From: Pedobacter lusitanus
Lineage (GTDB): Bacteria > Bacteroidota > Bacteroidia > Sphingobacteriales > Sphingobacteriaceae
NCBI RefSeq assembly: GCF_040026395.1
Contig: NZ_CP157278.1
Location: 62,001 to 126,000, forward strand
Reading direction: 5' to 3'
DNA length: 64,000 nucleotides
Shown here: positions 1 through 64,000 of the stretch, piece after piece
Numbering within the stretch: position 1 is the stretch's first letter
How the letters are laid out: each line of letters begins with the position of its first letter
Made by a program: the position numbers and the translations under genes
The notes under the pieces: generated by a model
Seen by the model: only the letters and a program-made list of their open reading frames with translations
Told to the model about the DNA's origin: nothing
The model's database searches: none

Positions 1-198
1 CAATAAATAGCCTTTTACTATTTTATCGAATGGTACTTCTTTTCGTGTATTTTCGTTTATCCGCTTAAATTTAATTCTCGAATGGTCTTTTTCATCCAGC
101 ATATCCAAATCTAAAGTGCTATTCTGAACTGCTGAGAAAAGCCTAACCGGAATATTAACCAATCCAAATCCGATGGATCCTTTCCAAACTGCCTTCAT
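1..198 (-). CDS. ku: Ku DNA-end-binding protein, N-terminal part (runs off window)
   Basis: The first 66 codons of Ku lie on the minus strand, starting ATG at 198 and leaving the window at base 1. The opening [20 protein letters not shown] is the family's typical N-terminus (a Trp-Lys-Gly-x-Ile start followed by LVNIPV and a Leu-Phe-Ser-Ala stretch), and the bacterial hallmark FKR...R.EV.F..IVKGY follows. Bacterial Ku forms a homodimeric ring on broken DNA ends and recruits LigD. Its start codon faces that of ligD 158 bp away, so the two genes probably share a divergent control region. The C-terminal part cannot be judged. Confidence 0.93.
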
Positions 199-356
199 AT
201 CAAATCATTTCTTCAGTTATTAACAAGGGCCCTTGAAATTTGTTTCATCCAGACTTTGTTGGAATTGGCAGAATACTTGTTGATCGGGATACATTGATTC
301 TTTTTCAGAACAGAACAAGGCTGGTGTTTGTTAATTGCCTATTAGATTGTTTTAGT

Positions 357-2990
357 ATGGGACTTGATCAATATAAAAAGAAACGGAATTTCTCTAAAAC
401 GAAGGAGCCTAAGACCGGGAAATCCAAGGACACAGGTAAGCTGCATTTTGTGATCCAGAAGCATAATGCAACCAATCTTCATTATGATTTTAGGTTGGAA
501 ATGGGAGGTGTGCTAAAAAGCTGGGCAGTTCCTAAAGGCCCTTCAACTGATCCTAAGGTCAGGCGGTTGGCTATGATGGTGGAAGACCATCCTTATAGTT
601 ACAAAGATTTTGAAGGGATTATTCCCAAGGGTGAATATGGAGGAGGTACTGTAATTGTTTGGGATGAAGGAACGTATGAGCCCATCGAAGAGATTCAAGG
701 GAAGGATGCCCAGGATAAGTATCTGCGTCATTTATTGCATGCCGGATCATTAAAAATCAGGCTGCATGGGGAAAAGTTACAAGGAGAATATGCATTGGTA
801 AAAACCCATGGAATGGGCGAGAATAGCTGGTTATTAATTAAGCATAAGGATGAGTTTGCTTCTACAGTTGACATTACAGAAAAAGATAAGTCTGTGCTTT
901 CTGGAAAGACTATTGCCGCAATGGCGAAAAATAGCGAAAAAGTATGGCGGAATGATGGGGATGTCAAATTGCTGCTTAAAAAGGCGCCAAGAGGAAAGAT
1001 ACCGATTGGCATGAAGCCTATGTTGGCGACCTTGGTTAATGAGCCTTTTGATGATCCCGATTGGGTTTATGAAGTGAAATGGGACGGTTATAGGGCATTG
1101 GGGTTTACGTTGAAAAATGGGGATGTTCAGTTGCTATCTAGAAACAATAAGCAATTTAATGATAGGTTTTACCCTATTTATGATTTGCTGAAAACATGGA
1201 AAATAGATGTCGTAGTTGATGGAGAGATTTTAGTGTTGAACGATAAGGGAATCTCTACTTTCTCTGATTTACAGAACTGGCGCAGTGAGGCGGATGGTAA
1301 CCTTGTTTATTACATTTTTGACCTAATCTGGTATGATGGAAAGGACTTGACCAATCTTCCATTAAAAGATAGGCAGCATATTTTGGAGAGTATTTTACCT
1401 CAGGAAGATGATCGGATCCGTTTAAGTAAGGTGTTTCATAGTAGTGGTACTGATTTTTTTAAAGCAGCCCAAAAAATGGGACTGGAAGGAATTATAGCTA
1501 AGAAATTAAGCAGTACGTACCTGGCGGATAATCGTTCTGGCGACTGGCTCAAAATAAAGATCCATAAGAGACAGGAAGTGGTTATCGCTGGTTTTACTAG
1601 AAATAAAGACACTTCTAAGCAATTCAGTTCACTCTTGTTGGGTGTTTATGAAAATGGGTACTTACATTATGTTGGCAAGGTTGGAACAGGTTTTTCTGAT
1701 CAAACCCAGAAAACGATGATGGCAGAGTTTAAGCCTCTGATTGTAAACAAAAGCCCTTTTGCAGAAATTCCAGATGTAAACAAGCCATCTCGTTTCCGCC
1801 CAAACCCACCAAATGCTGTAGCTACCTGGTTAAAGCCGGAATTGGTGTGCGAGGTGAATTTTACGGAGGTTACTGCAGAAGGTGTTTTCCGTCATCCTTC
1901 TTTTGTGGGGATGCGTATTGACAAAAAAGCTAAAGATGTAGTCCGTGAAACGGCGGTAGAGGTTAAGGCTATTGTGGACCTCGACATCCCGGAAAAAGAA
2001 ATAGCGAAAGCAGACTTGCATGCCAAAGCGATAACGCCGCCAAAGGCAAGTGCACGCAAAACGTTATTAAACCCAAAAGATGAGACCCAAGTACGTAAGA
2101 TCAATGGGCATGATTTGAAGTTTACGCATCTTAGCAAGCTCTATTGGCCGAAGGATAAAGTAAGCAAAAGGGATATGTTTAATTATTATTACCAGGTTGC
2201 AGAATATATTTTGCCTTATCTCAAGGACAGGCCAATGTCGTTGAACCGTTTCCCTGGAGGAATCCATGGGAAAAGTTTTTATCAGAAGGATGTGAAGGGT
2301 AAGGCGCCTGAATGGGCGAAAACGTTTCCTTATACAACTAGTGAAGGGGAAAAGAAGGAATATCTGGTGGGCACTGATGAAGCAACGTTGCTCTGGATGG
2401 CTTCTCTTGGCTGCATAGAAATGAACCCCTGGTTCAGCAGGATTAGTTCACCAGATTATCCTGATTACTGTGTGATTGACCTTGATCCTGATAAAAACAC
2501 ATTTGATCAGGTCGTTGAAGCAGCACTCGTTGTAAAGGATATTCTTGATGAAATGGATGTACCTTGTTTTTGTAAAACTTCGGGTTCAACGGGGATGCAT
2601 ATATACATCCCAATGGCTGCTCGCTATAATTATGACCAGTCGCAGATGTTTGCTAAGATCATTGTTAGTCTGGTTCATCAGCGTATACCAGAATATACAA
2701 CTTTGGAAAGAATGGTTTCGGACCGAAAGGGTAAAATGTACCTGGACTTCCTTCAAAACCGGCCTGGAGCTACTATTGCTGGTCCTTATTCTTTACGACC
2801 GAAACCTGGTGCGACGGTTTCTATGCCTTTGAACTGGGATGAAGTGAAACCTGGACTGGCCATGAAAGACTTTAATATTTCTAATGCCGTAGCCAGGTTG
2901 AAATCTGAGGGGGATTTGTTCAAAGGAGTACTTGGCAAAGGGGTTGATCTGGAGAAAGCTATCAATAAGGCCAAAAGTGTTTTTGGTTAA
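357..2990 (+). CDS. ligD: ATP-dependent DNA ligase LigD (phosphoesterase-ligase-polymerase)
   Basis: This is the multidomain end-joining ligase that processes, fills and seals breaks held by Ku. I place the start at ATG 357 (877 aa). An upstream TTG at 240 would add 39 residues with no family resemblance. Domain order is 3'-phosphoesterase (about residues 30-150, with HNATNLHYDFRLE and GxYGGGTVIVWD), ATP-dependent ligase (adenylated Lys about residue 241 in EVKWDGYRAL, with an OB fold after it), and an AEP-type primase/polymerase (about 590-870, with the metal-binding DLDPD at 708-712). This is the same order as the Pseudomonas type. The reading frame is intact, and the gene is divergent from ku. 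Confidence 0.95.
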   Translation: MGLDQYKKKRNFSKTKEPKTGKSKDTGKLHFVIQKHNATNLHYDFRLEMGGVLKSWAVPKGPSTDPKVRRLAMMVEDHPYSYKDFEGIIPKGEYGGGTVIVWDEGTYEPIEEIQGKDAQDKYLRHLLHAGSLKIRLHGEKLQGEYALVKTHGMGENSWLLIKHKDEFASTVDITEKDKSVLSGKTIAAMAKNSEKVWRNDGDVKLLLKKAPRGKIPIGMKPMLATLVNEPFDDPDWVYEVKWDGYRALGFTLKNGDVQLLSRNNKQFNDRFYPIYDLLKTWKIDVVVDGEILVLNDKGISTFSDLQNWRSEADGNLVYYIFDLIWYDGKDLTNLPLKDRQHILESILPQEDDRIRLSKVFHSSGTDFFKAAQKMGLEGIIAKKLSSTYLADNRSGDWLKIKIHKRQEVVIAGFTRNKDTSKQFSSLLLGVYENGYLHYVGKVGTGFSDQTQKTMMAEFKPLIVNKSPFAEIPDVNKPSRFRPNPPNAVATWLKPELVCEVNFTEVTAEGVFRHPSFVGMRIDKKAKDVVRETAVEVKAIVDLDIPEKEIAKADLHAKAITPPKASARKTLLNPKDETQVRKINGHDLKFTHLSKLYWPKDKVSKRDMFNYYYQVAEYILPYLKDRPMSLNRFPGGIHGKSFYQKDVKGKAPEWAKTFPYTTSEGEKKEYLVGTDEATLLWMASLGCIEMNPWFSRISSPDYPDYCVIDLDPDKNTFDQVVEAALVVKDILDEMDVPCFCKTSGSTGMHIYIPMAARYNYDQSQMFAKIIVSLVHQRIPEYTTLERMVSDRKGKMYLDFLQNRPGATIAGPYSLRPKPGATVSMPLNWDEVKPGLAMKDFNISNAVARLKSEGDLFKGVLGKGVDLEKAINKAKSVFG

Positions 2991-3045
2991 GCTTTCTTTA
3001 TTTTGTTAAACGAGAATTGTTATTAATTAAACATGTTTGAATTTT

Positions 3046-3119
3046 GAGTATATAACCTAAGCGAAAAAAGCTTGCAAATCATATGATTTGCAAGCTTTTT
3101 TCGCTTAGGTTATATACTC
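3046..3119. repeat. Perfect 74-bp palindrome, possible bidirectional terminator
   Basis: Two 37-bp arms are exact reverse complements with no spacer, centred between 3082 and 3083. The inner part is an A6-GCTTGCAAATC stem ending in a T6 run on both strands, the form of a bidirectional intrinsic terminator. It lies 55 bp after ligD and directly abuts the duplicated tRNA-Lys 3' end at 3121. The outer 18 bp of each arm go beyond what a terminator needs. It may have been the original terminator of tRNA-Lys before island insertion. An inverted assembly join is an alternative. Confidence 0.8.
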
Positions 3120-3120
3120 T

Positions 3121-3211
3121 GTGATCCCGCTGGGATTCGAACCCAGTTCAAATATCAGCGTTTAAACAATATCTAGATGGTTTTGTAATTCGACTCCCCG
3201 AATAACGCACC
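3121..3211 (-). other. Duplicated tRNA-Lys 3' end: att-site remnant of an integrated element
   Basis: Bases 3121-3146 are identical, in the same orientation, to 5939-5964, the terminal 26 bp around the 3' end of the tRNA-Lys gene. Identity stops abruptly after that. The next 65 bp contain two degenerate direct heptamers (ACTCCCC at 3193-3199 and ACGCACC at 3205-3211) resembling the cleaner pair at 40119-40137. The arrangement fits a far attachment site left by an integrase that targets the tRNA 3' end. The role of the heptamers as integrase arm sites is inferred. Confidence 0.7.
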
Positions 3212-3528
3212 TTTTATTTAATACATTTTAGCTGCAAATGCTATGATATAAATATATCATAAATTCCTTTAAAATACATCAAAAAACATTGAATATTTCA
3301 TTTGATTGTTCTATTTGGAATAGCCCTACTGTTAGAAGAAATGCCAATAAAAATCTCGACATATTCGTTTTAAATAACTGAGTTATTATCTTCATACATA
3401 TAGATTTAGAGTATAGATTTGCATACTGGTATATGATGCATAAGTTACCTCTACTTAAGGAAGAAACTACAACCCAATAATCAAAAACTAAAACTTTTAC
3501 ACTCAAATCTGATTTATATAGAGTTGCT
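3212..3528. other. AT-rich non-coding stretch inside the island
   Basis: I see no convincing gene here. The only structure is a short inverted repeat, TATGATATA-AA-TATATCATA (3242-3261), in very AT-rich DNA. A minus-strand open frame of 75 codons has no signal, motif or family resemblance. Confidence 0.5.
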
Positions 3529-4212
3529 CTATTGTTTAGTAATTTCTCTTATTTGCTCTTTTGTATACTCTTTATAAACCACGCCTAACCTTAGTGCATT
3601 CTCTTCAACTGTAGAGTCAAAACCTGCTTCTTTCCGTCTTTTATTCACATTTTTAGCATCTTTAATAGGCATTACATATTCAAAAGGCTCTTTCTTGCCC
3701 GTTTTAGGATTATTGATCATTTCCATATATACTTGTGTGCCGTAAACTTGTTCTTTACCTTCACCAGTAAGTTTCCTGTCAAGCATCATGGCCGTGTACT
3801 TATACGGTAATTCCTTGGCCTTGCCCGCCTTTTCTATTAGTTGATAATATTTTGGAATTTTATTTGAATGTTGTATTGCATAAAACACAGCCGTGTTTTC
3901 AGGTTCGCCCACCAGTGTTTTTCCTGGGTAGCCATACTTTGTAATTATACGCTCTACCTTTTCGATGTTTATCGAATCAATTTTTCGCATAATTCTCGAC
4001 GCACTTTTATCCAGTACAGTTCTCGGGTAATTCAGTAATTGAGCAATAGCATCTTTTCTTTCTTCCTTTACTTCTGAATCAAGGAATTCCCTTATACCCT
4101 GATCAGTCCTTAAAATGGTATCCAATTGCTTCTTTAATTCAACATTAACTGGTTTTTGAGCAAAGCAGCTTATACTAATGACTGTTAGTAACGATACGAA
4201 TATTGTCTTCAT
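3529..4212 (-). CDS. Exported DUF6624-type protein
   Basis: This is a 227-aa protein of unknown function with a cleavable signal peptide (MKTIFVSLLTVISISCFAQ). The middle carries the pattern I associate with DUF6624: YGYPGKTLVGE, a following A.....QH, then the LDRKL...G..Q.YGTQ block. It lies on the minus strand within the tRNA-Lys island, 74 bp beyond the AraC-family gene and in the same direction, so the two may be co-transcribed as cargo. No catalytic residues can be named. Confidence 0.7.
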   Translation of the reverse strand: MKTIFVSLLTVISISCFAQKPVNVELKKQLDTILRTDQGIREFLDSEVKEERKDAIAQLLNYPRTVLDKSASRIMRKIDSINIEKVERIITKYGYPGKTLVGEPENTAVFYAIQHSNKIPKYYQLIEKAGKAKELPYKYTAMMLDRKLTGEGKEQVYGTQVYMEMINNPKTGKKEPFEYVMPIKDAKNVNKRRKEAGFDSTVEENALRLGVVYKEYTKEQIREITKQ

Positions 4213-4286
4213 AATGGTAATGGGTTATTCTACTTATCAAAAGTACGTTTTAGCAAAAAGGCAAACAGGTATAAATCGGACAATCT

Positions 4287-5099
4287 TTACATTAGTTTAA
4301 AGACTGAACTTCCATTCCCCGGCAGGAAGGAAGCTCTTTTAAACTGCCTCAGTGCGCAGTCGGTAAATTGTATAAACTCTTTTCTGAAATGCGATGAATC
4401 GTAATAATCTTCTGCAAGTAAGAATCTATGGTACGAGTTAGTATTTTTTGAATATCGGGCATCAAGTACATTTCTAAACCGAAGTATTTTTTTATACGTT
4501 GAAGGACTGCAACCAAAATACTTTTTAAAATATCTTAAGAAAGTTCTTTCAGACATACAGGCGATAGCTGACAGAGCTGGAACCGTCAATTTGTCCATTC
4601 CAGCCGTGCTGTTAAAAATTCGCTCCAATGTATCTCCTTTGTGCTCGTTCAGACTTGACAAAAGAAATGCTTCCAGTTTTTCGATTCTTTTTTCTGGGGG
4701 GGGTGAAAAGAGCAGTGAGGCAAATTCAGTCCATGTAGATTCCTTCAGCAGCTGATGCGACTTGCCTGCCATTTCTAAAAATGGAATTCCGAAAAAAAAA
4801 TTGATGCCGCATGGGGTGAAATTAATACTTATCTCATCTACGGGATCATTAAATGTGATTAGTGTTGGGCGTGTTAGCCTACCCAATAAGATAATTTCCG
4901 GCCCCTGAGTATCATCTTTTGTGAAGGTAACTTCTTGTGGTTGTATCCGGATCAAAGTATGGTTAAAAAACGCTAGGCAGGTGCCCAGATTTGGAAACGC
5001 GGTATACCTTAACGGAAAGGCCCTTCCTTTCTGGGATACTGTAAAACTGGTAATGTATCTTTTCAGTTTATCAGAAACGGGTATAATATTGGTAAACAT
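4287..5099 (-). CDS. AraC-family transcriptional regulator
   Basis: The protein has 270 aa from ATG 5099; an upstream TTG at 5132 only adds 11 residues. The N-terminal half is a DUF6597-like ligand-sensing region (LKRYITSF..., then LLGRLTRP...). The C-terminal roughly 100 residues are an AraC double helix-turn-helix, including LSAIACMSERTFLRYFKKYFG and a shorter second helix-turn-helix. It should bind DNA and control a nearby gene, perhaps the DUF6624 gene downstream. It is carried in the decayed tRNA-Lys island. A C8 run near 4696-4703 sits in the linker but the frame stays open. Confidence 0.85.
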   Translation of the reverse strand: MFTNIIPVSDKLKRYITSFTVSQKGRAFPLRYTAFPNLGTCLAFFNHTLIRIQPQEVTFTKDDTQGPEIILLGRLTRPTLITFNDPVDEISINFTPCGINFFFGIPFLEMAGKSHQLLKESTWTEFASLLFSPPPEKRIEKLEAFLLSSLNEHKGDTLERIFNSTAGMDKLTVPALSAIACMSERTFLRYFKKYFGCSPSTYKKILRFRNVLDARYSKNTNSYHRFLLAEDYYDSSHFRKEFIQFTDCALRQFKRASFLPGNGSSVFKLM

Positions 5100-5498
5100 A
5101 TTTTTCAGGTTATCTAAAATAAACTTCGTCAAAATGAAGATGCATCCTAAAGTTAATAAGATTGTAGTTTATTTGTACACAAACTGTGCACATTCTGTTT
5201 TTTTGTCACAAAAAGAATTCGGAGAAAAACTTACTCAACAAGGTTTAGCAGTGTAAGAAACACGCTTTCGAATAATATCAGATGAAGCCAAGGTTAAGAG
5301 ATTAGTCATAAAAAGCAACTCATATTTTTACCTGCCGTATCAATGATTTATAATTTAGCTTGGTTAGGAATGAGCATAACAACTATATCGGTGATTACCA
5401 CTCATACATAGACTAAAATTGTTTCCCTATGTTTTAAGGTGTAGCTTAATAATCGTTAAACTTGGGTAAAGCAATTTTTATTGCCCATGTGAGAAGAA
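5100..5498. other. Gene-free island segment
   Basis: Upstream of the AraC gene, no reading frame shows family resemblance. The segment is best read as decayed island DNA holding the AraC-gene promoter and the lost remainder of the integrase gene. Confidence 0.5.
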
Positions 5499-5696
5499 TT
5501 AACACCCAAAGCCTTGCCTAACAAATATTTTAAACCGCACGAAACTTTTGATCTCAATCCACATCCTTCGGGCTATAGAGAATTCTGTCTGTTTTCCATC
5601 AATGGAAATTCTACAGATAATAGGGGCATAGCCGTTGATGTCAGCTTTTGATTTACGGTGCCAAAAAAGAATGGATAGGTTTTGGTTACTTTTCAT
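5499..5696 (-). pseudogene. Tyrosine-recombinase integrase stump (N-terminal arm-binding domain only)
   Basis: The first roughly 45 residues match the arm-type DNA-binding domain of Bacteroidota phage/transposon integrases: MKSNQNLSILFWHRKSKAD, then an I.CRISIDGKQTEFSIARR strand. After that the sequence decays and stops at 65 codons. Full-length relatives have about 400 residues, so the SAM-like and catalytic (R-H-R-Y) domains are missing. It reads away from the tRNA-Lys gene, where an integrase of a tRNA-targeting island is expected, and supports the att-duplication interpretation. Confidence 0.75.
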
Positions 5697-5788
5697 TTCT
5701 CAATCTGTTAAAGTTAAAAACTTGTTTAGGCCGGATAACCCGGTAACAGCTTGCTCTTTAATAATTTGGAGTCAAATGAATCTTTTTG

Positions 5789-5827
5789 ACTGGTGCCCAA
5801 ACTTACCAATTAGAATCGGGCACCAGT
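5789..5827. repeat. Inverted repeat ACTGGTGCCC / GGGCACCAGT
   Basis: Exact 10-bp arms (5789-5798 and 5818-5827) are separated by 19 bases in non-coding DNA between the integrase stump and the tRNA-Lys terminator. No T-run follows, so it is not an obvious terminator. A protein-binding site or an element relic is possible. Confidence 0.6.
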
Positions 5828-5913
5828 TATGGCACCATTCAGATTGGTTTCAGTTGGTATGAAATGACTTATTATTTTTTGAAAAACGCCTTTTGAAATA
5901 CATTTTAAACAGA

Positions 5914-5937
5914 AAAGGCGCAATTTCTTGCGCCTTT
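5914..5937 (-). terminator. Intrinsic terminator of tRNA-Lys
   Basis: The hairpin AAAGGCGCAA-tttc-TTGCGCCTTT starts 2 bases beyond the tRNA 3' end and is followed on the minus strand by a T run. The same 26-bp sequence occurs at 56928-56953 after the M57 peptidase gene. Confidence 0.85.
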
Positions 5938-5939
5938 CG

Positions 5940-6012
5940 TGATCCCGCTGGGATTCGAACCCAGGACCACTACATTAAAAGTGTAATGCTCTACCAGCTG
6001 AGCTACGGAATC
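5940..6012 (-). tRNA. tRNA-Lys (anticodon TTT)
   Basis: A 73-nt cloverleaf on the minus strand. The acceptor GATTCCG pairs with CGGGATC (one T-G wobble), with discriminator A and no encoded CCA. The D-arm has AGCTCAGCTGGTAGAGC, the anticodon loop is CTTTTAA (anticodon TTT, Lys), and the T-arm is GGGTTCGAATCCC. Its 3' end is the target of at least one integration, with a copy at 3121-3146 and a shorter related copy at 40045-40063. Confidence 0.97.
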
Positions 6013-6111
6013 AATTAATTCCCTTTGTTTAAGGAGGTGCGAAGATAGAAAAAAAATCGAACCTCGCATAATTTTTTAACAAAATTTGAAATAATAATTT
6101 TAAACCCTCTT

Positions 6112-8025
6112 TTAAAACAATTGAAGAGTTGTCGATTGCTGATTTCCTGAAGATGATTTTGTCTTTACAGTTGCCCGTAAATGATGTTCACTAATCCAGG
6201 ATACATAATGATTAACAGGAATAGGGGCCTTTAATAATCCTCCAGCCACTTGTAAAAGAGCGATTCTGGATTCAATTACCTGTCTGTATTTTTGAAAAAG
6301 ATGCTGTAATTCCTGTTGAATTTTATTTTTAGGCTTAATCCTGATGTTTTTGTTCACCGGATTCAGAATCTGCATATTAATCTCTTTGATGAAATAGGTT
6401 ACTGCCGAATCTATTCTTGCTTGTAGTGCCGGCAAATCATCAAATCCAGTCTGCGCATGCAAATTAATCACCTGAGTCTGAAAACGGTCTGATAATACAA
6501 TCAGGTTTTTAATAGCTTTTCTAAGCTGAGTAAATATAGCAGCATACTCAGGGTTATTTGCCTTAACAATTTCCGGTCTGGAAGTAACTGTTTCCAGTTC
6601 GGTCAGCAGGCGGTTAAAAGAAAAATGGTTAAGTACCAGCTGAAGAATAAATCTTTGCTGACCGCTGATCAGAAGACCTCCTAATTCTTCTTCTTGAACT
6701 GGTTTCATATAACTGATCACCTCGGTATTTGATCTCAGACTTTCAGTATTGATCTTAGATCTGAGAATTAACCCGTTAAGTGTCCTTACACGGCTTAAGG
6801 CAACATATACCTGTCCTGCTATAAATGATTTTCCGGCATCAATAATTGCATGATCAAATGTTAAGCCCTGACTTTTATGAATAGTTACTGCCCAGGCCAG
6901 TTTGATAGGATACTGAGAAAATTCACCTACCTGTTGCTGCACAATAACCTGTTCCGGATCAGTTTTGTATTCAAACGATTGCCAGGAAGATTTTTCCAGC
7001 AGTAAATCCTCTTCATGTGGAAAGGAAACATAAATTTCACCCTCTTTAATCGACTTTATTTTTCCGATTTTCCCATTGTAGAATTTTCTGTTATCCCCGC
7101 TGTCGTTCTTAATGAACATAACCTGTGCACCTGCCTTTAATTTCAGCGTTTGTTCTGCCTGGAGCCCTGCATCTCTGAATTCTCCGCTGGTTTCACCATC
7201 AAAAACATATTCTTCGCCCGAAAGATCATCCAGTTTTGCTTTATTGATAGTATTTGCTTCCGCATTATGCGAAGTGATGATAATAGGGCTCAGCTCATCT
7301 GTTGCAGAAAACTGCGGATCATATCTTTTATTTAATAAAGCCAGGTCACCCTCAGTAATCTGATTATTTCTGATACTGTTTAGAATATGAACAAATTCAG
7401 GTTCAGTTTGACGAAATACTGTGGTCAGTTCTATTTGCAGAACAGGATTTCTGCGGATCACATGTGCTTCAAAAAAATACGGAGAAGCATATGCTCTGTT
7501 TAAAAATGTCCATTCCTCTCTTTTGGTTACCGGAGGAAGCTGATATAAATCGCCTATAAAAAGTAATTGCACCCCGCCAAAAGGGGCATTGTTTTTTCTT
7601 ACTGAGCGGAGTATAGCATCCATCATATCCATTAAGTCACAGCGCACCATAGATATCTCGTCGATGATCAATAATTCCAGTTCATTGAATAACGCCGTTT
7701 TTTCTCTGTTATAACTTAGATCGCTAACCATTGATCCTATAGAAATAATGCCCGACTGCAAATCTTCCAGGCTAATCTCACCAGGGTAAAAAGAGCCTGA
7801 AGGCAACTGGAAAAAGGAATTGATGGTAGTCCCTTTTGCATTCATAGCCGCAACACCTGTAGGTGCAACAACCACCATCTTTTTTGTACTCTCTTCTTTT
7901 ATTCTTTTGAGCAGCGTAGTTTTTCCGGTACCGGCTTTTCCGGTAAGAAAAATGTTCTGATTAGTATACTCGATAAAGGATAAGATTTTGTCAAAAATTG
8001 AATTAGAAGGCACGCCATTAGTCAT
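6112..8025 (-). CDS. Pif1/RecD-like ATP-dependent DNA helicase
   Basis: A 637-aa superfamily 1B helicase. Walker A is GKAGTGKTT (residues 29-37), motif Ia VVVAPTGVAA (51-60), and Walker B LLIIDEISMV (118-127). Next come a Q-binding GDLYQLPPV and a C-terminal UvrD_C_2-type region with AWAVTIHKSQGLTFD and VALSRV, typical of Pif1 and RecD2. The last 170 residues are helical and look family-specific to Bacteroidota. It probably unwinds DNA with 5'-3' polarity in repair or replication restart. It is a single gene, oriented like the tRNA-Lys gene downstream of it. Confidence 0.9.
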   Translation of the reverse strand: MTNGVPSNSIFDKILSFIEYTNQNIFLTGKAGTGKTTLLKRIKEESTKKMVVVAPTGVAAMNAKGTTINSFFQLPSGSFYPGEISLEDLQSGIISIGSMVSDLSYNREKTALFNELELLIIDEISMVRCDLMDMMDAILRSVRKNNAPFGGVQLLFIGDLYQLPPVTKREEWTFLNRAYASPYFFEAHVIRRNPVLQIELTTVFRQTEPEFVHILNSIRNNQITEGDLALLNKRYDPQFSATDELSPIIITSHNAEANTINKAKLDDLSGEEYVFDGETSGEFRDAGLQAEQTLKLKAGAQVMFIKNDSGDNRKFYNGKIGKIKSIKEGEIYVSFPHEEDLLLEKSSWQSFEYKTDPEQVIVQQQVGEFSQYPIKLAWAVTIHKSQGLTFDHAIIDAGKSFIAGQVYVALSRVRTLNGLILRSKINTESLRSNTEVISYMKPVQEEELGGLLISGQQRFILQLVLNHFSFNRLLTELETVTSRPEIVKANNPEYAAIFTQLRKAIKNLIVLSDRFQTQVINLHAQTGFDDLPALQARIDSAVTYFIKEINMQILNPVNKNIRIKPKNKIQQELQHLFQKYRQVIESRIALLQVAGGLLKAPIPVNHYVSWISEHHLRATVKTKSSSGNQQSTTLQLF

Positions 8026-8086
8026 TCGGCAAATTTAACCGATTCTTTTTTTATATTCATCATAGCTTTTATATAATTAATTAACG

Positions 8087-8773
8087 ATGTCTCAATCCAA
8101 AACAATCTTTCAAATCGAACGGATTATCCTTTTCAGCGATGCCGTATTTGCCATTGCCATTACGCTGCTGATTATTGAAATCAAAGTACCACATCTGTTG
8201 CCTGAATACACCAGTTCGGAAGTCCTGCACGCGTATTTGGAACTAACACCAAAATTCCTTGGTTTCTTTGTTAGCTTTTTCTTTATAGGACTGTATTGGA
8301 CAGTACACCATCAGCTGATGAACTATCTGATCAGTTACAATCAGAAGTTAGTCTGGCTTAATCTGCTCTTTTTACTTTCGATTGTGTTATTTCCTTTTAG
8401 TACTGCACTTGACAGTGAATATACAGGACAGAATTTGATTAGTCCTTTTTTGATATATACACTCAATATCTTATTTGCAGGAGGTATGATTGCCGTTTTA
8501 TGGGGATATATCGGTAATGCGAAACATCAGCTGAGTGAAGGACTGGAAAATGTTCACTTTGTAAGGTATCAGCAAAAAAGAGCACTGACAGTTCCTGCGA
8601 TTTTTATTGGCGTTTTCCTGTTGGGATTATTATTGCCCTTTCATAGTATCAGCCGTGTGTTTTTACTGCTGATCCCGTTTATGATGGGTTTATTGAAACG
8701 TCAGTATGATCAAAAGTGTAAAGACCTGGAAAAGATTATAGAAGATAATCAGGAAGAAGAAGAGGCAGGCTGA
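8087..8773 (+). CDS. TMEM175-family (DUF1211) potassium channel-like membrane protein
   Basis: A 228-aa integral membrane protein with the family signature RIILFSDAVFAIAITLL (residues 12-28), whose FSD motif lines the pore helix of TMEM175 channels. About six hydrophobic segments follow, then a short acidic cytoplasmic tail. Bacterial members conduct K+ with low selectivity. It starts 61 bp from the divergent helicase start codon. Confidence 0.88.
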   Translation: MSQSKTIFQIERIILFSDAVFAIAITLLIIEIKVPHLLPEYTSSEVLHAYLELTPKFLGFFVSFFFIGLYWTVHHQLMNYLISYNQKLVWLNLLFLLSIVLFPFSTALDSEYTGQNLISPFLIYTLNILFAGGMIAVLWGYIGNAKHQLSEGLENVHFVRYQQKRALTVPAIFIGVFLLGLLLPFHSISRVFLLLIPFMMGLLKRQYDQKCKDLEKIIEDNQEEEEAG

Positions 8774-8916
8774 AGCGTTCAGTTGTGAACAGAAAATGTC
8801 CGGTAATGAACAGTTTAATTGCCTCGTACGGCCATAGAATGCTTAAGGAGGCTGTTTACCTGCTTGTTTGCGAACTGGCATGTAATTGGACTTTAATCCA
8901 TAAATTCGTTATTATT

Positions 8917-11289
8917 ATGGTTTTTCTCAATCTTAAAATTGCCTTACGTAATCTTAAAAAGAATAAAGGCTTTTCATTAATCAATATTGGTGGGCTTGCT
9001 ATTGGTATGGCCAGCTGTTTAATGCTGCTGTTATATGTAAGTTATGAATGGGGCTATGACAAGCAGTTTAAAGCTATTGACCGCATCTTCATTTCCAGGT
9101 TAAATATAAACATTAATGGAAAGCTGGCAACTACTATAGCCACACCGGATAAGCTAGCCGGTACAGCATTACAAAGTTTACCAGGCATAGAGCAGGTGAG
9201 CAGATTCTCGCTGAGCAGTGACAATAACAAATTGTTTAGTTATGGACGGGAAAGTTATAAATTGAGTGGATCATTTGTAGACCCTTCGTTTCTTCAGATC
9301 TTTGATCATAAATTTCTGTATGGCAATGCTGCCACGGCATTAAATAAGCCAAACTCTGTGCTGATTACTGCTGCAACTGCAAAGAAGTTATTCGGTAATC
9401 AAAACCCTTTAGGTCAAAGTATAAAGTATGATAACAGGAAATTTTTAAAAGTAACTGCGGTAATTGAAGATCTGCCCAAAAACCAAAGTCTTCAGTATGA
9501 CGCCTTATTAAACTGGGACTTTTATACTCAGGAACATCCGGAAAGCAGAGAAAATGGCTGGGGGTCAATTACTTGTATGACATTTTTTAAGCTAAAAGAT
9601 AAAAGTCAGTTTGCAGCAGTTGATGCAGGGCTGAGAAGAATGATCAAAGCACATGATGAACACACGCAGCTTGAAGCCTTTTTATTTCCTTTTGCCAAAT
9701 TTCATTTGTATAATGAATTTACCAATGGTAAGCCCTCTGGCGGAAGAATAGATCAGGTAAAACTGTTTTCTTTTCTGGCATTTTGTGTATTACTCATAGC
9801 CAGTATTAACTATATGAATTTATCTACAGCCCGATCAGAAAAAAGGGCAAGGGAAGTAGGTGTGCGGAAAGCATTAGGATCTACCAGAGGATCTTTAATA
9901 GGACAGTTTATCATAGAGTCCGTTTTACTTTCTTTAATAGCTGTGATCATTGCATTCGGGCTGCTTGAGCTGAGTTTACCTTATTTTAATAACCTGCTGA
10001 ATATCGCTATGGAGATCAGTTATAACGCTTATCCTTTCTGGCTGACTTTAATCACACTTGTTTTACTTACTGGTTTCCTGGCAGGAAGTTATCCGGCATT
10101 CTATTTATCATCATTTACTCCGATAAAGGTCTTAAAGGGTTTTACAGGGATTGGCAAATCTTCATTGCCCGTGCGCAAGATTTTAGTAGTCCTGCAATTT
10201 AGCCTCTCCATTTGTATGATTATCTGTGCCATAATTATTTACTCGCAAATTCAGTATATGCGCAATAAACCACTTGGTTTTTCTCAGAATAACCTGGTGC
10301 AGATGAATCTGGAAGGAGAGTGGAGAAAGCCTGAAAAACTGGAGCTTTTTAAAGCTGAACTCAAAAAAACAGGCGTTGTTAGTTCTTTAACGGAATTTGC
10401 GCAATCCTTTGCTCAAAACGGAGAAATTACCGGTGATTTTAGCTGGCCGGGAAAAGCAAAAAATGACAAATCAGTAATTGATTTCAGAAGCATAGGGTAT
10501 AATTTTAGTGCTACAATTGACGCTGAAATATTAAAGGGCAGAGATTTTTCGCCTAAGTTTGTTGCAGATACAGCCTCTATAATCGTAAACGAGGCTTTAG
10601 CAGAAACTATGGGGATTAGTAATCCTGTAGGAAAGATGGTACGTTGGGGAGATTCACCTTTAACTATTGTAGGGTTGATTAAAAACTTTTCAAATGAAAG
10701 AGTCGGGACAAAAGCTCTGCCTACCTTTTTCTATTACAACGTGAATAGAAGCAACGTTTTGCTCATGAGAATAAATCCGGAGGAAAATCTGTCTGCAGCT
10801 GTAAACACCATAAAACGAATCAGTCAGCAACTTAATCCTTCTTATCCGGCAGAGATAACCTTTGTTAGTGATGATATGAAAGGGCATATGAAAAATGAAC
10901 AGCTTTTAAGTGTGCTCTCTAATTTCTTTGGTGGCTTTGCTATCCTGATTTCGTGTTTAGGTTTGCTTGGGCTGGCCTTGTATATGGCAGAACAGCGTAA
11001 AAAAGAAATCAGCATCAGAAAAGTTCTGGGGGCAGATCTGAAAAGTATTCTGATCCTGCTGAATAAAGACTTTATTAAGCTGGTTCTGATCGCTAACGTA
11101 ATCGCTTTCCCGGTAGCTTTTATTTTTGCGGGCAACTGGCTCAAAAGTTACGATTATAAGATCGCTATCGCTGCCGGACCTTTTATTCTTGCTGCAGTAA
11201 TGTCTTTATGTATCGCTTTGCTGACGATTAGTATGCAAAGTTTTAAAATAGCAAAGGCGAATGCAGTTGATGCGTTAAAATACGAGTAA
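8917..11289 (+). CDS. FtsX/MacB-type ABC transporter permease
   Basis: I choose ATG 8917 (790 aa) because MVFLNLKIALRNLKKNKGFSLINIGG is the normal N-terminus of this large Bacteroidota permease family. The in-frame 44 residues before it look non-coding. It has an N-terminal membrane helix, a large periplasmic MacB_PCD domain, a central FtsX helix bundle (about residues 290-420), a second periplasmic domain, and a C-terminal FtsX bundle with EQRKKEISIRKVLGA. No ATPase lies nearby. It is upstream of and parallel to the LytTR gene and the RiPP locus, so a role in peptide resistance or export is conceivable but unproven. Confidence 0.88.
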   Translation: MVFLNLKIALRNLKKNKGFSLINIGGLAIGMASCLMLLLYVSYEWGYDKQFKAIDRIFISRLNININGKLATTIATPDKLAGTALQSLPGIEQVSRFSLSSDNNKLFSYGRESYKLSGSFVDPSFLQIFDHKFLYGNAATALNKPNSVLITAATAKKLFGNQNPLGQSIKYDNRKFLKVTAVIEDLPKNQSLQYDALLNWDFYTQEHPESRENGWGSITCMTFFKLKDKSQFAAVDAGLRRMIKAHDEHTQLEAFLFPFAKFHLYNEFTNGKPSGGRIDQVKLFSFLAFCVLLIASINYMNLSTARSEKRAREVGVRKALGSTRGSLIGQFIIESVLLSLIAVIIAFGLLELSLPYFNNLLNIAMEISYNAYPFWLTLITLVLLTGFLAGSYPAFYLSSFTPIKVLKGFTGIGKSSLPVRKILVVLQFSLSICMIICAIIIYSQIQYMRNKPLGFSQNNLVQMNLEGEWRKPEKLELFKAELKKTGVVSSLTEFAQSFAQNGEITGDFSWPGKAKNDKSVIDFRSIGYNFSATIDAEILKGRDFSPKFVADTASIIVNEALAETMGISNPVGKMVRWGDSPLTIVGLIKNFSNERVGTKALPTFFYYNVNRSNVLLMRINPEENLSAAVNTIKRISQQLNPSYPAEITFVSDDMKGHMKNEQLLSVLSNFFGGFAILISCLGLLGLALYMAEQRKKEISIRKVLGADLKSILILLNKDFIKLVLIANVIAFPVAFIFAGNWLKSYDYKIAIAAGPFILAAVMSLCIALLTISMQSFKIAKANAVDALKYE

Positions 11290-11465
11290 ATCATCGGCTG
11301 TAATTTAAGCTTTCACGCAATTTGTGACGGAAATAATAAATTTTACAGGATTTTTTATCTTGTCTGATATGTTCTTTATTTGACTGTATATTACAGTTAA
11401 TTATAGGTGTAAACACTTGCTTAAAATGCTTTTTATACTATCTTAGAGATTTAAGATTAGTATTT

Positions 11466-12203
11466 ATGTTGAAGTGTGTAATCATTGATGACGAACCTCA
11501 TGCAATCGAGGGGTTGAAAAATTATCTGGCTAAGATCCCGGAACTGGAATTGACAGCGTGTTACACTGATCCTTTACTGGCCATAAATGAAATCAATAAA
11601 GGTGAAGAAATTGATCTGCTTTTGCTTGATATTGATATGCCCGAAATTTCAGGAATTGAACTGGCCGGAATTGTCCAGTCTAAAATCAGGAAGTTAGTAT
11701 TTACAACTGCTCATGTACAATATGGATATGAAGCTTTTGAAAAGCAGGCTGATGGTTATCTGTTAAAACCTTATTCATTTGCCAAATTTTTAACAACGAT
11801 ACACAAGCTGTTTCCTGCTCCTGCTCCGGATCAAACAGGGAAAACAGATCAACAGGACTTCTTTTTTATTAAAAGTAAGGATGACAATCTGAAACTGATT
11901 AAGATCTTATATGATGATATTATCCTGGCAGAAAGTAAACTGAATTATGTAATGGTATATGCGGTCGATAAAAGTATTCTGACCTATATCTCGCTAACTG
12001 AAATTTCTTTTAAGCTGACCAGGGAAAGAGGATTTGAACAGTTTCACCGGAGCTTTATTATGAATAATAAACATATTGATCATATAGATGGGAATACAAT
12101 TACAATGAATAACGGGAGACAGATTACGGTAGGTGATCATTACAAAAAGGACTTTAGTGTGTTTGTAAACCGTAACCTTTTAAAGGCAAGACGTAAGCTG
12201 TAA
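11466..12203 (+). CDS. LytTR-family response regulator
   Basis: 245 aa. The receiver domain (1-120) has the acidic pair IIDDE and phospho-acceptor Asp in LLLLDIDMPEISG, followed by the TTAH and LLKPYSF switch positions. The C-terminal LytTR DNA-binding domain (about 140-240) has FHRSFIMNNKHID and GRQITVGDHYKKDF. No histidine kinase is adjacent, so it is an orphan here. It precedes the outer-membrane gene of the RiPP locus by 178 bp, which makes it a candidate regulator of that locus. Confidence 0.92.
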   Translation: MLKCVIIDDEPHAIEGLKNYLAKIPELELTACYTDPLLAINEINKGEEIDLLLLDIDMPEISGIELAGIVQSKIRKLVFTTAHVQYGYEAFEKQADGYLLKPYSFAKFLTTIHKLFPAPAPDQTGKTDQQDFFFIKSKDDNLKLIKILYDDIILAESKLNYVMVYAVDKSILTYISLTEISFKLTRERGFEQFHRSFIMNNKHIDHIDGNTITMNNGRQITVGDHYKKDFSVFVNRNLLKARRKL

Positions 12204-12381
12204 TAGCTTACACTGATATTTCTTATCCTGAAAAATGGCCTTTATATATAGTATTAAAATCTGTTCGTCCAAAATATTTTAGTTTTCTGTTTTATCGTTA
12301 TAGTTTAATAAAAACTAACCAAATGAAATTAATGAGGTTAAAAGAATGTAGCTTAATTTCATTAATCCCACGTTATCTGAT

Positions 12382-14790
12382 ATGTTGAAATTTGTTCAAA
12401 CTGTATGCTTTCTTTTCGTTTTTTATAGTGCTTCTGCCCAGATATCTGTCAGAGGCAAAGTGACAGATGAAAAAAAGATGCCGGTTGAATTAGTTGTTGT
12501 CAGTCTTCAGCAGGGTACATCGGTAATAGGCAATGCCATTACGGACAGTCTGGGCAATTATCAGTTTAAAAACATGACCAGGGGGAATTATAAATTCCTG
12601 TTTAAGTACGTAGCCTATAAGGATTCAGCAATTGCTGCGAATATTAATACAGACACACTGATCAATGTACAGTTTAAGAATATTCAGAGTTTAAAGGGAA
12701 TTGTTGTACGTGCCAGGAAACCAATTTTTGAAAGAGAAATAGATCGCCTTCGTTTTAATGTGGCAGAGACTGATCTTGTCTTTGGGAATAATATATGGGA
12801 CGTCATGGAAAAAACGCCCCTGGTAAATGTTTCATCTGATGGTACAATTCAAATCAGTGGCACTTCAGGAGCTATTGTGTACATGAATAATAAGAGAAAA
12901 GTACTTTCTGGTAATGCCTTAAAAAACTATTTAAGCAGTATTCCGTCAGATAATCTGCAGGCCATCGAAGTGATCACTACTCCCTCCAGTAAGTATGATG
13001 CAGAGGGAGGAGCCGGCATCATTAACATTATTACAAAAAAGAACAAGGAAGAAGGTCTTGTTGGGAATGCAGTATTGAGTACCAGACAAACAGCTGTTAA
13101 TTCAGAAGCGGGAAGCGTTTACCTCAATAACCGAAAGGGAAAATGGAATGTCTTCTCTGATCTGTATATGAGTAACAAAAGCAGAAAGCCTGAATTAAAA
13201 AAAGATATATACTATCCGCCCGGATCTCCTGAAGGCCTGCTGCACAGAAGTGTTAATTCGTTTAATGATTATCAGGATTTATCTCCTGGAGGAAACCTGG
13301 GGATTGATCATCAGATTAATGCTGATCATGTGGTTGGACTCTTATTTGATTATTCCGGTAACTGGCATAAAGAAACACGCAATGCTTTCAGACGCGATTA
13401 TTTCAATCATGCTGACTCTCTCAGCCTGACTAATAATAAGGATAAGCTGAGTTCACAAACCTATTCGCTGAACTTAAATTATCAGGGTAAACTTGATTCT
13501 TCGGGTAAACAAATCAGTATTGATTTTGATGCTTTGGAATACAGATCGAAGAATAATTCAGTGAGCAGGACTGACGCACTGGATCTGACCAACAATCAAT
13601 CTTTGTTTGTTGAAGACTGGTTTAGAAGCTCATCTCCGCAGCGTATTAGCAACCAGTCACTTAAAGTTGATTTTGAATGGCCGGTTAATCCAAAAACATC
13701 TCTTGATTTTGGCGCAAAGGCTTCTTTTTCAAAAATCAATAATGATCTGCTTTTTGAGGATCGGGTAGCTGAAGATAGCTGGATAAAAGATCCTAAAACA
13801 AGTAACCTTTTCAAATATGATGAGAATATAAATTCCCTATATGGTATTCTGAATCATAAAATAAATACCAGATGGGCCTATCAGCTCGGTTTGCGTATGG
13901 AGAATACAATTGCAAAAGGCTGGCTTGAAGGAGTAAAGGCAGTAGACAGGAATTATACTAATTTCTTTCCAACCGCTTTCCTGAAATATACAACGGCTAA
14001 AGAAAAAACATTTGTTCTGGCTGTCTCCAGCAGAATAACGCGGCCAAGCTTCTGGGATGTTAATCCATTCAGAACCTACACAACTGATCAGACTTATTTT
14101 GAAGGAAATCCCTTTTTATTGCCTTCAAAATATTACAGACAGGAGTTGAGTCATACTTTTAAAAATAAGACAGGTACTTATTCTATTCAGTTGGCTGCCA
14201 GTCAATTGTTGGATGAGTTTTATGCGCTTCCCTATAATCCTGCAGCAAATATTATTGTGAATAAAAAAGTGAATTATGGTAATAAATATGCTTTTTCAAA
14301 TTCAATAACTTATTATAATCAGCTGCTTCCGTGGTGGAGACTATCAGGATCAACTCTTTTAGGTTATGTTGTCTCAAAAGGCTCCTATGCCAGTGACGTT
14401 GTCATCGACAACAGGTCTTTTCTTTTTAGTGTTACAACTAATCAGACATTTAATATTTCTAAAAAGAGCGGTCTTAGCTGTACTGTTATAGCCAATAATA
14501 CTTTCCCCGTTACCATCGTGAATACTGAAATCGGAAACCGGCTTGAAACAGAAGTCCGGTTAAGAAAATCAATCGGTGCCTGGAATATTACACTATCAGG
14601 CCAGGATTTTTTTAAGAGTAACAAGGATAGATATAAAGTAATGTTAAATGAGCTCAGGATTATGGATCAGAACTATTATGATACCCGTAGTGTGGCCCTT
14701 TCAGTGAGCTTTAGTTTTGGGAAATCTACTGTAAAAGATAAAAGAGACAGAGATGTGGGATATGAGGATCTCAAACAAAGAACCATGTAG
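12382..14790 (+). CDS. Outer-membrane beta-barrel protein with CarboxypepD_reg domain
   Basis: 802 aa with a signal peptide (ends ...YSASAQ) and an N-terminal CarboxypepD_reg-like beta-sandwich (about 22-100). A plug-like domain follows (about 110-215, with IEVITTPSSKYDAEGGAGIINI), then a long OMP_b-brl_3-type barrel with SSRITRPSFWDVNPF. This is the TonB-receptor-like outer_membrane_family class, shorter than SusC. It stands 122 bp before the precursor gene and has a paralogue of nearly equal length at 22606-25008. An outer-membrane step (export, import or immunity) for the peptide is inferred from position only. Confidence 0.85.
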   Translation: MLKFVQTVCFLFVFYSASAQISVRGKVTDEKKMPVELVVVSLQQGTSVIGNAITDSLGNYQFKNMTRGNYKFLFKYVAYKDSAIAANINTDTLINVQFKNIQSLKGIVVRARKPIFEREIDRLRFNVAETDLVFGNNIWDVMEKTPLVNVSSDGTIQISGTSGAIVYMNNKRKVLSGNALKNYLSSIPSDNLQAIEVITTPSSKYDAEGGAGIINIITKKNKEEGLVGNAVLSTRQTAVNSEAGSVYLNNRKGKWNVFSDLYMSNKSRKPELKKDIYYPPGSPEGLLHRSVNSFNDYQDLSPGGNLGIDHQINADHVVGLLFDYSGNWHKETRNAFRRDYFNHADSLSLTNNKDKLSSQTYSLNLNYQGKLDSSGKQISIDFDALEYRSKNNSVSRTDALDLTNNQSLFVEDWFRSSSPQRISNQSLKVDFEWPVNPKTSLDFGAKASFSKINNDLLFEDRVAEDSWIKDPKTSNLFKYDENINSLYGILNHKINTRWAYQLGLRMENTIAKGWLEGVKAVDRNYTNFFPTAFLKYTTAKEKTFVLAVSSRITRPSFWDVNPFRTYTTDQTYFEGNPFLLPSKYYRQELSHTFKNKTGTYSIQLAASQLLDEFYALPYNPAANIIVNKKVNYGNKYAFSNSITYYNQLLPWWRLSGSTLLGYVVSKGSYASDVVIDNRSFLFSVTTNQTFNISKKSGLSCTVIANNTFPVTIVNTEIGNRLETEVRLRKSIGAWNITLSGQDFFKSNKDRYKVMLNELRIMDQNYYDTRSVALSVSFSFGKSTVKDKRDRDVGYEDLKQRTM

Positions 14791-14912
14791 TTTGAATTCA
14801 ATGTTATGCTGAATAGTTGTATTCACTTGTTTCATTATTAACTAAATATAGATGAAAGGGCAGTTGCCATGTCCTTACTGATGGCTTTTTCTCAACCTAA
14901 AACCAAATTTCC

Positions 14913-15122
14913 ATGAAAAAAAATGCAAACATCGCATCAAATTCTGAGCAAAAAAGTATCCTGAATGATGCTGTAAACTCTTCAGAAAATGAACAATTAG
15001 ATCTTTACAAAGCCATTTTTGGTGGAGTAAGTGCTGGCTGCTCAGTTGTTGCAGTTAGTAATTTGCGTTCGAAAGCATCTGCTTATGATAAGCATGATAC
15101 ATTCTTACAAGCAATCAGCTAA
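14913..15122 (+). CDS. Putative RiPP precursor peptide with Gly-Gly leader
   Basis: A 69-aa ORF placed exactly where a precursor is expected, 100 bp before the radical SAM maturase. The N-terminal 38 residues are polar and rich in Asn, Ser and Glu, with no signal peptide, and end in LYKAIFGG. The Gly37-Gly38 pair, with Ile at -4 and Tyr/Leu at -7/-8, fits cleavage by a C39 peptidase. The predicted 31-residue core runs from V39 to S69 and contains one Cys (C43). Its end can be read as three consecutive triplets, Y58-D-K, H61-D-T and F64-L-Q, the aromatic-X-X form cross-linked by three-residue cyclophane enzymes. No homologue is recognised; the assignment rests on context and motif. Confidence 0.75.
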   Translation: MKKNANIASNSEQKSILNDAVNSSENEQLDLYKAIFGGVSAGCSVVAVSNLRSKASAYDKHDTFLQAIS

Positions 15123-15132
15123 TTGATGCCTG

Positions 15133-15165
15133 CAGATAGCCGGTTATCAGATAACTGGCTATCTG
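15133..15165 (+). terminator. Strong hairpin between precursor and maturase genes
   Basis: A 15-bp stem, CAGATAGCCGGTTAT pairing with ATAACTGGCTATCTG (one G-U wobble), with a CAG loop, begins 10 bases after the precursor stop and is followed by TATTTTA. The T-run is short, so it probably acts as a leaky terminator or 3' mRNA stabiliser. That would let the precursor be made in excess over the enzymes. Confidence 0.75.
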
Positions 15166-15222
15166 TATTTTATGGATAACAACAACAAAACATTATTGAA
15201 ATAACCTGAGCTCTGTTTAACG

Positions 15223-16488
15223 ATGGAAAAAGTAACCTCTTATGTGCTTAAGATTGCCAGCCGCTGCAATCTGAATTGTTCGTATTGTTATATGTACAAT
15301 TTAGGAGATCAAACCTACCTGAAGCAACCTAAATTCATGTCACTGGAAACGGTAACAGTATTAGCTGAGCGTTTAAAATCATACTGTAAAAATGCCGGTA
15401 TTGATTATGTGCAGATTGTTTTTCATGGAGGTGAACCACTCTTATTGAGCAAAGAATATTTTAAGACCTGTATTAATCTCTTCAGAGAGACTTCACCCGA
15501 AATTGAATTTGGTTTTACGATTCAAACCAACGGTGTAACAATTGATAAAGAGTGGTATGATTTATTTAAAGCTAATAATGTTGGGATAGGAATCAGTATT
15601 GACGGCCCTAAAAAATATCATGACGAATTTCGTGTATTCCATAATGGAAAGGGCTCCTATAATCAGGTCGCAAAAGCAGTAAAATTAGGCGGGGACAACG
15701 GTTTATTAGGTATACTCATGGTGATGAATACGGGGATCCCGACTTCCGAGTTTTATCAGGAGTTGAAAGACCTTAAAATTGGTAATTTAAATTTATTGTT
15801 GCCAGATGGTCATTATGATAAACTTCCGGATGGATTTGATACAGCCAGATTTGGTGATGACGATTATACACCTTATGCGGACTGGCTGATTGAACTTTTT
15901 CAGATCTGGAAAAGTGATAAGCAAAGACCTACTATAAGATTTTTTGAAACCCTGATTGAAATGATTGCAGGAGAAGAAAATATAGGCAATCAGGCTTTCG
16001 GGAAAAAGAAAAATGGGGTGGTGGTTATAGAGACAGATGGTGGAATTGAAGTGGTAGATTCTTTAAGAGCCTGTTATGAAGGTATTACCAGGAATGAGCT
16101 CAATATCCACAAGAATCAGATAGAGGATCTTTTTCAGGATAATATTTTCGAGGTTTATTATAATGCGCATGATATGGTTTGTGAAAAATGTCTGAACTGT
16201 CCGGTTTACGATTTTTGCGGAGGTGGATTCCTGGGCAGCAGATATGCTAACCATAACGGTTTTGATAATCCAACCATTTACTGCAAGGATATTATCAGAA
16301 TTTTGAGTTTCATACAAAATGATATTCTTGATAGTCTTCCCGCCGAAGTTACCAACAGGATGGGGGTCGAAAAACTTTCCTACGAAGAACTTCTTCAGGA
16401 AATAGAGAAACCTGCTCTGATTCAAATAGATAATGAGGTTAAGCAAAAACTAATTTCTTTTAAACAGCCTGACATCGTATGCACTTAA
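15223..16488 (+). CDS. Radical SAM/SPASM peptide maturase, cyclophane-former-like
   Basis: 421 aa. The radical SAM cluster motif is C15-x3-C19-x2-C22 within VLKIASRCNLNCSYCYMYNL, followed by FHGGEP (67-72) and SIDGP (125-129). A C-terminal SPASM region binds two further Fe-S clusters through C284, C320, C323, C326, C332 and C354. The opening, the KFMS element and the ETDGGIEVVDSL stretch before C284 are what I recall of FxsB/GrrM-type enzymes that join an aromatic side chain to the beta carbon two residues later. No RiPP recognition element is obvious. Its stop overlaps the next gene by 10 bp, indicating coupling. Confidence 0.88.
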   Translation: MEKVTSYVLKIASRCNLNCSYCYMYNLGDQTYLKQPKFMSLETVTVLAERLKSYCKNAGIDYVQIVFHGGEPLLLSKEYFKTCINLFRETSPEIEFGFTIQTNGVTIDKEWYDLFKANNVGIGISIDGPKKYHDEFRVFHNGKGSYNQVAKAVKLGGDNGLLGILMVMNTGIPTSEFYQELKDLKIGNLNLLLPDGHYDKLPDGFDTARFGDDDYTPYADWLIELFQIWKSDKQRPTIRFFETLIEMIAGEENIGNQAFGKKKNGVVVIETDGGIEVVDSLRACYEGITRNELNIHKNQIEDLFQDNIFEVYYNAHDMVCEKCLNCPVYDFCGGGFLGSRYANHNGFDNPTIYCKDIIRILSFIQNDILDSLPAEVTNRMGVEKLSYEELLQEIEKPALIQIDNEVKQKLISFKQPDIVCT

Positions 16489-17315
16489 AAAGAGGAATTC
16501 ATATTTATAGTGATCTGCCTGGTATTGATGAACAATTATCTATTAATAACGGAACGATGCCAGCCACCATCGAAACGGGATTAAACTATCATACCGGTTC
16601 GTACATCCCCAAACGGGAATGGCGTAAACTGGAACATGCTGAGAAGAAGTTGTTAATTACAGATAAGAAAAACACAGATTTTCGCAAAAGCATATATGTA
16701 GGTGATATACCTCAGCATTTAAAAGACGCTTTCCGTGCAATGGGCTTACATGATTGTACGCAGCTGGATCAGGTATACCCTAAAATGAAAGAGGATGAGG
16801 AAGCTGTGAAAACAATCAATAAGGATCTGGATATTTTTCTGCGCCCTTTTTCCACGGCTAAAAACTACAAATTTCACCGGATTACAAGGGCAATGCCTAA
16901 CCGGGAAACCATAACCTGTCATTATATCGACGAAGAATTTATTTATATAGGCCTGCATATTGATCAGAGCAAACGTTTCACTCCCCATACTGCACATCAA
17001 TCCGGAAACCGGATCTCTATTAATCTGAGTAAAGAAACCCGGTATCTTGCTTTTACCAATCTTTCCCTGATACAGGTGTTTAATATGGTTAAGGAAAAAA
17101 TAAACCTTACTGATACTGACGTTAATCCGGATAATATAGCCTACTTGTTTTTTAAGCATTATCCTGATTATCCGGCTATCAGAGTTGATTTGAAGCCCTA
17201 TCAATATTACGTTGCACCTACGGATAACTTTTTTCATGATGCGACTACCCTTGGTAATAAGGAAATAGATATTACCATAGTATATACAGGGATCTTTGAT
17301 ATGGCTATGCTATAA
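16479..17315 (+). CDS. Putative iron-dependent oxygenase-like RiPP protein, paralogue 1
   Basis: 278 aa with no signal peptide; start ATG 16479 overlaps the maturase stop. It shares with the next two genes the blocks YVGDIP (73-78), HID (160-162), GNRISINLSKETR (176-188) and PYQYYVAPTDN-FFHD (240-254). The HxD at 160-162 and a distal His at 253, with a conserved Lys eight residues further on, resemble the Fe(II)/2-oxoglutarate dioxygenase facial triad. It is the most divergent copy: HID replaces HND, and FFHDATT replaces CFHDGST. No family is recognised with confidence; oxidation of the peptide after cross-linking is the inference. Confidence 0.6.
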   Translation: MHLKRGIHIYSDLPGIDEQLSINNGTMPATIETGLNYHTGSYIPKREWRKLEHAEKKLLITDKKNTDFRKSIYVGDIPQHLKDAFRAMGLHDCTQLDQVYPKMKEDEEAVKTINKDLDIFLRPFSTAKNYKFHRITRAMPNRETITCHYIDEEFIYIGLHIDQSKRFTPHTAHQSGNRISINLSKETRYLAFTNLSLIQVFNMVKEKINLTDTDVNPDNIAYLFFKHYPDYPAIRVDLKPYQYYVAPTDNFFHDATTLGNKEIDITIVYTGIFDMAML

Positions 17316-17326
17316 ATATTGTAGAT

Positions 17327-18205
17327 ATGAAGATAAAGAAGGGTATTATGCTGCATAATCAATCATTAGAAGGAAATGATTGTATTTCTATTAATTCGGG
17401 AGTAATTCACTATACAAAGCAGGATATAAAGAAGATCAATTACCAGGATCTTTCATTTTTACCGTCTTATGAAGAGGATGCTTTTATTCCGGAAAGAAGC
17501 TGGAGAACATTAAGTAATCAGGAAATTAAGACCTTGAAATCAACTGATAAACGCAGTGATTCCAATACAATCTATATCGGGGATATTCCTGAAAACCTGA
17601 AGACTTTGTTCCAAAAACTGGATTTAGGGCACTGTAAAAACCGGAATGATGTCTTTGACAGATTTAAGAAAAATCCGGACTTAACTTTAGAGATTAACAA
17701 GATTACGGAAGAGTTTTTGAAATCTAAATCGGATGAGAAACCTTTTCGTTTTCACTATCTGGGAACTAATCTTCCAAATCTGGAGGTCGTAGCCAGTGAT
17801 ACCACTGTATTACCTGCGGATCACGCTGAACAGGATAAAAAGTATATGGGTATCCATAATGACGGGACAAAATTTGTGTCTCCGCATGCTTTGTATAAGC
17901 TGGGAAACCGGCTTACAATCAATCTTGGAAAAGAAACACGGTCTTTTTTATTTGTAAATCTGACCATGACGCAGGCTTTGAATATGCTTAAACAAAAGGT
18001 AGATGTAACCAAATATCAGATTGATATTATTAATATCTCTAAATATTTCTTTAAGTATTTTCCGGATTATCCCGTCATTAAAATAGATCAGAAACCATAT
18101 CAATATTATATCGCTCCAACAGATAACTGTTTTCACGATGGTTCCACGTTAGGGATGAAAGAGCTGGATATTATTATCGTTTATTTCGGGGCATTCAGAT
18201 TTTAA
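17327..18205 (+). CDS. Putative iron-dependent oxygenase-like RiPP protein, paralogue 2
   Basis: 292 aa, 11 bp after paralogue 1. The conserved blocks are RSWR (57-60), YIGDIP (83-88), HYLGTNLPNLE (143-153), YMGIHNDGT (173-181, HxD at 177/179), GNRLTINLGKETRSFLFVNL (193-212), FPDYPVIK (245-252) and KPYQYYIAPTDNCFHDGST (256-274, distal His 270). It is clearly closer to paralogue 3 than to paralogue 1. The 91-residue HxD-to-His spacing and the absence of membrane segments fit a soluble double-stranded beta-helix oxygenase. A cupin or other metal enzyme is possible. Confidence 0.6.
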   Translation: MKIKKGIMLHNQSLEGNDCISINSGVIHYTKQDIKKINYQDLSFLPSYEEDAFIPERSWRTLSNQEIKTLKSTDKRSDSNTIYIGDIPENLKTLFQKLDLGHCKNRNDVFDRFKKNPDLTLEINKITEEFLKSKSDEKPFRFHYLGTNLPNLEVVASDTTVLPADHAEQDKKYMGIHNDGTKFVSPHALYKLGNRLTINLGKETRSFLFVNLTMTQALNMLKQKVDVTKYQIDIINISKYFFKYFPDYPVIKIDQKPYQYYIAPTDNCFHDGSTLGMKELDIIIVYFGAFRF

Positions 18206-18242
18206 ACAGAAAGGATTAAGAAAAACTATATTATTTGATAGC

Positions 18243-19121
18243 ATGAGACTAAAAAAGGGTATTTTAATACATAATCAAATGCAGCAGGGTTATGATGCTG
18301 TAAGTATAAATTCCGGAACAGTACTTCATACCGGGCAGATTACTGAACCTGTTAATTTTAATGGGGTGGTGTACACGCCGCAGTATGAGGATCATGCCTA
18401 TGTTGCTAAAAGAGACTGGAGGAGCTTAGATCCTGCAGAGATGGGATGTTTGCGGGCGAAAGAGAGACGGAATGATTATAATACTGTATATCTGGGTGAT
18501 ATTCCTGAAGCATTAAAAGAGAATTTTAAAAAAATAAACCTGGCCGGGTCTAAAAACAGGGAGGAAGTATTTACAAAATTTTCGGGTGATGCAGAGCTGA
18601 CAAAAGAGTTGAGCACAAACTTAAATTCGTTTTTAAAGCCACTTGCCGATGATAAGCCGTTTAATTTCCACTGTATAGGTACAACATTGCCAAATATAGA
18701 AATGCTTGCCTGTAATACGACTAAACTGCCTTCCGGTTTTAAGCCGCAGGATATCAGGTATATGGGGATGCATAATGATGGAACACAGGAAATGACTATC
18801 CACACCGCTCATCAATTCGGAAACCGTATTTCCATTAACCTGGGGAATGATACGCGGTCATTTTTATTTGTAAATCTGTCCATGATACAGGCTTTAAATA
18901 TGATAGCAAAGAAAATCGGTGTCGAAAAGAACAAGGTTAATATTGCTAATATCCCGAAGTTCTTTTTTGAGCATTTTCCTGATTATCCGGTAATCCGGGT
19001 GCAGCAAAAACCTTATCAGTATTATATTGCGCCAACGGATAATTGTTTCCATGATGGTTCTACTTTAGGCAATAAACAGCTGGATATTACAATGGTTTAT
19101 TTTGGGGCTTTCCGATGCTGA
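18243..19121 (+). CDS. Putative iron-dependent oxygenase-like RiPP protein, paralogue 3
   Basis: 292 aa, 37 bp after paralogue 2. It has the same architecture: HND at 177-179, GNRISINLGNDTRSFLFVNL (193-212), and APTDNCFHDGST with His270 and K278. Its last codons overlap the exporter start in an ATGCTGA arrangement, so translation of exporter and enzyme is coupled. The copies differ mostly before residue 140 and in the linker 220-240, the likely substrate-contacting parts. This suggests either different target residues on one precursor or a multimer; neither can be decided from sequence. Confidence 0.6.
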   Translation: MRLKKGILIHNQMQQGYDAVSINSGTVLHTGQITEPVNFNGVVYTPQYEDHAYVAKRDWRSLDPAEMGCLRAKERRNDYNTVYLGDIPEALKENFKKINLAGSKNREEVFTKFSGDAELTKELSTNLNSFLKPLADDKPFNFHCIGTTLPNIEMLACNTTKLPSGFKPQDIRYMGMHNDGTQEMTIHTAHQFGNRISINLGNDTRSFLFVNLSMIQALNMIAKKIGVEKNKVNIANIPKFFFEHFPDYPVIRVQQKPYQYYIAPTDNCFHDGSTLGNKQLDITMVYFGAFRC

Positions 19122-21298
19122 AATTTTACAAGTATCCCTTTCAGAAACAATTAGACCTGATGGACTGTGGTCCGGCTTGTTTAAAAATGATTTCTGAATA
19201 TTATAAAATAAATACCAGTATATCAGAATTAAGAGAACTGTGTAATACATCCCGTCTGGGCAGTAACATAGGGGATATTATGTACGGTGCTGAACAAATA
19301 GGGTTTAAGGCTCTGGTGTTCAAAACCACTATAGACTATCTCAAAAATAATCATCCGTTTCCATGTATTATTCACTGGAGAAAAAATCACTATGTTGTTT
19401 TGTATAAGATTAAGGATGGCAAATATACGATAGGGGATCCGGCCTATGGTTTTGCTACTTTATCTGAGAAAGAATTTATTGATGGATGGTCAGATAATGG
19501 CGAAAAAGGGATTGCATTATTTGTTGAGCCTGACCTGGAAAGTACTTATACGACCGAAGCTGTAAATGGCAAAAGTGTATTGCAGCAATTTGCAGATTTT
19601 CTGAGACCACATGCAAAGCAAATCGGTGTTCTTTTGCTGGTTATTGTGATTGCCAGTTTTATTTCTCTGCTTATCCCCAGAACTATTGAATACATGACAG
19701 ATAAGGGAGTAGAGAAAAAAGATATAGGTATTATATGGAAAGTACTGTTATTCCAGTTTGTATTGTTCGGAAGTTTAACTTTCACCAATTATATCAGGAG
19801 TTTAATTCAGGCAAAGCTGAGTACCAAATTAAGTATAGGTATTATATCTGATTTTCTGGTAAAACTACTGATGCTGCCAATCTCATTTTTTGATTCAAAG
19901 AATCATGCAGATATTTATCAGCGAATAGATGATCACTCCAGAATTGAAACATTCTTATCCACCAAACTGGTATCTTTTATCTTTTCCGTATCACTTCTGA
20001 TCGTGTACATCTTACAGATCTTCTGGTTTGATAAATACATTGTATTAAGCTTTTTATTATTTACCGTTTTATCATTTGTGTGGTTTTTTCTGTTTATGGA
20101 CAGAAGAAAAAGACTGGATTACCGCAGATTCGGACTGGCTATCGAAGAAAGACATTATCTGAACGATTTGATTTCAGGAATGACTGAGATTAAACTGAAT
20201 AATGCTCAGGCAGGCAGGGTAGGGAGCTGGCAGGAACTGCAGCATAAACTGTATGATTTTAAATTAAGTAATCTGAAGCTTTCTCAGCTTCAGCAAAATG
20301 GTATAAATACCGTTAACCAGCTTAAAAGTATTTTTATAACTTTTCTTTGTTCCTATTGGGTAATTAACGGAACTATCACCTTTGGTGTTATGCTTAGTAT
20401 AGGCTATATCGTTGGTCAGCTAACTATACCGCTGCAGGAGATTATGAATTTTTTTCACGATTATCAGGATGCAAAAACTTCTTTCGAGCGGTTAAATGAG
20501 ATACAGTTAAAGACCAATGAGAATGACCAGGGGAAAATCAGCTTTCCGGGTAAATTAAACAGAGGCTTTGACATACATAATCTTTCTTTTAAATACTCGG
20601 GGATTCATAATCCCTATGTACTTCGCGGAATCAATCTCTTTATTCCAAAGGGTGGCATTACTGCAATAGTGGGAACAAGTGGCAGTGGCAAAACGACTTT
20701 AATGAAATTATTGTTGTCATTTTATCAGCCTCAGGATGGAAGTATCTTAATTGATGACGTCAATTTGAAAGCGATTAATACTGATGAACTAAGGAGTCAG
20801 TGCGGGGTGGTTATGCAGGATGGATATGTCTATAGTTCCTCGATTGCTCAGAATATAGCCATGGACGATAAGAATGTTGATCTTGACAGGGTTTATCAGG
20901 CACTTAGAATTGCTTGTCTTGATGATTTTGTTGATTCACTTCCGCAAAAGCATAATACTGCACTGGGCAGTACCGGAGTTGATTTGAGTGGTGGACAGAA
21001 ACAGCGTTTGTTTATTGCAAGAGCAGTTTATAAAAACCCTCAGATTATCTTTTTTGATGAGGCGACAAATTCTCTGGATTCAAATAATGAGCGGGCAATA
21101 ATGGATAATCTGGAACGGTTTTTTATCGGTAAAACTGTTCTGGTTATTGCGCACAGACTGAGCACAGTTAAAAATGCAGCTCAGATTGTGGTATTGGAAA
21201 AGGGAGAGATCGTGGAAGTTGGTTCTCATGCCGAACTTACGCGGAACAGAGGAAAATATTATGAACTGGTAAAGAATCAGCTGGAGCTTGGGCAATAA
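19115..21298 (+). CDS. C39 peptidase-containing ABC exporter (PCAT)
   Basis: 727 aa. An N-terminal C39 cysteine peptidase (1-130) has Q12, the catalytic C18 in MDCGPACL, H92 in NHYVVL and D108 in GDPAYG, so it looks active. An ABC transmembrane domain (about 165-450) follows, then a nucleotide-binding domain with Walker A GTSGSGKT (520-527), signature LSGGQKQR and Walker B IIFFDEA. Such transporters cut the leader after Gly-Gly and export the core across the inner membrane. This matches the GG site of the upstream precursor. It overlaps the preceding gene by 7 bp. Confidence 0.93.
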   Translation: MLKFYKYPFQKQLDLMDCGPACLKMISEYYKINTSISELRELCNTSRLGSNIGDIMYGAEQIGFKALVFKTTIDYLKNNHPFPCIIHWRKNHYVVLYKIKDGKYTIGDPAYGFATLSEKEFIDGWSDNGEKGIALFVEPDLESTYTTEAVNGKSVLQQFADFLRPHAKQIGVLLLVIVIASFISLLIPRTIEYMTDKGVEKKDIGIIWKVLLFQFVLFGSLTFTNYIRSLIQAKLSTKLSIGIISDFLVKLLMLPISFFDSKNHADIYQRIDDHSRIETFLSTKLVSFIFSVSLLIVYILQIFWFDKYIVLSFLLFTVLSFVWFFLFMDRRKRLDYRRFGLAIEERHYLNDLISGMTEIKLNNAQAGRVGSWQELQHKLYDFKLSNLKLSQLQQNGINTVNQLKSIFITFLCSYWVINGTITFGVMLSIGYIVGQLTIPLQEIMNFFHDYQDAKTSFERLNEIQLKTNENDQGKISFPGKLNRGFDIHNLSFKYSGIHNPYVLRGINLFIPKGGITAIVGTSGSGKTTLMKLLLSFYQPQDGSILIDDVNLKAINTDELRSQCGVVMQDGYVYSSSIAQNIAMDDKNVDLDRVYQALRIACLDDFVDSLPQKHNTALGSTGVDLSGGQKQRLFIARAVYKNPQIIFFDEATNSLDSNNERAIMDNLERFFIGKTVLVIAHRLSTVKNAAQIVVLEKGEIVEVGSHAELTRNRGKYYELVKNQLELGQ

Positions 21299-21445
21299 GA
21301 AGATATCTTCGGTTTTTCTTATTTTCTGCCACACAGGAAAGGACCCGGACTTTGTTAACCTGAGCCATTGAACGCATTATCCTGATACCCTTAATTATTG
21401 AAATTTTCTTGCTACTTTACAGGAATAAACGCTTCTGATAATTGT

Positions 21446-22522
21446 ATGGATACCGGTAGAATATTTTTGTTTTTTTTTAGTGCTTTGGGTGTGTTTAACG
21501 GGCTCATTTTAAGTGGCTATTTTTTATTTTTCACCGGGAAAAAACAATTGTCAAATCTGTTTTTTGGCGCATTGCTTTTAGCGATGAGTCTGCGAATTGG
21601 TAAATCCATAATGGTATCCTTTAATCATTCATTGCCTAAAATTTACCTGCAGATAGGTCTTACTGCCTGCTTTTTTATAGGTCCTTTTCTCTATTATTTT
21701 TTAAAGACAACCAATAATCAGGCAACTTCCTTACCGAAGTCTTCCAGGTGGAGTATAGCGATGTTGTTTGCTGTAGTTTTAATTCCCGGAATTTTATTTC
21801 CTTATCAAACTTATCCAAAGCTCTGGAACAATTATTTTGTACAGATTATTTATGCCGAGTGGTTCGTTTATCTGGTCGCATCAGGTTTTGTAATAAAGGG
21901 TTTACTGAAGAACTGCTTTCATAAAGAGTATAAGCTGAAAACAGCAGAAATATGGATTCTTACCGTCTTTGGTGGTTCTGTTCTGATCTTTATGTTTTTT
22001 CAGCTGGCTTTGTGGAATGCTTCATTTTCGTTATACCTCAATGGAGCGATAGCTTTCTCTTTTAGTTTATACCTGGCCATATTTACACTTTTGTACAGAA
22101 AAAGAAATAAAGACTTATTTGCTTCAGGACAGGATAAATATCCTAATAAGAAAGTTAAGGATGATGAGGCTAATATCTTACTTCCCCGATTGGAGAAGAT
22201 CATGATAGAAAAAGAATTATACAAAAATCCGGATCTTAAATTAAATGATCTGTCAAAAGATATTACTATTTCCAGTCATCAGTTATCACAGTTGCTTAAT
22301 GATAACCTGGGTAAAAATTTCACCACCTATGTGAATGAATTCAGAATCAATGAAGCCTGCAGAATAATGACTTCAGATAACCGGCTGACATTAGAATCTA
22401 TAGGTTATGAGGTCGGGTTTAATTCTAAATCTACTTTTTTCGCTACTTTTAAAAAGCTTACCGGAACAACTCCGGCTGCATATCAGCAGAAAAAGAACGT
22501 TATCCATAGTACGGATTTATAA
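21446..22522 (+). CDS. Membrane-anchored AraC-family regulator
   Basis: 358 aa from ATG 21446; a TTG at 21398 would add 16 residues. The N-terminal 225 residues hold about seven hydrophobic helices. The C-terminal 110 residues are an AraC DNA-binding domain (LKLNDLSKDITISSHQLSQLL, then IGYEVGFNSKSTFFATFKK and GTTPAAYQ). This membrane-sensor/AraC fusion is common in Bacteroidota. It lies between the exporter and the second outer-membrane gene, 148 bp and 83 bp away, so it may sense the peptide or cell-envelope state and control one of them. Confidence 0.88.
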   Translation: MDTGRIFLFFFSALGVFNGLILSGYFLFFTGKKQLSNLFFGALLLAMSLRIGKSIMVSFNHSLPKIYLQIGLTACFFIGPFLYYFLKTTNNQATSLPKSSRWSIAMLFAVVLIPGILFPYQTYPKLWNNYFVQIIYAEWFVYLVASGFVIKGLLKNCFHKEYKLKTAEIWILTVFGGSVLIFMFFQLALWNASFSLYLNGAIAFSFSLYLAIFTLLYRKRNKDLFASGQDKYPNKKVKDDEANILLPRLEKIMIEKELYKNPDLKLNDLSKDITISSHQLSQLLNDNLGKNFTTYVNEFRINEACRIMTSDNRLTLESIGYEVGFNSKSTFFATFKKLTGTTPAAYQQKKNVIHSTDL

Positions 22523-22605
22523 AACCGTACTCCTGATTCCCGATTACAGCACTTTCAGCTAAAAATTGATCTGGACTTTTGAAAGAAAGAACCAAATCAG
22601 CTGTT

Positions 22606-25008
22606 ATGTCCCGAATTTTTATCACTCTGTTTTCATTTATACTTTTAGCCGGAATCAATGTCTGTGCACAATCTGTAAACATTAAAGGAATTGTCATTGA
22701 CACGAATACCCGTAAAGGAATTGAGTTTGCTACTGTAACTTTACTTTCTGTTAAAGATTCGTTACCTGTTAAGAGCGTTTTTACTGATGCTTCCGGACGA
22801 TTTCAGCTGACCAGTGTACAAAATGGTACTTATCTGCTTTTAACTTCCTCACTGGAATATCACTGGAAATATCATGGGCCGCTGCAGATCAGTTCTGCCC
22901 GGCAGGAACTGGATCTTGGTCTGATACTTATGCAGGTCAATCAAAGAACTTTAAAAGGAGTAGAAGTCGTTGCACAGGTTCCTTTGTTTAGAAATCGGGC
23001 AAATGGAACAGTAGAAGTCAATGTGGCTAATACAATTCTGGCTACCAATACCACTGCGATAGAAATTTTATCTAAATCGCCCAATATTAATGTTACTGAA
23101 ACAGGGGTTTTTGTGCTTGGAAAAGGAGAAGCTATTATTTATTTAAACGGGCGAAGAATAACCACTGAACAGTTGTCTTCAATTTCTGCCTCGCAGATCA
23201 GAAAAATAGAGATCATTACAAATCCTTCATCAAAGTATGATGCAGAAGGTAAGTCAGTGATTAATGTCATCACAACTACAAATGCGGAAGAAGGTTATAA
23301 GGGAAGTTTCAGACAGGCATATACCAGATCAGATTTTAGCCCGCCAGGTGCGAATACCAATCTAGATGCAAATTTTAGAAGGGGTAAGCTATCCTTAACA
23401 GGGAATTATGGTTTATTACTGGGTAATACAAGAGAAATACTCAATACAACGAGATCAAGACTGAAGTCGACAGATCAGTTTCGTTCTGTACTGATGACCG
23501 ATTGGAACAGAAAGTATACTAATTTCTCTAATTATAATTTTGGCGGGCAATATGATCTTAATGAAAAGAGCTATTTTTCTGCTGAATACAGCGGCTCTTA
23601 TAATCATCTGGGAGGGAGTACCCAAAGTGAAAATGCTATAACTTCTACTGTCATGAGCGGACTTTTCAAGAGTAATACAGCCAATGATAATGTAACCAGA
23701 AATAACTCGGTTACGCTGAACTACAACAGGAATCCGGATAGTCTGGGGTCTGCGTTCTTTATTGGTGCGCAGTATGCAGGTTATGTGTCTGATACAGATG
23801 ATCATATAAGTGAAGATAACCTGGTTGACGAACAGGTCGCATTCAGAATTCTGAATAATAAGGCTGGTTATAAAATCAGACTGGCCAATGCACAGCTGGA
23901 TTATACAAAAGCTTTTGATTTAAATCACAAGCTGGACTTTGGCATGAAATACAGTTATGCCGCCAATAAATCATATTCAGATTTTTTTATAACTAAAAAT
24001 GATAATGTTTTTTTTCCTGATGGTACACAGTCAGCAGATTTTAAATATCAGGAAAATATTCCTGCAGTTTACCTGAACTTTAATGGTCAGATGAACGAAA
24101 AGATAAATTACGGTCTCGGCATAAGGAACGAATGGACCAGTTACAAACTGGAAACGAATGTTCAGGGATTGGAAAATATAAAGGACAGCTATTTTAATCT
24201 GTTTCCGAATGCTTTTATATCCATTAAGCCAGCCGATCAGACACTGTTCAGATTCTCTTATACTTCCAGGATAACCAGGCCAAGGTATCAGTCTTTAAAT
24301 CCTTCGGGTATTTATCAGGATGCCTATACCAGTATAGAAGGAAATCCTTATTTGAAGCCTGAAAAAACACATGCTTTTGAAGCCGGGCTATCGTATAAAG
24401 TATACAGTTTTAAAGTGGGCTATAATCATACAACAGACGCGATTTCTGGTGCCGCAATACAAGGTAAGGCAGAAAATACTTATGTATTAAAACCACTGAA
24501 TTTTGACAGACTGGATTCCTGGTTTATTTCTCTGTCTGTTCCATTTAACCGCGATTGGTGGACTTCAATGAATACAGTGGATATGACTTATAATAAGTAC
24601 ATGACCAGTGAATTTCTTTATGGTTTGAAAAGGAGCCGGCCGCAGTTGCATTTATATTCCGTAAATAGTTTTAAGATTGGAAATCTGTTCAGAATTCAGG
24701 CACTGGGCCGGTATACCGGAGATTTATATGATGGGATTTTTTACAGAAAAAATCAGATTTTAGTAGCTCTGGGGCTGGAGAAGGATTTTTTGAATAAAGC
24801 TTTAAGACTCAATTTTACAGCCAATGACATTTTTCGCAGAGACAGACCATCTGGTAGCTATGAAATTGGTGAGACTTATATCGAGTTTGCCAGGATGAAT
24901 AACAACAAGTATTATCGAATGACACTGAGCTATAATTTTGGCAGGTTGAAAAAAGTCACCTACTCGAATAAATCTACCGGACAGGACGAAAATAGCAGGG
25001 TTAGATAG
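22606..25008 (+). CDS. Outer-membrane beta-barrel protein with CarboxypepD_reg domain, second copy
   Basis: 800 aa from ATG 22606, where a good signal peptide begins (MSRIFITLFSFILLAGINVCAQ); a TTG at 22579 is less likely. The layout matches the 12382-14790 protein: carboxypeptidase-regulatory-like sandwich, plug (IEIITNPSSKYDAEGKSVINVI), and OMP_b-brl_3 barrel with SYTSRITRPRYQSLNPSG. The matching size and position on the far side of the RiPP genes suggest the two paralogues bracket one functional locus. It could serve as exporter, importer or self-protection. Confidence 0.82.
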   Translation: MSRIFITLFSFILLAGINVCAQSVNIKGIVIDTNTRKGIEFATVTLLSVKDSLPVKSVFTDASGRFQLTSVQNGTYLLLTSSLEYHWKYHGPLQISSARQELDLGLILMQVNQRTLKGVEVVAQVPLFRNRANGTVEVNVANTILATNTTAIEILSKSPNINVTETGVFVLGKGEAIIYLNGRRITTEQLSSISASQIRKIEIITNPSSKYDAEGKSVINVITTTNAEEGYKGSFRQAYTRSDFSPPGANTNLDANFRRGKLSLTGNYGLLLGNTREILNTTRSRLKSTDQFRSVLMTDWNRKYTNFSNYNFGGQYDLNEKSYFSAEYSGSYNHLGGSTQSENAITSTVMSGLFKSNTANDNVTRNNSVTLNYNRNPDSLGSAFFIGAQYAGYVSDTDDHISEDNLVDEQVAFRILNNKAGYKIRLANAQLDYTKAFDLNHKLDFGMKYSYAANKSYSDFFITKNDNVFFPDGTQSADFKYQENIPAVYLNFNGQMNEKINYGLGIRNEWTSYKLETNVQGLENIKDSYFNLFPNAFISIKPADQTLFRFSYTSRITRPRYQSLNPSGIYQDAYTSIEGNPYLKPEKTHAFEAGLSYKVYSFKVGYNHTTDAISGAAIQGKAENTYVLKPLNFDRLDSWFISLSVPFNRDWWTSMNTVDMTYNKYMTSEFLYGLKRSRPQLHLYSVNSFKIGNLFRIQALGRYTGDLYDGIFYRKNQILVALGLEKDFLNKALRLNFTANDIFRRDRPSGSYEIGETYIEFARMNNNKYYRMTLSYNFGRLKKVTYSNKSTGQDENSRVR

Positions 25009-25056
25009 ACACAATTATCAAATGATTTTATCTAAATAATGTCTGTTGTATTAAAA

Positions 25057-25216
25057 ACAAACGTTTGTGTAACAATTAAATGTCATATCCATGACAAATG
25101 GAAAATTTATTGTCCTTCTTTAAATAAAACCACATATATATTGTATTTCAACTAAAATATTACATAGGAAAGTATTAGCCAATCCTTTTTCACTTTAAAT
25201 CTATGCAAGCGTTTGC
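25057..25216 (+). promoter_or_regulatory. Two LacI-type palindromes upstream of the SusC gene
   Basis: ACAAACGTTTGT (25057-25068) is a perfect 12-bp palindrome and GCAAGCGTTTGC (25205-25216) is a near-perfect one. Both have the central CG with AAnCGnTT symmetry typical of LacI/CcpA-family operators. They lie 267 and 119 bp before the SusC start codon in a 315-bp gene-free region. No LacI-family gene is present in the window. Confidence 0.5.
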
Positions 25217-25323
25217 GTTGCTAAAAACGCAGGATTTGAGTTGGTTGTCAATAACTTAATCATCAGCAAAGCGCGAACCACCTTTGCCTTATTAACTAAA
25301 CAACCTAACTAAATCTAAACTTT

Positions 25324-28300
25324 ATGAAGTGTACTCTACCTTTCATTAAGGTTTGCTGCGCATTATTAATACTTCAGGGTATTTATAGCAATGCAGATGG
25401 CAAACCTCTCTCGCTGGTATCTGGTAATTTTAAGCGGATCAACCAGCCTCCAAAAACCTTAGCTATAGTTATTCAGGGTGTTGTCAAAGATGCTCAGGGA
25501 ATTCCTATTCCCGGCGTGACTATCTACGTCAAAGGAAGAAAAAATGCGATGACAAGCACAGATAGCAGCGGCTCTTTTAAAATCAGTGTAAATGAAAATG
25601 ATATCATTATTTTCAGAATGATTGGTTTTGTTGACAAGGAAGTTCCGGTAAATGGGAAAACAAACATTTCAGTTATCTTAAAAGAAGATAAGAATGACCT
25701 GAATGAAGTAATTGTTACCGGATACGGCAGTATTAACCGTAAAAAGACTACAGCTGCAATAGCCAGTATTACAAGTAAGGATATAGAAAACCTACCTGCG
25801 GCAAGTGTTGATGTACTTTTACAAGGAAAACTGCCAGGCGTAAACGTACAGAATTTTAGCGGGCAACCGGGGGTGAAAACTTCACTGGTTGTAAGGGGAA
25901 ATACAAAAATCCCGATGTCTTCGGCTAATTTTAATACAGATGATTTATATAGTAATCCATTATATGTAATAGATGGAATACCTATTGGTGATGATGAGAT
26001 CAGAGCTTTTGATGCTACCGGAACCAACTTTCTGGCCAGTCTGAATCCCAATGATGTAGAGTCTATTGATGTATTGAAAGATGCATCAGCAGCGGCTTTA
26101 TATGGATCCAGAGCAGCAAACGGTGTTATCCTGATTAAAACCAAAAGAGGTAAACTGGGGGTACCCAGAATAAGTTTTAATACTTACCATGGGTATACGC
26201 AAAAACCTAAGGAAGTGGCAACGTTAATCGGAGCTGCAGAGCGCAGACAGAAGATGGATCTGATTTATAATTACGGAACAGATCTGCAATTACGTAATCA
26301 GGTTCCGCAATTACTGACTGATAGTTTGAATCCCGCATTTAACAATAATAATGATTATCAGAATCTGTTTTATCAGTCTGGTGCGGTACAGAATTATGAT
26401 ATTTCTGTTTCAGGAGGGTCTGAGGCTGTCAATTATCGTATTGGTGCCGGTTTATATAATGAGAAAGGTGTAGTGATTAATACAGGGTACAAACGTTATT
26501 CTTTTAACAGTAACGTAGGGGTGAACATCAGTAAGAATCTGGAATTAATTACCAGTCTTCGTGCATCCAGTGGTAAACGTCTGGTAGGATCAGAGCAACC
26601 ATCTTATAATAATTACAGAAACCTGTTCAAGATCAATCCTGTTTCTATGCCATCTTCTTTGTTACAGCTTTCAGGAGTAGACCGGGATGCAGCACTTAAT
26701 CCATATTCTTATAAAAGAAATGATAACGTCAATAATGATCTGACTGGAAGTGGAGAACTGAGATTAACCTTTTTGAAAGACTTTAGAGTAAGCACACGTG
26801 CTGCCATAAGTTATTCTACTTCAAAACAGGATTATTCTTCTCCTTCTTTTTTACAGGATGACGGTTTGGCCTATTCAGAATCCATTTCTAATCTGAGACA
26901 GAAGTATATTCTGACCAATAACCTGGTATGGATAAAAACACTGGCTAAAAAACATAACATAACTGCAACTGCAGTTCAGGAGTTTGAGAGCAGAAGAAAT
27001 GAGTCAACTGATTTATATGGAAGTGGAGTGCCAAATGATAATATCAAAATTGTAAACGGTATCCCTAATGGAAAACTGTTTGGTTCTACTGACTTATCTA
27101 CTTATGCAAAACTTTCATATCTGGGGGCGATGCATTATGATTATGACGGAAAATATCTGATTGATGCTTCTTATCGTGCTGATGCTTCTTCCCGTTTTGG
27201 TAAGAACAATAAATGGGGTTATTTCCCTGCCGTATCAGTAGGATGGATGATTTCTAATGAAGAATTCATCAAGAAATTCAGTTGGGTTGACGAATTAAAA
27301 CTGAGAGCAAGCTGGGGCCGTGCGGGTGATGAGAGCAGTATCGGAGATAACTCACGTTATAATGCCTATACCTATGATGCAGGTTATCAGGGTGCCACAT
27401 CTACAAGTTATGGCGGAAAAACTGTTGTAATTCCTGATTACAGGGGGATTACAAATGATAATATTACCTGGCAGCGGTCTGATGAGCTGAATTTAGGACT
27501 TGACATGATCTTGTTCAAAAACAGATTGAATTTAACTGTTGATGCTTATACCAGAAACACTACCGGACAGATGTTAAGTATTACTATCCCGGAGTATTCA
27601 GGTTACCTGAACACATTTACCAATGCTGCAGGGGTTAGAAACTCAGGAGTTGAGATTAACCTGAGCGGAGTAGCTGTTAAAGCAAAGAATTTTGAATGGA
27701 GACCTTCACTTAATTTATCATTTAATAAAAATATGGTCACTGCACTGCCAAATGGGAACCGTGATTTGTATTATACAGATGGTAGTGGCAGAACTTCAGT
27801 TTATATTGTTGGCAAGCCTATCAATATGTACTATATGTATATCAATGATGGTGTAATTACTTCTACGAATGATCTTTTAGTTAATCCATATACTGGTGCG
27901 GTAGGCGCAACCAAATGGGGAACACTAAGATTAGGTTATCCAAAATGGCGTGATACCAACGGAGATTATTTTCTGTCTGACAATGCCGGACAGAACGATT
28001 TGACATTCTACGGAGATCCCAATCCTAAAGTAACCGGTGGTTTTACCAATTTCTTCAGGTATAAAGGCTTTTCAGTACAGATCTTAACCACTTTTACATT
28101 TGGTCGTACCATTGTGAACAACACACTGGCAAAAAGACTTTCTAATGGTTTGTTTTACGGAAATCCTGAAGATTTTGCCAAAGCTTCTATTTCTGATATC
28201 AGCAAGTATAATTACTGGCGTCAACCTGGCGATCAGACAACTTTCCCGGCTATAAATCCCTATATGGGCCTATATGCATGGCGTGCTTCGCAGAGTCTGT

Positions 28301-28551
28301 TTGTTGAACCAGGCTGGTATGTAAGGATTAAAAATGTCAGTCTTAGCTATGCTTTCGATGCCAAAAAAATAAGCTGGCTGAAAGCAGCGAAGATAGACAA
28401 CCTGCGTTTGTACAGCACCATTGATAACCTGCATATTTTTCAGAGTTTTTCCGGAGTTGATGCAGAACGTGTAGATGGTATGGGGTATGATTACGGCGAT
28501 GGATATCCAATACCTACGAAATATACATTAGGCGTACAGGTAGGATTTTAA
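25324..28551 (+). CDS. SusC/RagA-family TonB-linked outer-membrane transporter
   Basis: 1075 aa. A signal peptide is followed by a CarboxypepD_reg domain (about 48-120, VVKDAQGIPIPGVTIYVKG), the NEVIVTGYG TonB-dependent plug start near residue 130, and a plug with SLNPNDVESIDVLKDASAAALYG. A C-terminal SusC barrel ends in TLGVQVGF. No STN domain is present, so it should not signal through a FecR. It imports oligomeric nutrients with the SusD partner 18 bp downstream. It is the first gene of a five-gene operon ending at the terminator at 33021. The substrate is not deducible. Confidence 0.95.
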   Translation: MKCTLPFIKVCCALLILQGIYSNADGKPLSLVSGNFKRINQPPKTLAIVIQGVVKDAQGIPIPGVTIYVKGRKNAMTSTDSSGSFKISVNENDIIIFRMIGFVDKEVPVNGKTNISVILKEDKNDLNEVIVTGYGSINRKKTTAAIASITSKDIENLPAASVDVLLQGKLPGVNVQNFSGQPGVKTSLVVRGNTKIPMSSANFNTDDLYSNPLYVIDGIPIGDDEIRAFDATGTNFLASLNPNDVESIDVLKDASAAALYGSRAANGVILIKTKRGKLGVPRISFNTYHGYTQKPKEVATLIGAAERRQKMDLIYNYGTDLQLRNQVPQLLTDSLNPAFNNNNDYQNLFYQSGAVQNYDISVSGGSEAVNYRIGAGLYNEKGVVINTGYKRYSFNSNVGVNISKNLELITSLRASSGKRLVGSEQPSYNNYRNLFKINPVSMPSSLLQLSGVDRDAALNPYSYKRNDNVNNDLTGSGELRLTFLKDFRVSTRAAISYSTSKQDYSSPSFLQDDGLAYSESISNLRQKYILTNNLVWIKTLAKKHNITATAVQEFESRRNESTDLYGSGVPNDNIKIVNGIPNGKLFGSTDLSTYAKLSYLGAMHYDYDGKYLIDASYRADASSRFGKNNKWGYFPAVSVGWMISNEEFIKKFSWVDELKLRASWGRAGDESSIGDNSRYNAYTYDAGYQGATSTSYGGKTVVIPDYRGITNDNITWQRSDELNLGLDMILFKNRLNLTVDAYTRNTTGQMLSITIPEYSGYLNTFTNAAGVRNSGVEINLSGVAVKAKNFEWRPSLNLSFNKNMVTALPNGNRDLYYTDGSGRTSVYIVGKPINMYYMYINDGVITSTNDLLVNPYTGAVGATKWGTLRLGYPKWRDTNGDYFLSDNAGQNDLTFYGDPNPKVTGGFTNFFRYKGFSVQILTTFTFGRTIVNNTLAKRLSNGLFYGNPEDFAKASISDISKYNYWRQPGDQTTFPAINPYMGLYAWRASQSLFVEPGWYVRIKNVSLSYAFDAKKISWLKAAKIDNLRLYSTIDNLHIFQSFSGVDAERVDGMGYDYGDGYPIPTKYTLGVQVGF

Positions 28552-28569
28552 TTATTAAACAAGAACAAG

Positions 28570-30051
28570 ATGAAGATATTCAATATAAAATACAGGGTAC
28601 TGGCAGTTGGACTGTTAATGCTTTTGAGTTGTTTTACATTCTCCTGTAAAAAGGCACTCGAAAATAATCTGGAAAATGCGACTTATGAAAATTCATTCTG
28701 GCAAAATGAAAAGGATGTAGATGGAGCTGTTTTAGGTGCTTATGCACTTTTACGAAAAAGTCTGTTTAGGGACAATTGCTTTTTTCTGTGGGGAGATGGA
28801 CCTGTCGGAATTTTCAATTCGGATGATACCAATGTTTCTGGTATGTATACCTCCGGATCATTTACTGTGGCTTACCGCCAGGAAGGGGCACATAACTGGA
28901 CAAACTGGTTTCAGATTGTAAGTTTATCCAATCTGGTCTTAGAAAAAGCCGGTGCACTGCCAGATGCTAAATTTGCTGCGGGCCGTAAGAATTATTTATT
29001 GGGTGAAGCTTATTTTTTACGTGCTTTATCTTATTTCTATATGACCAGGGTATGGGGAGATGTTCCTTTACAGTTAACTGCGATTACGACAGCAGATCAG
29101 GTGAAATTAATTGGCACTACTGATGAAAAGCTGATTATGAATCAGGTTATTGCTGATGCAACTAAAGCATCTGCCTTGCTGACCTGGGATGGGCTGGGTG
29201 AAAATCAACGGATAAGAGCAAGTAAAGCTTCAGCACTTGCATTGCTTGCCCACGCTTCTGCCTGGAAAAATGATTATGCAAAAACAGTTCTTTATACTGA
29301 TTCACTGATCAGCAGAGCCGATTTATTTAACCTGGAGCCTAAAGGTGCAATTCGTAAAGTATTCAGTAATACCAGCAGTTCTGAGAATATTTTTGTTATT
29401 CCGTCAAAATATGCTAATAATGAGTCCAGCAGTAATAGCACAATTGCCTTTTTAACAGTGAGTAGTGATATTGTTAAAGGAATGCCGAATTCAAATCCAA
29501 CTTACTGGTTGTCACCTATCGCTCTTGATAATTTATACAGTACTGATGATGCCAGAAAAAAGGAATTTGTGGCTTACCGCAGTGTCAGTGATCTTAAACC
29601 TAATCTGGTTAAATATGCAGATATACAGAATGTCGGATCAGATGGGAAATATGATCTTCGTGCAGAAAGCAATCTGATTATATTCAGACTGGCTGATATT
29701 ATTTTATTAAAAGCAGAAGCTTTAAATGCTTTAGGGAGAGACGGAGAGGCACTGACAGCAATTAATCAGATCCGTACCAGGTCGGGAGTTGCATCGGTTT
29801 CCAGTTCATCACTTTTACTGAAACGGGATATTTTACTGGAACGTGAACGTGAACTGATCGGGGAAGGGCAGAGCTATTTTGACATAGTTCGCAACAGCAG
29901 ATCATACGGAATTGATGGAAGTGGCTTTTATCCTTCATGGATGAATAAAGACCGCTTTAGTAAAAAAGGCTGGTTATGGCCTATCAACAATAGTATCATT
30001 AATGCTAATAGTCTCATCAGTCAGAATGAATGGTGGAAAGGCCGCTATTAA
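28570..30051 (+). CDS. SusD/RagB-family nutrient-binding lipoprotein
   Basis: 493 aa with lipobox CFTFSC at the end of the signal peptide, followed by KK. The N-terminal SusD-like region starts LENATYENSFWQNEKDVDGA. TPR-like helices include FLRALSYFYMTRVWGDVPL, and the C-terminal RagB part has the typical INQIRTRSG and LLERERELIGEGQSYFDIVR. It caps the SusC barrel encoded directly upstream and binds substrate at the cell surface. Confidence 0.95.
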   Translation: MKIFNIKYRVLAVGLLMLLSCFTFSCKKALENNLENATYENSFWQNEKDVDGAVLGAYALLRKSLFRDNCFFLWGDGPVGIFNSDDTNVSGMYTSGSFTVAYRQEGAHNWTNWFQIVSLSNLVLEKAGALPDAKFAAGRKNYLLGEAYFLRALSYFYMTRVWGDVPLQLTAITTADQVKLIGTTDEKLIMNQVIADATKASALLTWDGLGENQRIRASKASALALLAHASAWKNDYAKTVLYTDSLISRADLFNLEPKGAIRKVFSNTSSSENIFVIPSKYANNESSSNSTIAFLTVSSDIVKGMPNSNPTYWLSPIALDNLYSTDDARKKEFVAYRSVSDLKPNLVKYADIQNVGSDGKYDLRAESNLIIFRLADIILLKAEALNALGRDGEALTAINQIRTRSGVASVSSSSLLLKRDILLERERELIGEGQSYFDIVRNSRSYGIDGSGFYPSWMNKDRFSKKGWLWPINNSIINANSLISQNEWWKGRY

Positions 30052-30075
30052 TCTTCATCCGATAATATAAAAACT

Positions 30076-30780
30076 ATGAAAATGAAATTAAGACACTTAT
30101 ATATCACGGCTCTTCTGCTTGTTTTGTTCGGCAGTGCCTGTAAAAAAAGCGCGATTACTGATGGCGGGTTAAGTAAGGAAAAAATAGATATGACAACCTA
30201 TGATTTTGTGAAATCAAATCCCCATCAGATGTTTGATACTACTTTATTAATCATTGATAAGGCAGGAATGAAAGACCTGATTAATAGTCAGGGAACTTTC
30301 TTTATCCCAAATGATTATGCCATTACCAATTTTCTGAATGCCAAGCGGGACGAAGCGCGTAAAAAAGATGAAAGACTTAATTATAATCTGGATTCATTAT
30401 TTAAATATTTTTCGCCTAAAATGCTCAGAGATTCAATGGCTATTTATTTCTTTCCTGAAAGGATTGTCAGAGATGGATTAAACAGTGAGGGTAAATCTTA
30501 TCAGACCAGTACACCAGGGGTAACGCTGGATGTTTCCCTGGAAGAATCTAATGATTATACAGTTCCGGGGATTATTACCAATAAACCTAAATATGTTTAT
30601 CTGAATAAAATTCTTGGTGCAAAGGATATTCTGGATGGATTAACGAAGGTAGATCCTTCCCGGAATCCAAAGCTCCTCGATATTAAGGCACTTTGTCAGA
30701 CGAGTGGAATTATCACCAATACAGGTGTTGTCCATGTGTTAAGTAACACACATCTCTGGACATTTAAACAAGTACAATAA
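30076..30780 (+). CDS. Fasciclin (FAS1)-domain lipoprotein
   Basis: 234 aa. The lipobox FGSAC gives a Cys-Lys-Lys lipoprotein. One FAS1-like domain covers about 40-230: TYDFVKSNP near the start, GTFFIPNDYAI as the H1-type motif, and TGVVHVLSNTHLW at the end, close to the usual NG.vHvid pattern. FAS1 modules mediate adhesion or surface-complex assembly. It is third in the SusC/D operon, 24 bp after SusD, so it is probably part of the surface uptake complex. Confidence 0.8.
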   Translation: MKMKLRHLYITALLLVLFGSACKKSAITDGGLSKEKIDMTTYDFVKSNPHQMFDTTLLIIDKAGMKDLINSQGTFFIPNDYAITNFLNAKRDEARKKDERLNYNLDSLFKYFSPKMLRDSMAIYFFPERIVRDGLNSEGKSYQTSTPGVTLDVSLEESNDYTVPGIITNKPKYVYLNKILGAKDILDGLTKVDPSRNPKLLDIKALCQTSGIITNTGVVHVLSNTHLWTFKQVQ

Positions 30781-30809
30781 ATAAGTTCTCCTATTAAAGA
30801 AAAAATAAG

Positions 30810-31865
30810 ATGAAGAAATATATCATATCAAGTCTTTTTATCCTGTCAGCAGTGATATGGATGACAGGCTGTAAAAAAACACAGGTGGGCTATTTAAGTG
30901 ATAACCTGCGCTATTCTGCAGATCCGCTGACTGTTGTTCAGGGACAGTTCCTGTTATCAAACGGGATCATTCCGGATAACTCCACACCACCTTATACCAT
31001 TACGCTGGTCAATATCCGTAACAAGCAAACCGGGCTTCGTGAAGAATCTTTTTTCAAAGAGTACGATGTTCCTGTATGGAAAACGGCTTATGATCCAAAA
31101 ACCGACACTACGCTGGCTTTGATAAATGCTAAACGGGATATTCAGAAAAAGGTGCCCTTTACGGTATTACCTCAAAGTGGTCAGTATCTTATTACCCAGT
31201 CAACAGAGAATGTACCCGTTGGTGATTATCTGATAGATCTGAAAGTTGAGAATCCGCATGGTACAAAAACCTATATGGGTATCAACACCATTCGCGTAAC
31301 CAAACCTGTTGAGTATGAATATGTCAATGCTCCATATTTTCTGGCACTGAAAGCCGGAACTGAAACGGCTACGAGGTTTCCTTTTGATGATCAGTGGATT
31401 AATCCAGATTTAGGACAGAGTACAAATACTACATTGACAATCAGAAAAGTAGCAAGTTCACCTAATCAGATAGTTCTAAAGGTAATAGATAAAAATGGAG
31501 CCGTTTTACCCGGACAGGCTTTACAGCAAAGACCAAGTGGTAACAGCTTTTTGAAAACCCTGAGTACTTTTGCCTATAAAACTACAGTTACCGATACAGC
31601 AGTATTGTATGATTATGCTCAGACCCGTTTTCCTGATGTTTACTGGGATTCTCAATCTAACGGTCTTAACTGTTATTACCGTATTTACAGCCAGTATATT
31701 GCTTCTATTGATACAGCCGATGCCAAAAACTGGATACCGCCTAAACAACTGGTTTATGGTACATGGAACAAATATCCGGTCAATATCAATATCCGTTTCA
31801 ATACCAAGCTGAATGCTCCGGGCAAGTATATCTATGAATTGAAATTAAAACTTACCAAAAAATAG
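30810..31865 (+). CDS. DUF5007-like surface lipoprotein
   Basis: 351 aa with lipobox IWMTGC then KK. The start of the mature chain, KTQVGYLSDNLRYSADPLTV, resembles DUF5007 proteins that accompany FAS1 and SusD genes in Sphingobacteriaceae. The body looks like successive beta-sandwich domains without catalytic motifs. It is fourth in the operon, 29 bp after the FAS1 gene. A glycan- or protein-binding accessory role is inferred. Confidence 0.65.
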   Translation: MKKYIISSLFILSAVIWMTGCKKTQVGYLSDNLRYSADPLTVVQGQFLLSNGIIPDNSTPPYTITLVNIRNKQTGLREESFFKEYDVPVWKTAYDPKTDTTLALINAKRDIQKKVPFTVLPQSGQYLITQSTENVPVGDYLIDLKVENPHGTKTYMGINTIRVTKPVEYEYVNAPYFLALKAGTETATRFPFDDQWINPDLGQSTNTTLTIRKVASSPNQIVLKVIDKNGAVLPGQALQQRPSGNSFLKTLSTFAYKTTVTDTAVLYDYAQTRFPDVYWDSQSNGLNCYYRIYSQYIASIDTADAKNWIPPKQLVYGTWNKYPVNINIRFNTKLNAPGKYIYELKLKLTKK

Positions 31866-31869
31866 TAAT

Positions 31870-32991
31870 ATGTATAAAACCAGATTGATATGGACCGCCA
31901 TATTACTATTTGTTTTTTCGGTACAGGCCATCGGGCAGCAAAGCTGCCCGAAATGGGGCCCATATGTTAAAACGACCAAAATGGGGAAAGTTAATGCTGA
32001 ACTGATGATGGCAGATGTGATGATTCCATCAGATGGAATTGCTCCTTATACCTATGCCTGTACGGTACAGTTTGGTATTGGTAAAAGTGGAGGATATTGT
32101 GGTATCCAGAAAGCCGGAACCGGAGATAAACGTTTTCCAAATAATATCTTCTCCCTCTGGGATTTTCCTAATAAAAAGCAGATTATAGCGGCTTATAAAG
32201 ATCCATTGACATTTGTTGGCGGGTTTGGCGGAGAAGGTACAGGGTTACATTCACATGCAGATTTTGGATGGAAAGCTGATCAGTGGTATACTAATATTAT
32301 CAGACGCTGGACTTCAAATGATTCCACAACACAGGTTGGTTACTGGATATATGATCATCAGGCAAAAACCTTCCGTCATTATGTGACACTTACTGTGCCT
32401 GAAAAAGATGCAATGTTGCACAGTGATATGGGAAGTTTTCTGGAGAATTTTGCTGATGAGCAGAAGAGACCCCGGACTGCAGTTTATAAATCTTACTGGA
32501 TGCAGGATGGGCAGCAGCAATGGTTAAAACCGGATACGCTGGTTGCTGAAGCCGGAGAAGGTTCCTGGAAAGCAGTGGCTTATGGTAAAGATGGTGTAAG
32601 AGTAACTTCCTGCGGAACAGAAATCGGCCCTAAGAAATATAAGTTTCCAGTACAGCAGGGGGCTCAACCTGAGATTTTAAGCCCTGCATCTGTCTATGAT
32701 CTGGCTTCGTATTACGATCATTCGCAAAAAAAGATATTTGTCAACTGGAGCGTATTGCCAACCGCAACTCCACAGCTTGGTTATTCTGTTCAGATATTTG
32801 ATAATGTGAATTGTATCGGTAAACCACTTGCTGAACTTATGGCTAATGACCCTGAAATGACCAGTGTTGGTTTGGCAGTGAAGGATATCGTCCTTAAAAA
32901 GCAGGATTACTACATCACATTACAGCTGACTGATATTTTTGGTCAGCTTGCGCCTGTAAAGAAAACAGTGTTACGGGAGTTAAGACCTTGA
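31870..32991 (+). CDS. DUF3472-like secreted protein
   Basis: 373 aa with a signal peptide ending AIGQQ. The region 100-200 (FVGGFGGEGTGLHSHADFGW, then QWYTNIIRRW) matches what I recall of DUF3472, a beta-sandwich found in Bacteroidota surface proteins. The C-terminal roughly 110 residues form a separate Fn3-like domain. It starts 4 bp after the preceding gene and is the last gene of the SusC/D operon. No enzymatic residues are recognised. Confidence 0.7.
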   Translation: MYKTRLIWTAILLFVFSVQAIGQQSCPKWGPYVKTTKMGKVNAELMMADVMIPSDGIAPYTYACTVQFGIGKSGGYCGIQKAGTGDKRFPNNIFSLWDFPNKKQIIAAYKDPLTFVGGFGGEGTGLHSHADFGWKADQWYTNIIRRWTSNDSTTQVGYWIYDHQAKTFRHYVTLTVPEKDAMLHSDMGSFLENFADEQKRPRTAVYKSYWMQDGQQQWLKPDTLVAEAGEGSWKAVAYGKDGVRVTSCGTEIGPKKYKFPVQQGAQPEILSPASVYDLASYYDHSQKKIFVNWSVLPTATPQLGYSVQIFDNVNCIGKPLAELMANDPEMTSVGLAVKDIVLKKQDYYITLQLTDIFGQLAPVKKTVLRELRP

Positions 32992-33020
32992 TCTTACGAA
33001 TTTCAATACCTTGAAAAACA

Positions 33021-33055
33021 AAGCCCTGCGGACCTTATGTGTGCAGGGCTTTTTC
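33021..33055 (+). terminator. Intrinsic terminator of the first SusC/SusD operon
   Basis: A 9-bp stem, AAGCCCTGC with GCAGGGCTT, is followed by a T run, starting 30 bases after the DUF3472 stop. Confidence 0.9.
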
Positions 33056-33375
33056 ACGGTGGTATAGCACCAAAATCCCTCAGTATGATTAAGAAAAAAT
33101 AGCGGCGCAAGCTTCGTGTTTTAATCAGCTGTTTTATCTGGCATTTTTCAGACAATAGAAAGGAATAACTTTATTATTATTGTGATATGATTAAGAGTTA
33201 ATATTTGTTTCTTTTTTATTAATAATGCGCATTGTTATTCTCTGTGTAATTGTTTGATTATTAATAAGAAAAATATAGTAGCTTAATTGCTGTTATGGAC
33301 TTGCAGAGAAACAAAACTTAAGCAGTTATGAAAATATCATGATAGCTTTATTACTAATAAAACAAATTTATACTG
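33056..33375. other. Gene-free region before the small barrel protein
   Basis: About 320 AT-rich bases with no convincing reading frame. It presumably holds the promoter of the 33376 gene; no conserved operator is seen. Confidence 0.5.
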
Positions 33376-33978
33376 ATGAAAAACACATATAAATCCAGCT
33401 ATTTTACATTGAACATAATCCTTGTTTTTAATCTGCTACTTATTTTACTTCTGATTACGAATGTGCAGGTAAGTATTGCACAATCGCGCAGTGCTATAGG
33501 ATTTCGTTTTGGTGTAAATAAGCCTTATGCAGATTCTTACAAGTTTGGTGTTGGAGGAGGTGTACAAGCCAATCTGGCTATTAACAGAAAATGGGGATTT
33601 GAGGGATCAATAAATTACGACCGGATTAACGGCGATCAATCAGTCTTTTATTCTCCTGTTGAACAGGAAAATATATCTCTGACTGAAGCAAAATCTTTAG
33701 ATCTGGTACATTTAGATTTGGCTATGAGATATTACATTATTCCAAATTTTTTCGCCAAACTTGGCCCTGTTTTATATTTTGCTGGTGGCAATGATGATTT
33801 GTCTGGAATGGGAATCGGGGGAACGGCAGCATTAGGTTATCAGTTGATGCTGGACAAACGTAACAAGCTGGAGTTTGTTTTCAATACTGATCTTATTAAT
33901 GTGAGAAATGGTGGTAACGGTATTACGCCGATTGCGGGAGTGAGGGTTGCTTATGCCTTTAATTTTAGCGGGCTGTAA
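33376..33978 (+). CDS. Small outer-membrane beta-barrel protein
   Basis: 200 aa with a long hydrophobic signal sequence ending SIAQS. Alternating strands follow (IGFRFGVNKPYADSYKFGVGGG, YFAGGNDDLSGMGIGGTAALGY), ending in an aromatic-rich VRVAYAFNFSGL typical of porin-family/OmpW-like eight-stranded barrels. Function is unknown. It stands alone between the SusC/D operon and the convergent mug gene. Confidence 0.75.
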   Translation: MKNTYKSSYFTLNIILVFNLLLILLLITNVQVSIAQSRSAIGFRFGVNKPYADSYKFGVGGGVQANLAINRKWGFEGSINYDRINGDQSVFYSPVEQENISLTEAKSLDLVHLDLAMRYYIIPNFFAKLGPVLYFAGGNDDLSGMGIGGTAALGYQLMLDKRNKLEFVFNTDLINVRNGGNGITPIAGVRVAYAFNFSGL

Positions 33979-33992
33979 CCCAAAAGAAAGAA

Positions 33993-34487
33993 TTAAATAG
34001 CCTGATGCAATTCACTATAGTAGTGAATGAGGTCATTAAGACTAAATCCACGGTTTAAACCACTCGGGTTTGGTAATATCCAAACTATTGCCCCACAAAA
34101 ATCTTCTGCCTGATATCCCCATGAAACCTGCTTTTTTCCAGAAAAAGCCATGTAAGCAGGTTTGCCCAGGAAAGCAATATATTTAGGCTGAAAATGAGCC
34201 ATTTTGGCTTTAAATGCTTCGATGGAATTATCAAATTCGTCTTTTGAAAGCTCGTCTGCCCGGGTTGTTGCTCTATCCACAGCTGTAGTTATTCCATACC
34301 CTAAATCCAGGATCGTTGCGTCATTGTCAGGCTCAATTTCGTAGGGTGTAAAGCCTGCCTGATGTAAAACTTTCCAGAAGCGGTTGCTTCGTCCTGAGAA
34401 GTGATGTCCGTCTGACGCAGATTTTAAGCCGGGATTGATTCCGCAAAAAATGACTTTCAGGTCTTTGCTGATAATGTCAGTTAACAT
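33993..34487 (-). CDS. mug: G:T/U mismatch-specific DNA glycosylase
   Basis: 164 aa, matching the family's usual length. The first catalytic block, FCGINPGLKSASDGHHFSG, contains Asn18 at the same position as the catalytic Asn of E. coli Mug. The second block, LPNPSGLNRGF, forms the intercalating wedge. The enzyme removes uracil or ethenocytosine opposite guanine to start base-excision repair. It converges with the barrel gene, with 14 bp between the stops. Confidence 0.93.
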   Translation of the reverse strand: MLTDIISKDLKVIFCGINPGLKSASDGHHFSGRSNRFWKVLHQAGFTPYEIEPDNDATILDLGYGITTAVDRATTRADELSKDEFDNSIEAFKAKMAHFQPKYIAFLGKPAYMAFSGKKQVSWGYQAEDFCGAIVWILPNPSGLNRGFSLNDLIHYYSELHQAI

Positions 34488-34538
34488 TGATGGGGCTTGA
34501 TTTATAGGTAAGTATTTGAATAGGTATAAAGTTATCTT

Positions 34539-34916
34539 TTATTCCGTTCTGATTTTAGATTTTTGATAATTTTTGATTTCCTCATCATTAGCAGGATAGA
34601 TTTCGGCTATTTCGTGAACGTTATCTTTAAATACTTTCGTCCGCACAGGAATCCCCAGGCGGTTAGCCTGTTTTATCAATCTGATGTTTTGTTCACTTCT
34701 TTTTAAATGCAGATCAATGAAGAAATACTGAGCGCGTGGAAATAGTGCGATACTTGCTGTGTCGTTTTTTACAGACATGATTTCTGGAGCTCCGGCCCCA
34801 ATTTCAATTGTCGGACCATTTTTAACTCTCTTTTCTCCGGCATTGGTTTGGTGTCTTGTACAGGCAGGGGAGATCAAACAAATAGTACAGAAAGTATAAA
34901 TAAAAGACTTCATCAT
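34539..34916 (-). CDS. Small hypothetical lipoprotein
   Basis: 125 aa with signal and lipobox (ICLISPAC). The mature part has no recognised domain. It contains a short alpha/beta-like segment (AQYFFIDLHLKRSEQNIRLI...GIPVRTKVF) and a charged tail. It lies 51 bp upstream of mug in the same direction. The signal peptide and codon use suggest it is real. Confidence 0.55.
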   Translation of the reverse strand: MMKSFIYTFCTICLISPACTRHQTNAGEKRVKNGPTIEIGAGAPEIMSVKNDTASIALFPRAQYFFIDLHLKRSEQNIRLIKQANRLGIPVRTKVFKDNVHEIAEIYPANDEEIKNYQKSKIRTE

Positions 34917-35351
34917 TTTAGCTTAACATTAAATATTATACTATGCGTCAAATTAAGCATAATAGTTTAGAATATTAGTGTCCGAAGATTGAACTTGGTA
35001 TCTATCCGGATAATTCATCCGGGTGTATTATCGGAGATTATAAATACAGTTGAAAAAAAATATTTTGTGATTATATTAACGAAGTTCGGATGGAAGAATT
35101 TAAGCTGATTGTTGTTTTGCCTGTGAATTAAAATTTCACACTGTTATCCCTGGTTTATGAAGTAGATTTCAATTTTAAAACCGTCTTGAATAAGAAAATT
35201 CAAAAGATAACTGGTTTGATGCCAACAGCTTATTTGAAACAAGAGCAGATACAACTCCAGGCAGAAATCCAGTGACCAAGGCGTACCACTTTACAAAGTG
35301 GTACTATTTTAACCTGGTACCACATATTTTTATTGAACTTAACTCATCGAA
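34917..35351. other. Intergenic region with repeated GTGGTAC/GTACCAC motifs
   Basis: There is no gene in these 435 bases. Near the DUF2306 start is a hairpin-like operator candidate: GTACCACTTT (35283-35292) and AAAGTGGTAC (35295-35304) are perfect arms around AC, and a further palindromic TGGTACCA core (inside CTGGTACCAC, 35314-35323) follows, 29 bp before the next ATG. The TGGTACCA form recalls GntR/FadR-type sites, but no such regulator is adjacent. Confidence 0.5.
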
Positions 35352-35969
35352 ATGAAAAAAAAGATTTTTTGGTTTTTATTTGCCTTTTTATCTATCGCCA
35401 TTGGGCTATATCCGCTTAAGTATTTCTTAATGAACGGAAGGGTTGGAATATTAAACTCTAAACCAGAATGGCTTTTATCCAATATGATCTGGAGTGCTGC
35501 ATTTTATATCCATATTATTTTAGGAGGACTTTCATTGCTCATTGGCTGGGTCCAGTTTAGCTCAAAACTCAGAAATGGGAATCTGAAGCTGCACAGGCAA
35601 ATTGGAAAAGTATATGTTGTTTCAGCCTTATTAAGTTCTTCTTCAGGGTTCTATATCGCTTTCTTTGCAGGTGGAGGTTTCTGGGCTTCACTTGGATTTG
35701 GGTGCTTAGGTGTAATTTGGTTTTGTACCAATTTAATGGGATACCTGGCCATTAGAAATAAACAGATTGTAAGGCATCAGATTCTGATGATTTATAGTTA
35801 TGCAGCCTGTTTTGCTGCGGTAACCTTAAGAATCTGGTTACCCGTACTGATTTTGATCACTGGTAATTTCAACACGGCATATATTACGGTAGCCTGGTTG
35901 TCATGGATACCAAATCTGTTCGTAGCCTGGTTAATCACCTATCGGCGTAATTTTCAGCTTAAAAAATAA
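35352..35969 (+). CDS. DUF2306 membrane protein
   Basis: 205 aa with about six hydrophobic helices. It carries the DUF2306 pattern: AAFYIHIILGGLSLLIGWVQF with conserved His, a LHRQIGKVYV loop, and RHQILMIYSYAACFAAVTLRI. The paired His residues within membrane helices resemble haem-binding membrane proteins, but the role of the family is unknown. It is a single gene convergent with the beta-helix gene and may be controlled by the palindromes just upstream. Confidence 0.8.
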   Translation: MKKKIFWFLFAFLSIAIGLYPLKYFLMNGRVGILNSKPEWLLSNMIWSAAFYIHIILGGLSLLIGWVQFSSKLRNGNLKLHRQIGKVYVVSALLSSSSGFYIAFFAGGGFWASLGFGCLGVIWFCTNLMGYLAIRNKQIVRHQILMIYSYAACFAAVTLRIWLPVLILITGNFNTAYITVAWLSWIPNLFVAWLITYRRNFQLKK

Positions 35970-36063
35970 GATGAGGTTCATGATTTGGAAATTATACGCT
36001 GCGCTTTACAGACAGAAGAGACTGGAACTGAGCAGGAGGTTTTCATCCGGAAAATTGGGAAAT

Positions 36064-36106
36064 AACACCAGTATCAGTTAATACATCATTAGCTGATACT
36101 GGTGTT
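36064..36106. terminator. Bidirectional terminator between convergent genes
   Basis: 14-bp exact arms AACACCAGTATCAG and CTGATACTGGTGTT are followed by T runs in both directions. They serve the DUF2306 gene and the minus-strand beta-helix gene. Confidence 0.88.
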
Positions 36107-36110
36107 TTGA

Positions 36111-38114
36111 TTATAAGATAATATTCAATTGAGGTTTGTCTGTAAGAGCTTCTCTACTGCTGAACTGAACATCATTTTTTGCGCTTTCCGGCCCCTCGTT
36201 GAGAAGTGCAAATGTGATGATTTTATTGCCTGCAGCGAGTTGCAGGTTGATAATACTGGTGACATCTATTGCATATTTCTCAGCTTTATAAACGGTAAAG
36301 CTATTCACAAGAGTTCCGTTGGCTGGTGCGTTGTTCCAGGTTAACGAGGTTTCCAGCCAGGAGTTGGCGGAAGTAGTATAGACTTTAATTACCCTGGAAG
36401 GATCTGTATTTACTCCTGAGGCATTCAGGACTAACCTCGCGTTTGAAATAGCTGACGAGTTTATAGATGAAAAATCAAATTTCACATAAGATTTTCTGGC
36501 ATAGGAAGGAACGTCTGATTTCACAAATATCCCGGTTTCTGTACCATAATTCGTAGTCGCATAAGATCCGTTTTTTACATACGTATCCGCGTTGCTTACA
36601 AAACCAGTAAAACTATAGATTGATTGAGCTGCACCAATATCAGGATTACTGACTGGTAAAGGAGTCTGGAAATAATCCAGTCCACCATTGTTCGTCATAT
36701 TAAAGCCTGCAGAAATCAGGGCAGAAGATTTTTGCAATTTGAAACTTTCAACCAGAGCGGGTGCAGAGACGTTAACGAAATCAGGGTTAACATATATATT
36801 CCCTGAAACTGTTCCCTGTGGACCATTAACTGCAATTATAGATGCCGGATAAAAACAATTGTTTTGAATGACGCTGGAAGTGCTGAGTGGTTTATCACCA
36901 AACTTACTTACAGTACCTTCGGCATATATAATGTTGTTATTGAATATGCTGTTGAAGGCACCACTTTTAAATATATAATCCAGGTTACCCTTTATATAAA
37001 AAGTGTTATTATAAATTTTATTGGTAGTACTCGTTGAAATATAGAGAAACAGGCCGTAACCAGGAGTTTGTGCATCATTGATACTTAAGTTATATCTGAC
37101 GATGATATTTTTTGAACTGTTCATGAACAGCATGAAAGCTCTTTTGTTATCATGAGAATAATTGTATTCAAAAATATCGCCGTCAGTTGTCAGATCCGCA
37201 TCAAATGACTGTCCATCGTTTGATCCTCCACCTTTAGTATTGAAAACTTCATTAAATGCGACTCTTGTTCCAACACTGTTAATGGTCCAGCAAACAGCAT
37301 AGTTTAAAGACGTAGTGGAATAAGCACAATTTTTAAAAGTATTTCGTGTAACTGCAGAATTGATTACGTTTGATAATACAATTCCGTCACCAAGAATGTT
37401 TTCCAGGTAATTCTGATCAAATACCACATTAGTACTTTTTCCTGGTGCACCTAAAGTCCGTATGCCTTCCAGAGTAGAGTTTTTAACTGTATTTTTCTGC
37501 ACCAGTACATTGTCTGTATTACCTGCTAAAATGATTCCGCCAGATGATTTATTAGAAGCTGCACTGGTTCCGGGAGCACTTTTTACATCATGAATATCAC
37601 AGTTGAGTATTTTGATATCGGATCCTCTGACTGAGTCAGCCTGGCTTACATAGATTCCCCTGACACTGGCATTGGTTTCGGTACCGGTGTTGGTAATATC
37701 AAAGTTATTTATCTCCCAGTAGGATTGATTATTTAAAGAAATAGCAGAGCTACCGTTTGATCCAGGACCATTAATCTGTGGCTTGTTACCCGTATCATAC
37801 TTGTTCATGATGATATTGGAGTTTTGAATTCCGGAACCTTTTGGTTTTAGCTGGCCGTTCCAGATACCACCGGATTTGAAAAGGATCTGATCTCCCGGAT
37901 TAAAAATGATAGTGTTTACCTTGTCAATTGTTTTCCAGGCTTGTGCCGTGCTTTTTCCATCGTTGTTGTCGTCTCCGTTTGGATCTACATAATAGACTGT
38001 TCCTGTGACGCTTGTAGTAGTCTTGGTTTGTGCTTCCAGCTTTATCGCTGATTTTTTGCAACTGACCATCATTAATAGTACCAGAAGGATTACTGGGTGA
38101 TTCAGGTTTTTCAT
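36111..38114 (-). CDS. Right-handed beta-helix lipoprotein with C-terminal DNRLRE/CBM96 domain
   Basis: 667 aa with lipobox LMMVSC then KK. Mature residues 40-470 begin VDPNGDDNNDGKSTAQAWKT, the classic opening of pectate-lyase-like parallel beta-helix proteins, and are full of N-rich helix turns (NIIVRYN, NKIYNNTF). The last 160 residues, with ADTYVKNGSYATTNYG and the NSWLETSLTWNNAP signature, are a DNRLRE/CBM96 carbohydrate-binding module. A surface polysaccharide lyase or hydrolase is likely; the active-site residues cannot be assigned. Confidence 0.85.
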   Translation of the reverse strand: MKNLNHPVILLVLLMMVSCKKSAIKLEAQTKTTTSVTGTVYYVDPNGDDNNDGKSTAQAWKTIDKVNTIIFNPGDQILFKSGGIWNGQLKPKGSGIQNSNIIMNKYDTGNKPQINGPGSNGSSAISLNNQSYWEINNFDITNTGTETNASVRGIYVSQADSVRGSDIKILNCDIHDVKSAPGTSAASNKSSGGIILAGNTDNVLVQKNTVKNSTLEGIRTLGAPGKSTNVVFDQNYLENILGDGIVLSNVINSAVTRNTFKNCAYSTTSLNYAVCWTINSVGTRVAFNEVFNTKGGGSNDGQSFDADLTTDGDIFEYNYSHDNKRAFMLFMNSSKNIIVRYNLSINDAQTPGYGLFLYISTSTTNKIYNNTFYIKGNLDYIFKSGAFNSIFNNNIIYAEGTVSKFGDKPLSTSSVIQNNCFYPASIIAVNGPQGTVSGNIYVNPDFVNVSAPALVESFKLQKSSALISAGFNMTNNGGLDYFQTPLPVSNPDIGAAQSIYSFTGFVSNADTYVKNGSYATTNYGTETGIFVKSDVPSYARKSYVKFDFSSINSSAISNARLVLNASGVNTDPSRVIKVYTTSANSWLETSLTWNNAPANGTLVNSFTVYKAEKYAIDVTSIINLQLAAGNKIITFALLNEGPESAKNDVQFSSREALTDKPQLNIIL

Positions 38115-38264
38115 ATTTGTTTACATTTGGTTAATGGTTTATGAAATTGAATTTCAGTAATTTGATGGTTAGCGTAGGGTGAATATTCTACTTAAATAGG
38201 GGTGAATTTCGCTCGCTGGTTAAACTATTTTAAATGGGAATGCTAAGGGGGATTGCTGCCAATA

Positions 38265-38469
38265 TTATTTATCCAGACCTTTTTCCTTTAACCATTTCGA
38301 GAGCTGGTCGGCCACCTGGATATTGTTCAGATCAGAAAATGGAAAGTGTGTGTTACCTTTAAGGCCAATTTCCGGCAGATTTATTACAGTTGTGTCACCT
38401 CCATGTTTGTTGATGGTTGCTGTCCAGATTTTCGCCATTTCAAGACCAGAACGCCAGTGATCTTTATTC
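38265..38469 (-). pseudogene. C-terminal stump of an alpha/beta-hydrolase, cut by the IS3 element
   Basis: Reading down from the IS boundary, the minus strand encodes about 67 residues: a KDHWRSGLEMAKIW segment, TINKHGGDTTVINLPEIG, then GNTHFPFSDLNNIQVADQLS and a short Lys-rich end before TAA at 38265. This looks like the last part of a secreted alpha/beta-hydrolase, with the catalytic His in the GNTHFPF context. The remainder is absent from the far side of the IS, so more than a simple insertion occurred. Confidence 0.7.
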
Positions 38470-38533
38470 TGTAACCCCTCCTAAAAATCGGACTGTATAA
38501 AAGGCGAAAATTCGTAACTTTAAAAACAGGAAG

Positions 38534-38799
38534 ATGAAAAAGTCAGTAATTAGTGAAAGCCAGATCGTGGCAGCAATCAAGGAACAAGAGTCGGGTAAAA
38601 AGGTAGCAGATATCTGCCGTGATTTGGGGATACACCAACCACATTTTATAACTGGAAGAAAAAGTATTCTGGAATGTATAATCAGGAGCTACGCCGTTTG
38701 AAGGAATTAGAGGAAGAAAACCGCAGACTTAAGCATATGTATGCTGAATTGGCCTTGGATAATAAGATTCTGAAAGACGTTCTTTCAAAAAAGTTTTAA
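38534..38799 (+). pseudogene. IS3 OrfA (helix-turn-helix), frameshifted
   Basis: From ATG 38534 the frame reads MKKSVISESQIVAAIKEQES, then ...VADICRDLGIHQ, the standard OrfA helix-turn-helix. One base is missing near 38640-38646. After the shift the expected FYNWKKKYSGMYNQELRRLK and leucine-zipper tail continue to TAA at 38799. The frameshift removes the normal protein. Confidence 0.85.
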
Positions 38800-38819
38800 A
38801 GCCCTGCCAGCGTAAAAAC

Positions 38820-39650
38820 ATGGTTGCCTATGTGGTGGAATAGCATCAGATTAGCATCAGCAGGGCTTGTCGTGTAGCTTCTCTACCGAAATCCATGTAT
38901 TACTATAAATCTAGAAAGGATGACTCAGAAACGATTACAAAGCTTCAGGAATTGGCTGGATCTTATCCAACCGAAGGTCAAGATTTATATTATGGGCGAA
39001 TTAGAACGGAGGGATATAAATGGAATTATAAGCGTGTGAGACGGGTGTATCTACTTCTGGGGCTAAATCAGAGAAGAAAAGCGCGCAAACGTTTACCGAA
39101 GCGTGTGAAAAATCCGCTGGCGCGTCCGTTAGCCCCGCTGGAGATGTGGTCTATCGACTTTATGAGTGACGTGCTTACCAATGGGCGGAAATTCAGAACG
39201 CTAAATGTAATAGATGATTATAACCGGGAGGCTATTGCCATTGAAGTTGCCCATTCGATGCCTGCCATGCGGGTAACAGAACTATTAGAACGAATAATTC
39301 AAGAGCAAGGAAAGCCAAAAAGCATCAGGACTGACAATGGTCCGGAATTTATAAGCAAGGAATTTAATACCTGGTGCAAAGGGAATAATATTAAAATCCA
39401 ATATACTCAGCCTGGTAGGCCGATGCAGAATGGATATATAGAACGTTTTAACAGAAGCTTCAGGGAAAGCATTCTTAATGCATATTTATTTGAAGATATA
39501 ATGCAAGTACAAATATTAGCTGAAGAATGGGTAAAGGATTACAATTCTAAGAGACCACATGAAGCATTAGATGGTAAAACGCCGTTAGAATATAGAGCAC
39601 AATGGAGCCTCAGCATGGAGTCAGCCCCTGCGGAGCTGACTCCATGCTGA
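38820..39650 (+). pseudogene. IS3 OrfB transposase with premature stop
   Basis: The full frame starts at ATG 38820 (MVAYVVE) but hits TAG at 38841-38843, one base from the CAG expected there. It then continues open to 39650, and an internal ATG at 38895 could give 251 aa. The DDE integrase core is intact: SIDFMSD, IRTDNGPEF, and GYIERFNRSFRE for the D, D and E residues. A protein starting at 38895 would lack part of the N-terminal helix-turn-helix. Confidence 0.85.
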
Positions 39651-39773
39651 GGGATGAAAAATAATATATAAATTTGAATTCTCGCCTCCTAAGCCGGTTC
39701 GAAAAAAGGGAGAGTTACAGTGATTTGTAAAGTAATTCTTTAGCAGAAAGAAACGGCTGACCAATCTGCTATT

Positions 39774-39989
39774 ATGAATACTGGTAAAAGTGCTGATCGG
39801 ACATATGAAATGCTGCATGAGGTCTTTGAAGGTAAACCTGAGCGGGCCGCCATCAAAAAGTTGATGACGGAAATTAATGACCAAGTACAACATTTAAGAA
39901 ACCTGAACTGGTGTGGTTCAACTTTGCTGAGTATGAAGAAGTCAAGCGCTATTGGAGTTACTGAAATGCAGATTTTAAAGCATATGTAG
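39774..39989 (+). CDS. Short hypothetical protein beside the IS3 element
   Basis: 71 codons, charged and mostly helical in the first half (ADRTYEMLHEVFEGKPERAA), with no recognised family. It lies between the IS end and the tRNA-end remnant, where other genes are broken, so it may be a fragment. Confidence 0.3.
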   Translation: MNTGKSADRTYEMLHEVFEGKPERAAIKKLMTEINDQVQHLRNLNWCGSTLLSMKKSSAIGVTEMQILKHM

Positions 39990-40018
39990 GAAGGTTCTAC
40001 AAATGTCTTTTAATACAA

Positions 40019-40044
40019 AAAGCCTCAATTTGCATTGAGGCTTT
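40019..40044 (-). terminator. tRNA-type terminator attached to the second tRNA-end remnant
   Basis: AAAGCCTCAA-tttgca-TTGAGGCTTT, with T run on the minus strand. It abuts the tRNA-Lys-like 3' end at 40045, the same arrangement as at the true tRNA gene but with a different stem. Confidence 0.75.
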
Positions 40045-40137
40045 CGTGATCCCGCTGGGATTCACACCTAGTGTAAAAATCAACGTTTAAATAGTATTTA
40101 GTATGGTTTTTAAATTCTACTCACCGAATTACTCACC
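40045..40137 (-). other. Second tRNA-Lys 3'-end remnant with paired ACTCACC repeats
   Basis: Bases 40045-40063 match the tRNA-Lys 3' end (19 of 19, as at 5938-5956), then diverge. A roughly 60-bp stretch similar to that at 3147-3211 follows: both contain CGTTTAAA and a TATGG/GATGG-TTTT block, and end with two direct heptamers, here exact (ACTCACC at 40119-40125 and 40131-40137). It is best explained as the attachment site of another, related integrated element whose other end is elsewhere. Confidence 0.65.
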
Positions 40138-40412
40138 ATTTATTTTGTACGTTTTAACTGCAATTGCTTGGATGAAAATAGGCAATTTTTCACATAAATA
40201 ACAATTTTATAAATGAAATTTTTTGGAGATTTAAGTCTAGTTCCGCGGGATTTGAACAGCAGACTTTAAGGACTATTCAACTCCCTTGTAATACTCCTTA
40301 TAAACCCTTGCAATTGGAACTATCTTTAGTAACACCTATTCAAAATAGATTATTTGTATTCAAGTTAAGACAATTTTCATCGATCTGTCTATAAGATATT
40401 CTAACGTATTTC
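40138..40412. other. Gene-free stretch after the att remnant
   Basis: No reading frame or structure stands out in these 275 AT-rich bases. Confidence 0.5.
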
Positions 40413-41117
40413 CTAAAGTTTTAGTTTATAGAAAAGGGCTTCCTTGTAATTTTTACCTATCGGTATTTCATGCTTGTTTATAAAGATACGGTTCCCTTCA
40501 ATACGATCAATTTTTGATTGATTCACAATAAATGATCGATGCACTTTAATAAAGAGATTGGGGGGCAATTGCTTTTCCAGACCGGAGAAAGGAATGGTTT
40601 GGTATAGTATGCTATCGACGGTAACTATTTTGCTATAATTGCGATTCGCTTCTGCAAACAATAACTTGTCATAGGCTATACGAAAGATCTTACCTTCTGT
40701 TTTAATAAAAATAGAATCCTGGTTTTCCATCTCTTTTCCGGAATAAGAGATGGGCGTAATGATCCTGTTTATGGCTTTATCTACAGCTATGATAAACCTT
40801 TCCAATGAAAAAGGTTTCACCAGGTAATCGCAAACAGATAAATCGAAAGCATCGACCGCATATTGCTTATAAGCTGTAGTCATAATTACTTTGGGCATCA
40901 CCTTAAGCGTTTGCAAAAAACCGACACCGGTAAGCACTGGGAGATGGATATCTAAAAAAATCAGATCAATCTGTTTGGTCTCTAAGATAGCTTTTGCCTC
41001 GAGTGCATTACCGCAAATGGCTTCTATTCGTAATTGTGGCAAATAATTACAATAGGTAACCAATAGTTCTCTGGCCAGCGGTTCATCATCAACAATAATA
41101 CAACTGATCTGATCCAT
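40413..41117 (-). CDS. LytTR-family response regulator
   Basis: 234 aa. The receiver has IIVDDEP and phospho-acceptor Asp in LIFLDIHLPVLTG, then TTAYKQYAVDAF and YLVKPFS. The LytTR domain in the last 100 residues contains VHRSFIVNQSKIDRIEG. It directly follows the sensor kinase gene with no spacer, so the two form a two-component pair. In this family such pairs often control the adjacent ABC transporter, which here is broken. Confidence 0.93.
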   Translation of the reverse strand: MDQISCIIVDDEPLARELLVTYCNYLPQLRIEAICGNALEAKAILETKQIDLIFLDIHLPVLTGVGFLQTLKVMPKVIMTTAYKQYAVDAFDLSVCDYLVKPFSLERFIIAVDKAINRIITPISYSGKEMENQDSIFIKTEGKIFRIAYDKLLFAEANRNYSKIVTVDSILYQTIPFSGLEKQLPPNLFIKVHRSFIVNQSKIDRIEGNRIFINKHEIPIGKNYKEALFYKLKL

Positions 41118-42155
41118 TTATTTTGTTTTTAACCAAAGTTCAACTTTAAATTTATTTGAGGTACAGCTTTGTTTCAACTCGTATTCACCGGGATAAAGTA
41201 ACTGCAGCCTTTTGGTCACGTTCGCTATACCAAAGCCCGAACTGGGGTTTTTACTAAGATTTTCAGCACTTTGATCGCTGTAACTATTTTCTATTTCAAA
41301 ATAGATATTTCCATTTTCTGTTTTACAATTCATGTTGATCCCTATTTCCTGTTCAAAGGTGTTTCGAGCATGTTTAAATGCATTTTCAACAAATACAATA
41401 AGCAGCATCGGGGCGACTTTTAGCTGTTTTGGAGCCTCTTGCAGATTAACCCTTAACAAAAGCCGGTCTGAACTTCTAATGTTTTCCAGCTCAATGTAAT
41501 TTCGGATATATTCCAATTCATCCGCTAATGGTACCAGCTCCTGATCCGCATCGTAGACCGAATAGCGTAACAATTCAGATAACCTGAGCAAAAGAGGAGG
41601 CATTTGATCAGGTCTGTTAATGGACAAACTATACATATTGTTCAACGTGTTAAACAGAAAATGAGGACTTACCTGCGAGCGCAACAAATTCAGCTCACTC
41701 TCTTTTTTTTGTTCAGCAAGCATCAAACCATTCATTTTTTCTCTAATGGCGCTTCTGATCACAGCGATAAAAAAGCCGCAGAACATCACTATAAAGCTAC
41801 AGCTCATGATCGTTATGGAAGATTCGATGAGGTGATTTAAAGGGACATCCTGCCCGAAAAGGTAAACAAAAATGGTCAGGCCAACAATATCATAACCAAT
41901 GAGTGAAATGACAAGCAATAACAATAAGCCAGCCCACTTACCATTAAGTAACCATTTGCGGCAGAACCACCTGCCGGTATATAAACAACCTAAAATACAG
42001 ATGTAAACTGCTACCGCACCTGGGGCATAGCTCCATTTACGACTTACAGAAAGTATAAATACCATCAGGACCAATAAAGCGGAGCAAAAAAAAAGGTGAA
42101 CCCGCTTTTCTTTTTCAAAAAAGGTCTCGAAATAGGCAGTTGGTCGTAGTTTCAT
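41118..42155 (-). CDS. LytS-type sensor histidine kinase
   Basis: 345 aa. Four to five membrane helices (residues 20-135) are followed by a His_kinase domain with the phospho-acceptor in LRSQVSPHFLFNTLNNMYSL and a HATPase_c-like region (VFVENAFKHA as the N-box, GFGIANVTKRLQLLY as the G-box). It is the partner of the downstream LytTR regulator. It is divergent from the ABC ATPase remnant at 42363. Confidence 0.93.
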   Translation of the reverse strand: MKLRPTAYFETFFEKEKRVHLFFCSALLVLMVFILSVSRKWSYAPGAVAVYICILGCLYTGRWFCRKWLLNGKWAGLLLLLVISLIGYDIVGLTIFVYLFGQDVPLNHLIESSITIMSCSFIVMFCGFFIAVIRSAIREKMNGLMLAEQKKESELNLLRSQVSPHFLFNTLNNMYSLSINRPDQMPPLLLRLSELLRYSVYDADQELVPLADELEYIRNYIELENIRSSDRLLLRVNLQEAPKQLKVAPMLLIVFVENAFKHARNTFEQEIGINMNCKTENGNIYFEIENSYSDQSAENLSKNPSSGFGIANVTKRLQLLYPGEYELKQSCTSNKFKVELWLKTK

Positions 42156-42362
42156 GAGTTAAATGTGTCAATTCATCTCGTAAATATAGCATATCCCTTA
42201 CCAAAATGCAGTTCCGCATGTCATAATGCATTAAATGCCTGACAAACGGTTTTGTCCTGCTAAAAGCTATTTAGGTCAGCAGATTCTGGCTTTCTGACCT
42301 GCTATTTTCTTTATTGGATTGCTGAGTTACATTTTTGATCCTATTACTTCAAACCAAGAACT

Positions 42363-42774
42363 ATGGAGCTCCAGATCAGTAACTTATGCAAAACGTATTC
42401 AAACGGGATACGGGCCCTGAACAATATGACACTCAGTATCAATAACGGACTGTTTGGGCTGCTTGGACCAAATGGTGCTGGCAAATCCTCATTAATGCGC
42501 ACTATAGCCACTTTACAGGAAGCCGATAGCGGCAGTATTTTTTTTAGATGGTCTTGATGTATTAAAAAACAAGACAGCGGTGCGGCAATTATTAGGCTAT
42601 TTGCCGCAAGAATTCGGTGTGTATCCAAAAGTATCGGCTGAGCGGCTGTTGGACCATATCGCCCAGTTGAAAGGTGTAGGAAATACCATTCACCGAAAAG
42701 AATTAGTAAGCGCATTACTGGAACAGGTTAACCTGTTCAATGACCGAAAAGCATTTACCTTTTGTGAATATTGA
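42363..42774 (+). pseudogene. ABC transporter ATP-binding protein, frameshifted and truncated
   Basis: The start MELQISNLCKTYSNGIRALN and Walker A GPNGAGKSS are typical ABC-2 type ATPase sequence. At the T run 42538-42545 an extra base shifts the frame, which resumes as LDGLDVLKNKTAVRQLLGYL with the Q-loop LPQEFGVYP. Homology ends near LFNDRKA (about 42750), before the signature and Walker B. No permease follows. It was probably the target of the neighbouring LytS/LytTR pair. Confidence 0.85.
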
Positions 42775-42784
42775 ATAGCCTCAT

Positions 42785-42995
42785 TCATAATCTGCTTTTC
42801 TCCGGCTGCAATACCCGAAGATGCAGGTCTGATAATTGTGTTCTCAAGAAGTTGATCAATGTCATGATTGCATAAAGCATTCGAATTGTAATACGCCTCA
42901 AATTCTTCAGGTGTCCACCATTTACCAGTAGGTTTGTGATACAACCCACATTGGCAAGTAGCGCATCCTTTATCAATGGCCTTAATCTGACCCAA
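42785..42995 (-). pseudogene. Unidentified gene fragment fused to the broken ABC gene
   Basis: A minus-strand frame reads KGCATCQCGLYHKPTGKWWT, then PEEFEAYYNSNALC..., with protein-like composition, but lacks a proper start and is cut where the ABC remnant begins. I do not recognise the family. It marks the deletion or recombination junction near 42750-42790. Confidence 0.4.
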
Positions 42996-43030
42996 TCAAC
43001 TTTTTGTTGACCATAATGACTTATACCCAT

Positions 43031-43340
43031 AGAGGCAAAGCTAATAATTAATATCTTGAATTGCTAAAAATATTAGTAAAATGTTTTAGTGGAATATATT
43101 ATAAACTATGGAGAGGTGAATTTTTCGTAAATAAGTATTATATCAGGTTAAATTAATCAGCATAGATCTTGAGATCGAAATAACAGGGCTTCCATGATTT
43201 CTGAGATGATGCAAAATGGAAAGGTCATATAATTTATATATCAGGAGTTGGGGACATCTTTATATGACTGTCTTACAGATGTTAATTGATTTTTATTAAG
43301 GATATTTGCATTTTCGGCTTTATTTTTGTCAAACCCTGGT
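43031..43340. other. Gene-free region upstream of the sigma factor
   Basis: About 310 AT-rich bases, presumably the promoter region of the FecI-type operon. No palindrome or promoter match is distinct enough to claim. Confidence 0.5.
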
Positions 43341-43910
43341 ATGACAATTAATAGTGACCTTTCTGATTCAGAGCTTTTAGCTTTACTGGCAAAAAGTAAT
43401 GAGTCTGCATTTTCTGTCCTTTATAAGCGTTATTGGAAAAAGGTTCTTGCTGTAGCCGTTTATAAGATTAGTTCAATTGAAGAAGCTGAAAGTATAGTAC
43501 AGGATATTTTTTATTCGTTGTGGCAAAGAAGAGAAAGTTTAGAAGTCAGCATTAGTTTTAATAATTACCTGATGGCATCAGTTAAATATCGTGTAATTAA
43601 GGTATTAGATAGACAGCGAAGAGAAAGACTTTTTCAAGAGAAACAGAGTACATTTGTAGATATTTTAGATGATTCTACACAAGAATACCTGGAGTGTGCT
43701 GAATTGACCAGAAGATTAGCATATCTCGTCAAACAGTTGCCGGAAATTCCCAGGCTTATTTATAAGCTTAATAAAGATGAAGGAAAAAGCTATAAAGAAA
43801 TTGGAATTGAGCTTAATATGACCGAGAAGGCTGTAGATGCGCATCTTTTTCGCGTAAAGAAGAATCTTCGCGAAAAATTGGGAATATTCCTTTTTAGTTT
43901 CTTACTGTAG
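43341..43910 (+). CDS. ECF sigma factor, FecI-like
   Basis: 189 aa from ATG 43341; a TTG 15 bp earlier is less likely. Region 2 (AFSVLYKRYWKKVLAVAVYKI, then EAESIVQDIFYSLWQRRE) and region 4 (LPEIPRLIYKLNKDEGKSYKEIGIEL, with TEKAVDAHLFRVKKNLRE) match Bacteroidota ECF sigma-70 factors that work with FecR. It is the first gene of FecI-FecR-SusC-SusD and probably directs the SusC/SusD genes. Confidence 0.93.
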   Translation: MTINSDLSDSELLALLAKSNESAFSVLYKRYWKKVLAVAVYKISSIEEAESIVQDIFYSLWQRRESLEVSISFNNYLMASVKYRVIKVLDRQRRERLFQEKQSTFVDILDDSTQEYLECAELTRRLAYLVKQLPEIPRLIYKLNKDEGKSYKEIGIELNMTEKAVDAHLFRVKKNLREKLGIFLFSFLL

Positions 43911-43934
43911 TAATAAATACAATAAATTATACCA

Positions 43935-45083
43935 ATGACTGATCAAAATACGCTTCAGGATCTTGCAAATAAATGGCTTAAGGGAACAATTACGCCTGAA
44001 GAAAAGGAGAAGTTCAATAATTGGTTTAGTGAACTAGCTGAAGAACCTATTGAAATTACTGAGTCCTACGCAGTATCCGAAGAAGCACACGAGAATAAGA
44101 TGTGGAATATTATTCACCAAAAGATTGCACAAGAGAAAAAACCTGTTGTAAAGCGTCTTAACAGGAGAGTATGGATTGCTGCAGCTTCATTGTTTGTAAT
44201 TTGCAGTACCGCCTTGTACCTGACATTACATTCAGGAGATCAATCTAAAGATACGGCCAGCTTTACTGCTGTTATTAAGCCAGGGGGGGACAAAGCTTTT
44301 TTGACTCTTGCAAATGGCAAACGCATTATTTTAAAGGATATAGCTAGTGGAGTATTGGCTACTGAGGCCAATGTTCAGATTTCCAAAACGGATGAAGGAC
44401 AACTGGCTTATCATTACGTTAATGATGATCGTAAAACAGCCGGGCCAGTATTGTATAATATTATTGAAACCCCCAGGGGTGGAGAATACCAGGTTCTATT
44501 ACCTGATGGTAGTAAAGCATGGCTTAATGCTGCTTCAAAATTGAAATATCCGGTAAGCTTTGCAGCTGCTAAAACCAGAACAGTAGAACTCAGTGGAGAA
44601 GGTTATTTTGAAGTTGCAAAGGATAAAGAGCATCCTTTTCAAGTAAAAACGGATAATCAGGAAGTAGAAGTCCTGGGAACTAAGTTTAATATCAACAGTT
44701 ATAAAGATGAAGCTATTGTAAAAACTACCTTAGTCGAGGGCCGTGTTAAAGTTTTTTCGTCTCAAAACTCAAAAATCCTGTTGCCCGGCCAGCAAGCTAA
44801 ACTTCAGGCAGGATATATAAAAGTAGAAACAGTAAATGCAGTAAATGAAATTGGCTGGAAAAATGGAAAATTTACTTTTAATGATGAAGAATTGGGTAAT
44901 GTTATGCGCAAAATTTCCCGTTGGTATGATATAGAAGTGGTTTTTCAAGATCCTCAAGCTGCTAAAAAAGTATTTAGCGGTAAGATGTCCAGATCTGATG
45001 ATATAAATACATTGCTTAGAAAACTTCAGAAAACAGGTGAAGCTAAATTTAAAATTGAGGGGAGAAAAGTAATTGTACTATGA
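43935..45083 (+). CDS. FecR-type anti-sigma factor
   Basis: 382 aa. It has a cytoplasmic N-terminal part, one membrane helix near 83-104 (VWIAAASLFVICSTALYLTL), a periplasmic FecR domain (TPRGGEYQVLLPDGSKAWLN, ...VLGTKFNI, VEGRVKVFS) and a C-terminal DUF4974 domain that docks with the receptor's STN domain. It lies 24 bp after the sigma gene and ends 4 bp before the SusC start, so the three are co-transcribed. Confidence 0.94.
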   Translation: MTDQNTLQDLANKWLKGTITPEEKEKFNNWFSELAEEPIEITESYAVSEEAHENKMWNIIHQKIAQEKKPVVKRLNRRVWIAAASLFVICSTALYLTLHSGDQSKDTASFTAVIKPGGDKAFLTLANGKRIILKDIASGVLATEANVQISKTDEGQLAYHYVNDDRKTAGPVLYNIIETPRGGEYQVLLPDGSKAWLNAASKLKYPVSFAAAKTRTVELSGEGYFEVAKDKEHPFQVKTDNQEVEVLGTKFNINSYKDEAIVKTTLVEGRVKVFSSQNSKILLPGQQAKLQAGYIKVETVNAVNEIGWKNGKFTFNDEELGNVMRKISRWYDIEVVFQDPQAAKKVFSGKMSRSDDINTLLRKLQKTGEAKFKIEGRKVIVL

Positions 45084-45087
45084 TCAT

Positions 45088-48000
45088 ATGATATTGACCA
45101 ATTATCTATTCGGCAAAAAAAAAAATAAAAAGATTGTCGTTTTCTTAATTTCGATTGCTTTTTTGCCCCTGTGTTCACCAGTTTTTGGACAGAAATTTAC
45201 ATTAACAAAGAAAAATATATCAATTGAACAGCTATTCAACGAGATTGAAAAACAGACGGGATATGATATAATCTATTCTAATAAAGATTTAAATGACAGC
45301 GAAAAATTAGACGTCAATTTTAAAAATACTACACTTGATGTGGTTCTGAGCTATTGTCTTAAAAACCAGTCGCTTGATTTTACATTTGATGAGAAAACCA
45401 TAATTATTAAAAGTAGAAATACACCATCTAATTCTATCACTAAAGTGACTTTACCTGGTTTTATATCAATTAATGGAAAAGTGACTGATGAAAATGGGAT
45501 GCCCATGGCGGGGGCATCGATAATAGTTAAAAACTCATCCAAGGTAGCCGTTGCAGATAAACAAGGTTTTTTTTATTTTAATGAGCTTGATGAGCTTGCA
45601 GTTTTGGAAGTGCATTATGTTGGATATGTAACACAAACAGTTCCAGCAGCTGATCTTATTAATCAACCTGTTGTCAGATTAAAGGTGGATTCAACCATAC
45701 TTAATGAAATAAAAGTAGTTTATACCGGTTACCAGGATATCAAAGCTGAACAATTTACCGGTGCTGCAAGTTCTATCAGTAGTAATAGTTATCAAACACC
45801 GATTATTACAAACAATTTTACTGATGGATTAGTAAACAAGCTGCCGGGCCTGGTAATTAATGATAATTTGAGTTTTAATGGAAAGGAATTATTTCAGATC
45901 CGGGGAATTTCAACAGTAGTGTCTGCTTCAGCTCCGCTTATTGTGGTGGATGGTTATCCAACTGAACTTGATATTTACACCATCAACCCGAATGAAATAG
46001 AATCTGTAAGTGTATTAAAAGATGCATCCTCGTCTTCCATCTATGGGATGCGGTCGGCTAACGGGGTGATTATCGTAAACCGAAAAAAGGGGCGAAGAGG
46101 GAAACCTCAGATTCAATTTCTGAGTACTTTTAGTTTCACTCCTAAAGAAGATTATACAACTTACAGGTTTGCTCCATCCAATACTGGAATGAAGTATAGT
46201 ATAGACTTTTATGATTTTAATGTTCAGGATATTTATAATCCGCATAATGGGACTGAATTTTATAAAACTAATGGAACATTATACCGGCCTGGAATAGAAC
46301 CATTCTTCGATTTGCAATCAAAAAAGATTACAAGGTCTGAAATGGAAAAAAAGATGACAGATCAGTATGCTTATGATAACGCCAAAGATTATGGACGGCT
46401 GTTTGAACAGAACAGGATAACACAGCAATATGATGTAAATATCTCTGGAGGAAGTGATAAACTATTATATTTCTTGTCTTCAAACCTGACCAGAAATCAG
46501 CTTTCACAAGCCAGATCTAAAAATCAGCGCTTCTTGCTTTCTGGCAGGGCAACTTACAATCCGGGCAGTAAAGTATCCATATCTATGTCTGCTGATTTTA
46601 TCCAGGGTAAGGAAAGCAGCGTCCCAGTACCCAATTTAATGGATGTCTACTCATTTGAACATTTCACTGATAGTAATGGCAATCCTGCACCAATAAGTTT
46701 TAATTCCAGGATAAATCCTATATATAATGCTCAGAAGATGGCATGCGGATTTCAGGATAATCTAAATTATCCGATAAAGGAGATGAATGAAGTTGGTAGT
46801 TCAGACAAAATTAATACAAACAGAATTAATACCACTTTGGATTATAAAATAATCCGTGGGTTATCATTTAAATTAGGTGGCGTATATGAATATAGTTCGC
46901 AAAGCATAAATCGCTATGCTACAGCTAATTCGTCTGAAATTAAGCAATTAATGAATCTTTATTCGGTTTTGCTGCCAGACGGGGGGCTTGAATATGTGCT
47001 TAAAGATGGAATTTCAACTCAAAACTCGTTTACTACCAGTAATCTGACCGTTCGCGGGCAATTGAATTATGAAAAAGAGTTTGGACATGATCATTTAATT
47101 AATTTGATTTCGGGAATTGAGGTAAACAAATTCACAGTTAATAATAAGATTTCATCTTACCTTGGGGATACTGATAAGGGAATATTACAAAGCCGGGAAA
47201 ATTTGATTGATCTTTTCAATAATGGCCAGCATATTTTAAACCCTTTATTTCCTGCTAATCTTCCACTGAATCCCAGTACTTTTTTTTCACAGCCACATAA
47301 AGATCAGAGGTATATATCGAACTATCTTAATGCTATTTACTCATATCAATCAAAATATTTACTTTCAGGGAGTTTGAATATGAATCAGACTAACCTGAAT
47401 CTTACAGCCTCAAAATTCAGGTATAATCTTCTTTGGTCTGTTGGCGCTGCGTGGAATATTGAAAAGGAAAATTTTATGAAAGGTTTTTCATGGATCAATG
47501 CTTTGAAGCTACGTATGTCCAAAGGGACCCGGGGTAATATCGCTACCATAAGTACACCCGGTATTCTTACTTTACCTGGCTACAACCGATATACCATACC
47601 TGTATCACAAGCCCTGGATTTGATCAAATTTGAAAATAGTAATTTGCATTGGGAGGTTACAAAAAGCTCCAATTTAGGATTAGATTTTTCATTTTTCGAT
47701 AAGATATCAGGAAGTATAGATTATTATAGCAAACAGAGTACTCAACTCCTTAGCAATTCTGCCATAGACCCTACAAAGGGAGGCCCCTTGGCTGCAACTA
47801 ATGATGCAAGTATTGAAAATAAGGGAATAGAATTGAATTTAAATGCAGACTTGCTAACAGGAAACAAATTAAAATGGAATACGGGAGTTGTTTTTTCCTA
47901 TAACAGCAATAAGGTTTTGGGCATATATATTGATAATCGGACAATGAGCTATAACTATCTCAATAATAGTAATTCCGCAAATAGCTATATTCCTGGATAT

Positions 48001-48615
48001 CCGGCTGGTTCAATTCTTAGTTATCCATTTGGAGGTTTGTCTAACGGTGGGCTACCGGAGGTACGTGTTAAAGATGGGGCTGAAAAATCACCATATGATC
48101 AGGGACTTAAAGAATTAGTTTATTCGGGAAATGGGATTCCTCCCTATACCATTGGACTAAGTAATCGTATTGATATTGGTTCTTTTTATCTGTATACTAT
48201 GATAGATTTTTATACCGGATTTAAAATACGGGTCCCAAGAATAGGTCCGGGCGGTACACGTCCTTTGGAAGGCACTGATAATTATTTCAAAAAGGCTGGG
48301 GACGAGAAAAATACAGATGTTTTAGGTGTTTATACTGAGCGGTTATTTAGCTACTTTGATCAAATGGTTTATCAGTTTTCTGATACTTATGCAGTAAATG
48401 GCAGTTATATTTTATTAAGGGATGTTACTTTAGCTTGCAGGCTTAACAGCAGGGTGTTAAAAAACTCCCGCCTGAAAAAATTAGAGATTAAGGTTCAGGG
48501 AACTAATTTATTGACACATGGATTTAACAAGTATAATTATAGTGCGGCTACCGGAGATTTCTCAAGAAGGAATTTGGTTCCTACATTTTCACTAGGTTTA
48601 TCGGCTAATTTTTAA
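45088..48615 (+). CDS. SusC-family receptor with STN signalling domain
   Basis: 1175 aa from ATG 45088; a TTG at 45073 overlaps fecR. A signal peptide is followed by an STN domain (about 42-115, ISIEQLFNEIEKQTGYDIIYS), a CarboxypepD_reg domain (about 130-210, VTDENGMPMAGASIIVKN), a plug (INPNEIESVSVLKDASSSSIYG) and a large barrel ending LGLSANF. The STN domain relays substrate occupancy to FecR, which releases the sigma factor. The partner SusD begins 10 bp later. Confidence 0.95.
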   Translation: MILTNYLFGKKKNKKIVVFLISIAFLPLCSPVFGQKFTLTKKNISIEQLFNEIEKQTGYDIIYSNKDLNDSEKLDVNFKNTTLDVVLSYCLKNQSLDFTFDEKTIIIKSRNTPSNSITKVTLPGFISINGKVTDENGMPMAGASIIVKNSSKVAVADKQGFFYFNELDELAVLEVHYVGYVTQTVPAADLINQPVVRLKVDSTILNEIKVVYTGYQDIKAEQFTGAASSISSNSYQTPIITNNFTDGLVNKLPGLVINDNLSFNGKELFQIRGISTVVSASAPLIVVDGYPTELDIYTINPNEIESVSVLKDASSSSIYGMRSANGVIIVNRKKGRRGKPQIQFLSTFSFTPKEDYTTYRFAPSNTGMKYSIDFYDFNVQDIYNPHNGTEFYKTNGTLYRPGIEPFFDLQSKKITRSEMEKKMTDQYAYDNAKDYGRLFEQNRITQQYDVNISGGSDKLLYFLSSNLTRNQLSQARSKNQRFLLSGRATYNPGSKVSISMSADFIQGKESSVPVPNLMDVYSFEHFTDSNGNPAPISFNSRINPIYNAQKMACGFQDNLNYPIKEMNEVGSSDKINTNRINTTLDYKIIRGLSFKLGGVYEYSSQSINRYATANSSEIKQLMNLYSVLLPDGGLEYVLKDGISTQNSFTTSNLTVRGQLNYEKEFGHDHLINLISGIEVNKFTVNNKISSYLGDTDKGILQSRENLIDLFNNGQHILNPLFPANLPLNPSTFFSQPHKDQRYISNYLNAIYSYQSKYLLSGSLNMNQTNLNLTASKFRYNLLWSVGAAWNIEKENFMKGFSWINALKLRMSKGTRGNIATISTPGILTLPGYNRYTIPVSQALDLIKFENSNLHWEVTKSSNLGLDFSFFDKISGSIDYYSKQSTQLLSNSAIDPTKGGPLAATNDASIENKGIELNLNADLLTGNKLKWNTGVVFSYNSNKVLGIYIDNRTMSYNYLNNSNSANSYIPGYPAGSILSYPFGGLSNGGLPEVRVKDGAEKSPYDQGLKELVYSGNGIPPYTIGLSNRIDIGSFYLYTMIDFYTGFKIRVPRIGPGGTRPLEGTDNYFKKAGDEKNTDVLGVYTERLFSYFDQMVYQFSDTYAVNGSYILLRDVTLACRLNSRVLKNSRLKKLEIKVQGTNLLTHGFNKYNYSAATGDFSRRNLVPTFSLGLSANF

Positions 48616-48625
48616 TCTTACCTGT

Positions 48626-49951
48626 ATGAAAATCAATAAAATGCTTTTTTTTTTAGTACTGGCAATACAATTTTCTTCTTGTAAAAAATTTCTGACCACT
48701 ACAAATGAGGGCCAGCTTATTCCAAAGTCAGCAGCAGATTATGATCTTTTGTTAAATAGCGAACAATTAATAAATAGTGGAAATGGTTTGCTGGATGTAA
48801 TGACTGATGATGCCTATAATCCTTTATTTCGGTCTTCGGGGACACCAAGTTCTGCACTAGCCTATATCTGGGCAGATCAGCTTGATGAGAGAGCGGATAA
48901 TCCGCCAGTAATATGGAGTGATCATTATGCTCATATTTATATTTTTAATATTATAATTAACAAAGTAGATCAAGCAGAAACAGGTACAACTACAAAAAAA
49001 AGAAGTTTAAAAGCAGAAGCGTTGCTTGGGAGAGCTTTTGAGTTACTTTCCCTTGTCAATATCTATGGGAAGCCATACGATAAGGCAAGTGCAGCAACAA
49101 ATCCAGCAGTTCCATTTATTGTTTCCAATGATATTACGGTTAAGACCCCACCCAGGGCAAGCGTTGATTTTATTTATGAGCAAATTATTCATGATATTAA
49201 GGCTGCGATACCAGATTTACCAGCAGATAACAGTATAAATAAGTTTAGAGGGAGTATAAGTGCAGCTAATAGCATTCTGGCGCGGACTTATTTATATATG
49301 GGTAACTATGAGGAAGCCGCAAAATATGCGGAACTGGCAATAAATGGAGGTACAACAGAACTTTTAGATTATAATGTAACCGGAATTCCTTTATCTTTAA
49401 TTAGTAAACAGGAAATATATGTACGCTTTGATAATGTATCTGGCGTTGGGGCAGACCCGGGACTACTTGAGTCTTATGACCAGAATGATTTTCGGCTTAA
49501 CTTATATTATTATCTGGATACGCTCAATAATGCCAGGCAAGGGGTTCCCAACCTGGTTCCAGAAAGAAATAACTATGGTACATCTGTTGCCGAAATGAAG
49601 TTAATTATTGCTGAAGCTGCGGCGAGAGCAAACCATATATCTCTTGCATTGCAACAATTAAATGAACTTCGAAAATTCCGTATATCCAGGGCGGCCTATC
49701 AGCCTGTTCAGCTAGCAGGGCAGGAAGAAGTCCTGCAAAGTATACTTCAGGAACGGAGGCGTGAGCTTGCTTTTAAAGGGCTCAGATGGTTTGATATGCG
49801 GCGTTTTGATCTGGAGGGTAGAATGAAGGCTATCACACGTCTCGATGATCATAACATGGAAGCTGGTGTTTTAGCAGTTCACAGTTCAAAATATACGCTT
49901 AAAATACCAGCAAATGTTTTAAGTTTTAATCCGGATATGTCACAAAATTAA
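48626..49951 (+). CDS. SusD/RagB-family lipoprotein
   Basis: 441 aa, short for the family (usually about 480-600). Lipobox QFSSC then KK. It has SusD helices with KAEALLGRAFELLSLVNIYG, YLYMGNYEEAAKYAELAI, and the C-terminal LQERRRELAFKGLRWFDMRRF block. It is the surface partner of the SusC encoded immediately upstream. Confidence 0.94.
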   Translation: MKINKMLFFLVLAIQFSSCKKFLTTTNEGQLIPKSAADYDLLLNSEQLINSGNGLLDVMTDDAYNPLFRSSGTPSSALAYIWADQLDERADNPPVIWSDHYAHIYIFNIIINKVDQAETGTTTKKRSLKAEALLGRAFELLSLVNIYGKPYDKASAATNPAVPFIVSNDITVKTPPRASVDFIYEQIIHDIKAAIPDLPADNSINKFRGSISAANSILARTYLYMGNYEEAAKYAELAINGGTTELLDYNVTGIPLSLISKQEIYVRFDNVSGVGADPGLLESYDQNDFRLNLYYYLDTLNNARQGVPNLVPERNNYGTSVAEMKLIIAEAAARANHISLALQQLNELRKFRISRAAYQPVQLAGQEEVLQSILQERRRELAFKGLRWFDMRRFDLEGRMKAITRLDDHNMEAGVLAVHSSKYTLKIPANVLSFNPDMSQN

Positions 49952-49978
49952 AAGAGAGCGTACAATTCACTCTCTTTT
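49950..49978. terminator. Bidirectional terminator after the second SusC/SusD operon
   Basis: AAAAGAGAG and CTCTCTTTT, 11 bases apart, sit between the SusD stop and the convergent LuxR-type gene. T runs lie on both strands. Confidence 0.85.
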
Positions 49979-49983
49979 GATCA

Positions 49984-50637
49984 TTAGGCAATTGCGTAAT
50001 TTATACTTTTATCCATAGATAATAGTTCACCTTTACTATTAATGTTTAATTTCTTATAGATTCTTTTGATATGCTCTCTAACTGTATTGATAGAGATATT
50101 CAGTTTAAATCCAATCATTTTGTAACTCAATCCTTTAGTAATGCCATCTACGATTTGTGATTCCCTTGGTGTAAGCGCTCCATAGTGATAAGTCTGAAAT
50201 TCAATGATCTCAAATATTTTTTTTGTTAAAATGGGGCTTATATATAAGCAACCCTCAACGACGTTCAAAATGGCATAAAAGAGCTCTTGATTATTTAGTC
50301 CTTTTCTCATGTAGCCATGGGCTCCGGCATGTATTGCTTCGATGATAGTAAACTTGTCATCCGCATCCGAATGTATAATAATCATGCAGTTCGGAAAGCG
50401 CTTTTTTAATAATTGTAATCCCTTTATTCCAGTTGTTTTTGGCATGTTGATATCACATATAATTACGTCAGGTTCATATATGGCATTTTTTAACCGACCT
50501 AATTCTGTCAATGAATTTAATGTAAAAAGAACAGAAAAATCAGGCTTATCAAAACTTGAAAGGGCAAAATCAAGGGATTTAATAATTAACGGGTTATCAT
50601 CTATTATTCCGATTTTTATGGTTTTTCCTATTCTCAT
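49984..50637 (-). CDS. NarL/LuxR-type response regulator
   Basis: 217 aa. Receiver domain (IGIIDDNPLI, then DVIICDINMPKTTG with the phospho-acceptor Asp, and a YMRKGLNNQELFYAI region). The LuxR helix-turn-helix is at about 150-210 (LTPRESQIVDGITKGLSYKMIGFKLNISINTVREHIKRIYKKL). No histidine kinase is adjacent. It is convergent with SusD and divergent from the 51-53 kb genes. Confidence 0.92.
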   Translation of the reverse strand: MRIGKTIKIGIIDDNPLIIKSLDFALSSFDKPDFSVLFTLNSLTELGRLKNAIYEPDVIICDINMPKTTGIKGLQLLKKRFPNCMIIIHSDADDKFTIIEAIHAGAHGYMRKGLNNQELFYAILNVVEGCLYISPILTKKIFEIIEFQTYHYGALTPRESQIVDGITKGLSYKMIGFKLNISINTVREHIKRIYKKLNINSKGELLSMDKSINYAIA

Positions 50638-50870
50638 TCTCTGGTTTAGTTAAACGGTTTAGCTATTAATTTGAAGTTTTTATCTTCATTTTGTCTTTCA
50701 CTTACTTATAAGTACCCTGAGAGGAGCATATCCTTCAAACTATTTTAAGAAAAGCAATATTAATTTTCAAGCCCGGTTTGAGGTTCAGCCTATCATATAA
50801 ATTTCTTATCCAGGAGGGAAGTGTGTTTTAGGATGGATTCCTAATAAAATTTGTGGTTTTTATTAGTTTG

Positions 50871-50886
50871 TAACATTAATATGTGA
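50871..50886. promoter_or_regulatory. Degenerate copy of the TCACAT-N4-ATGTGA palindrome
   Basis: TAACAT-TAAT-ATGTGA differs from the four exact sites at 56.8-62.8 kb by one base. It lies 254 bp before the barrel/S41 peptidase genes. It could be chance. Confidence 0.35.
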
Positions 50887-51032
50887 TGGGTTGTAAAATT
50901 GTTAAGTCAGAAGATGCACATAGTTTTGTAAGACTATTTAACCATATATATTGGTAGATGTATTTGGTCTTAAGTAGTAGTTCTTTCACGAATGAGTTAA
51001 ATACTCATAAGTTAGTTTAGTTATAGGCTTAT

Positions 51033-51064
51033 TAGGCTTCGGAGTGGTTTCCGAAGCCTATTTT
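51033..51064 (+). terminator. Intrinsic terminator within an intergenic region
   Basis: An 11-bp perfect stem, TAGGCTTCGGA with TCCGAAGCCTA, is followed by TTTTATT, 76 bp before the ATG at 51140. No gene precedes it on the plus strand: the region 50638-51032 has no protein-coding frame. It therefore ends either a small RNA or an attenuated leader of the downstream genes. Confidence 0.8.
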
Positions 51065-51139
51065 ATTATAATATTAATTTAACCGATGAATTTATCTGCA
51101 TTCAGAATACAAATTATCTTATCATGGACAATTAAAATT

Positions 51140-51859
51140 ATGAAACAAAAACATTTACTATTATGCCTGGTGCTCATTGGCACTGCATTTACTTCAAGGG
51201 CTCAGTTTTCTGTGGGGCTCGAAACAGGAATCAACAAAAACACCCTTTATACCAATACGGGGTTTGATGCTTTTACTCAATATAAGTCTTCAAACGGATT
51301 TAATATTGGTGTGCCTGTCAGATACGATTTCAATAGTTATATTGCGATACAAGCTGATCCACAATATATTCAGAAAAACTATAAACTTGCCCGTACTGAT
51401 TTTTACGATGGTGTCTATACAAATTATCGGAATAGCTATGTGCAATTGCCAGTAATGGCACATCTCTCTATTGGGGATAAAAAGCTTAAGGGCTTTTTAA
51501 ATTTGGGCGCTTACGCAGGATACTGGGCATCATCACATATTAAAGGAACTCAGCCAGATATTTTCGGGAAATCAAATGATGACCTTGATCAGTATACAAA
51601 CTTATTGCAATTAAAACCAGGAGTTAAATTTGATCAAAAATATGATTTTGACAGTCGACGGGATCGCCGCATAGAACTTGGAGCACTTATTGGGATTGGT
51701 ATTGAGTATGAGTTAAATTCCCGGTACCAGATTTTTGCTGAGACCAGGTATTATCATGGGCTAACTGATTTACAAAAAAACTACATGATTGAACAGGTAC
51801 CGCGTTACAACCAGACTTTTACAGGTCAGGTAGGTTGTATGTACCGTTTTGGTAAATAA
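51140..51859 (+). CDS. Outer-membrane beta-barrel (PorT/porin-like) protein
   Basis: 239 aa from ATG 51140, which opens the signal peptide MKQKHLLLCLVLIGTAFTSRAQ; an in-frame ATG at 51086 lies within the terminator's downstream flank. The mature part has repeating amphipathic strands (FSVGLETGINKNTLYTNTGF, VRYDFNSYIAIQADPQYIQK, GIGIEYELNSRYQIFAETRY) of the outer-membrane beta-barrel PorT-like family. It is followed 32 bp later by the S41 peptidase, suggesting a two-gene unit. Confidence 0.8.
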   Translation: MKQKHLLLCLVLIGTAFTSRAQFSVGLETGINKNTLYTNTGFDAFTQYKSSNGFNIGVPVRYDFNSYIAIQADPQYIQKNYKLARTDFYDGVYTNYRNSYVQLPVMAHLSIGDKKLKGFLNLGAYAGYWASSHIKGTQPDIFGKSNDDLDQYTNLLQLKPGVKFDQKYDFDSRRDRRIELGALIGIGIEYELNSRYQIFAETRYYHGLTDLQKNYMIEQVPRYNQTFTGQVGCMYRFGK

Positions 51860-51891
51860 ATTAACATTTTGATATTTAAAATCTAACAATA

Positions 51892-53097
51892 ATGAATCTA
51901 ACACATTTACATAGAAATACAGTAAAACTAATATTGGGAATAATTCTGATCATTTCTACATTTTCTTGCCGAAAGGAAGTTCCTCAAATTAACCAGCCTG
52001 AACGTTATACTCAGACTAATTTTGCAGATATTTTTCAGTCCTATTGGACAGGGATGAATAATAGTTATATTTTCTGGGATATTGACCATACTAACTGGGA
52101 TGATGTTTATAAGAAGTATAAGCCGATTTTCGCAAAACTAAATGCGAATGACTCAACTGATATAAGAAAAGCTTATACCTATTTTAAAGAAATGACATCA
52201 AATCTGGTTGACTCCCATTATACTTTAAAATTTAATAATGATTATTTACAAGATTCAGCTTGGATTCAGCCTGCCAGGTCCAGACATGAAAAACAGCCAG
52301 GTTATCATGGGGGTTTTGGTAAAAATTTCTTTAAATATACACTCATGAAAAAGTACCTTGATACAGGGGCAATGTTTGGTGACGTTACCACTTATGATAG
52401 GAATTATGTTTATGCTGTTGCAGGAAAAATTAAAGCTAACAATATTCTTTATCTGCATTTTAACACATTTTATTTAAAGGAGGTTTATGGCTATACCGGA
52501 AATTTCAGTTTAGCCATAAGAAGAACATTACAGTATTACCTGGATCAGGTGAGAAATCCTGCTGGTCTGAGAGGTATCATTATAGATGTACGTAGTAACG
52601 GTGGGGGACAATTGGCTGATCTTGATTTCTTAATTGGACCATTGACCGATAAGTCTTATGTAATAGGGGCAACACGCGGAAAAAGCGGCACCGGGCGCTT
52701 AGATTATGGCCCCTGGATTGATGCAAAGGTTAACGCTACTGGTGCCAATGCTTTTACTGCACCCGTTATCATACTGGCCGATGTGAATTCTATAAGCATG
52801 TCAGAAATGACTACTATGGCGATTAAAGCACTTCCTTCAGGCAATGGGAAATTTGTCGGAGAACAAACATGGGGCGGAACTGGTCCATTATCAAGGAATG
52901 AATTTTTTAACAGTGGCCAATTTTCTACGGGCTTTTTCAGGAGCGTATATACTTCTTCATTAATGATGCGAGATAAAGATGGGAAAATCTATGAAAATAT
53001 TGGTTTGTCTCCGGATATTGAGGTTAAGTACGATGCGGCTGCAATAGCGTTAGGTAATGACCCTCAATTAGAAAGGGCGATCAATTTGATCCCATAA
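51892..53097 (+). CDS. S41-family peptidase lipoprotein
   Basis: 401 aa with lipobox ISTFSC. After an N-terminal helical region (DSHYTLKF), the C-terminal processing-peptidase core reads RGIIIDVRSNGGGQLADLDF, then APVIILADVNSISMSEMTTM, where the Ser of SMSE matches the catalytic Ser, and VGEQTWGGTGPL. There is no PDZ domain. It is probably a periplasmic or surface protease acting on protein tails. It ends the two-gene unit, with a terminator following. Confidence 0.88.
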   Translation: MNLTHLHRNTVKLILGIILIISTFSCRKEVPQINQPERYTQTNFADIFQSYWTGMNNSYIFWDIDHTNWDDVYKKYKPIFAKLNANDSTDIRKAYTYFKEMTSNLVDSHYTLKFNNDYLQDSAWIQPARSRHEKQPGYHGGFGKNFFKYTLMKKYLDTGAMFGDVTTYDRNYVYAVAGKIKANNILYLHFNTFYLKEVYGYTGNFSLAIRRTLQYYLDQVRNPAGLRGIIIDVRSNGGGQLADLDFLIGPLTDKSYVIGATRGKSGTGRLDYGPWIDAKVNATGANAFTAPVIILADVNSISMSEMTTMAIKALPSGNGKFVGEQTWGGTGPLSRNEFFNSGQFSTGFFRSVYTSSLMMRDKDGKIYENIGLSPDIEVKYDAAAIALGNDPQLERAINLIP

Positions 53098-53107
53098 TGC
53101 TTTTTAA

Positions 53108-53144
53108 TTTAAGACCTGCATTTTAATTAAGTGCAGGTCTTAAA
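53108..53144 (+). terminator. Terminator after the S41 peptidase
   Basis: 13-bp exact arms TTTAAGACCTGCA and TGCAGGTCTTAAA with an 11-base loop, 11 bases after the stop. Confidence 0.85.
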
Positions 53145-53147
53145 TAA

Positions 53148-53282
53148 TTATAATGCCATATCAGCCATCTTCAGATAATGATTTTGAGTTCCATCATTAA
53201 GACTTATCTGTCCGGTTTTTCCAAAGACCATTCCTTTTTCTGAGCCCATAGATTTACTACCCGAAAACCTGGCTACGAAGAA
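53148..53282 (-). pseudogene. Short C-terminal gene remnant, family unknown
   Basis: A minus-strand frame of 44 codons reads VARFSGSKSMGSEKGMVFGK, TGQISLNDGTQNHYLKMADM and AL, then TAA. The composition is protein-like, but it opens directly after a stop and has no start, so it appears to be the tail of a lost gene. The rest of 53283-53460 holds no gene. Confidence 0.35.
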
Positions 53283-53460
53283 TTAAATGATAGTAATTAC
53301 AATTTATCCATAGGGAAACACCAAAATACCTGAAGCAGATCATATATAAAGGTTAGTATGTGTTTGTATGGAAGCGAATAAAGATAGATAAGCCTGAAAA
53401 GGCGTTTACTCTTATAGTGAATGAGAAGACAGAAAGTGCTGGTATAAATCTTTACAGTAG

Positions 53461-53502
53461 AAAACAGCAAGCCCAATCATTAAGGATTGGGCTTGCTGTT
53501 TT
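53461..53502 (-). terminator. Terminator after the GH18-like gene
   Basis: 18-bp perfect arms (AAAACAGCAAGCCCAATC and its complement) with an ATTAAG loop, 11 bases beyond the stop at 53514. The T run lies on the minus strand. Confidence 0.93.
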
Positions 53503-53513
53503 GTCTTTATGAG

Positions 53514-54566
53514 TTATTTGGAACGGGATACGTTCGCTGTATCAGCAGTAGTAGGTAAAACATAATAGTGAACATCATCTTTTATCTTTCCATCATTATT
53601 TTTATCAATTGCTGCTACATCAGAGTTACCATTATAGGGGCCATCTGCTGCTAGACCAGTTGCAGTTACCTGAGCTTTGGAACCATAGCGAGTCTTTGCA
53701 AAATCATTAAGTGCAGTTAGACTGCTACTATTGGCAGCAAAAAGCATAACGCCTCCTCCACTATTTTTCATAGCAGATGCTGTGACTTTAGTTATATCAG
53801 AAGAAGTGCTTTCAACAAATATTTTATTGGCAGGAATCCCATTTCCACTAAAACTGCCACCAAAATTTGTGATTGCATATGTTATTAATGCTGCACTATT
53901 TTTAATTTCAGTACTATTTACGTTGAATAAATAAAGCCCTATTATTTTTGTTGGGAGTAATTTACGGATGGCCGCTAACACCATTGGCATTGATGCATCA
54001 TTTGCAACTCCATTAGAATATTCGTTGTCAACTTCCACGCCATCTAAACCGTATTTGTCAACTGTGGCTTTTACACTTCTAGCAAAATAATCTGCATCAT
54101 CCTGTGATGTAAACTGACTCCATCCACTTGCATCATGATTATTCAATAGGCTTAATGTCACCTTAATACCTTTTGCCTGCAGTTTTTTTACATAATCTGT
54201 TTTCTCAAGCAAATAATATGTTTGTGGGTTTAAGGAAACAACAGCTTTTGGGGTTTTCTCCTGACTAAGATTAATATTGCCGGCAAAGATACATGCAACA
54301 TTTACTACAGGAGACCCATCTTTAATACCAGTTGCACCATTTAAGGTAAACAGGCCCATGTTGCTTAAATTACTTGTATTAGTTTCTACATACGTTATCA
54401 GGGCCTGAGCGGGAAGAGTGTCCGCAGGCTTAGTCGTAACTGCGCAATTTGTGACATTTTTTTGATCGTTCAATAGATCCGGCGCGGTCGTTTTTTTGCA
54501 GGCTGGCAGGTAAATTAATCCAGCCACGCACATTGTCATTAGACAAAAAAGGTTGTTTTTTTTCAT
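53514..54566 (-). CDS. GH18-type endo-beta-N-acetylglucosaminidase-like lipoprotein
   Basis: 350 aa with lipobox IYLPAC then KK. A TIM-barrel fold is suggested by ALITYVETNTSNLSN at the first strand and by YGLDGVEVDNEYSNG (about 173-187), which matches the family 18 motif D-x-x-D-x-D-x-E as D175-G-V-E178-V-D180-N-E182. E182 would be the acid/base and D180 the assisting residue; the earlier D-to-E change at 178 is unusual. A C-terminal segment, DVAAIDKNNDGKIKDDVHYY, resembles an EF-hand-like dockerin loop. It probably cuts N-glycans or chitobiose links outside the cell. Confidence 0.8.
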   Translation of the reverse strand: MKKNNLFCLMTMCVAGLIYLPACKKTTAPDLLNDQKNVTNCAVTTKPADTLPAQALITYVETNTSNLSNMGLFTLNGATGIKDGSPVVNVACIFAGNINLSQEKTPKAVVSLNPQTYYLLEKTDYVKKLQAKGIKVTLSLLNNHDASGWSQFTSQDDADYFARSVKATVDKYGLDGVEVDNEYSNGVANDASMPMVLAAIRKLLPTKIIGLYLFNVNSTEIKNSAALITYAITNFGGSFSGNGIPANKIFVESTSSDITKVTASAMKNSGGGVMLFAANSSSLTALNDFAKTRYGSKAQVTATGLAADGPYNGNSDVAAIDKNNDGKIKDDVHYYVLPTTADTANVSRSK

Positions 54567-54657
54567 TTTGAATATATTTATTATTTGGTTTGATTTTAAT
54601 TTTTAGAATAATCTGAGTTTTAGGCTAATTTCAATTCCTCTTTTTTAAAATGAGTTA

Positions 54658-55737
54658 TTATTTTATAACTTCTTGCAGTTTTTTTAGTAATTCTTCTCCT
54701 CTAAGATTTACGCCTATAATCTTTCCATTTGGATCAATAAGGAAATTTGAGGGGATACCACGTATACCAAATTGTTTAGCTGCCTCATTCTCTTTTTTAA
54801 GATCAGAAACCTGAATCCATGAAAGATGATCGTCATTTATTGCCTTGAGCCATTTTTCTTTGTTATTATCTATAGAAACAGAAAAAATATTGAATCCTTT
54901 GTCTTTAAACTGGTTGTAAGCTTTTAGTATGTTTGGATTTTCTGCACGACATGGTCCGCACCAGCTGGCCCAGAAATCAAGTAACACATATTTACCTTTA
55001 AAGGAAGATATACTGACAAGGTTGCCTGATTCATCAGGTTGAGAAAATTCCATTATTGGTTGACCTATGCTGCTTTTTTTCTTGACAGCGATCATTGCAT
55101 TTAGCTTTGTTCCAAAAACTGATTTTTGAACAGATGAGTCAAGACTTTTAAATAGCTCATCCAGAGTTTCAGCATTATTTTTGTATTCCATGTCTTGAAT
55201 TTGGTATACACTCACAAAACTTTTAGGATTTTGTTTTATAAACGCTTTGACTGCAGATTCCGTTTGTTGATCTAAGACTTCATACGCTTTTTCTATAGAA
55301 ATTATTTTAGTACTGTCTTTAGCTGCTGCTGCAGCTTTGTAGTCAGAAAAAAGCTTTTTTTTCTGTAAATTAAGGGCCATATTTTGAGCGTTTAATTTAT
55401 TATATTCTGTCTGTGCGGTATTGCCGGTAATTATAGATTCATCATATGAGTCTGCTTTTCCTTCAATACTAGTAATGCCATTTTTATCGACAAAAAGGGA
55501 AAGATAAATGTGTGGTTTTGATTTTGTGTATAGGTGAACCATAATTGGTTCTGTTGTCTGTCCGGTAAATTTAAATCTGTCATTTTTGATTTGAGCGGAA
55601 TCATTTTCTATGTAAATCCATTCGTCTTTCAATCCCTCAAGATGTCCCGAAATGGTATAAGTGTTTTTTTCTTGTTGTGCAGATGCATTAATTGTTAAAG
55701 CAAATAATGCTAAAAGGATGGTGCTTTTTAATTTCAT
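54658..55737 (-). CDS. TlpA/ResA-like thioredoxin-fold protein with DUF4369
   Basis: 359 aa with a signal peptide ending INASAQ. The N-terminal DUF4369 beta domain (about 28-125, YTISGHLEGLKDEWIYIEND) is followed by a helical linker and a C-terminal thioredoxin domain with LLDFWASWCGPCRAENPN, redox pair C260 and C263, and a cis-Pro in GIRGIPSNFLID. It acts as a periplasmic disulfide reductase in cytochrome maturation or oxidative stress. It is 91 bp upstream of the GH18 gene on the same strand and probably separately expressed. Confidence 0.9.
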   Translation of the reverse strand: MKLKSTILLALFALTINASAQQEKNTYTISGHLEGLKDEWIYIENDSAQIKNDRFKFTGQTTEPIMVHLYTKSKPHIYLSLFVDKNGITSIEGKADSYDESIITGNTAQTEYNKLNAQNMALNLQKKKLFSDYKAAAAAKDSTKIISIEKAYEVLDQQTESAVKAFIKQNPKSFVSVYQIQDMEYKNNAETLDELFKSLDSSVQKSVFGTKLNAMIAVKKKSSIGQPIMEFSQPDESGNLVSISSFKGKYVLLDFWASWCGPCRAENPNILKAYNQFKDKGFNIFSVSIDNNKEKWLKAINDDHLSWIQVSDLKKENEAAKQFGIRGIPSNFLIDPNGKIIGVNLRGEELLKKLQEVIK

Positions 55738-55897
55738 GTTTATATTTTAAATTGATGTATGTATTAATTAGAGTTACTAACGTGGGTTCTTTTCCTGCGC
55801 TAATGCAAGGAATACCTCCCTGTGTATTTTATTCTACTTATTTAAGTTAAGTGCCTTGAAACGGCTAAATCCCTCAAATTATTTGAAAATAAATATG

Positions 55898-56734
55898 TTA
55901 AAAATTTTTTTTGAGCCTAAATAAGAAACCTTTTATACTGCTATTACCGGGATCAACCATCCTTCTCAAAGTAAATAAAGGATAGTTACGGTCACGTCTG
56001 GTAGAAAGTATAAAAGAGGCTTTGAGATGATGTTTTTTTAGCTCAGGCAGCTGTTCAGCGTTGATTACACCGTAAGGAAAAGCGAGATACCCTACACTTT
56101 TACCAATTATATTTTCTAATTCTTTTGCTGGTCCATCTATCTGATCATTCCAGTCATTATCAGTAAAATCGGCGAAATTTTTATGCGTACGTGTGTGATT
56201 TTCAATGGCATGACCATGATCTGAAAGCTCCTTTATCTGATTTCTGTTTAACGACTTACGTTTACCAATCATGCTGGTTATAATAAAGAATACCCCTTTG
56301 AAATTATATTTCGTCAATTCTCTGGCCGCAACTGTATAATGTTCCTTATGAGCATCGTCAAAAGTGATCATGATGGGGTTCTCTGGCAGCTTTCTCCCAA
56401 AAAGCAGATAATTGTAAAGCTCATCTGGCAAAATAGTGTGATAGCCACTATCGGCTAGCAATTTTATATGTTCTGAGAATTTTTCAGGAGAAATAATATC
56501 ATTTAAGGATCGTTTTGAATCTGTCTTCTTTAATTTTCGAATTTGATGATAACAAAGAATTGGAATTTGTTTTTTTCTGATAATTTCGGGGGCAGAAGAG
56601 CCATGTGGCCGAATAATATGGATGAATACCTTTTCATCGGGCTTTTCTGATATTTCGTTTTCCAGAGGGTTTTGGTTGCAAGCGTATGATAACAATGCAA
56701 ATAGTACACATATTGTCAATTGATAGTGCTTCAT
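55898..56734 (-). CDS. Polysaccharide deacetylase (NodB-type) lipoprotein
   Basis: 278 aa from ATG 56734, which gives a clean lipoprotein signal (MKHYQLTICVLFALLSYAC); the TTG at 56761 is weaker. The NodB domain covers about 90-260. Its metal and catalytic Asp pair lies in NPIMITFDDAHKEHY, the two His in HAIENHTRTHKNF, and VGYLAFPYG is motif 3. It removes N-acetyl groups from poly-GlcNAc or peptidoglycan-type glycans. An exact TCACAT-N4-ATGTGA site lies 139 bp upstream. Confidence 0.88.
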   Translation of the reverse strand: MKHYQLTICVLFALLSYACNQNPLENEISEKPDEKVFIHIIRPHGSSAPEIIRKKQIPILCYHQIRKLKKTDSKRSLNDIISPEKFSEHIKLLADSGYHTILPDELYNYLLFGRKLPENPIMITFDDAHKEHYTVAARELTKYNFKGVFFIITSMIGKRKSLNRNQIKELSDHGHAIENHTRTHKNFADFTDNDWNDQIDGPAKELENIIGKSVGYLAFPYGVINAEQLPELKKHHLKASFILSTRRDRNYPLFTLRRMVDPGNSSIKGFLFRLKKNF

Positions 56735-56872
56735 GTTTAATAAGGGTATAATGAATAGCAACCCCTTGAAATTTTTTAAATCAATTAACTGTGGCTTACT
56801 AAATTGTTGAACAGGATGTTAAACCTTTATCAAAATTAATGGCTTCCAGATCATGTAAACGAAAATTCATAA

Positions 56873-56888
56873 TCACATGTTGATGTGA
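56873..56888. promoter_or_regulatory. TCACAT-N4-ATGTGA palindrome, site 1
   Basis: Exact 6-bp arms with a GTTG spacer, 139 bp upstream of the deacetylase gene. It is the first of four identical-arm sites in this part of the window. Confidence 0.65.
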
Positions 56889-56929
56889 AATCATTCAAAA
56901 AAATGTGGGCGTAAACTTCAATTAGAAGA

Positions 56930-56953
56930 AAAGGCGCAATTTCTTGCGCCTTT
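56930..56953 (-). terminator. Terminator of the M57 peptidase gene, identical to the tRNA-Lys terminator
   Basis: AAAGGCGCAA-tttc-TTGCGCCTTT lies 55 bases after the stop at 57008. The 26-bp sequence from 56928 to 56953 is identical to that at 5912-5937. A second weaker stem (CCGGAT/ATCCGG) lies between it and the stop. Confidence 0.85.
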
Positions 56954-57007
56954 GTGAAACTATTTGATTACGCCGGATGATGACTTATAATCCGGGGGAT
57001 TATAAAA

Positions 57008-58141
57008 TTATAAGGCACTAAGTGAAGCTAACAGTACTTGAGGTTGATTGACTGTTCCGTCTTCGTATAATGTCTTCTTTAAGAAAGCTTTTTGTGCATC
57101 AGAACCATATAGGCTAAGTAATGCGATTTTGTCATAAGTACTTAATCCAGTCTGACCTACTGAGTGAGAAAGCATTATGGATTCAGGATCAGCTTTTGTT
57201 GGAGTTCCATAAATATGAGAAGCGAGCTCATCGTTCACACCATAACGAAAATAATCAAGCATAGTTTTCAAGTATGTTTTACCCTGATCTTCATTTCTGG
57301 ATTCAATCAGATTGGCAATCTCTGAGTTAACTTCATCTTTAGTGCTACAACCTTGGCTGTCAGGTTGTATATTCTGTTGAAGAATTGTTGTTAACTGATC
57401 AGTTGTCATGTTATCATTTATTGCTCCAGGTATAAAGCTCAGTAACCTATTATAATAATCAGTATGCCTCAAGCCGATTGCATGGCCTAATTCGTGAATA
57501 ATAATTACTTTCAATTGTGTTGGGGTTTTTGATGCAATTGCATTTGGATTATTGGTGATGGTAATTATACTGCCAGGGGTTCCAAGGACATTAGGGAATG
57601 CACCGTCCTGCCCTAATATAGTCCCGCCTGCCAACTCACATGGGGTCTTTCCTGCGCTAAGGTCCGATGAATTTATGGTGATATCACTTACCGAAGGATC
57701 TGTAGACAATTTAAATGAGAGTTTTAAGCGAACATCATTATAATCTTGTAATGCAGCAATAACTGCCGTCTTGAGTGCAGGATTGTTTGTAGGATCATCA
57801 ATATAGACATTCAATACTCTGGTGGGGCCGGGAATAGAGACAGAAAATATTGATTGATACTGTTCCGTTTTTGGGCTTCCTGATTTTGGAAGTGTTTGAC
57901 TGTCAAGATAAGATCTTGATAAGAAAATATCATTTTCAACCAAGTATCCAGTACCCTTTTTACGTACTGTGAATGGGTTGTAGCCTAATGAGGCAATTTT
58001 ATTCAGGTCATTTAATATGGCATTGTGATTACTGCCCGTAGTGACCTGATCTGTAATTTTATCATTTTTTTTACTGCATGACATTAACAGTACTGTTAGG
58101 ATGGCTACCTTGATGATAGCAATTGTTTTTTGGTTTTTCAT
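57008..58141 (-). CDS. M57-type zinc metallopeptidase lipoprotein
   Basis: 377 aa with lipobox VLLMSC. The zinc motif HELGHAIGLRH gives ligands H216, H220 and H226 with catalytic E217, the HExxHxxGxxH metzincin pattern of the dual-action HEIGH (M57) peptidases. A Met-turn candidate lies in PESIMLSHSVG. It is probably a secreted or surface protease. An extended palindrome, TATCACAT-N4-ATGTGATA, is 60 bp upstream, and a strong terminator lies downstream. Confidence 0.88.
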   Translation of the reverse strand: MKNQKTIAIIKVAILTVLLMSCSKKNDKITDQVTTGSNHNAILNDLNKIASLGYNPFTVRKKGTGYLVENDIFLSRSYLDSQTLPKSGSPKTEQYQSIFSVSIPGPTRVLNVYIDDPTNNPALKTAVIAALQDYNDVRLKLSFKLSTDPSVSDITINSSDLSAGKTPCELAGGTILGQDGAFPNVLGTPGSIITITNNPNAIASKTPTQLKVIIIHELGHAIGLRHTDYYNRLLSFIPGAINDNMTTDQLTTILQQNIQPDSQGCSTKDEVNSEIANLIESRNEDQGKTYLKTMLDYFRYGVNDELASHIYGTPTKADPESIMLSHSVGQTGLSTYDKIALLSLYGSDAQKAFLKKTLYEDGTVNQPQVLLASLSAL

Positions 58142-58200
58142 ATAATTTAGTTTGATTATTCTAATATGAAAATATTTTTATAGGTGTTGTGTTTTTTGAT

Positions 58201-58220
58201 TATCACATAATGATGTGATA
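58201..58220. promoter_or_regulatory. TCACAT-N4-ATGTGA palindrome, site 2 (extended to 20 bp)
   Basis: TATCACAT-AATG-ATGTGATA is the longest of the four sites, 60 bp upstream of the M57 peptidase start on the minus strand. The rest of 58142-58456 contains no gene. Confidence 0.7.
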
Positions 58221-58456
58221 ATGAGTGTGTTGTTGTGGGCAGGAGATGGGGCATTATGAAAAAAGCGTGCTCTCATTTACTCTCATTACCACAGGCTTTA
58301 CCTATCTGACCGGATTATTTGACACGCAGTTTTTGATTCTGGAACAAGAAAATCTTAATTTATGTTAAGATTGCTTATTAACATAGATTATAACTGATGG
58401 AAATGATCTGTGCTAATTTTGCTTAATAATTATTTGTGATCAAAAACAAGATAAAA

Positions 58457-59443
58457 ATGAAAGCAATCATCTTAAACAAAAATGGGGGACCAGAGGTTTT
58501 AACCATTCATGAAATAACAGAACCTGAAACCACAAACGGAGCCGTAAAAATAAAGATCAAAGCGTTTGGATTAAACAAATTGGAATCCTATGTAAGACAG
58601 GGAATTATAGAGGCTACTGCTATACCTGCTGTTTTGGGTATAGAGGCTGTAGGTGAGGTAGTTGAAGATAAATCCGGCAGGTTTGAAATTGGTCAGAAGG
58701 TAATTACAGTAATGGGTGGATTAGGTATGACCCGTCAGGGCAGTTATGCCGAATACGTTGTTTCTCCTGTTGAGAACGTCCTGGCTATTAACAGTAATAT
58801 TTCTTACGAGGAGCTTGCAGCTATACCTGAATCATTTGGTACCATCGCAATTGCATTAGATAAGGTATTAAAAATTCGTGCCGGAGAAATACTGTTGATA
58901 AAAGGGGGGACAAGTGCTGCTGGTGCTGCTGCAATACTTTATGCCAAGCTAAAAGGGCTTAAAGTCATTGCGACCACAAGAAACGTCAATAAGTTTTTAC
59001 GCCTGAAAGAACTTGGCGCTGATTATATGATCATTGACAATGGAAATGTTTCTGAAGAAGTGCGCAAAATTGTTCCTGATGGTGTGCACAAAGCATTGGA
59101 CGTTGTTGGTGGTGATAAAGGGATACTGGATACTGTTGCTGCGGTAAGACCATTTGGAGAAGTAACAGTTATCGGTCTGTTAGGTGGGCCCCCAATTATT
59201 CCGGATTTAAACTTAATGACTCAATTGGGGCAATCAGTAAAAATAAGTTTCTCGCAAAGTGGTTTATTAGGTAATCCAGCTTACCCATTGCAAGAAAGTC
59301 CATTAAGTCTTATCGCCGAGCACATTGCTTCAGGAAAGATGATTTCCATCAGAACTGCAACATTCAGATTCGACGAAATTGCCGATGCCCACAAATTAAT
59401 GGACAGCAATAAAACCAATGGTAAAATAGTCATTATTGTATAA
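58457..59443 (+). CDS. MDR-family NAD(P)H:quinone oxidoreductase-like dehydrogenase
   Basis: 328 aa from ATG 58457; an upstream GTG adds 7 residues. It has a GroES-like N-terminal half (FGLNKLESYVRQG, IPAVLGIEAVGEV) and a Rossmann half with LLIKGGTSAAGAAAILYAKL as nucleotide-binding motif. The structural zinc cysteines are absent, as in zeta-crystallin-type quinone reductases. It is co-oriented with the SnoaL-like gene, starting 22 bp before it. Confidence 0.88.
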   Translation: MKAIILNKNGGPEVLTIHEITEPETTNGAVKIKIKAFGLNKLESYVRQGIIEATAIPAVLGIEAVGEVVEDKSGRFEIGQKVITVMGGLGMTRQGSYAEYVVSPVENVLAINSNISYEELAAIPESFGTIAIALDKVLKIRAGEILLIKGGTSAAGAAAILYAKLKGLKVIATTRNVNKFLRLKELGADYMIIDNGNVSEEVRKIVPDGVHKALDVVGGDKGILDTVAAVRPFGEVTVIGLLGGPPIIPDLNLMTQLGQSVKISFSQSGLLGNPAYPLQESPLSLIAEHIASGKMISIRTATFRFDEIADAHKLMDSNKTNGKIVIIV

Positions 59444-59465
59444 CACATCATTTAAAAAGAACATC

Positions 59466-59951
59466 ATGAAAAAATCATTCTTACTACTTAGTTTAAGTCT
59501 TTTAATATCAATCAATTTTGCTAGTGCTCAATATCAAAAGAAAGAGCAATTAAATAAAAAAGGCGCAAAAATGGAAACAGAGAAAACAGCAATTGAGAAA
59601 CTGTTTTTTGATTATCAGGATGCTTTGAACACTTCAAACGTGAATAAAGTATTATCATTATATACTAAAGACGGCGTATTTATGCCAACCGGAGGGCCTT
59701 CAGCTATTGGCCGGGAACAAGTAAAGGGATCTTATGAATTTGTATTCAAAGCTATTGAGTTAAAATTGAAATTTCAGATTGATGAGATTGTAATCATAGA
59801 TGAAAAATATGCATTTGCCAGAACGATTTCAAGAGGTACACAAGTGCTCCGAGAGACCGGTGTTAAGGAACCTGAAGAAGGCAGAGAATTATTTATTTTA
59901 CAGAAAGAGGATGGCCAATGGAAGATAGCAAGATACATCTTTAATAAATGA
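59466..59951 (+). CDS. Exported SnoaL/DUF4440-like protein
   Basis: 161 aa from ATG 59466; the signal peptide MKKSFLLLSLSLLISINFASAQ decides the start. The mature part is an NTF2-like cone (AIEKLFFDYQDALNTSNVNKVLSLYTKDGVFMP, GREQVKGSYEFVF, LFILQKEDGQWKIARYIFNK), the SgcJ/EcaC type. Such folds bind small ligands; the reaction is unknown. It forms a pair with the dehydrogenase 22 bp upstream. Confidence 0.82.
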   Translation: MKKSFLLLSLSLLISINFASAQYQKKEQLNKKGAKMETEKTAIEKLFFDYQDALNTSNVNKVLSLYTKDGVFMPTGGPSAIGREQVKGSYEFVFKAIELKLKFQIDEIVIIDEKYAFARTISRGTQVLRETGVKEPEEGRELFILQKEDGQWKIARYIFNK

Positions 59952-60019
59952 GATAGAGAAATTGTGTACTGCTGGGCAGTATCCAGAAAACTGTGTAAAT
60001 GAAATTTGGGGTTAGGGTA

Positions 60020-60871
60020 TTAGACCTTAACCCTTACATCAAAAATAGCAATAAACTGATTAATAATCACAGGCCAGTTATGAATTGGCATTGTCCACTT
60101 CTTGGTTGCTTCCATTAAGGATAGATATACTGATTTTTTAACAGCCTCATCGGTAGGGAACGACATTTTGTTCTTGGTGTACTTTCTGATCTTTCCATTC
60201 AAATTCTCAATTAAGTTAGTGGTATAAATGATTTTTCGGATCTCTAATGGAAACTCAAAGGATGCGGTAAGGTCATCCCAATTCACTCTCCAACTTCGGA
60301 CTGCATTAGGATATTTGATTCCCCATTTTTGTTCAAAAGTAGCTAATTCAGCTTCAGCAGCCTGTTTGTTCGGTGCGGAGTATACTGGCTTCATATCTTG
60401 TGTAAAAGACTTTTTATCTTTCCATACCACATATTTGCAGGCATTACGAATTTGATGAACTACACGGATTTGTGTAGTGGCCTCTGGAAATAAGGAGCGG
60501 ATTGTTTGGGTAAAACCACCCAGATTATCCGTACAAGTAATCAAAATATCCTATACTCCTCTAGACTGCAAATCGGTTAATACGCTCATCCAAAAGGCAC
60601 AGCTCTCATTCTTACCCAGCCACAGTCCTAATACTTCTTTACGTCCCTCGATGTTAAGTCCAACAGCCAGATAGATAGTTTTATTAATGACTTTGTTGTT
60701 TTCTCTTACCTTAAAAACAATTCCGTCCATCCACACAATCATATATAGCGGTTATGGTGGAGATTGTGGAGGGAGGTAAGCGAAAATCGTATAGTTCACG
60801 CAGTTCCTCCTCAATATCCGCATTGGACATCCCTTTGGCATATAAGGAAACAACTAATCTGTTCTTTTTTT
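60020..60871 (-). pseudogene. IS256-family transposase remnant
   Basis: From the 5' side (about 60871) the remnant reads KNRLVVSLYAKGMSNADIEE, with ...STISTIT, then an internal deletion and frameshift. VWMDGIVFKVRENNKV..., with the conserved DGI, follows. A TAG interrupts the frame at about 60548-60553, after which it continues as [13 protein letters not shown], with [19 protein letters not shown] at the end. At least the first 100 residues are gone and no inverted ends are visible, so it is immobile. Confidence 0.88.
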
Positions 60872-60874
60872 AAA

Positions 60875-61147
60875 TTATTTACGTAAAGTTAAACTCGCTT
60901 CGCCTGATCGGATTATATTACTAAGTAATGCACCATCTGAACTTGTCGAATCAACTGAAATTTCAAATTTAACAGTTTGAGTCCCATCATATGAACTAGG
61001 GAAAATAATAGACCCATTCGTTGGAATACTCTCTTTCCTTTTGTCAGTTAGACTAAATGAATTATAATAAACACCATTAATAAAGATATCAACGCCACCT
61101 CTAGCTGCTGGATTATTGCTTCCGTTAGGCAACGTCACATTAAGCAC
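60875..61147 (-). pseudogene. C-terminal fragment of a secreted beta-rich protein
   Basis: 90 codons (GTG start at 61147 or continuing from a TGA just before). It is strand-rich (GGVDIFINGVYYNSFSL, GTQTVKFEISVDSTSSDG) and stops in ASLTLRK, right at the IS256 remnant. The family is not recognised. The absence of a signal peptide and the upstream stop suggest a truncated gene. Confidence 0.4.
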
Positions 61148-61251
61148 CGCAGAAGTTATTCAATTTCCAAGAGGGTACTGGAAAGTGCAGAATAGCCTTA
61201 CAAACGTTTTCAATCAATAGATTCCATGTTGAATTCGCAACACGCTATTAA

Positions 61252-61267
61252 TCACATCTTTATGTGA
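61252..61267. promoter_or_regulatory. TCACAT-N4-ATGTGA palindrome, site 3
   Basis: Exact arms with a CTTT spacer, 70 bp upstream of the papain-type peptidase start. The surrounding 61148-61337 has no gene. Confidence 0.7.
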
Positions 61268-61337
61268 TAATTGTTTGTTTTTTTTAACTTCCTTTTTATC
61301 TACTTTTAAAAAAACAACAACTTAAAACCAATTAATT

Positions 61338-62366
61338 ATGAAAAACACAAACAAATTTAAATTCGCATCCCTCTTCAGTATGTTACTGATTCTCTTCTGC
61401 TTTTACTCTTGTAAAAAGAACACTGCACAAGACTCTCCTAAACCTAAACAAGGTAATTCTAATGACATTACCAGCCAGAAATCTTTCTTTTCAGGTTTTA
61501 TCGCAACCCCAAAAGAAATCCTGGATAAATTACCAAAACTAAATGGAGATAAAATTGCAATTACAGAATCTATTTTCCCTACTACTTTCTCGTTAAGAAC
61601 ACCACCAATTCAAAATCAGGGACAAACAGGAACCTGTGTAGCGTGGGCTACTACATACTGTGCATGGTCAATAGAAAATTTATACAGATCAAAAAATACT
61701 GTTTATAACACCGGGGTAAACGTATTTAGTCCTGGCTTTATCTATAATCAGTTGTCAGCAAATTGTAATACGGGTATATCGACAGCAAGTGCTTTGGAGG
61801 CCCTTAAAAATCAAGGCGCGTGTACCTACCAGACACTTCCATTCAGCACAGACTGCAGCAATAATGTTACTCCGCTCCAAAGAGATAGTGCAAGGTTACA
61901 TCGGATAGCAAATGTCGACTATTATGTAATTGATAAAGCAACCAGACAAAACACAGCATTACTAAAGATGTTGATTTATCAAAAACATCCAATTATTTTC
62001 GCTACAGCTGCAGATGACAATATGAATACTCAGCCTGTATGGAATAGATTTGGTTCACCTCGTTTCAGTTATGATGGTTTTTTAACCCCCGGCAATATTG
62101 GAAGAAATGTACCTGTAGGTCACCATGCGATGGCAATTATTGGTTATGATGATAATAGACATGCTTTTAAGGTACAGAACTCATGGGGTAGTGCGTGGGG
62201 TGATGCCGGGTTCCTGTGGATCGACTATGATTTCTTTGGCAGTGGACAATATCTAAATGCTGTGTTAACTTATAATAACCAATTCAATACGTACGGTAGC
62301 ACTTGGGGATTTACTGTTAATGATGTAATTACTGAAGCATATGTGATTTCTGACATCCCCCAATAG
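61338..62366 (+). CDS. Papain-family (C1A) cysteine peptidase lipoprotein
   Basis: 342 aa with lipobox CFYSC then KK. The mature region starts TTFSLRTPPIQNQGQTGTCV, where the oxyanion Gln precedes catalytic C100. His263 in VGHHAMAIIGYDD and N281 in VQNSWGSAWGDAGF complete the triad, and the extra GALKNQG... Cys pairs suggest disulfides. It looks catalytically intact, without a long inhibitory propeptide. The palindrome upstream groups it with the deacetylase, the M57 peptidase and the next gene. Confidence 0.9.
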   Translation: MKNTNKFKFASLFSMLLILFCFYSCKKNTAQDSPKPKQGNSNDITSQKSFFSGFIATPKEILDKLPKLNGDKIAITESIFPTTFSLRTPPIQNQGQTGTCVAWATTYCAWSIENLYRSKNTVYNTGVNVFSPGFIYNQLSANCNTGISTASALEALKNQGACTYQTLPFSTDCSNNVTPLQRDSARLHRIANVDYYVIDKATRQNTALLKMLIYQKHPIIFATAADDNMNTQPVWNRFGSPRFSYDGFLTPGNIGRNVPVGHHAMAIIGYDDNRHAFKVQNSWGSAWGDAGFLWIDYDFFGSGQYLNAVLTYNNQFNTYGSTWGFTVNDVITEAYVISDIPQ

Positions 62367-62429
62367 AGGAAGAATGTTTAAATAAAAAGGTGAGGGATTC
62401 CGTTTCAACAACATCCCCCAGATAAATAA

Positions 62430-62489
62430 AAAAAGGATGTCAGACCTTTTTGCAGTACCCCCAAAAGTCACACATTTTCTGGGGGTACT
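62430..62489 (+). terminator. Tandem hairpins after the papain-type gene
   Basis: AAAAAGG/CCTTTTT (62430-62451) fits an intrinsic terminator. A second hairpin follows, AGTACCCCCA (62454-62463) with TGGGGGTACT (62480-62489). The remaining DNA up to 62737 has no gene. Confidence 0.65.
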
Positions 62490-62737
62490 TTATATGATAA
62501 AGGAAAAAGTGTCACATTCTGGAGTAGCTATACAAATACCCTTCCATTGATATTCTTTAATATCCTCTTTAGTAAAACGGATCAATAAGAACTCAGTTGT
62601 AGTTTCTACAGAAAAAAACATGATCATCATTTAGTGTAAGCGGAAACAACAAATTATTTAAAGCTAAAAACCGGATAATTCCCGGCAGACCCGACATATA
62701 AACACTATGTAAATAGTTTATTTACAGACAGATATAT

Positions 62738-62753
62738 TCACATTTTTATGTGA
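62738..62753. promoter_or_regulatory. TCACAT-N4-ATGTGA palindrome, site 4
   Basis: Exact arms with a TTTT spacer, 55 bp upstream of the ATG at 62809. Confidence 0.7.
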
Positions 62754-62808
62754 CCGCTTTACAGAGTATAAATACCAGGCTTATATACATATTTGACTCC
62801 CATTAAAA

Positions 62809-64000
62809 ATGTTACAAGCAAAGAAGATTATAAACACCACTTATCAGAAAATTAAAAACAATAGAACAATTATTTTATTGTTTTTAATTATCATCCTTTT
62901 TTCATATCAGGTCAGAGCTCAGTCCTCCGATTTTGTTTCTTACCATTTTAAAGCTGACACAATTAACATTGAGGGAGGCAAGACGTTTTCAAATTATCTT
63001 ATTATTAAGAATGCAGCTCTGTCCACAGTCGGCCTGGTAAGAAATGGGGTTAACGTAAATTTGGATAACGCGATTCTTAAACTTCCTGACACAATGATTA
63101 TCGAAGCTGGACAAACAAAATCTTTCCCCTTGAAATACTTTTCCGATGAACAGACTATTCAATCGAATATTCAATCTTTTGAAGTAAAGTTAAGAAGTAT
63201 TACGCGGAACATTAATGTGCAAAAATCAAGCAGTTTCTATACACAATTATTGAATGTCAGCGGCCTGGTGCTCGATGTACAGTCTTCAGAAATATACTTT
63301 GATCCGATTAGCAATAAAGCGGATCTTCAATTGCGTGTATTTAATAGCGGATTAATTCCTATTACATTTGATCTGGACCTATCGGGAATCCCTAAAGGAC
63401 AGGAGTTTCTGGGAACAAAAGGTAGGATGACACTTGCCGCAGGAACAGAAAAGATACTCCCTTTTGTTGCCATCAACAAATCAAGGAACAACGCCGCTGC
63501 CGACTTTCTAGTAACGATCAAAGCCGTTGATCAATCAGGTAACCAATTGTCTGTAAGAAGGCTAAGGATTATGACAGTCTCAAGTAACAGAAACCTTGTC
63601 CTCAATGAACAGGATATTTATTATAAAACGAGACCTAATACGCTTTCACTGAACTACATGAATGCAAATAATTTTAATTCTTTGCAGTTATTTGGCAATG
63701 GTAAGATTGATCTAAAAAAGAAACAGGAACTAGCTTACAATTTAAATCTTAATTACTCACCCTTGATTGGTGGCCGTATATATACATCAGATACTTATCT
63801 GGAATATAAGAACAAAAAATTGGCCATTAAAGGAGGAAATATATATGCAAACCTCGATTTTAATGTATATGGACGTGGAGTCAAAGGGACAGCCTTTTTA
63901 GGCCAGAATAAATCACTTAATGCTTATGTGCTGGAAAACAACAATTCGATATTCTCCAGTTTTGGAGCAGAAAAAAAAGGAGGAAATACCTTTGCCATAG
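62809..64000 (+). CDS. Large exported protein, N-terminal 397 residues (runs off window)
   Basis: The frame is open from ATG 62809 to the window end. It has an N-terminal signal segment (TIILLFLIIILFSYQVRAQ), then Ig-like or NEW3-like beta-sandwich stretches (about 45-270, with INIEGGKTFSNYLIIKNAA and LQLRVFNSGLIPITFDLDLS). From about 285 come alternating strands typical of an outer-membrane barrel (LNYMNANNFNSLQLFGNGKI, YNLNLNYSPLIGGRIYTSD, KGGNIYANLDFNVYGRG). I do not recognise a named family; an usher- or secretion-pore-like protein is one possibility. A TCACAT-N4-ATGTGA site precedes it. Confidence 0.75.
   Translation, partial: MLQAKKIINTTYQKIKNNRTIILLFLIIILFSYQVRAQSSDFVSYHFKADTINIEGGKTFSNYLIIKNAALSTVGLVRNGVNVNLDNAILKLPDTMIIEAGQTKSFPLKYFSDEQTIQSNIQSFEVKLRSITRNINVQKSSSFYTQLLNVSGLVLDVQSSEIYFDPISNKADLQLRVFNSGLIPITFDLDLSGIPKGQEFLGTKGRMTLAAGTEKILPFVAINKSRNNAAADFLVTIKAVDQSGNQLSVRRLRIMTVSSNRNLVLNEQDIYYKTRPNTLSLNYMNANNFNSLQLFGNGKIDLKKKQELAYNLNLNYSPLIGGRIYTSDTYLEYKNKKLAIKGGNIYANLDFNVYGRGVKGTAFLGQNKSLNAYVLENNNSIFSSFGAEKKGGNTFAI

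Follow-up and report, generated by a model that had tools for sequence, protein, structure and literature searches.

YhhB, the synthase of a triceptide system (3-CyFE; NF041707), links Tyr C3 to Arg C-beta, according to PMC11002830. In the ChlB/ChlH system, as PMC12636437 describes it, a cyclophane synthase is paired with an alpha-ketoglutarate oxygenase whose substrate is the cyclophane peptide; pairing these two activities is therefore not new in itself, being already known with another oxygenase fold. The same article cites Xia 2025 for a macrocyclisation in which the Cys and Tyr of a RiPP are the targets of an alpha-ketoglutarate-dependent dioxygenase. MicC (PDB 9vkm) is an alpha-ketoglutarate-dependent non-heme iron oxygenase, and we found no account of its pathway and chemistry in the open-licence literature searched. 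GrrM/OscB triceptide loci of cyanobacteria complete this set of relatives.

We analysed a window of 64,000 nucleotides from Pedobacter lusitanus (NZ_CP157278.1, positions 62,001 to 126,000) containing an operon that we did not find in the open-licence literature searched. It is best explained, with a probability of roughly 0.7, as a triceptide-type RiPP operon whose core would receive two predicted cyclophanes and be oxidised by specialised MicC-family enzymes, with an exporter and a receptor in the roles proposed below. The YhhB model is the best match of the maturase, and the Tyr-x-[KR] core resembles the Tyr-Arg link described for YhhB; however, the maturase reaches 334 of the 445 bits of that model, and the comparison covers the maturase model and the core motif only. 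ChlB is the nearest solved sequence to the maturase (E 3.8e-58), and the locus likewise combines a predicted cyclophane synthase with predicted alpha-ketoglutarate oxygenases, but the ChlB/ChlH oxygenase is a zincin-like HExxH domain fused to the maturase, whereas here the oxygenases are separate HxD...H proteins in two to four copies. They belong to the same protein family as MicC, although distantly. On a Nostoc plasmid, grrM accompanies one oxygenase of this family and a short ORF in which Trp-x-Asn/Asp motifs occur, yet the maturase subfamily and the precursor there differ and the oxygenase is single.

In the mechanism we propose, the maturase would close strained three-residue cyclophanes at Tyr58-Asp-Lys60 and Phe64-Leu-Gln66. 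Three MicC-family oxygenases of old, separate lineages would next act oxidatively on different positions of this core, C-H hydroxylation being the likeliest reaction, and one of them may instead link the invariant Cys to Tyr. The C39 exporter would then cleave after Gly-Gly and let the peptide out, and the TonB-receptor-like protein would handle the product at the outer membrane, in uptake or self-recognition. The computation itself shows which genes are present, how conserved they are, their enzyme families and active-site residues, and the age of most paralogue lineages; we infer each bond, the order of steps, the division of labour among paralogues and the roles of the receptor and the 5' element.

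Operon layout and recurrence

The features of the locus, all on the forward strand, are as follows.

12382..14790, +, TonB-dependent-receptor-like outer-membrane protein, 802 aa, OMP_b-brl_3 with CarboxypepD_reg
14858..14885, +, 28-nt conserved 5' element, H-type-pseudoknot-like, GGGC-N4-GCCAU-GUCC-UUACUG-AUGGC
14913..15122, +, RiPP precursor, 69 aa, with a 38-aa leader ending DLYKAIFGG and a 31-aa core
15039..15041, +, invariant core Cys codon (residue 43), single Cys in 54/54 distinct cores
15084..15092, +, Tyr-Asp-Lys motif, predicted three-residue cyclophane 1
15102..15110, +, Phe-Leu-Gln motif, predicted three-residue cyclophane 2
15131..15167, +, 17-bp hairpin in the precursor-maturase gap, probable attenuator
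15223..16488, +, radical SAM/SPASM maturase, 421 aa
16479..17315, +, MicC-like Fe(II)/2-oxoglutarate oxygenase, class 1 (paralogue 1), 278 aa
17327..18205, +, MicC-like oxygenase, class 2 (paralogue 2), 292 aa
18243..19121, +, MicC-like oxygenase, class 3 (paralogue 3), 292 aa
19115..21298, +, C39 peptidase-ABC exporter (PCAT), 727 aa, with PF03412, PF00664 and PF00005

The first-pass annotation had described 14913..21298 as one unit, and the ORF positions bear out its gene types, overlaps and gaps: from maturase through paralogues 1 to 3 to exporter the spacing is -10, 11, 37 and -7 bp, and 100 bp separate precursor and maturase. The listed genes are real, but the annotation missed the TonB-receptor-like gene and the 5' element; in loci that have the receptor gene, the conserved unit begins at it (12382 in the window) and not at the precursor.

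Related loci with upstream DNA number 29 (the window, L007-L032, L051 and L053), and a thirtieth, L006, starts at paralogue 1. Homologues of the 69-residue ORF, whose absence the annotation had named as grounds for rejecting it, were looked for and are present in 29 of 29. This ORF is a real precursor, recurring with the maturase and the paralogues, and every one of these loci keeps the same order, a precursor followed by the maturase and two or more paralogues. Across three pairs of related loci other than the window, dN/dS was 0.03-0.21 for every gene tested, the precursor included, with dS near or above 1 for many genes. The constant order and the low dN/dS together indicate that the association is more than chance. 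Precursor, maturase and paralogues show the co-occurrence that the annotation had proposed checking; the C39 exporter stands next to them in no more than 9 of the 30 loci.

Maturase, exporter and receptor-like neighbour

By sequence, the maturase belongs to the radical SAM/SPASM enzymes; its closest models are those of the YhhB and FxsB cyclophane synthases, and it falls below the cut-offs of both. It scores 66.2 bits against PF04055 (cut-off 29.5), its CxxxCxxC motif reads CNLNCSYC, and the C-terminal SPASM cysteines lie in CEKCLNCPVYDFCGG. Its top three NCBIfam models, all named cyclophane-forming, are NF041707 (YhhB; 334 bits, cut-off 445), TIGR04269 (FxsB; 318.3 bits, cut-off 370) and XyeB (184.5 bits). 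Together with ChlB as nearest solved sequence, these models agree with the cyclophane-type maturase of the first-pass annotation.

The C39 exporter called there also stands. Its C39 domain (PF03412, 116 bits, cut-off 22) is fused to an ABC exporter with DCGPAC, Walker A and LSGGQ motifs, and the leader ends in IFGG, as for a PCAT with a double-Gly substrate; GG is found in 49 of 54 cores.

The receptor-like protein scores 268 bits against PF14905 (cut-off 27), and Pfam gave no Plug domain at E 0.001. Foldseek on a low-confidence model (pLDDT 59.9) gave a best E of 2.8e-13 with TM of only 0.15-0.42 among the 50 matches listed, which, by name, we take to be TonB-dependent transporters. Homologues (51-68% identity) lie directly upstream of the precursor in 14 other loci, 15 of 29 in all, and in L020 and L051 the gene stands between two precursor genes. 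This arrangement could mean that the peptide serves as a metallophore or as another cargo imported through the adjacent receptor-like protein, and not as an antibiotic, a possible if on balance doubtful reading that is compatible with the best explanation; an oxidised Asp or Tyr might bind metal. However, the receptor-like gene is missing from L015 and all 13 Chryseobacterium-type loci, and we saw no metal-transport gene in the conserved unit. TonB-type receptors are, moreover, numerous in Bacteroidota.

Precursor core and oxygenase paralogues

The core carries the three-residue, aromatic-x-residue motif of triceptides twice: Y-[DN]-[KR] in 53 of 54 distinct cores (YAS in the other) and FL[QRKLM] in 53 of 54 (FTQ in the other).

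Paralogue 1 is 40% identical to paralogue 2 and 44% to paralogue 3, and paralogues 2 and 3 share 53%. The HxD motif lies at residue 160, 177 and 177, respectively, and all three have a distal FHD. H177, D179, R195, R205 and H270 (paralogue 2 numbering) are kept in 82 of 82 paralogues from 28 loci, so that the HxD...H facial triad is present, at the sequence level, in all; a wider alignment of 18 rows, two of them from the window, keeps H177, D179, R205 and H270 in every row. HExxH, the signature of alphaKG-HExxH enzymes, occurs in none of the three window paralogues and matched once among the 82. The AF2 model of paralogue 2 (pLDDT 93.3) has the double-stranded beta-helix fold of known 2OG oxygenases, with a Foldseek match to KdoO (E 2.2e-4, TM 0.37). 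MicC was matched at E 2e-78 by profile, at 3e-19 with paralogue 2 and, by phmmer, at 9.9e-24 with paralogue 1; the class 3 paralogue has the same invariant residues as class 2 and is MicC-like by its 53% identity to paralogue 2. Given the invariant HxD...H and Arg, the fold and the homology to MicC, the paralogues are members of the MicC family and predicted Fe(II)/2-oxoglutarate oxygenases, in keeping with the oxygenase nature first proposed. That they looked unfamiliar is accurate insofar as no Pfam or NCBIfam family matched them, but a solved relative exists in MicC. Weak matches of single family members in NCBIfam (best E 0.0042 to 0.34) and of family members in Pfam (best E 0.02 to 0.084) fell in unrelated families and were dismissed as chance.

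The window does hold three copies, as first noted, but the loci carry two (13 loci), three (7) or four (10 of the 30), and the triplication is not recent: on the tree, the copies fall mostly into old positional lineages. Support is 100/100 for class 1, which forms one side of its branch (22 of 22 rows), 95/96 for class 2 and 98/96 for class 4, and these three classes hold their position across families.

At least one paralogue may be a macrocyclase that forms an oxidative cross-link from the invariant Cys to a second residue, the conserved Tyr or another one, while the others hydroxylate. We consider this somewhat unlikely. Both the single Cys and the Tyr are present in 54 of 54 cores, and alpha-ketoglutarate-dependent Cys-Tyr cross-linking in a RiPP has precedent in Xia 2025, although that precedent comes through the citing text of PMC12636437. 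Against it, the Cys-Tyr distance is inconstant, at 15, 12, 18 and 19 residues in 34, 12, 5 and 3 cores, and the Tyr doubles as predicted cyclophane donor. That the paralogues are redundant dosage copies, all acting on one site, is improbable: the copies adjoin and few residues are fixed by class (1, 0, 0 and 2 in classes 1 to 4), but classes 1, 2 and 4 are old and positionally stable, and dN/dS is low for each copy, whereas one would expect copies kept for dosage to become uniform or to vanish. A maturase forming a Cys thioether of sactipeptide or ranthipeptide type instead of cyclophanes would suit the invariant single Cys but is very improbable, given the 334, 318.3 and 184.5 bits of the cyclophane-forming models against 108.8 (cut-off 340) for the ranthipeptide maturase PapB, with sulfatase-maturase models scoring in between.

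Two associations between oxygenase class and core were set aside as ideas only. Cys-Pro occurs in at least one precursor in 10 of 12 loci scored class 4 and in 0 of 17 others among the 29 precursor loci (11 scored by tree; L051, outside the tree, by kinship with L020), and with one independent contrast on starred branches and three on all, a sign test cannot reach significance. A link between class 2 and FLQ/FLK gave one and two contrasts, for which the sign test is likewise powerless.

For the preferred reading, specialised oxygenases on a double-cyclophane core, the locus is a compact, conserved setting for asking, gene by gene, how duplicated RiPP oxygenases divide the work, with natural two-, three- and four-enzyme versions acting on similar cores. 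Relatives outside the operon type also adjoin cyclophane-type maturases (L048, L050 and, by BLAST only, L049). An oxygenase family lacking a Pfam or NCBIfam model is thus tied to cyclophane maturases in Bacteroidota and on one cyanobacterial plasmid, and provides a usable mining handle. The wider profile (A8) matched 4 of 395 genomes of the phylum sample, with one marginal addition (G132, E 5.5e-4 over 40 positions).

The 5' element and the intergenic hairpin

Sixteen of the 29 loci have the 5' element, each in a single copy; it occurs in none of the 13 Chryseobacterium-type loci and at one place in the window's own genome. In an alignment of 15 of the 16 elements (A7; 14 distinct rows, omitting L016, which departs by one base in its loop and joining strand), 99.2% of cells were paired, a value reached by 0 of 500 shuffles. 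Two of nine pairs changed on both sides (34 of 500 shuffles), and further pair types were not above shuffles (331 of 500); we read this as about two independent covariation events, which would support the structure. Fold energy gave no support (z -0.13), in a computed fold that cannot hold the loop pairing. A palindromic protein-binding site, instead of an RNA structure, is the rival reading. Rfam gave no match above the gathering score, and the low-scoring SNORD5 and DLG2-AS1_2 matches were dismissed as chance. With up to two mismatches the pattern occurs in 77 of 395 genomes, against about 42 for a reversed-pattern control; without mismatch it occurs only in G000 and G142, both operon carriers.

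A fuller version of the preferred reading is unlikely as a whole: two to four ancient MicC-family lineages would act on a double-cyclophane peptide as an assembly line, with a site each and at least one making a new ring through the invariant Cys, the product would be a ligand of the adjacent receptor, and a previously undescribed pseudoknot in the precursor 5' leader would control synthesis. The hairpin at 15131..15167 is probably an attenuator; folding covered 19 of the 29 loci, and a long hairpin was found in all 19.

Operon organization and distribution

We confirmed in the 64-kb window the operon reported by the first-pass annotation, with a precursor, a cyclophane-type radical SAM/SPASM maturase, three tandem oxygenase-like paralogues and a C39 exporter. 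Scanning genome contigs with an alignment of the paralogues yielded 27 related loci, and whole-genome searches added two more (L051 and L053), giving 30 with the window; L052, a repeat of L009, was left out of the count. L006 begins at paralogue 1, and the remaining 29 loci include upstream DNA and share the order precursor, maturase, paralogues (29/29). The operon and two upstream features that the annotation had overlooked are as follows (window coordinates, forward strand).

12382-14790: TonB-receptor-like gene, directly 5' of a precursor in 15 of 29 loci
14858-14885: 28-nt pseudoknot-like element, a single copy ahead of the precursor in each of 16 loci (of 29)
14913-15122: precursor
15223-16488: radical SAM/SPASM maturase
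16479-19121: paralogues 1 to 3, MicC-like (PDB 9vkm) predicted Fe(II)/2-oxoglutarate oxygenases
19115-21298: C39-ABC exporter

The distribution of the operon is rare and patchy. Among 395 Bacteroidota genomes sampled, three carry it. In the host's own family, five genomes out of 301 are positive, three of them through a distant single homologue only (own genome counted in both samples). The records of the loci name Chitinophaga, Niastella, Longitalea, Mucilaginibacter, Flavobacterium, Kordia, Aquimarina, Tenacibaculum and Chryseobacterium; L028 and L053 carry the same precursor. Within the host genome (6.05 Mb, one contig), paralogue 2 as query gave three matches, all of them the operon's own paralogues, and the maturase hit one other protein, a distant member of the radical SAM group (28% across 176 residues).

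A C39-ABC gene comes directly after the last paralogue in 9 of the 30 loci. In L009 such a gene lies 5' of the receptor gene, some 3 kb ahead of the maturase, and none was found within the stretch examined in the other 20. Fifteen genomes of the 21 loci lacking this gene after the last paralogue were searched, and all encode a full-length C39-ABC protein (best identity 43-45%), so that precursor processing in trans is possible where the exporter is not adjacent. In three Chryseobacterium-type loci, the slot filled elsewhere by the exporter holds a secreted-looking protein (L021:10892-12037, L025:10873-12036, L053:9089-10243), with an aspartyl-protease domain in L021 and counterparts alike in size and start in the other two.

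Oxygenase paralogues and their wider family

Thirteen loci, all of Chryseobacterium type, carry two paralogues, seven carry three and ten carry four (n=30). Our tree covered 70 of 82 sequences, omitting 12 from six Chryseobacterium loci, with L051 and L053 outside the set. Class 1 forms one side of a 100/100 branch (22/22 rows), class 2 unites 14 rows from Chitinophagaceae and Flavobacteriaceae (support 95/96), class 4 unites 12 rows (98/96), and class 3 is split into two groups that do not join. Two enzymes, the second of the Chryseobacterium loci and the second of L020, lie on long separate branches, whose placement the tree program flagged as unsure. The window holds classes 1, 2 and 3; it has probably lost class 4, since all four classes are present in its near relative L006. 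For every gene tested in three pairs of related loci, dN/dS was 0.03-0.21, many of the dS values being close to 1 or higher. Judging from these low ratios and the tree lineages, the copies are old and maintained by selection, which favours separate tasks without showing them; few residues are fixed class-specifically.

Judging from gene neighbourhoods, this oxygenase family partners more than one type of cyclophane maturase, though perhaps not always: distant single relatives adjoin YhhB-like enzymes in L048 (two maturases, 345.2 and 358.7 bits to this best model, below cut-off) and GrrM-type enzymes in L050 (GrrM/OscB, 363.9 bits against a cut-off of 310) and on a Nostoc plasmid (L068, grrM). 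This plasmid and one from Streptomyces were the only plasmid records with a homologue (2/72,556); the incomplete gene table of the latter shows no annotated radical SAM gene within 8 kb. Among the best 120 of 159 protein matches to the wider alignment, the organism names given, for a minority of rows, are Bacteroidota.

L048:823-13365 and the BLAST-similar L049, both from the window's family, represent a different RiPP cluster, with several similar short precursors bearing ESISGG leaders, two YhhB-like maturases, a MicC-family oxygenase, a zinc-type dehydrogenase and a LanB-type dehydratase (domains from L048). At L050:6472-9123, two related short ORFs, one with several Phe/Trp-x-Asn/Asp motifs, flank the maturase, with the oxygenase adjoining. 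L068:489-4441 also encodes a phytanoyl-CoA dioxygenase-family protein and a short ORF with Trp-x-Asn/Asp motifs.

Precursor, maturase and proposed modification

The closest named relative of the precursor is annotated in Pedobacter (88% identical), which makes Pedobacter or a near neighbour the probable host. We compared 57 precursor sequences, 29 from 27 loci (without L051 and L053) and 28 database proteins picked by similarity to the window's precursor, which comprise 54 distinct cores. Tyr-[Asp/Asn]-[Lys/Arg] and Phe-Leu-x each occur in 53 of 54 cores, with YAS and FTQ as the respective exceptions; the double Gly is retained in 49/54 and Trp is absent (0/54). This conservation is partly a selection effect because all sequences came from similarity searches, although the loci were found through the paralogues and not the precursor. 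A Pro after the invariant Cys occurs only in loci scored with a class 4 oxygenase (10/12 versus 0/17), a tentative association with few independent changes.

The maturase scores best against YhhB (334 bits, cut-off 445), followed here by FxsB (318.3 bits, cut-off 370), which places it close to both and, under the curators' rule, in neither; ChlB is the nearest solved sequence. For YhhB, a link between Tyr C3 and Arg C-beta is reported (PMC11002830), with which the Tyr-x-[KR] motif of the present cores agrees. As to the oxidation step, a ring through the sulphur of Cys is a serious rival reading, as every core contains exactly one Cys (54/54).

In the cyclophane pathway that we propose, the precursor would be translated and its leader recognised, cyclophanes would form at Tyr-Asp-Lys and Phe-Leu-Gln, the three enzymes would oxidise the constrained core, and the product would be cut after Gly-Gly, exported, and act or be taken up at the outer membrane. 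Cyclophane formation most likely precedes oxidation, by analogy with an HExxH oxygenase whose hydroxylation requires a preinstalled cyclophane (PMC12636437). The pairing of a cyclophane synthase with an alpha-ketoglutarate oxygenase is already known from ChlB/ChlH, and the MicC entry shows that study of the oxygenase family has begun. As far as our searches of open-licence literature show, four things are new here: the operon itself, its old set of two to four paralogues, the link to a receptor and the 5' element.

Upstream element and receptor-like gene

The 28-nt element belongs to the precursor, because it is also present in L015, which is without the receptor. It places GUCC in the loop of a hairpin (GYCAU/AUGRC), able to pair with an upstream GGGC; in the related loci L010 and L016, GGGU/ACCC replaces GGGC/GUCC, and in Kordia and Aquimarina both sides of the stem are changed. 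Of five structure measures, three exceeded all 500 shuffles, one exceeded all but 34, and the fifth was not distinct. An Rfam search gave no matches above Rfam's own thresholds, and a DNA site instead of an RNA structure is a rival reading of the element. A long hairpin in the precursor-maturase gap, likewise overlooked, was present in 19/19 loci folded and would fit a partial terminator holding the precursor level above that of the enzymes.

Receptor-like homologues of other loci are 51-68% identical to that of the window; among the 29 loci, none was found in L015 or the 13 Chryseobacterium-type loci. Two precursor genes sandwich the receptor-like gene at L020:3753-6909 and L051:9551-12618, with the 5' element only at the precursor adjoining the maturase. 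Downstream in the window and outside the conserved unit lie a second OMP_b-brl_3 receptor-like gene (22579-25008, 26% identical to that at 12382) and, after it, a Plug-domain TonB receptor at 25324.
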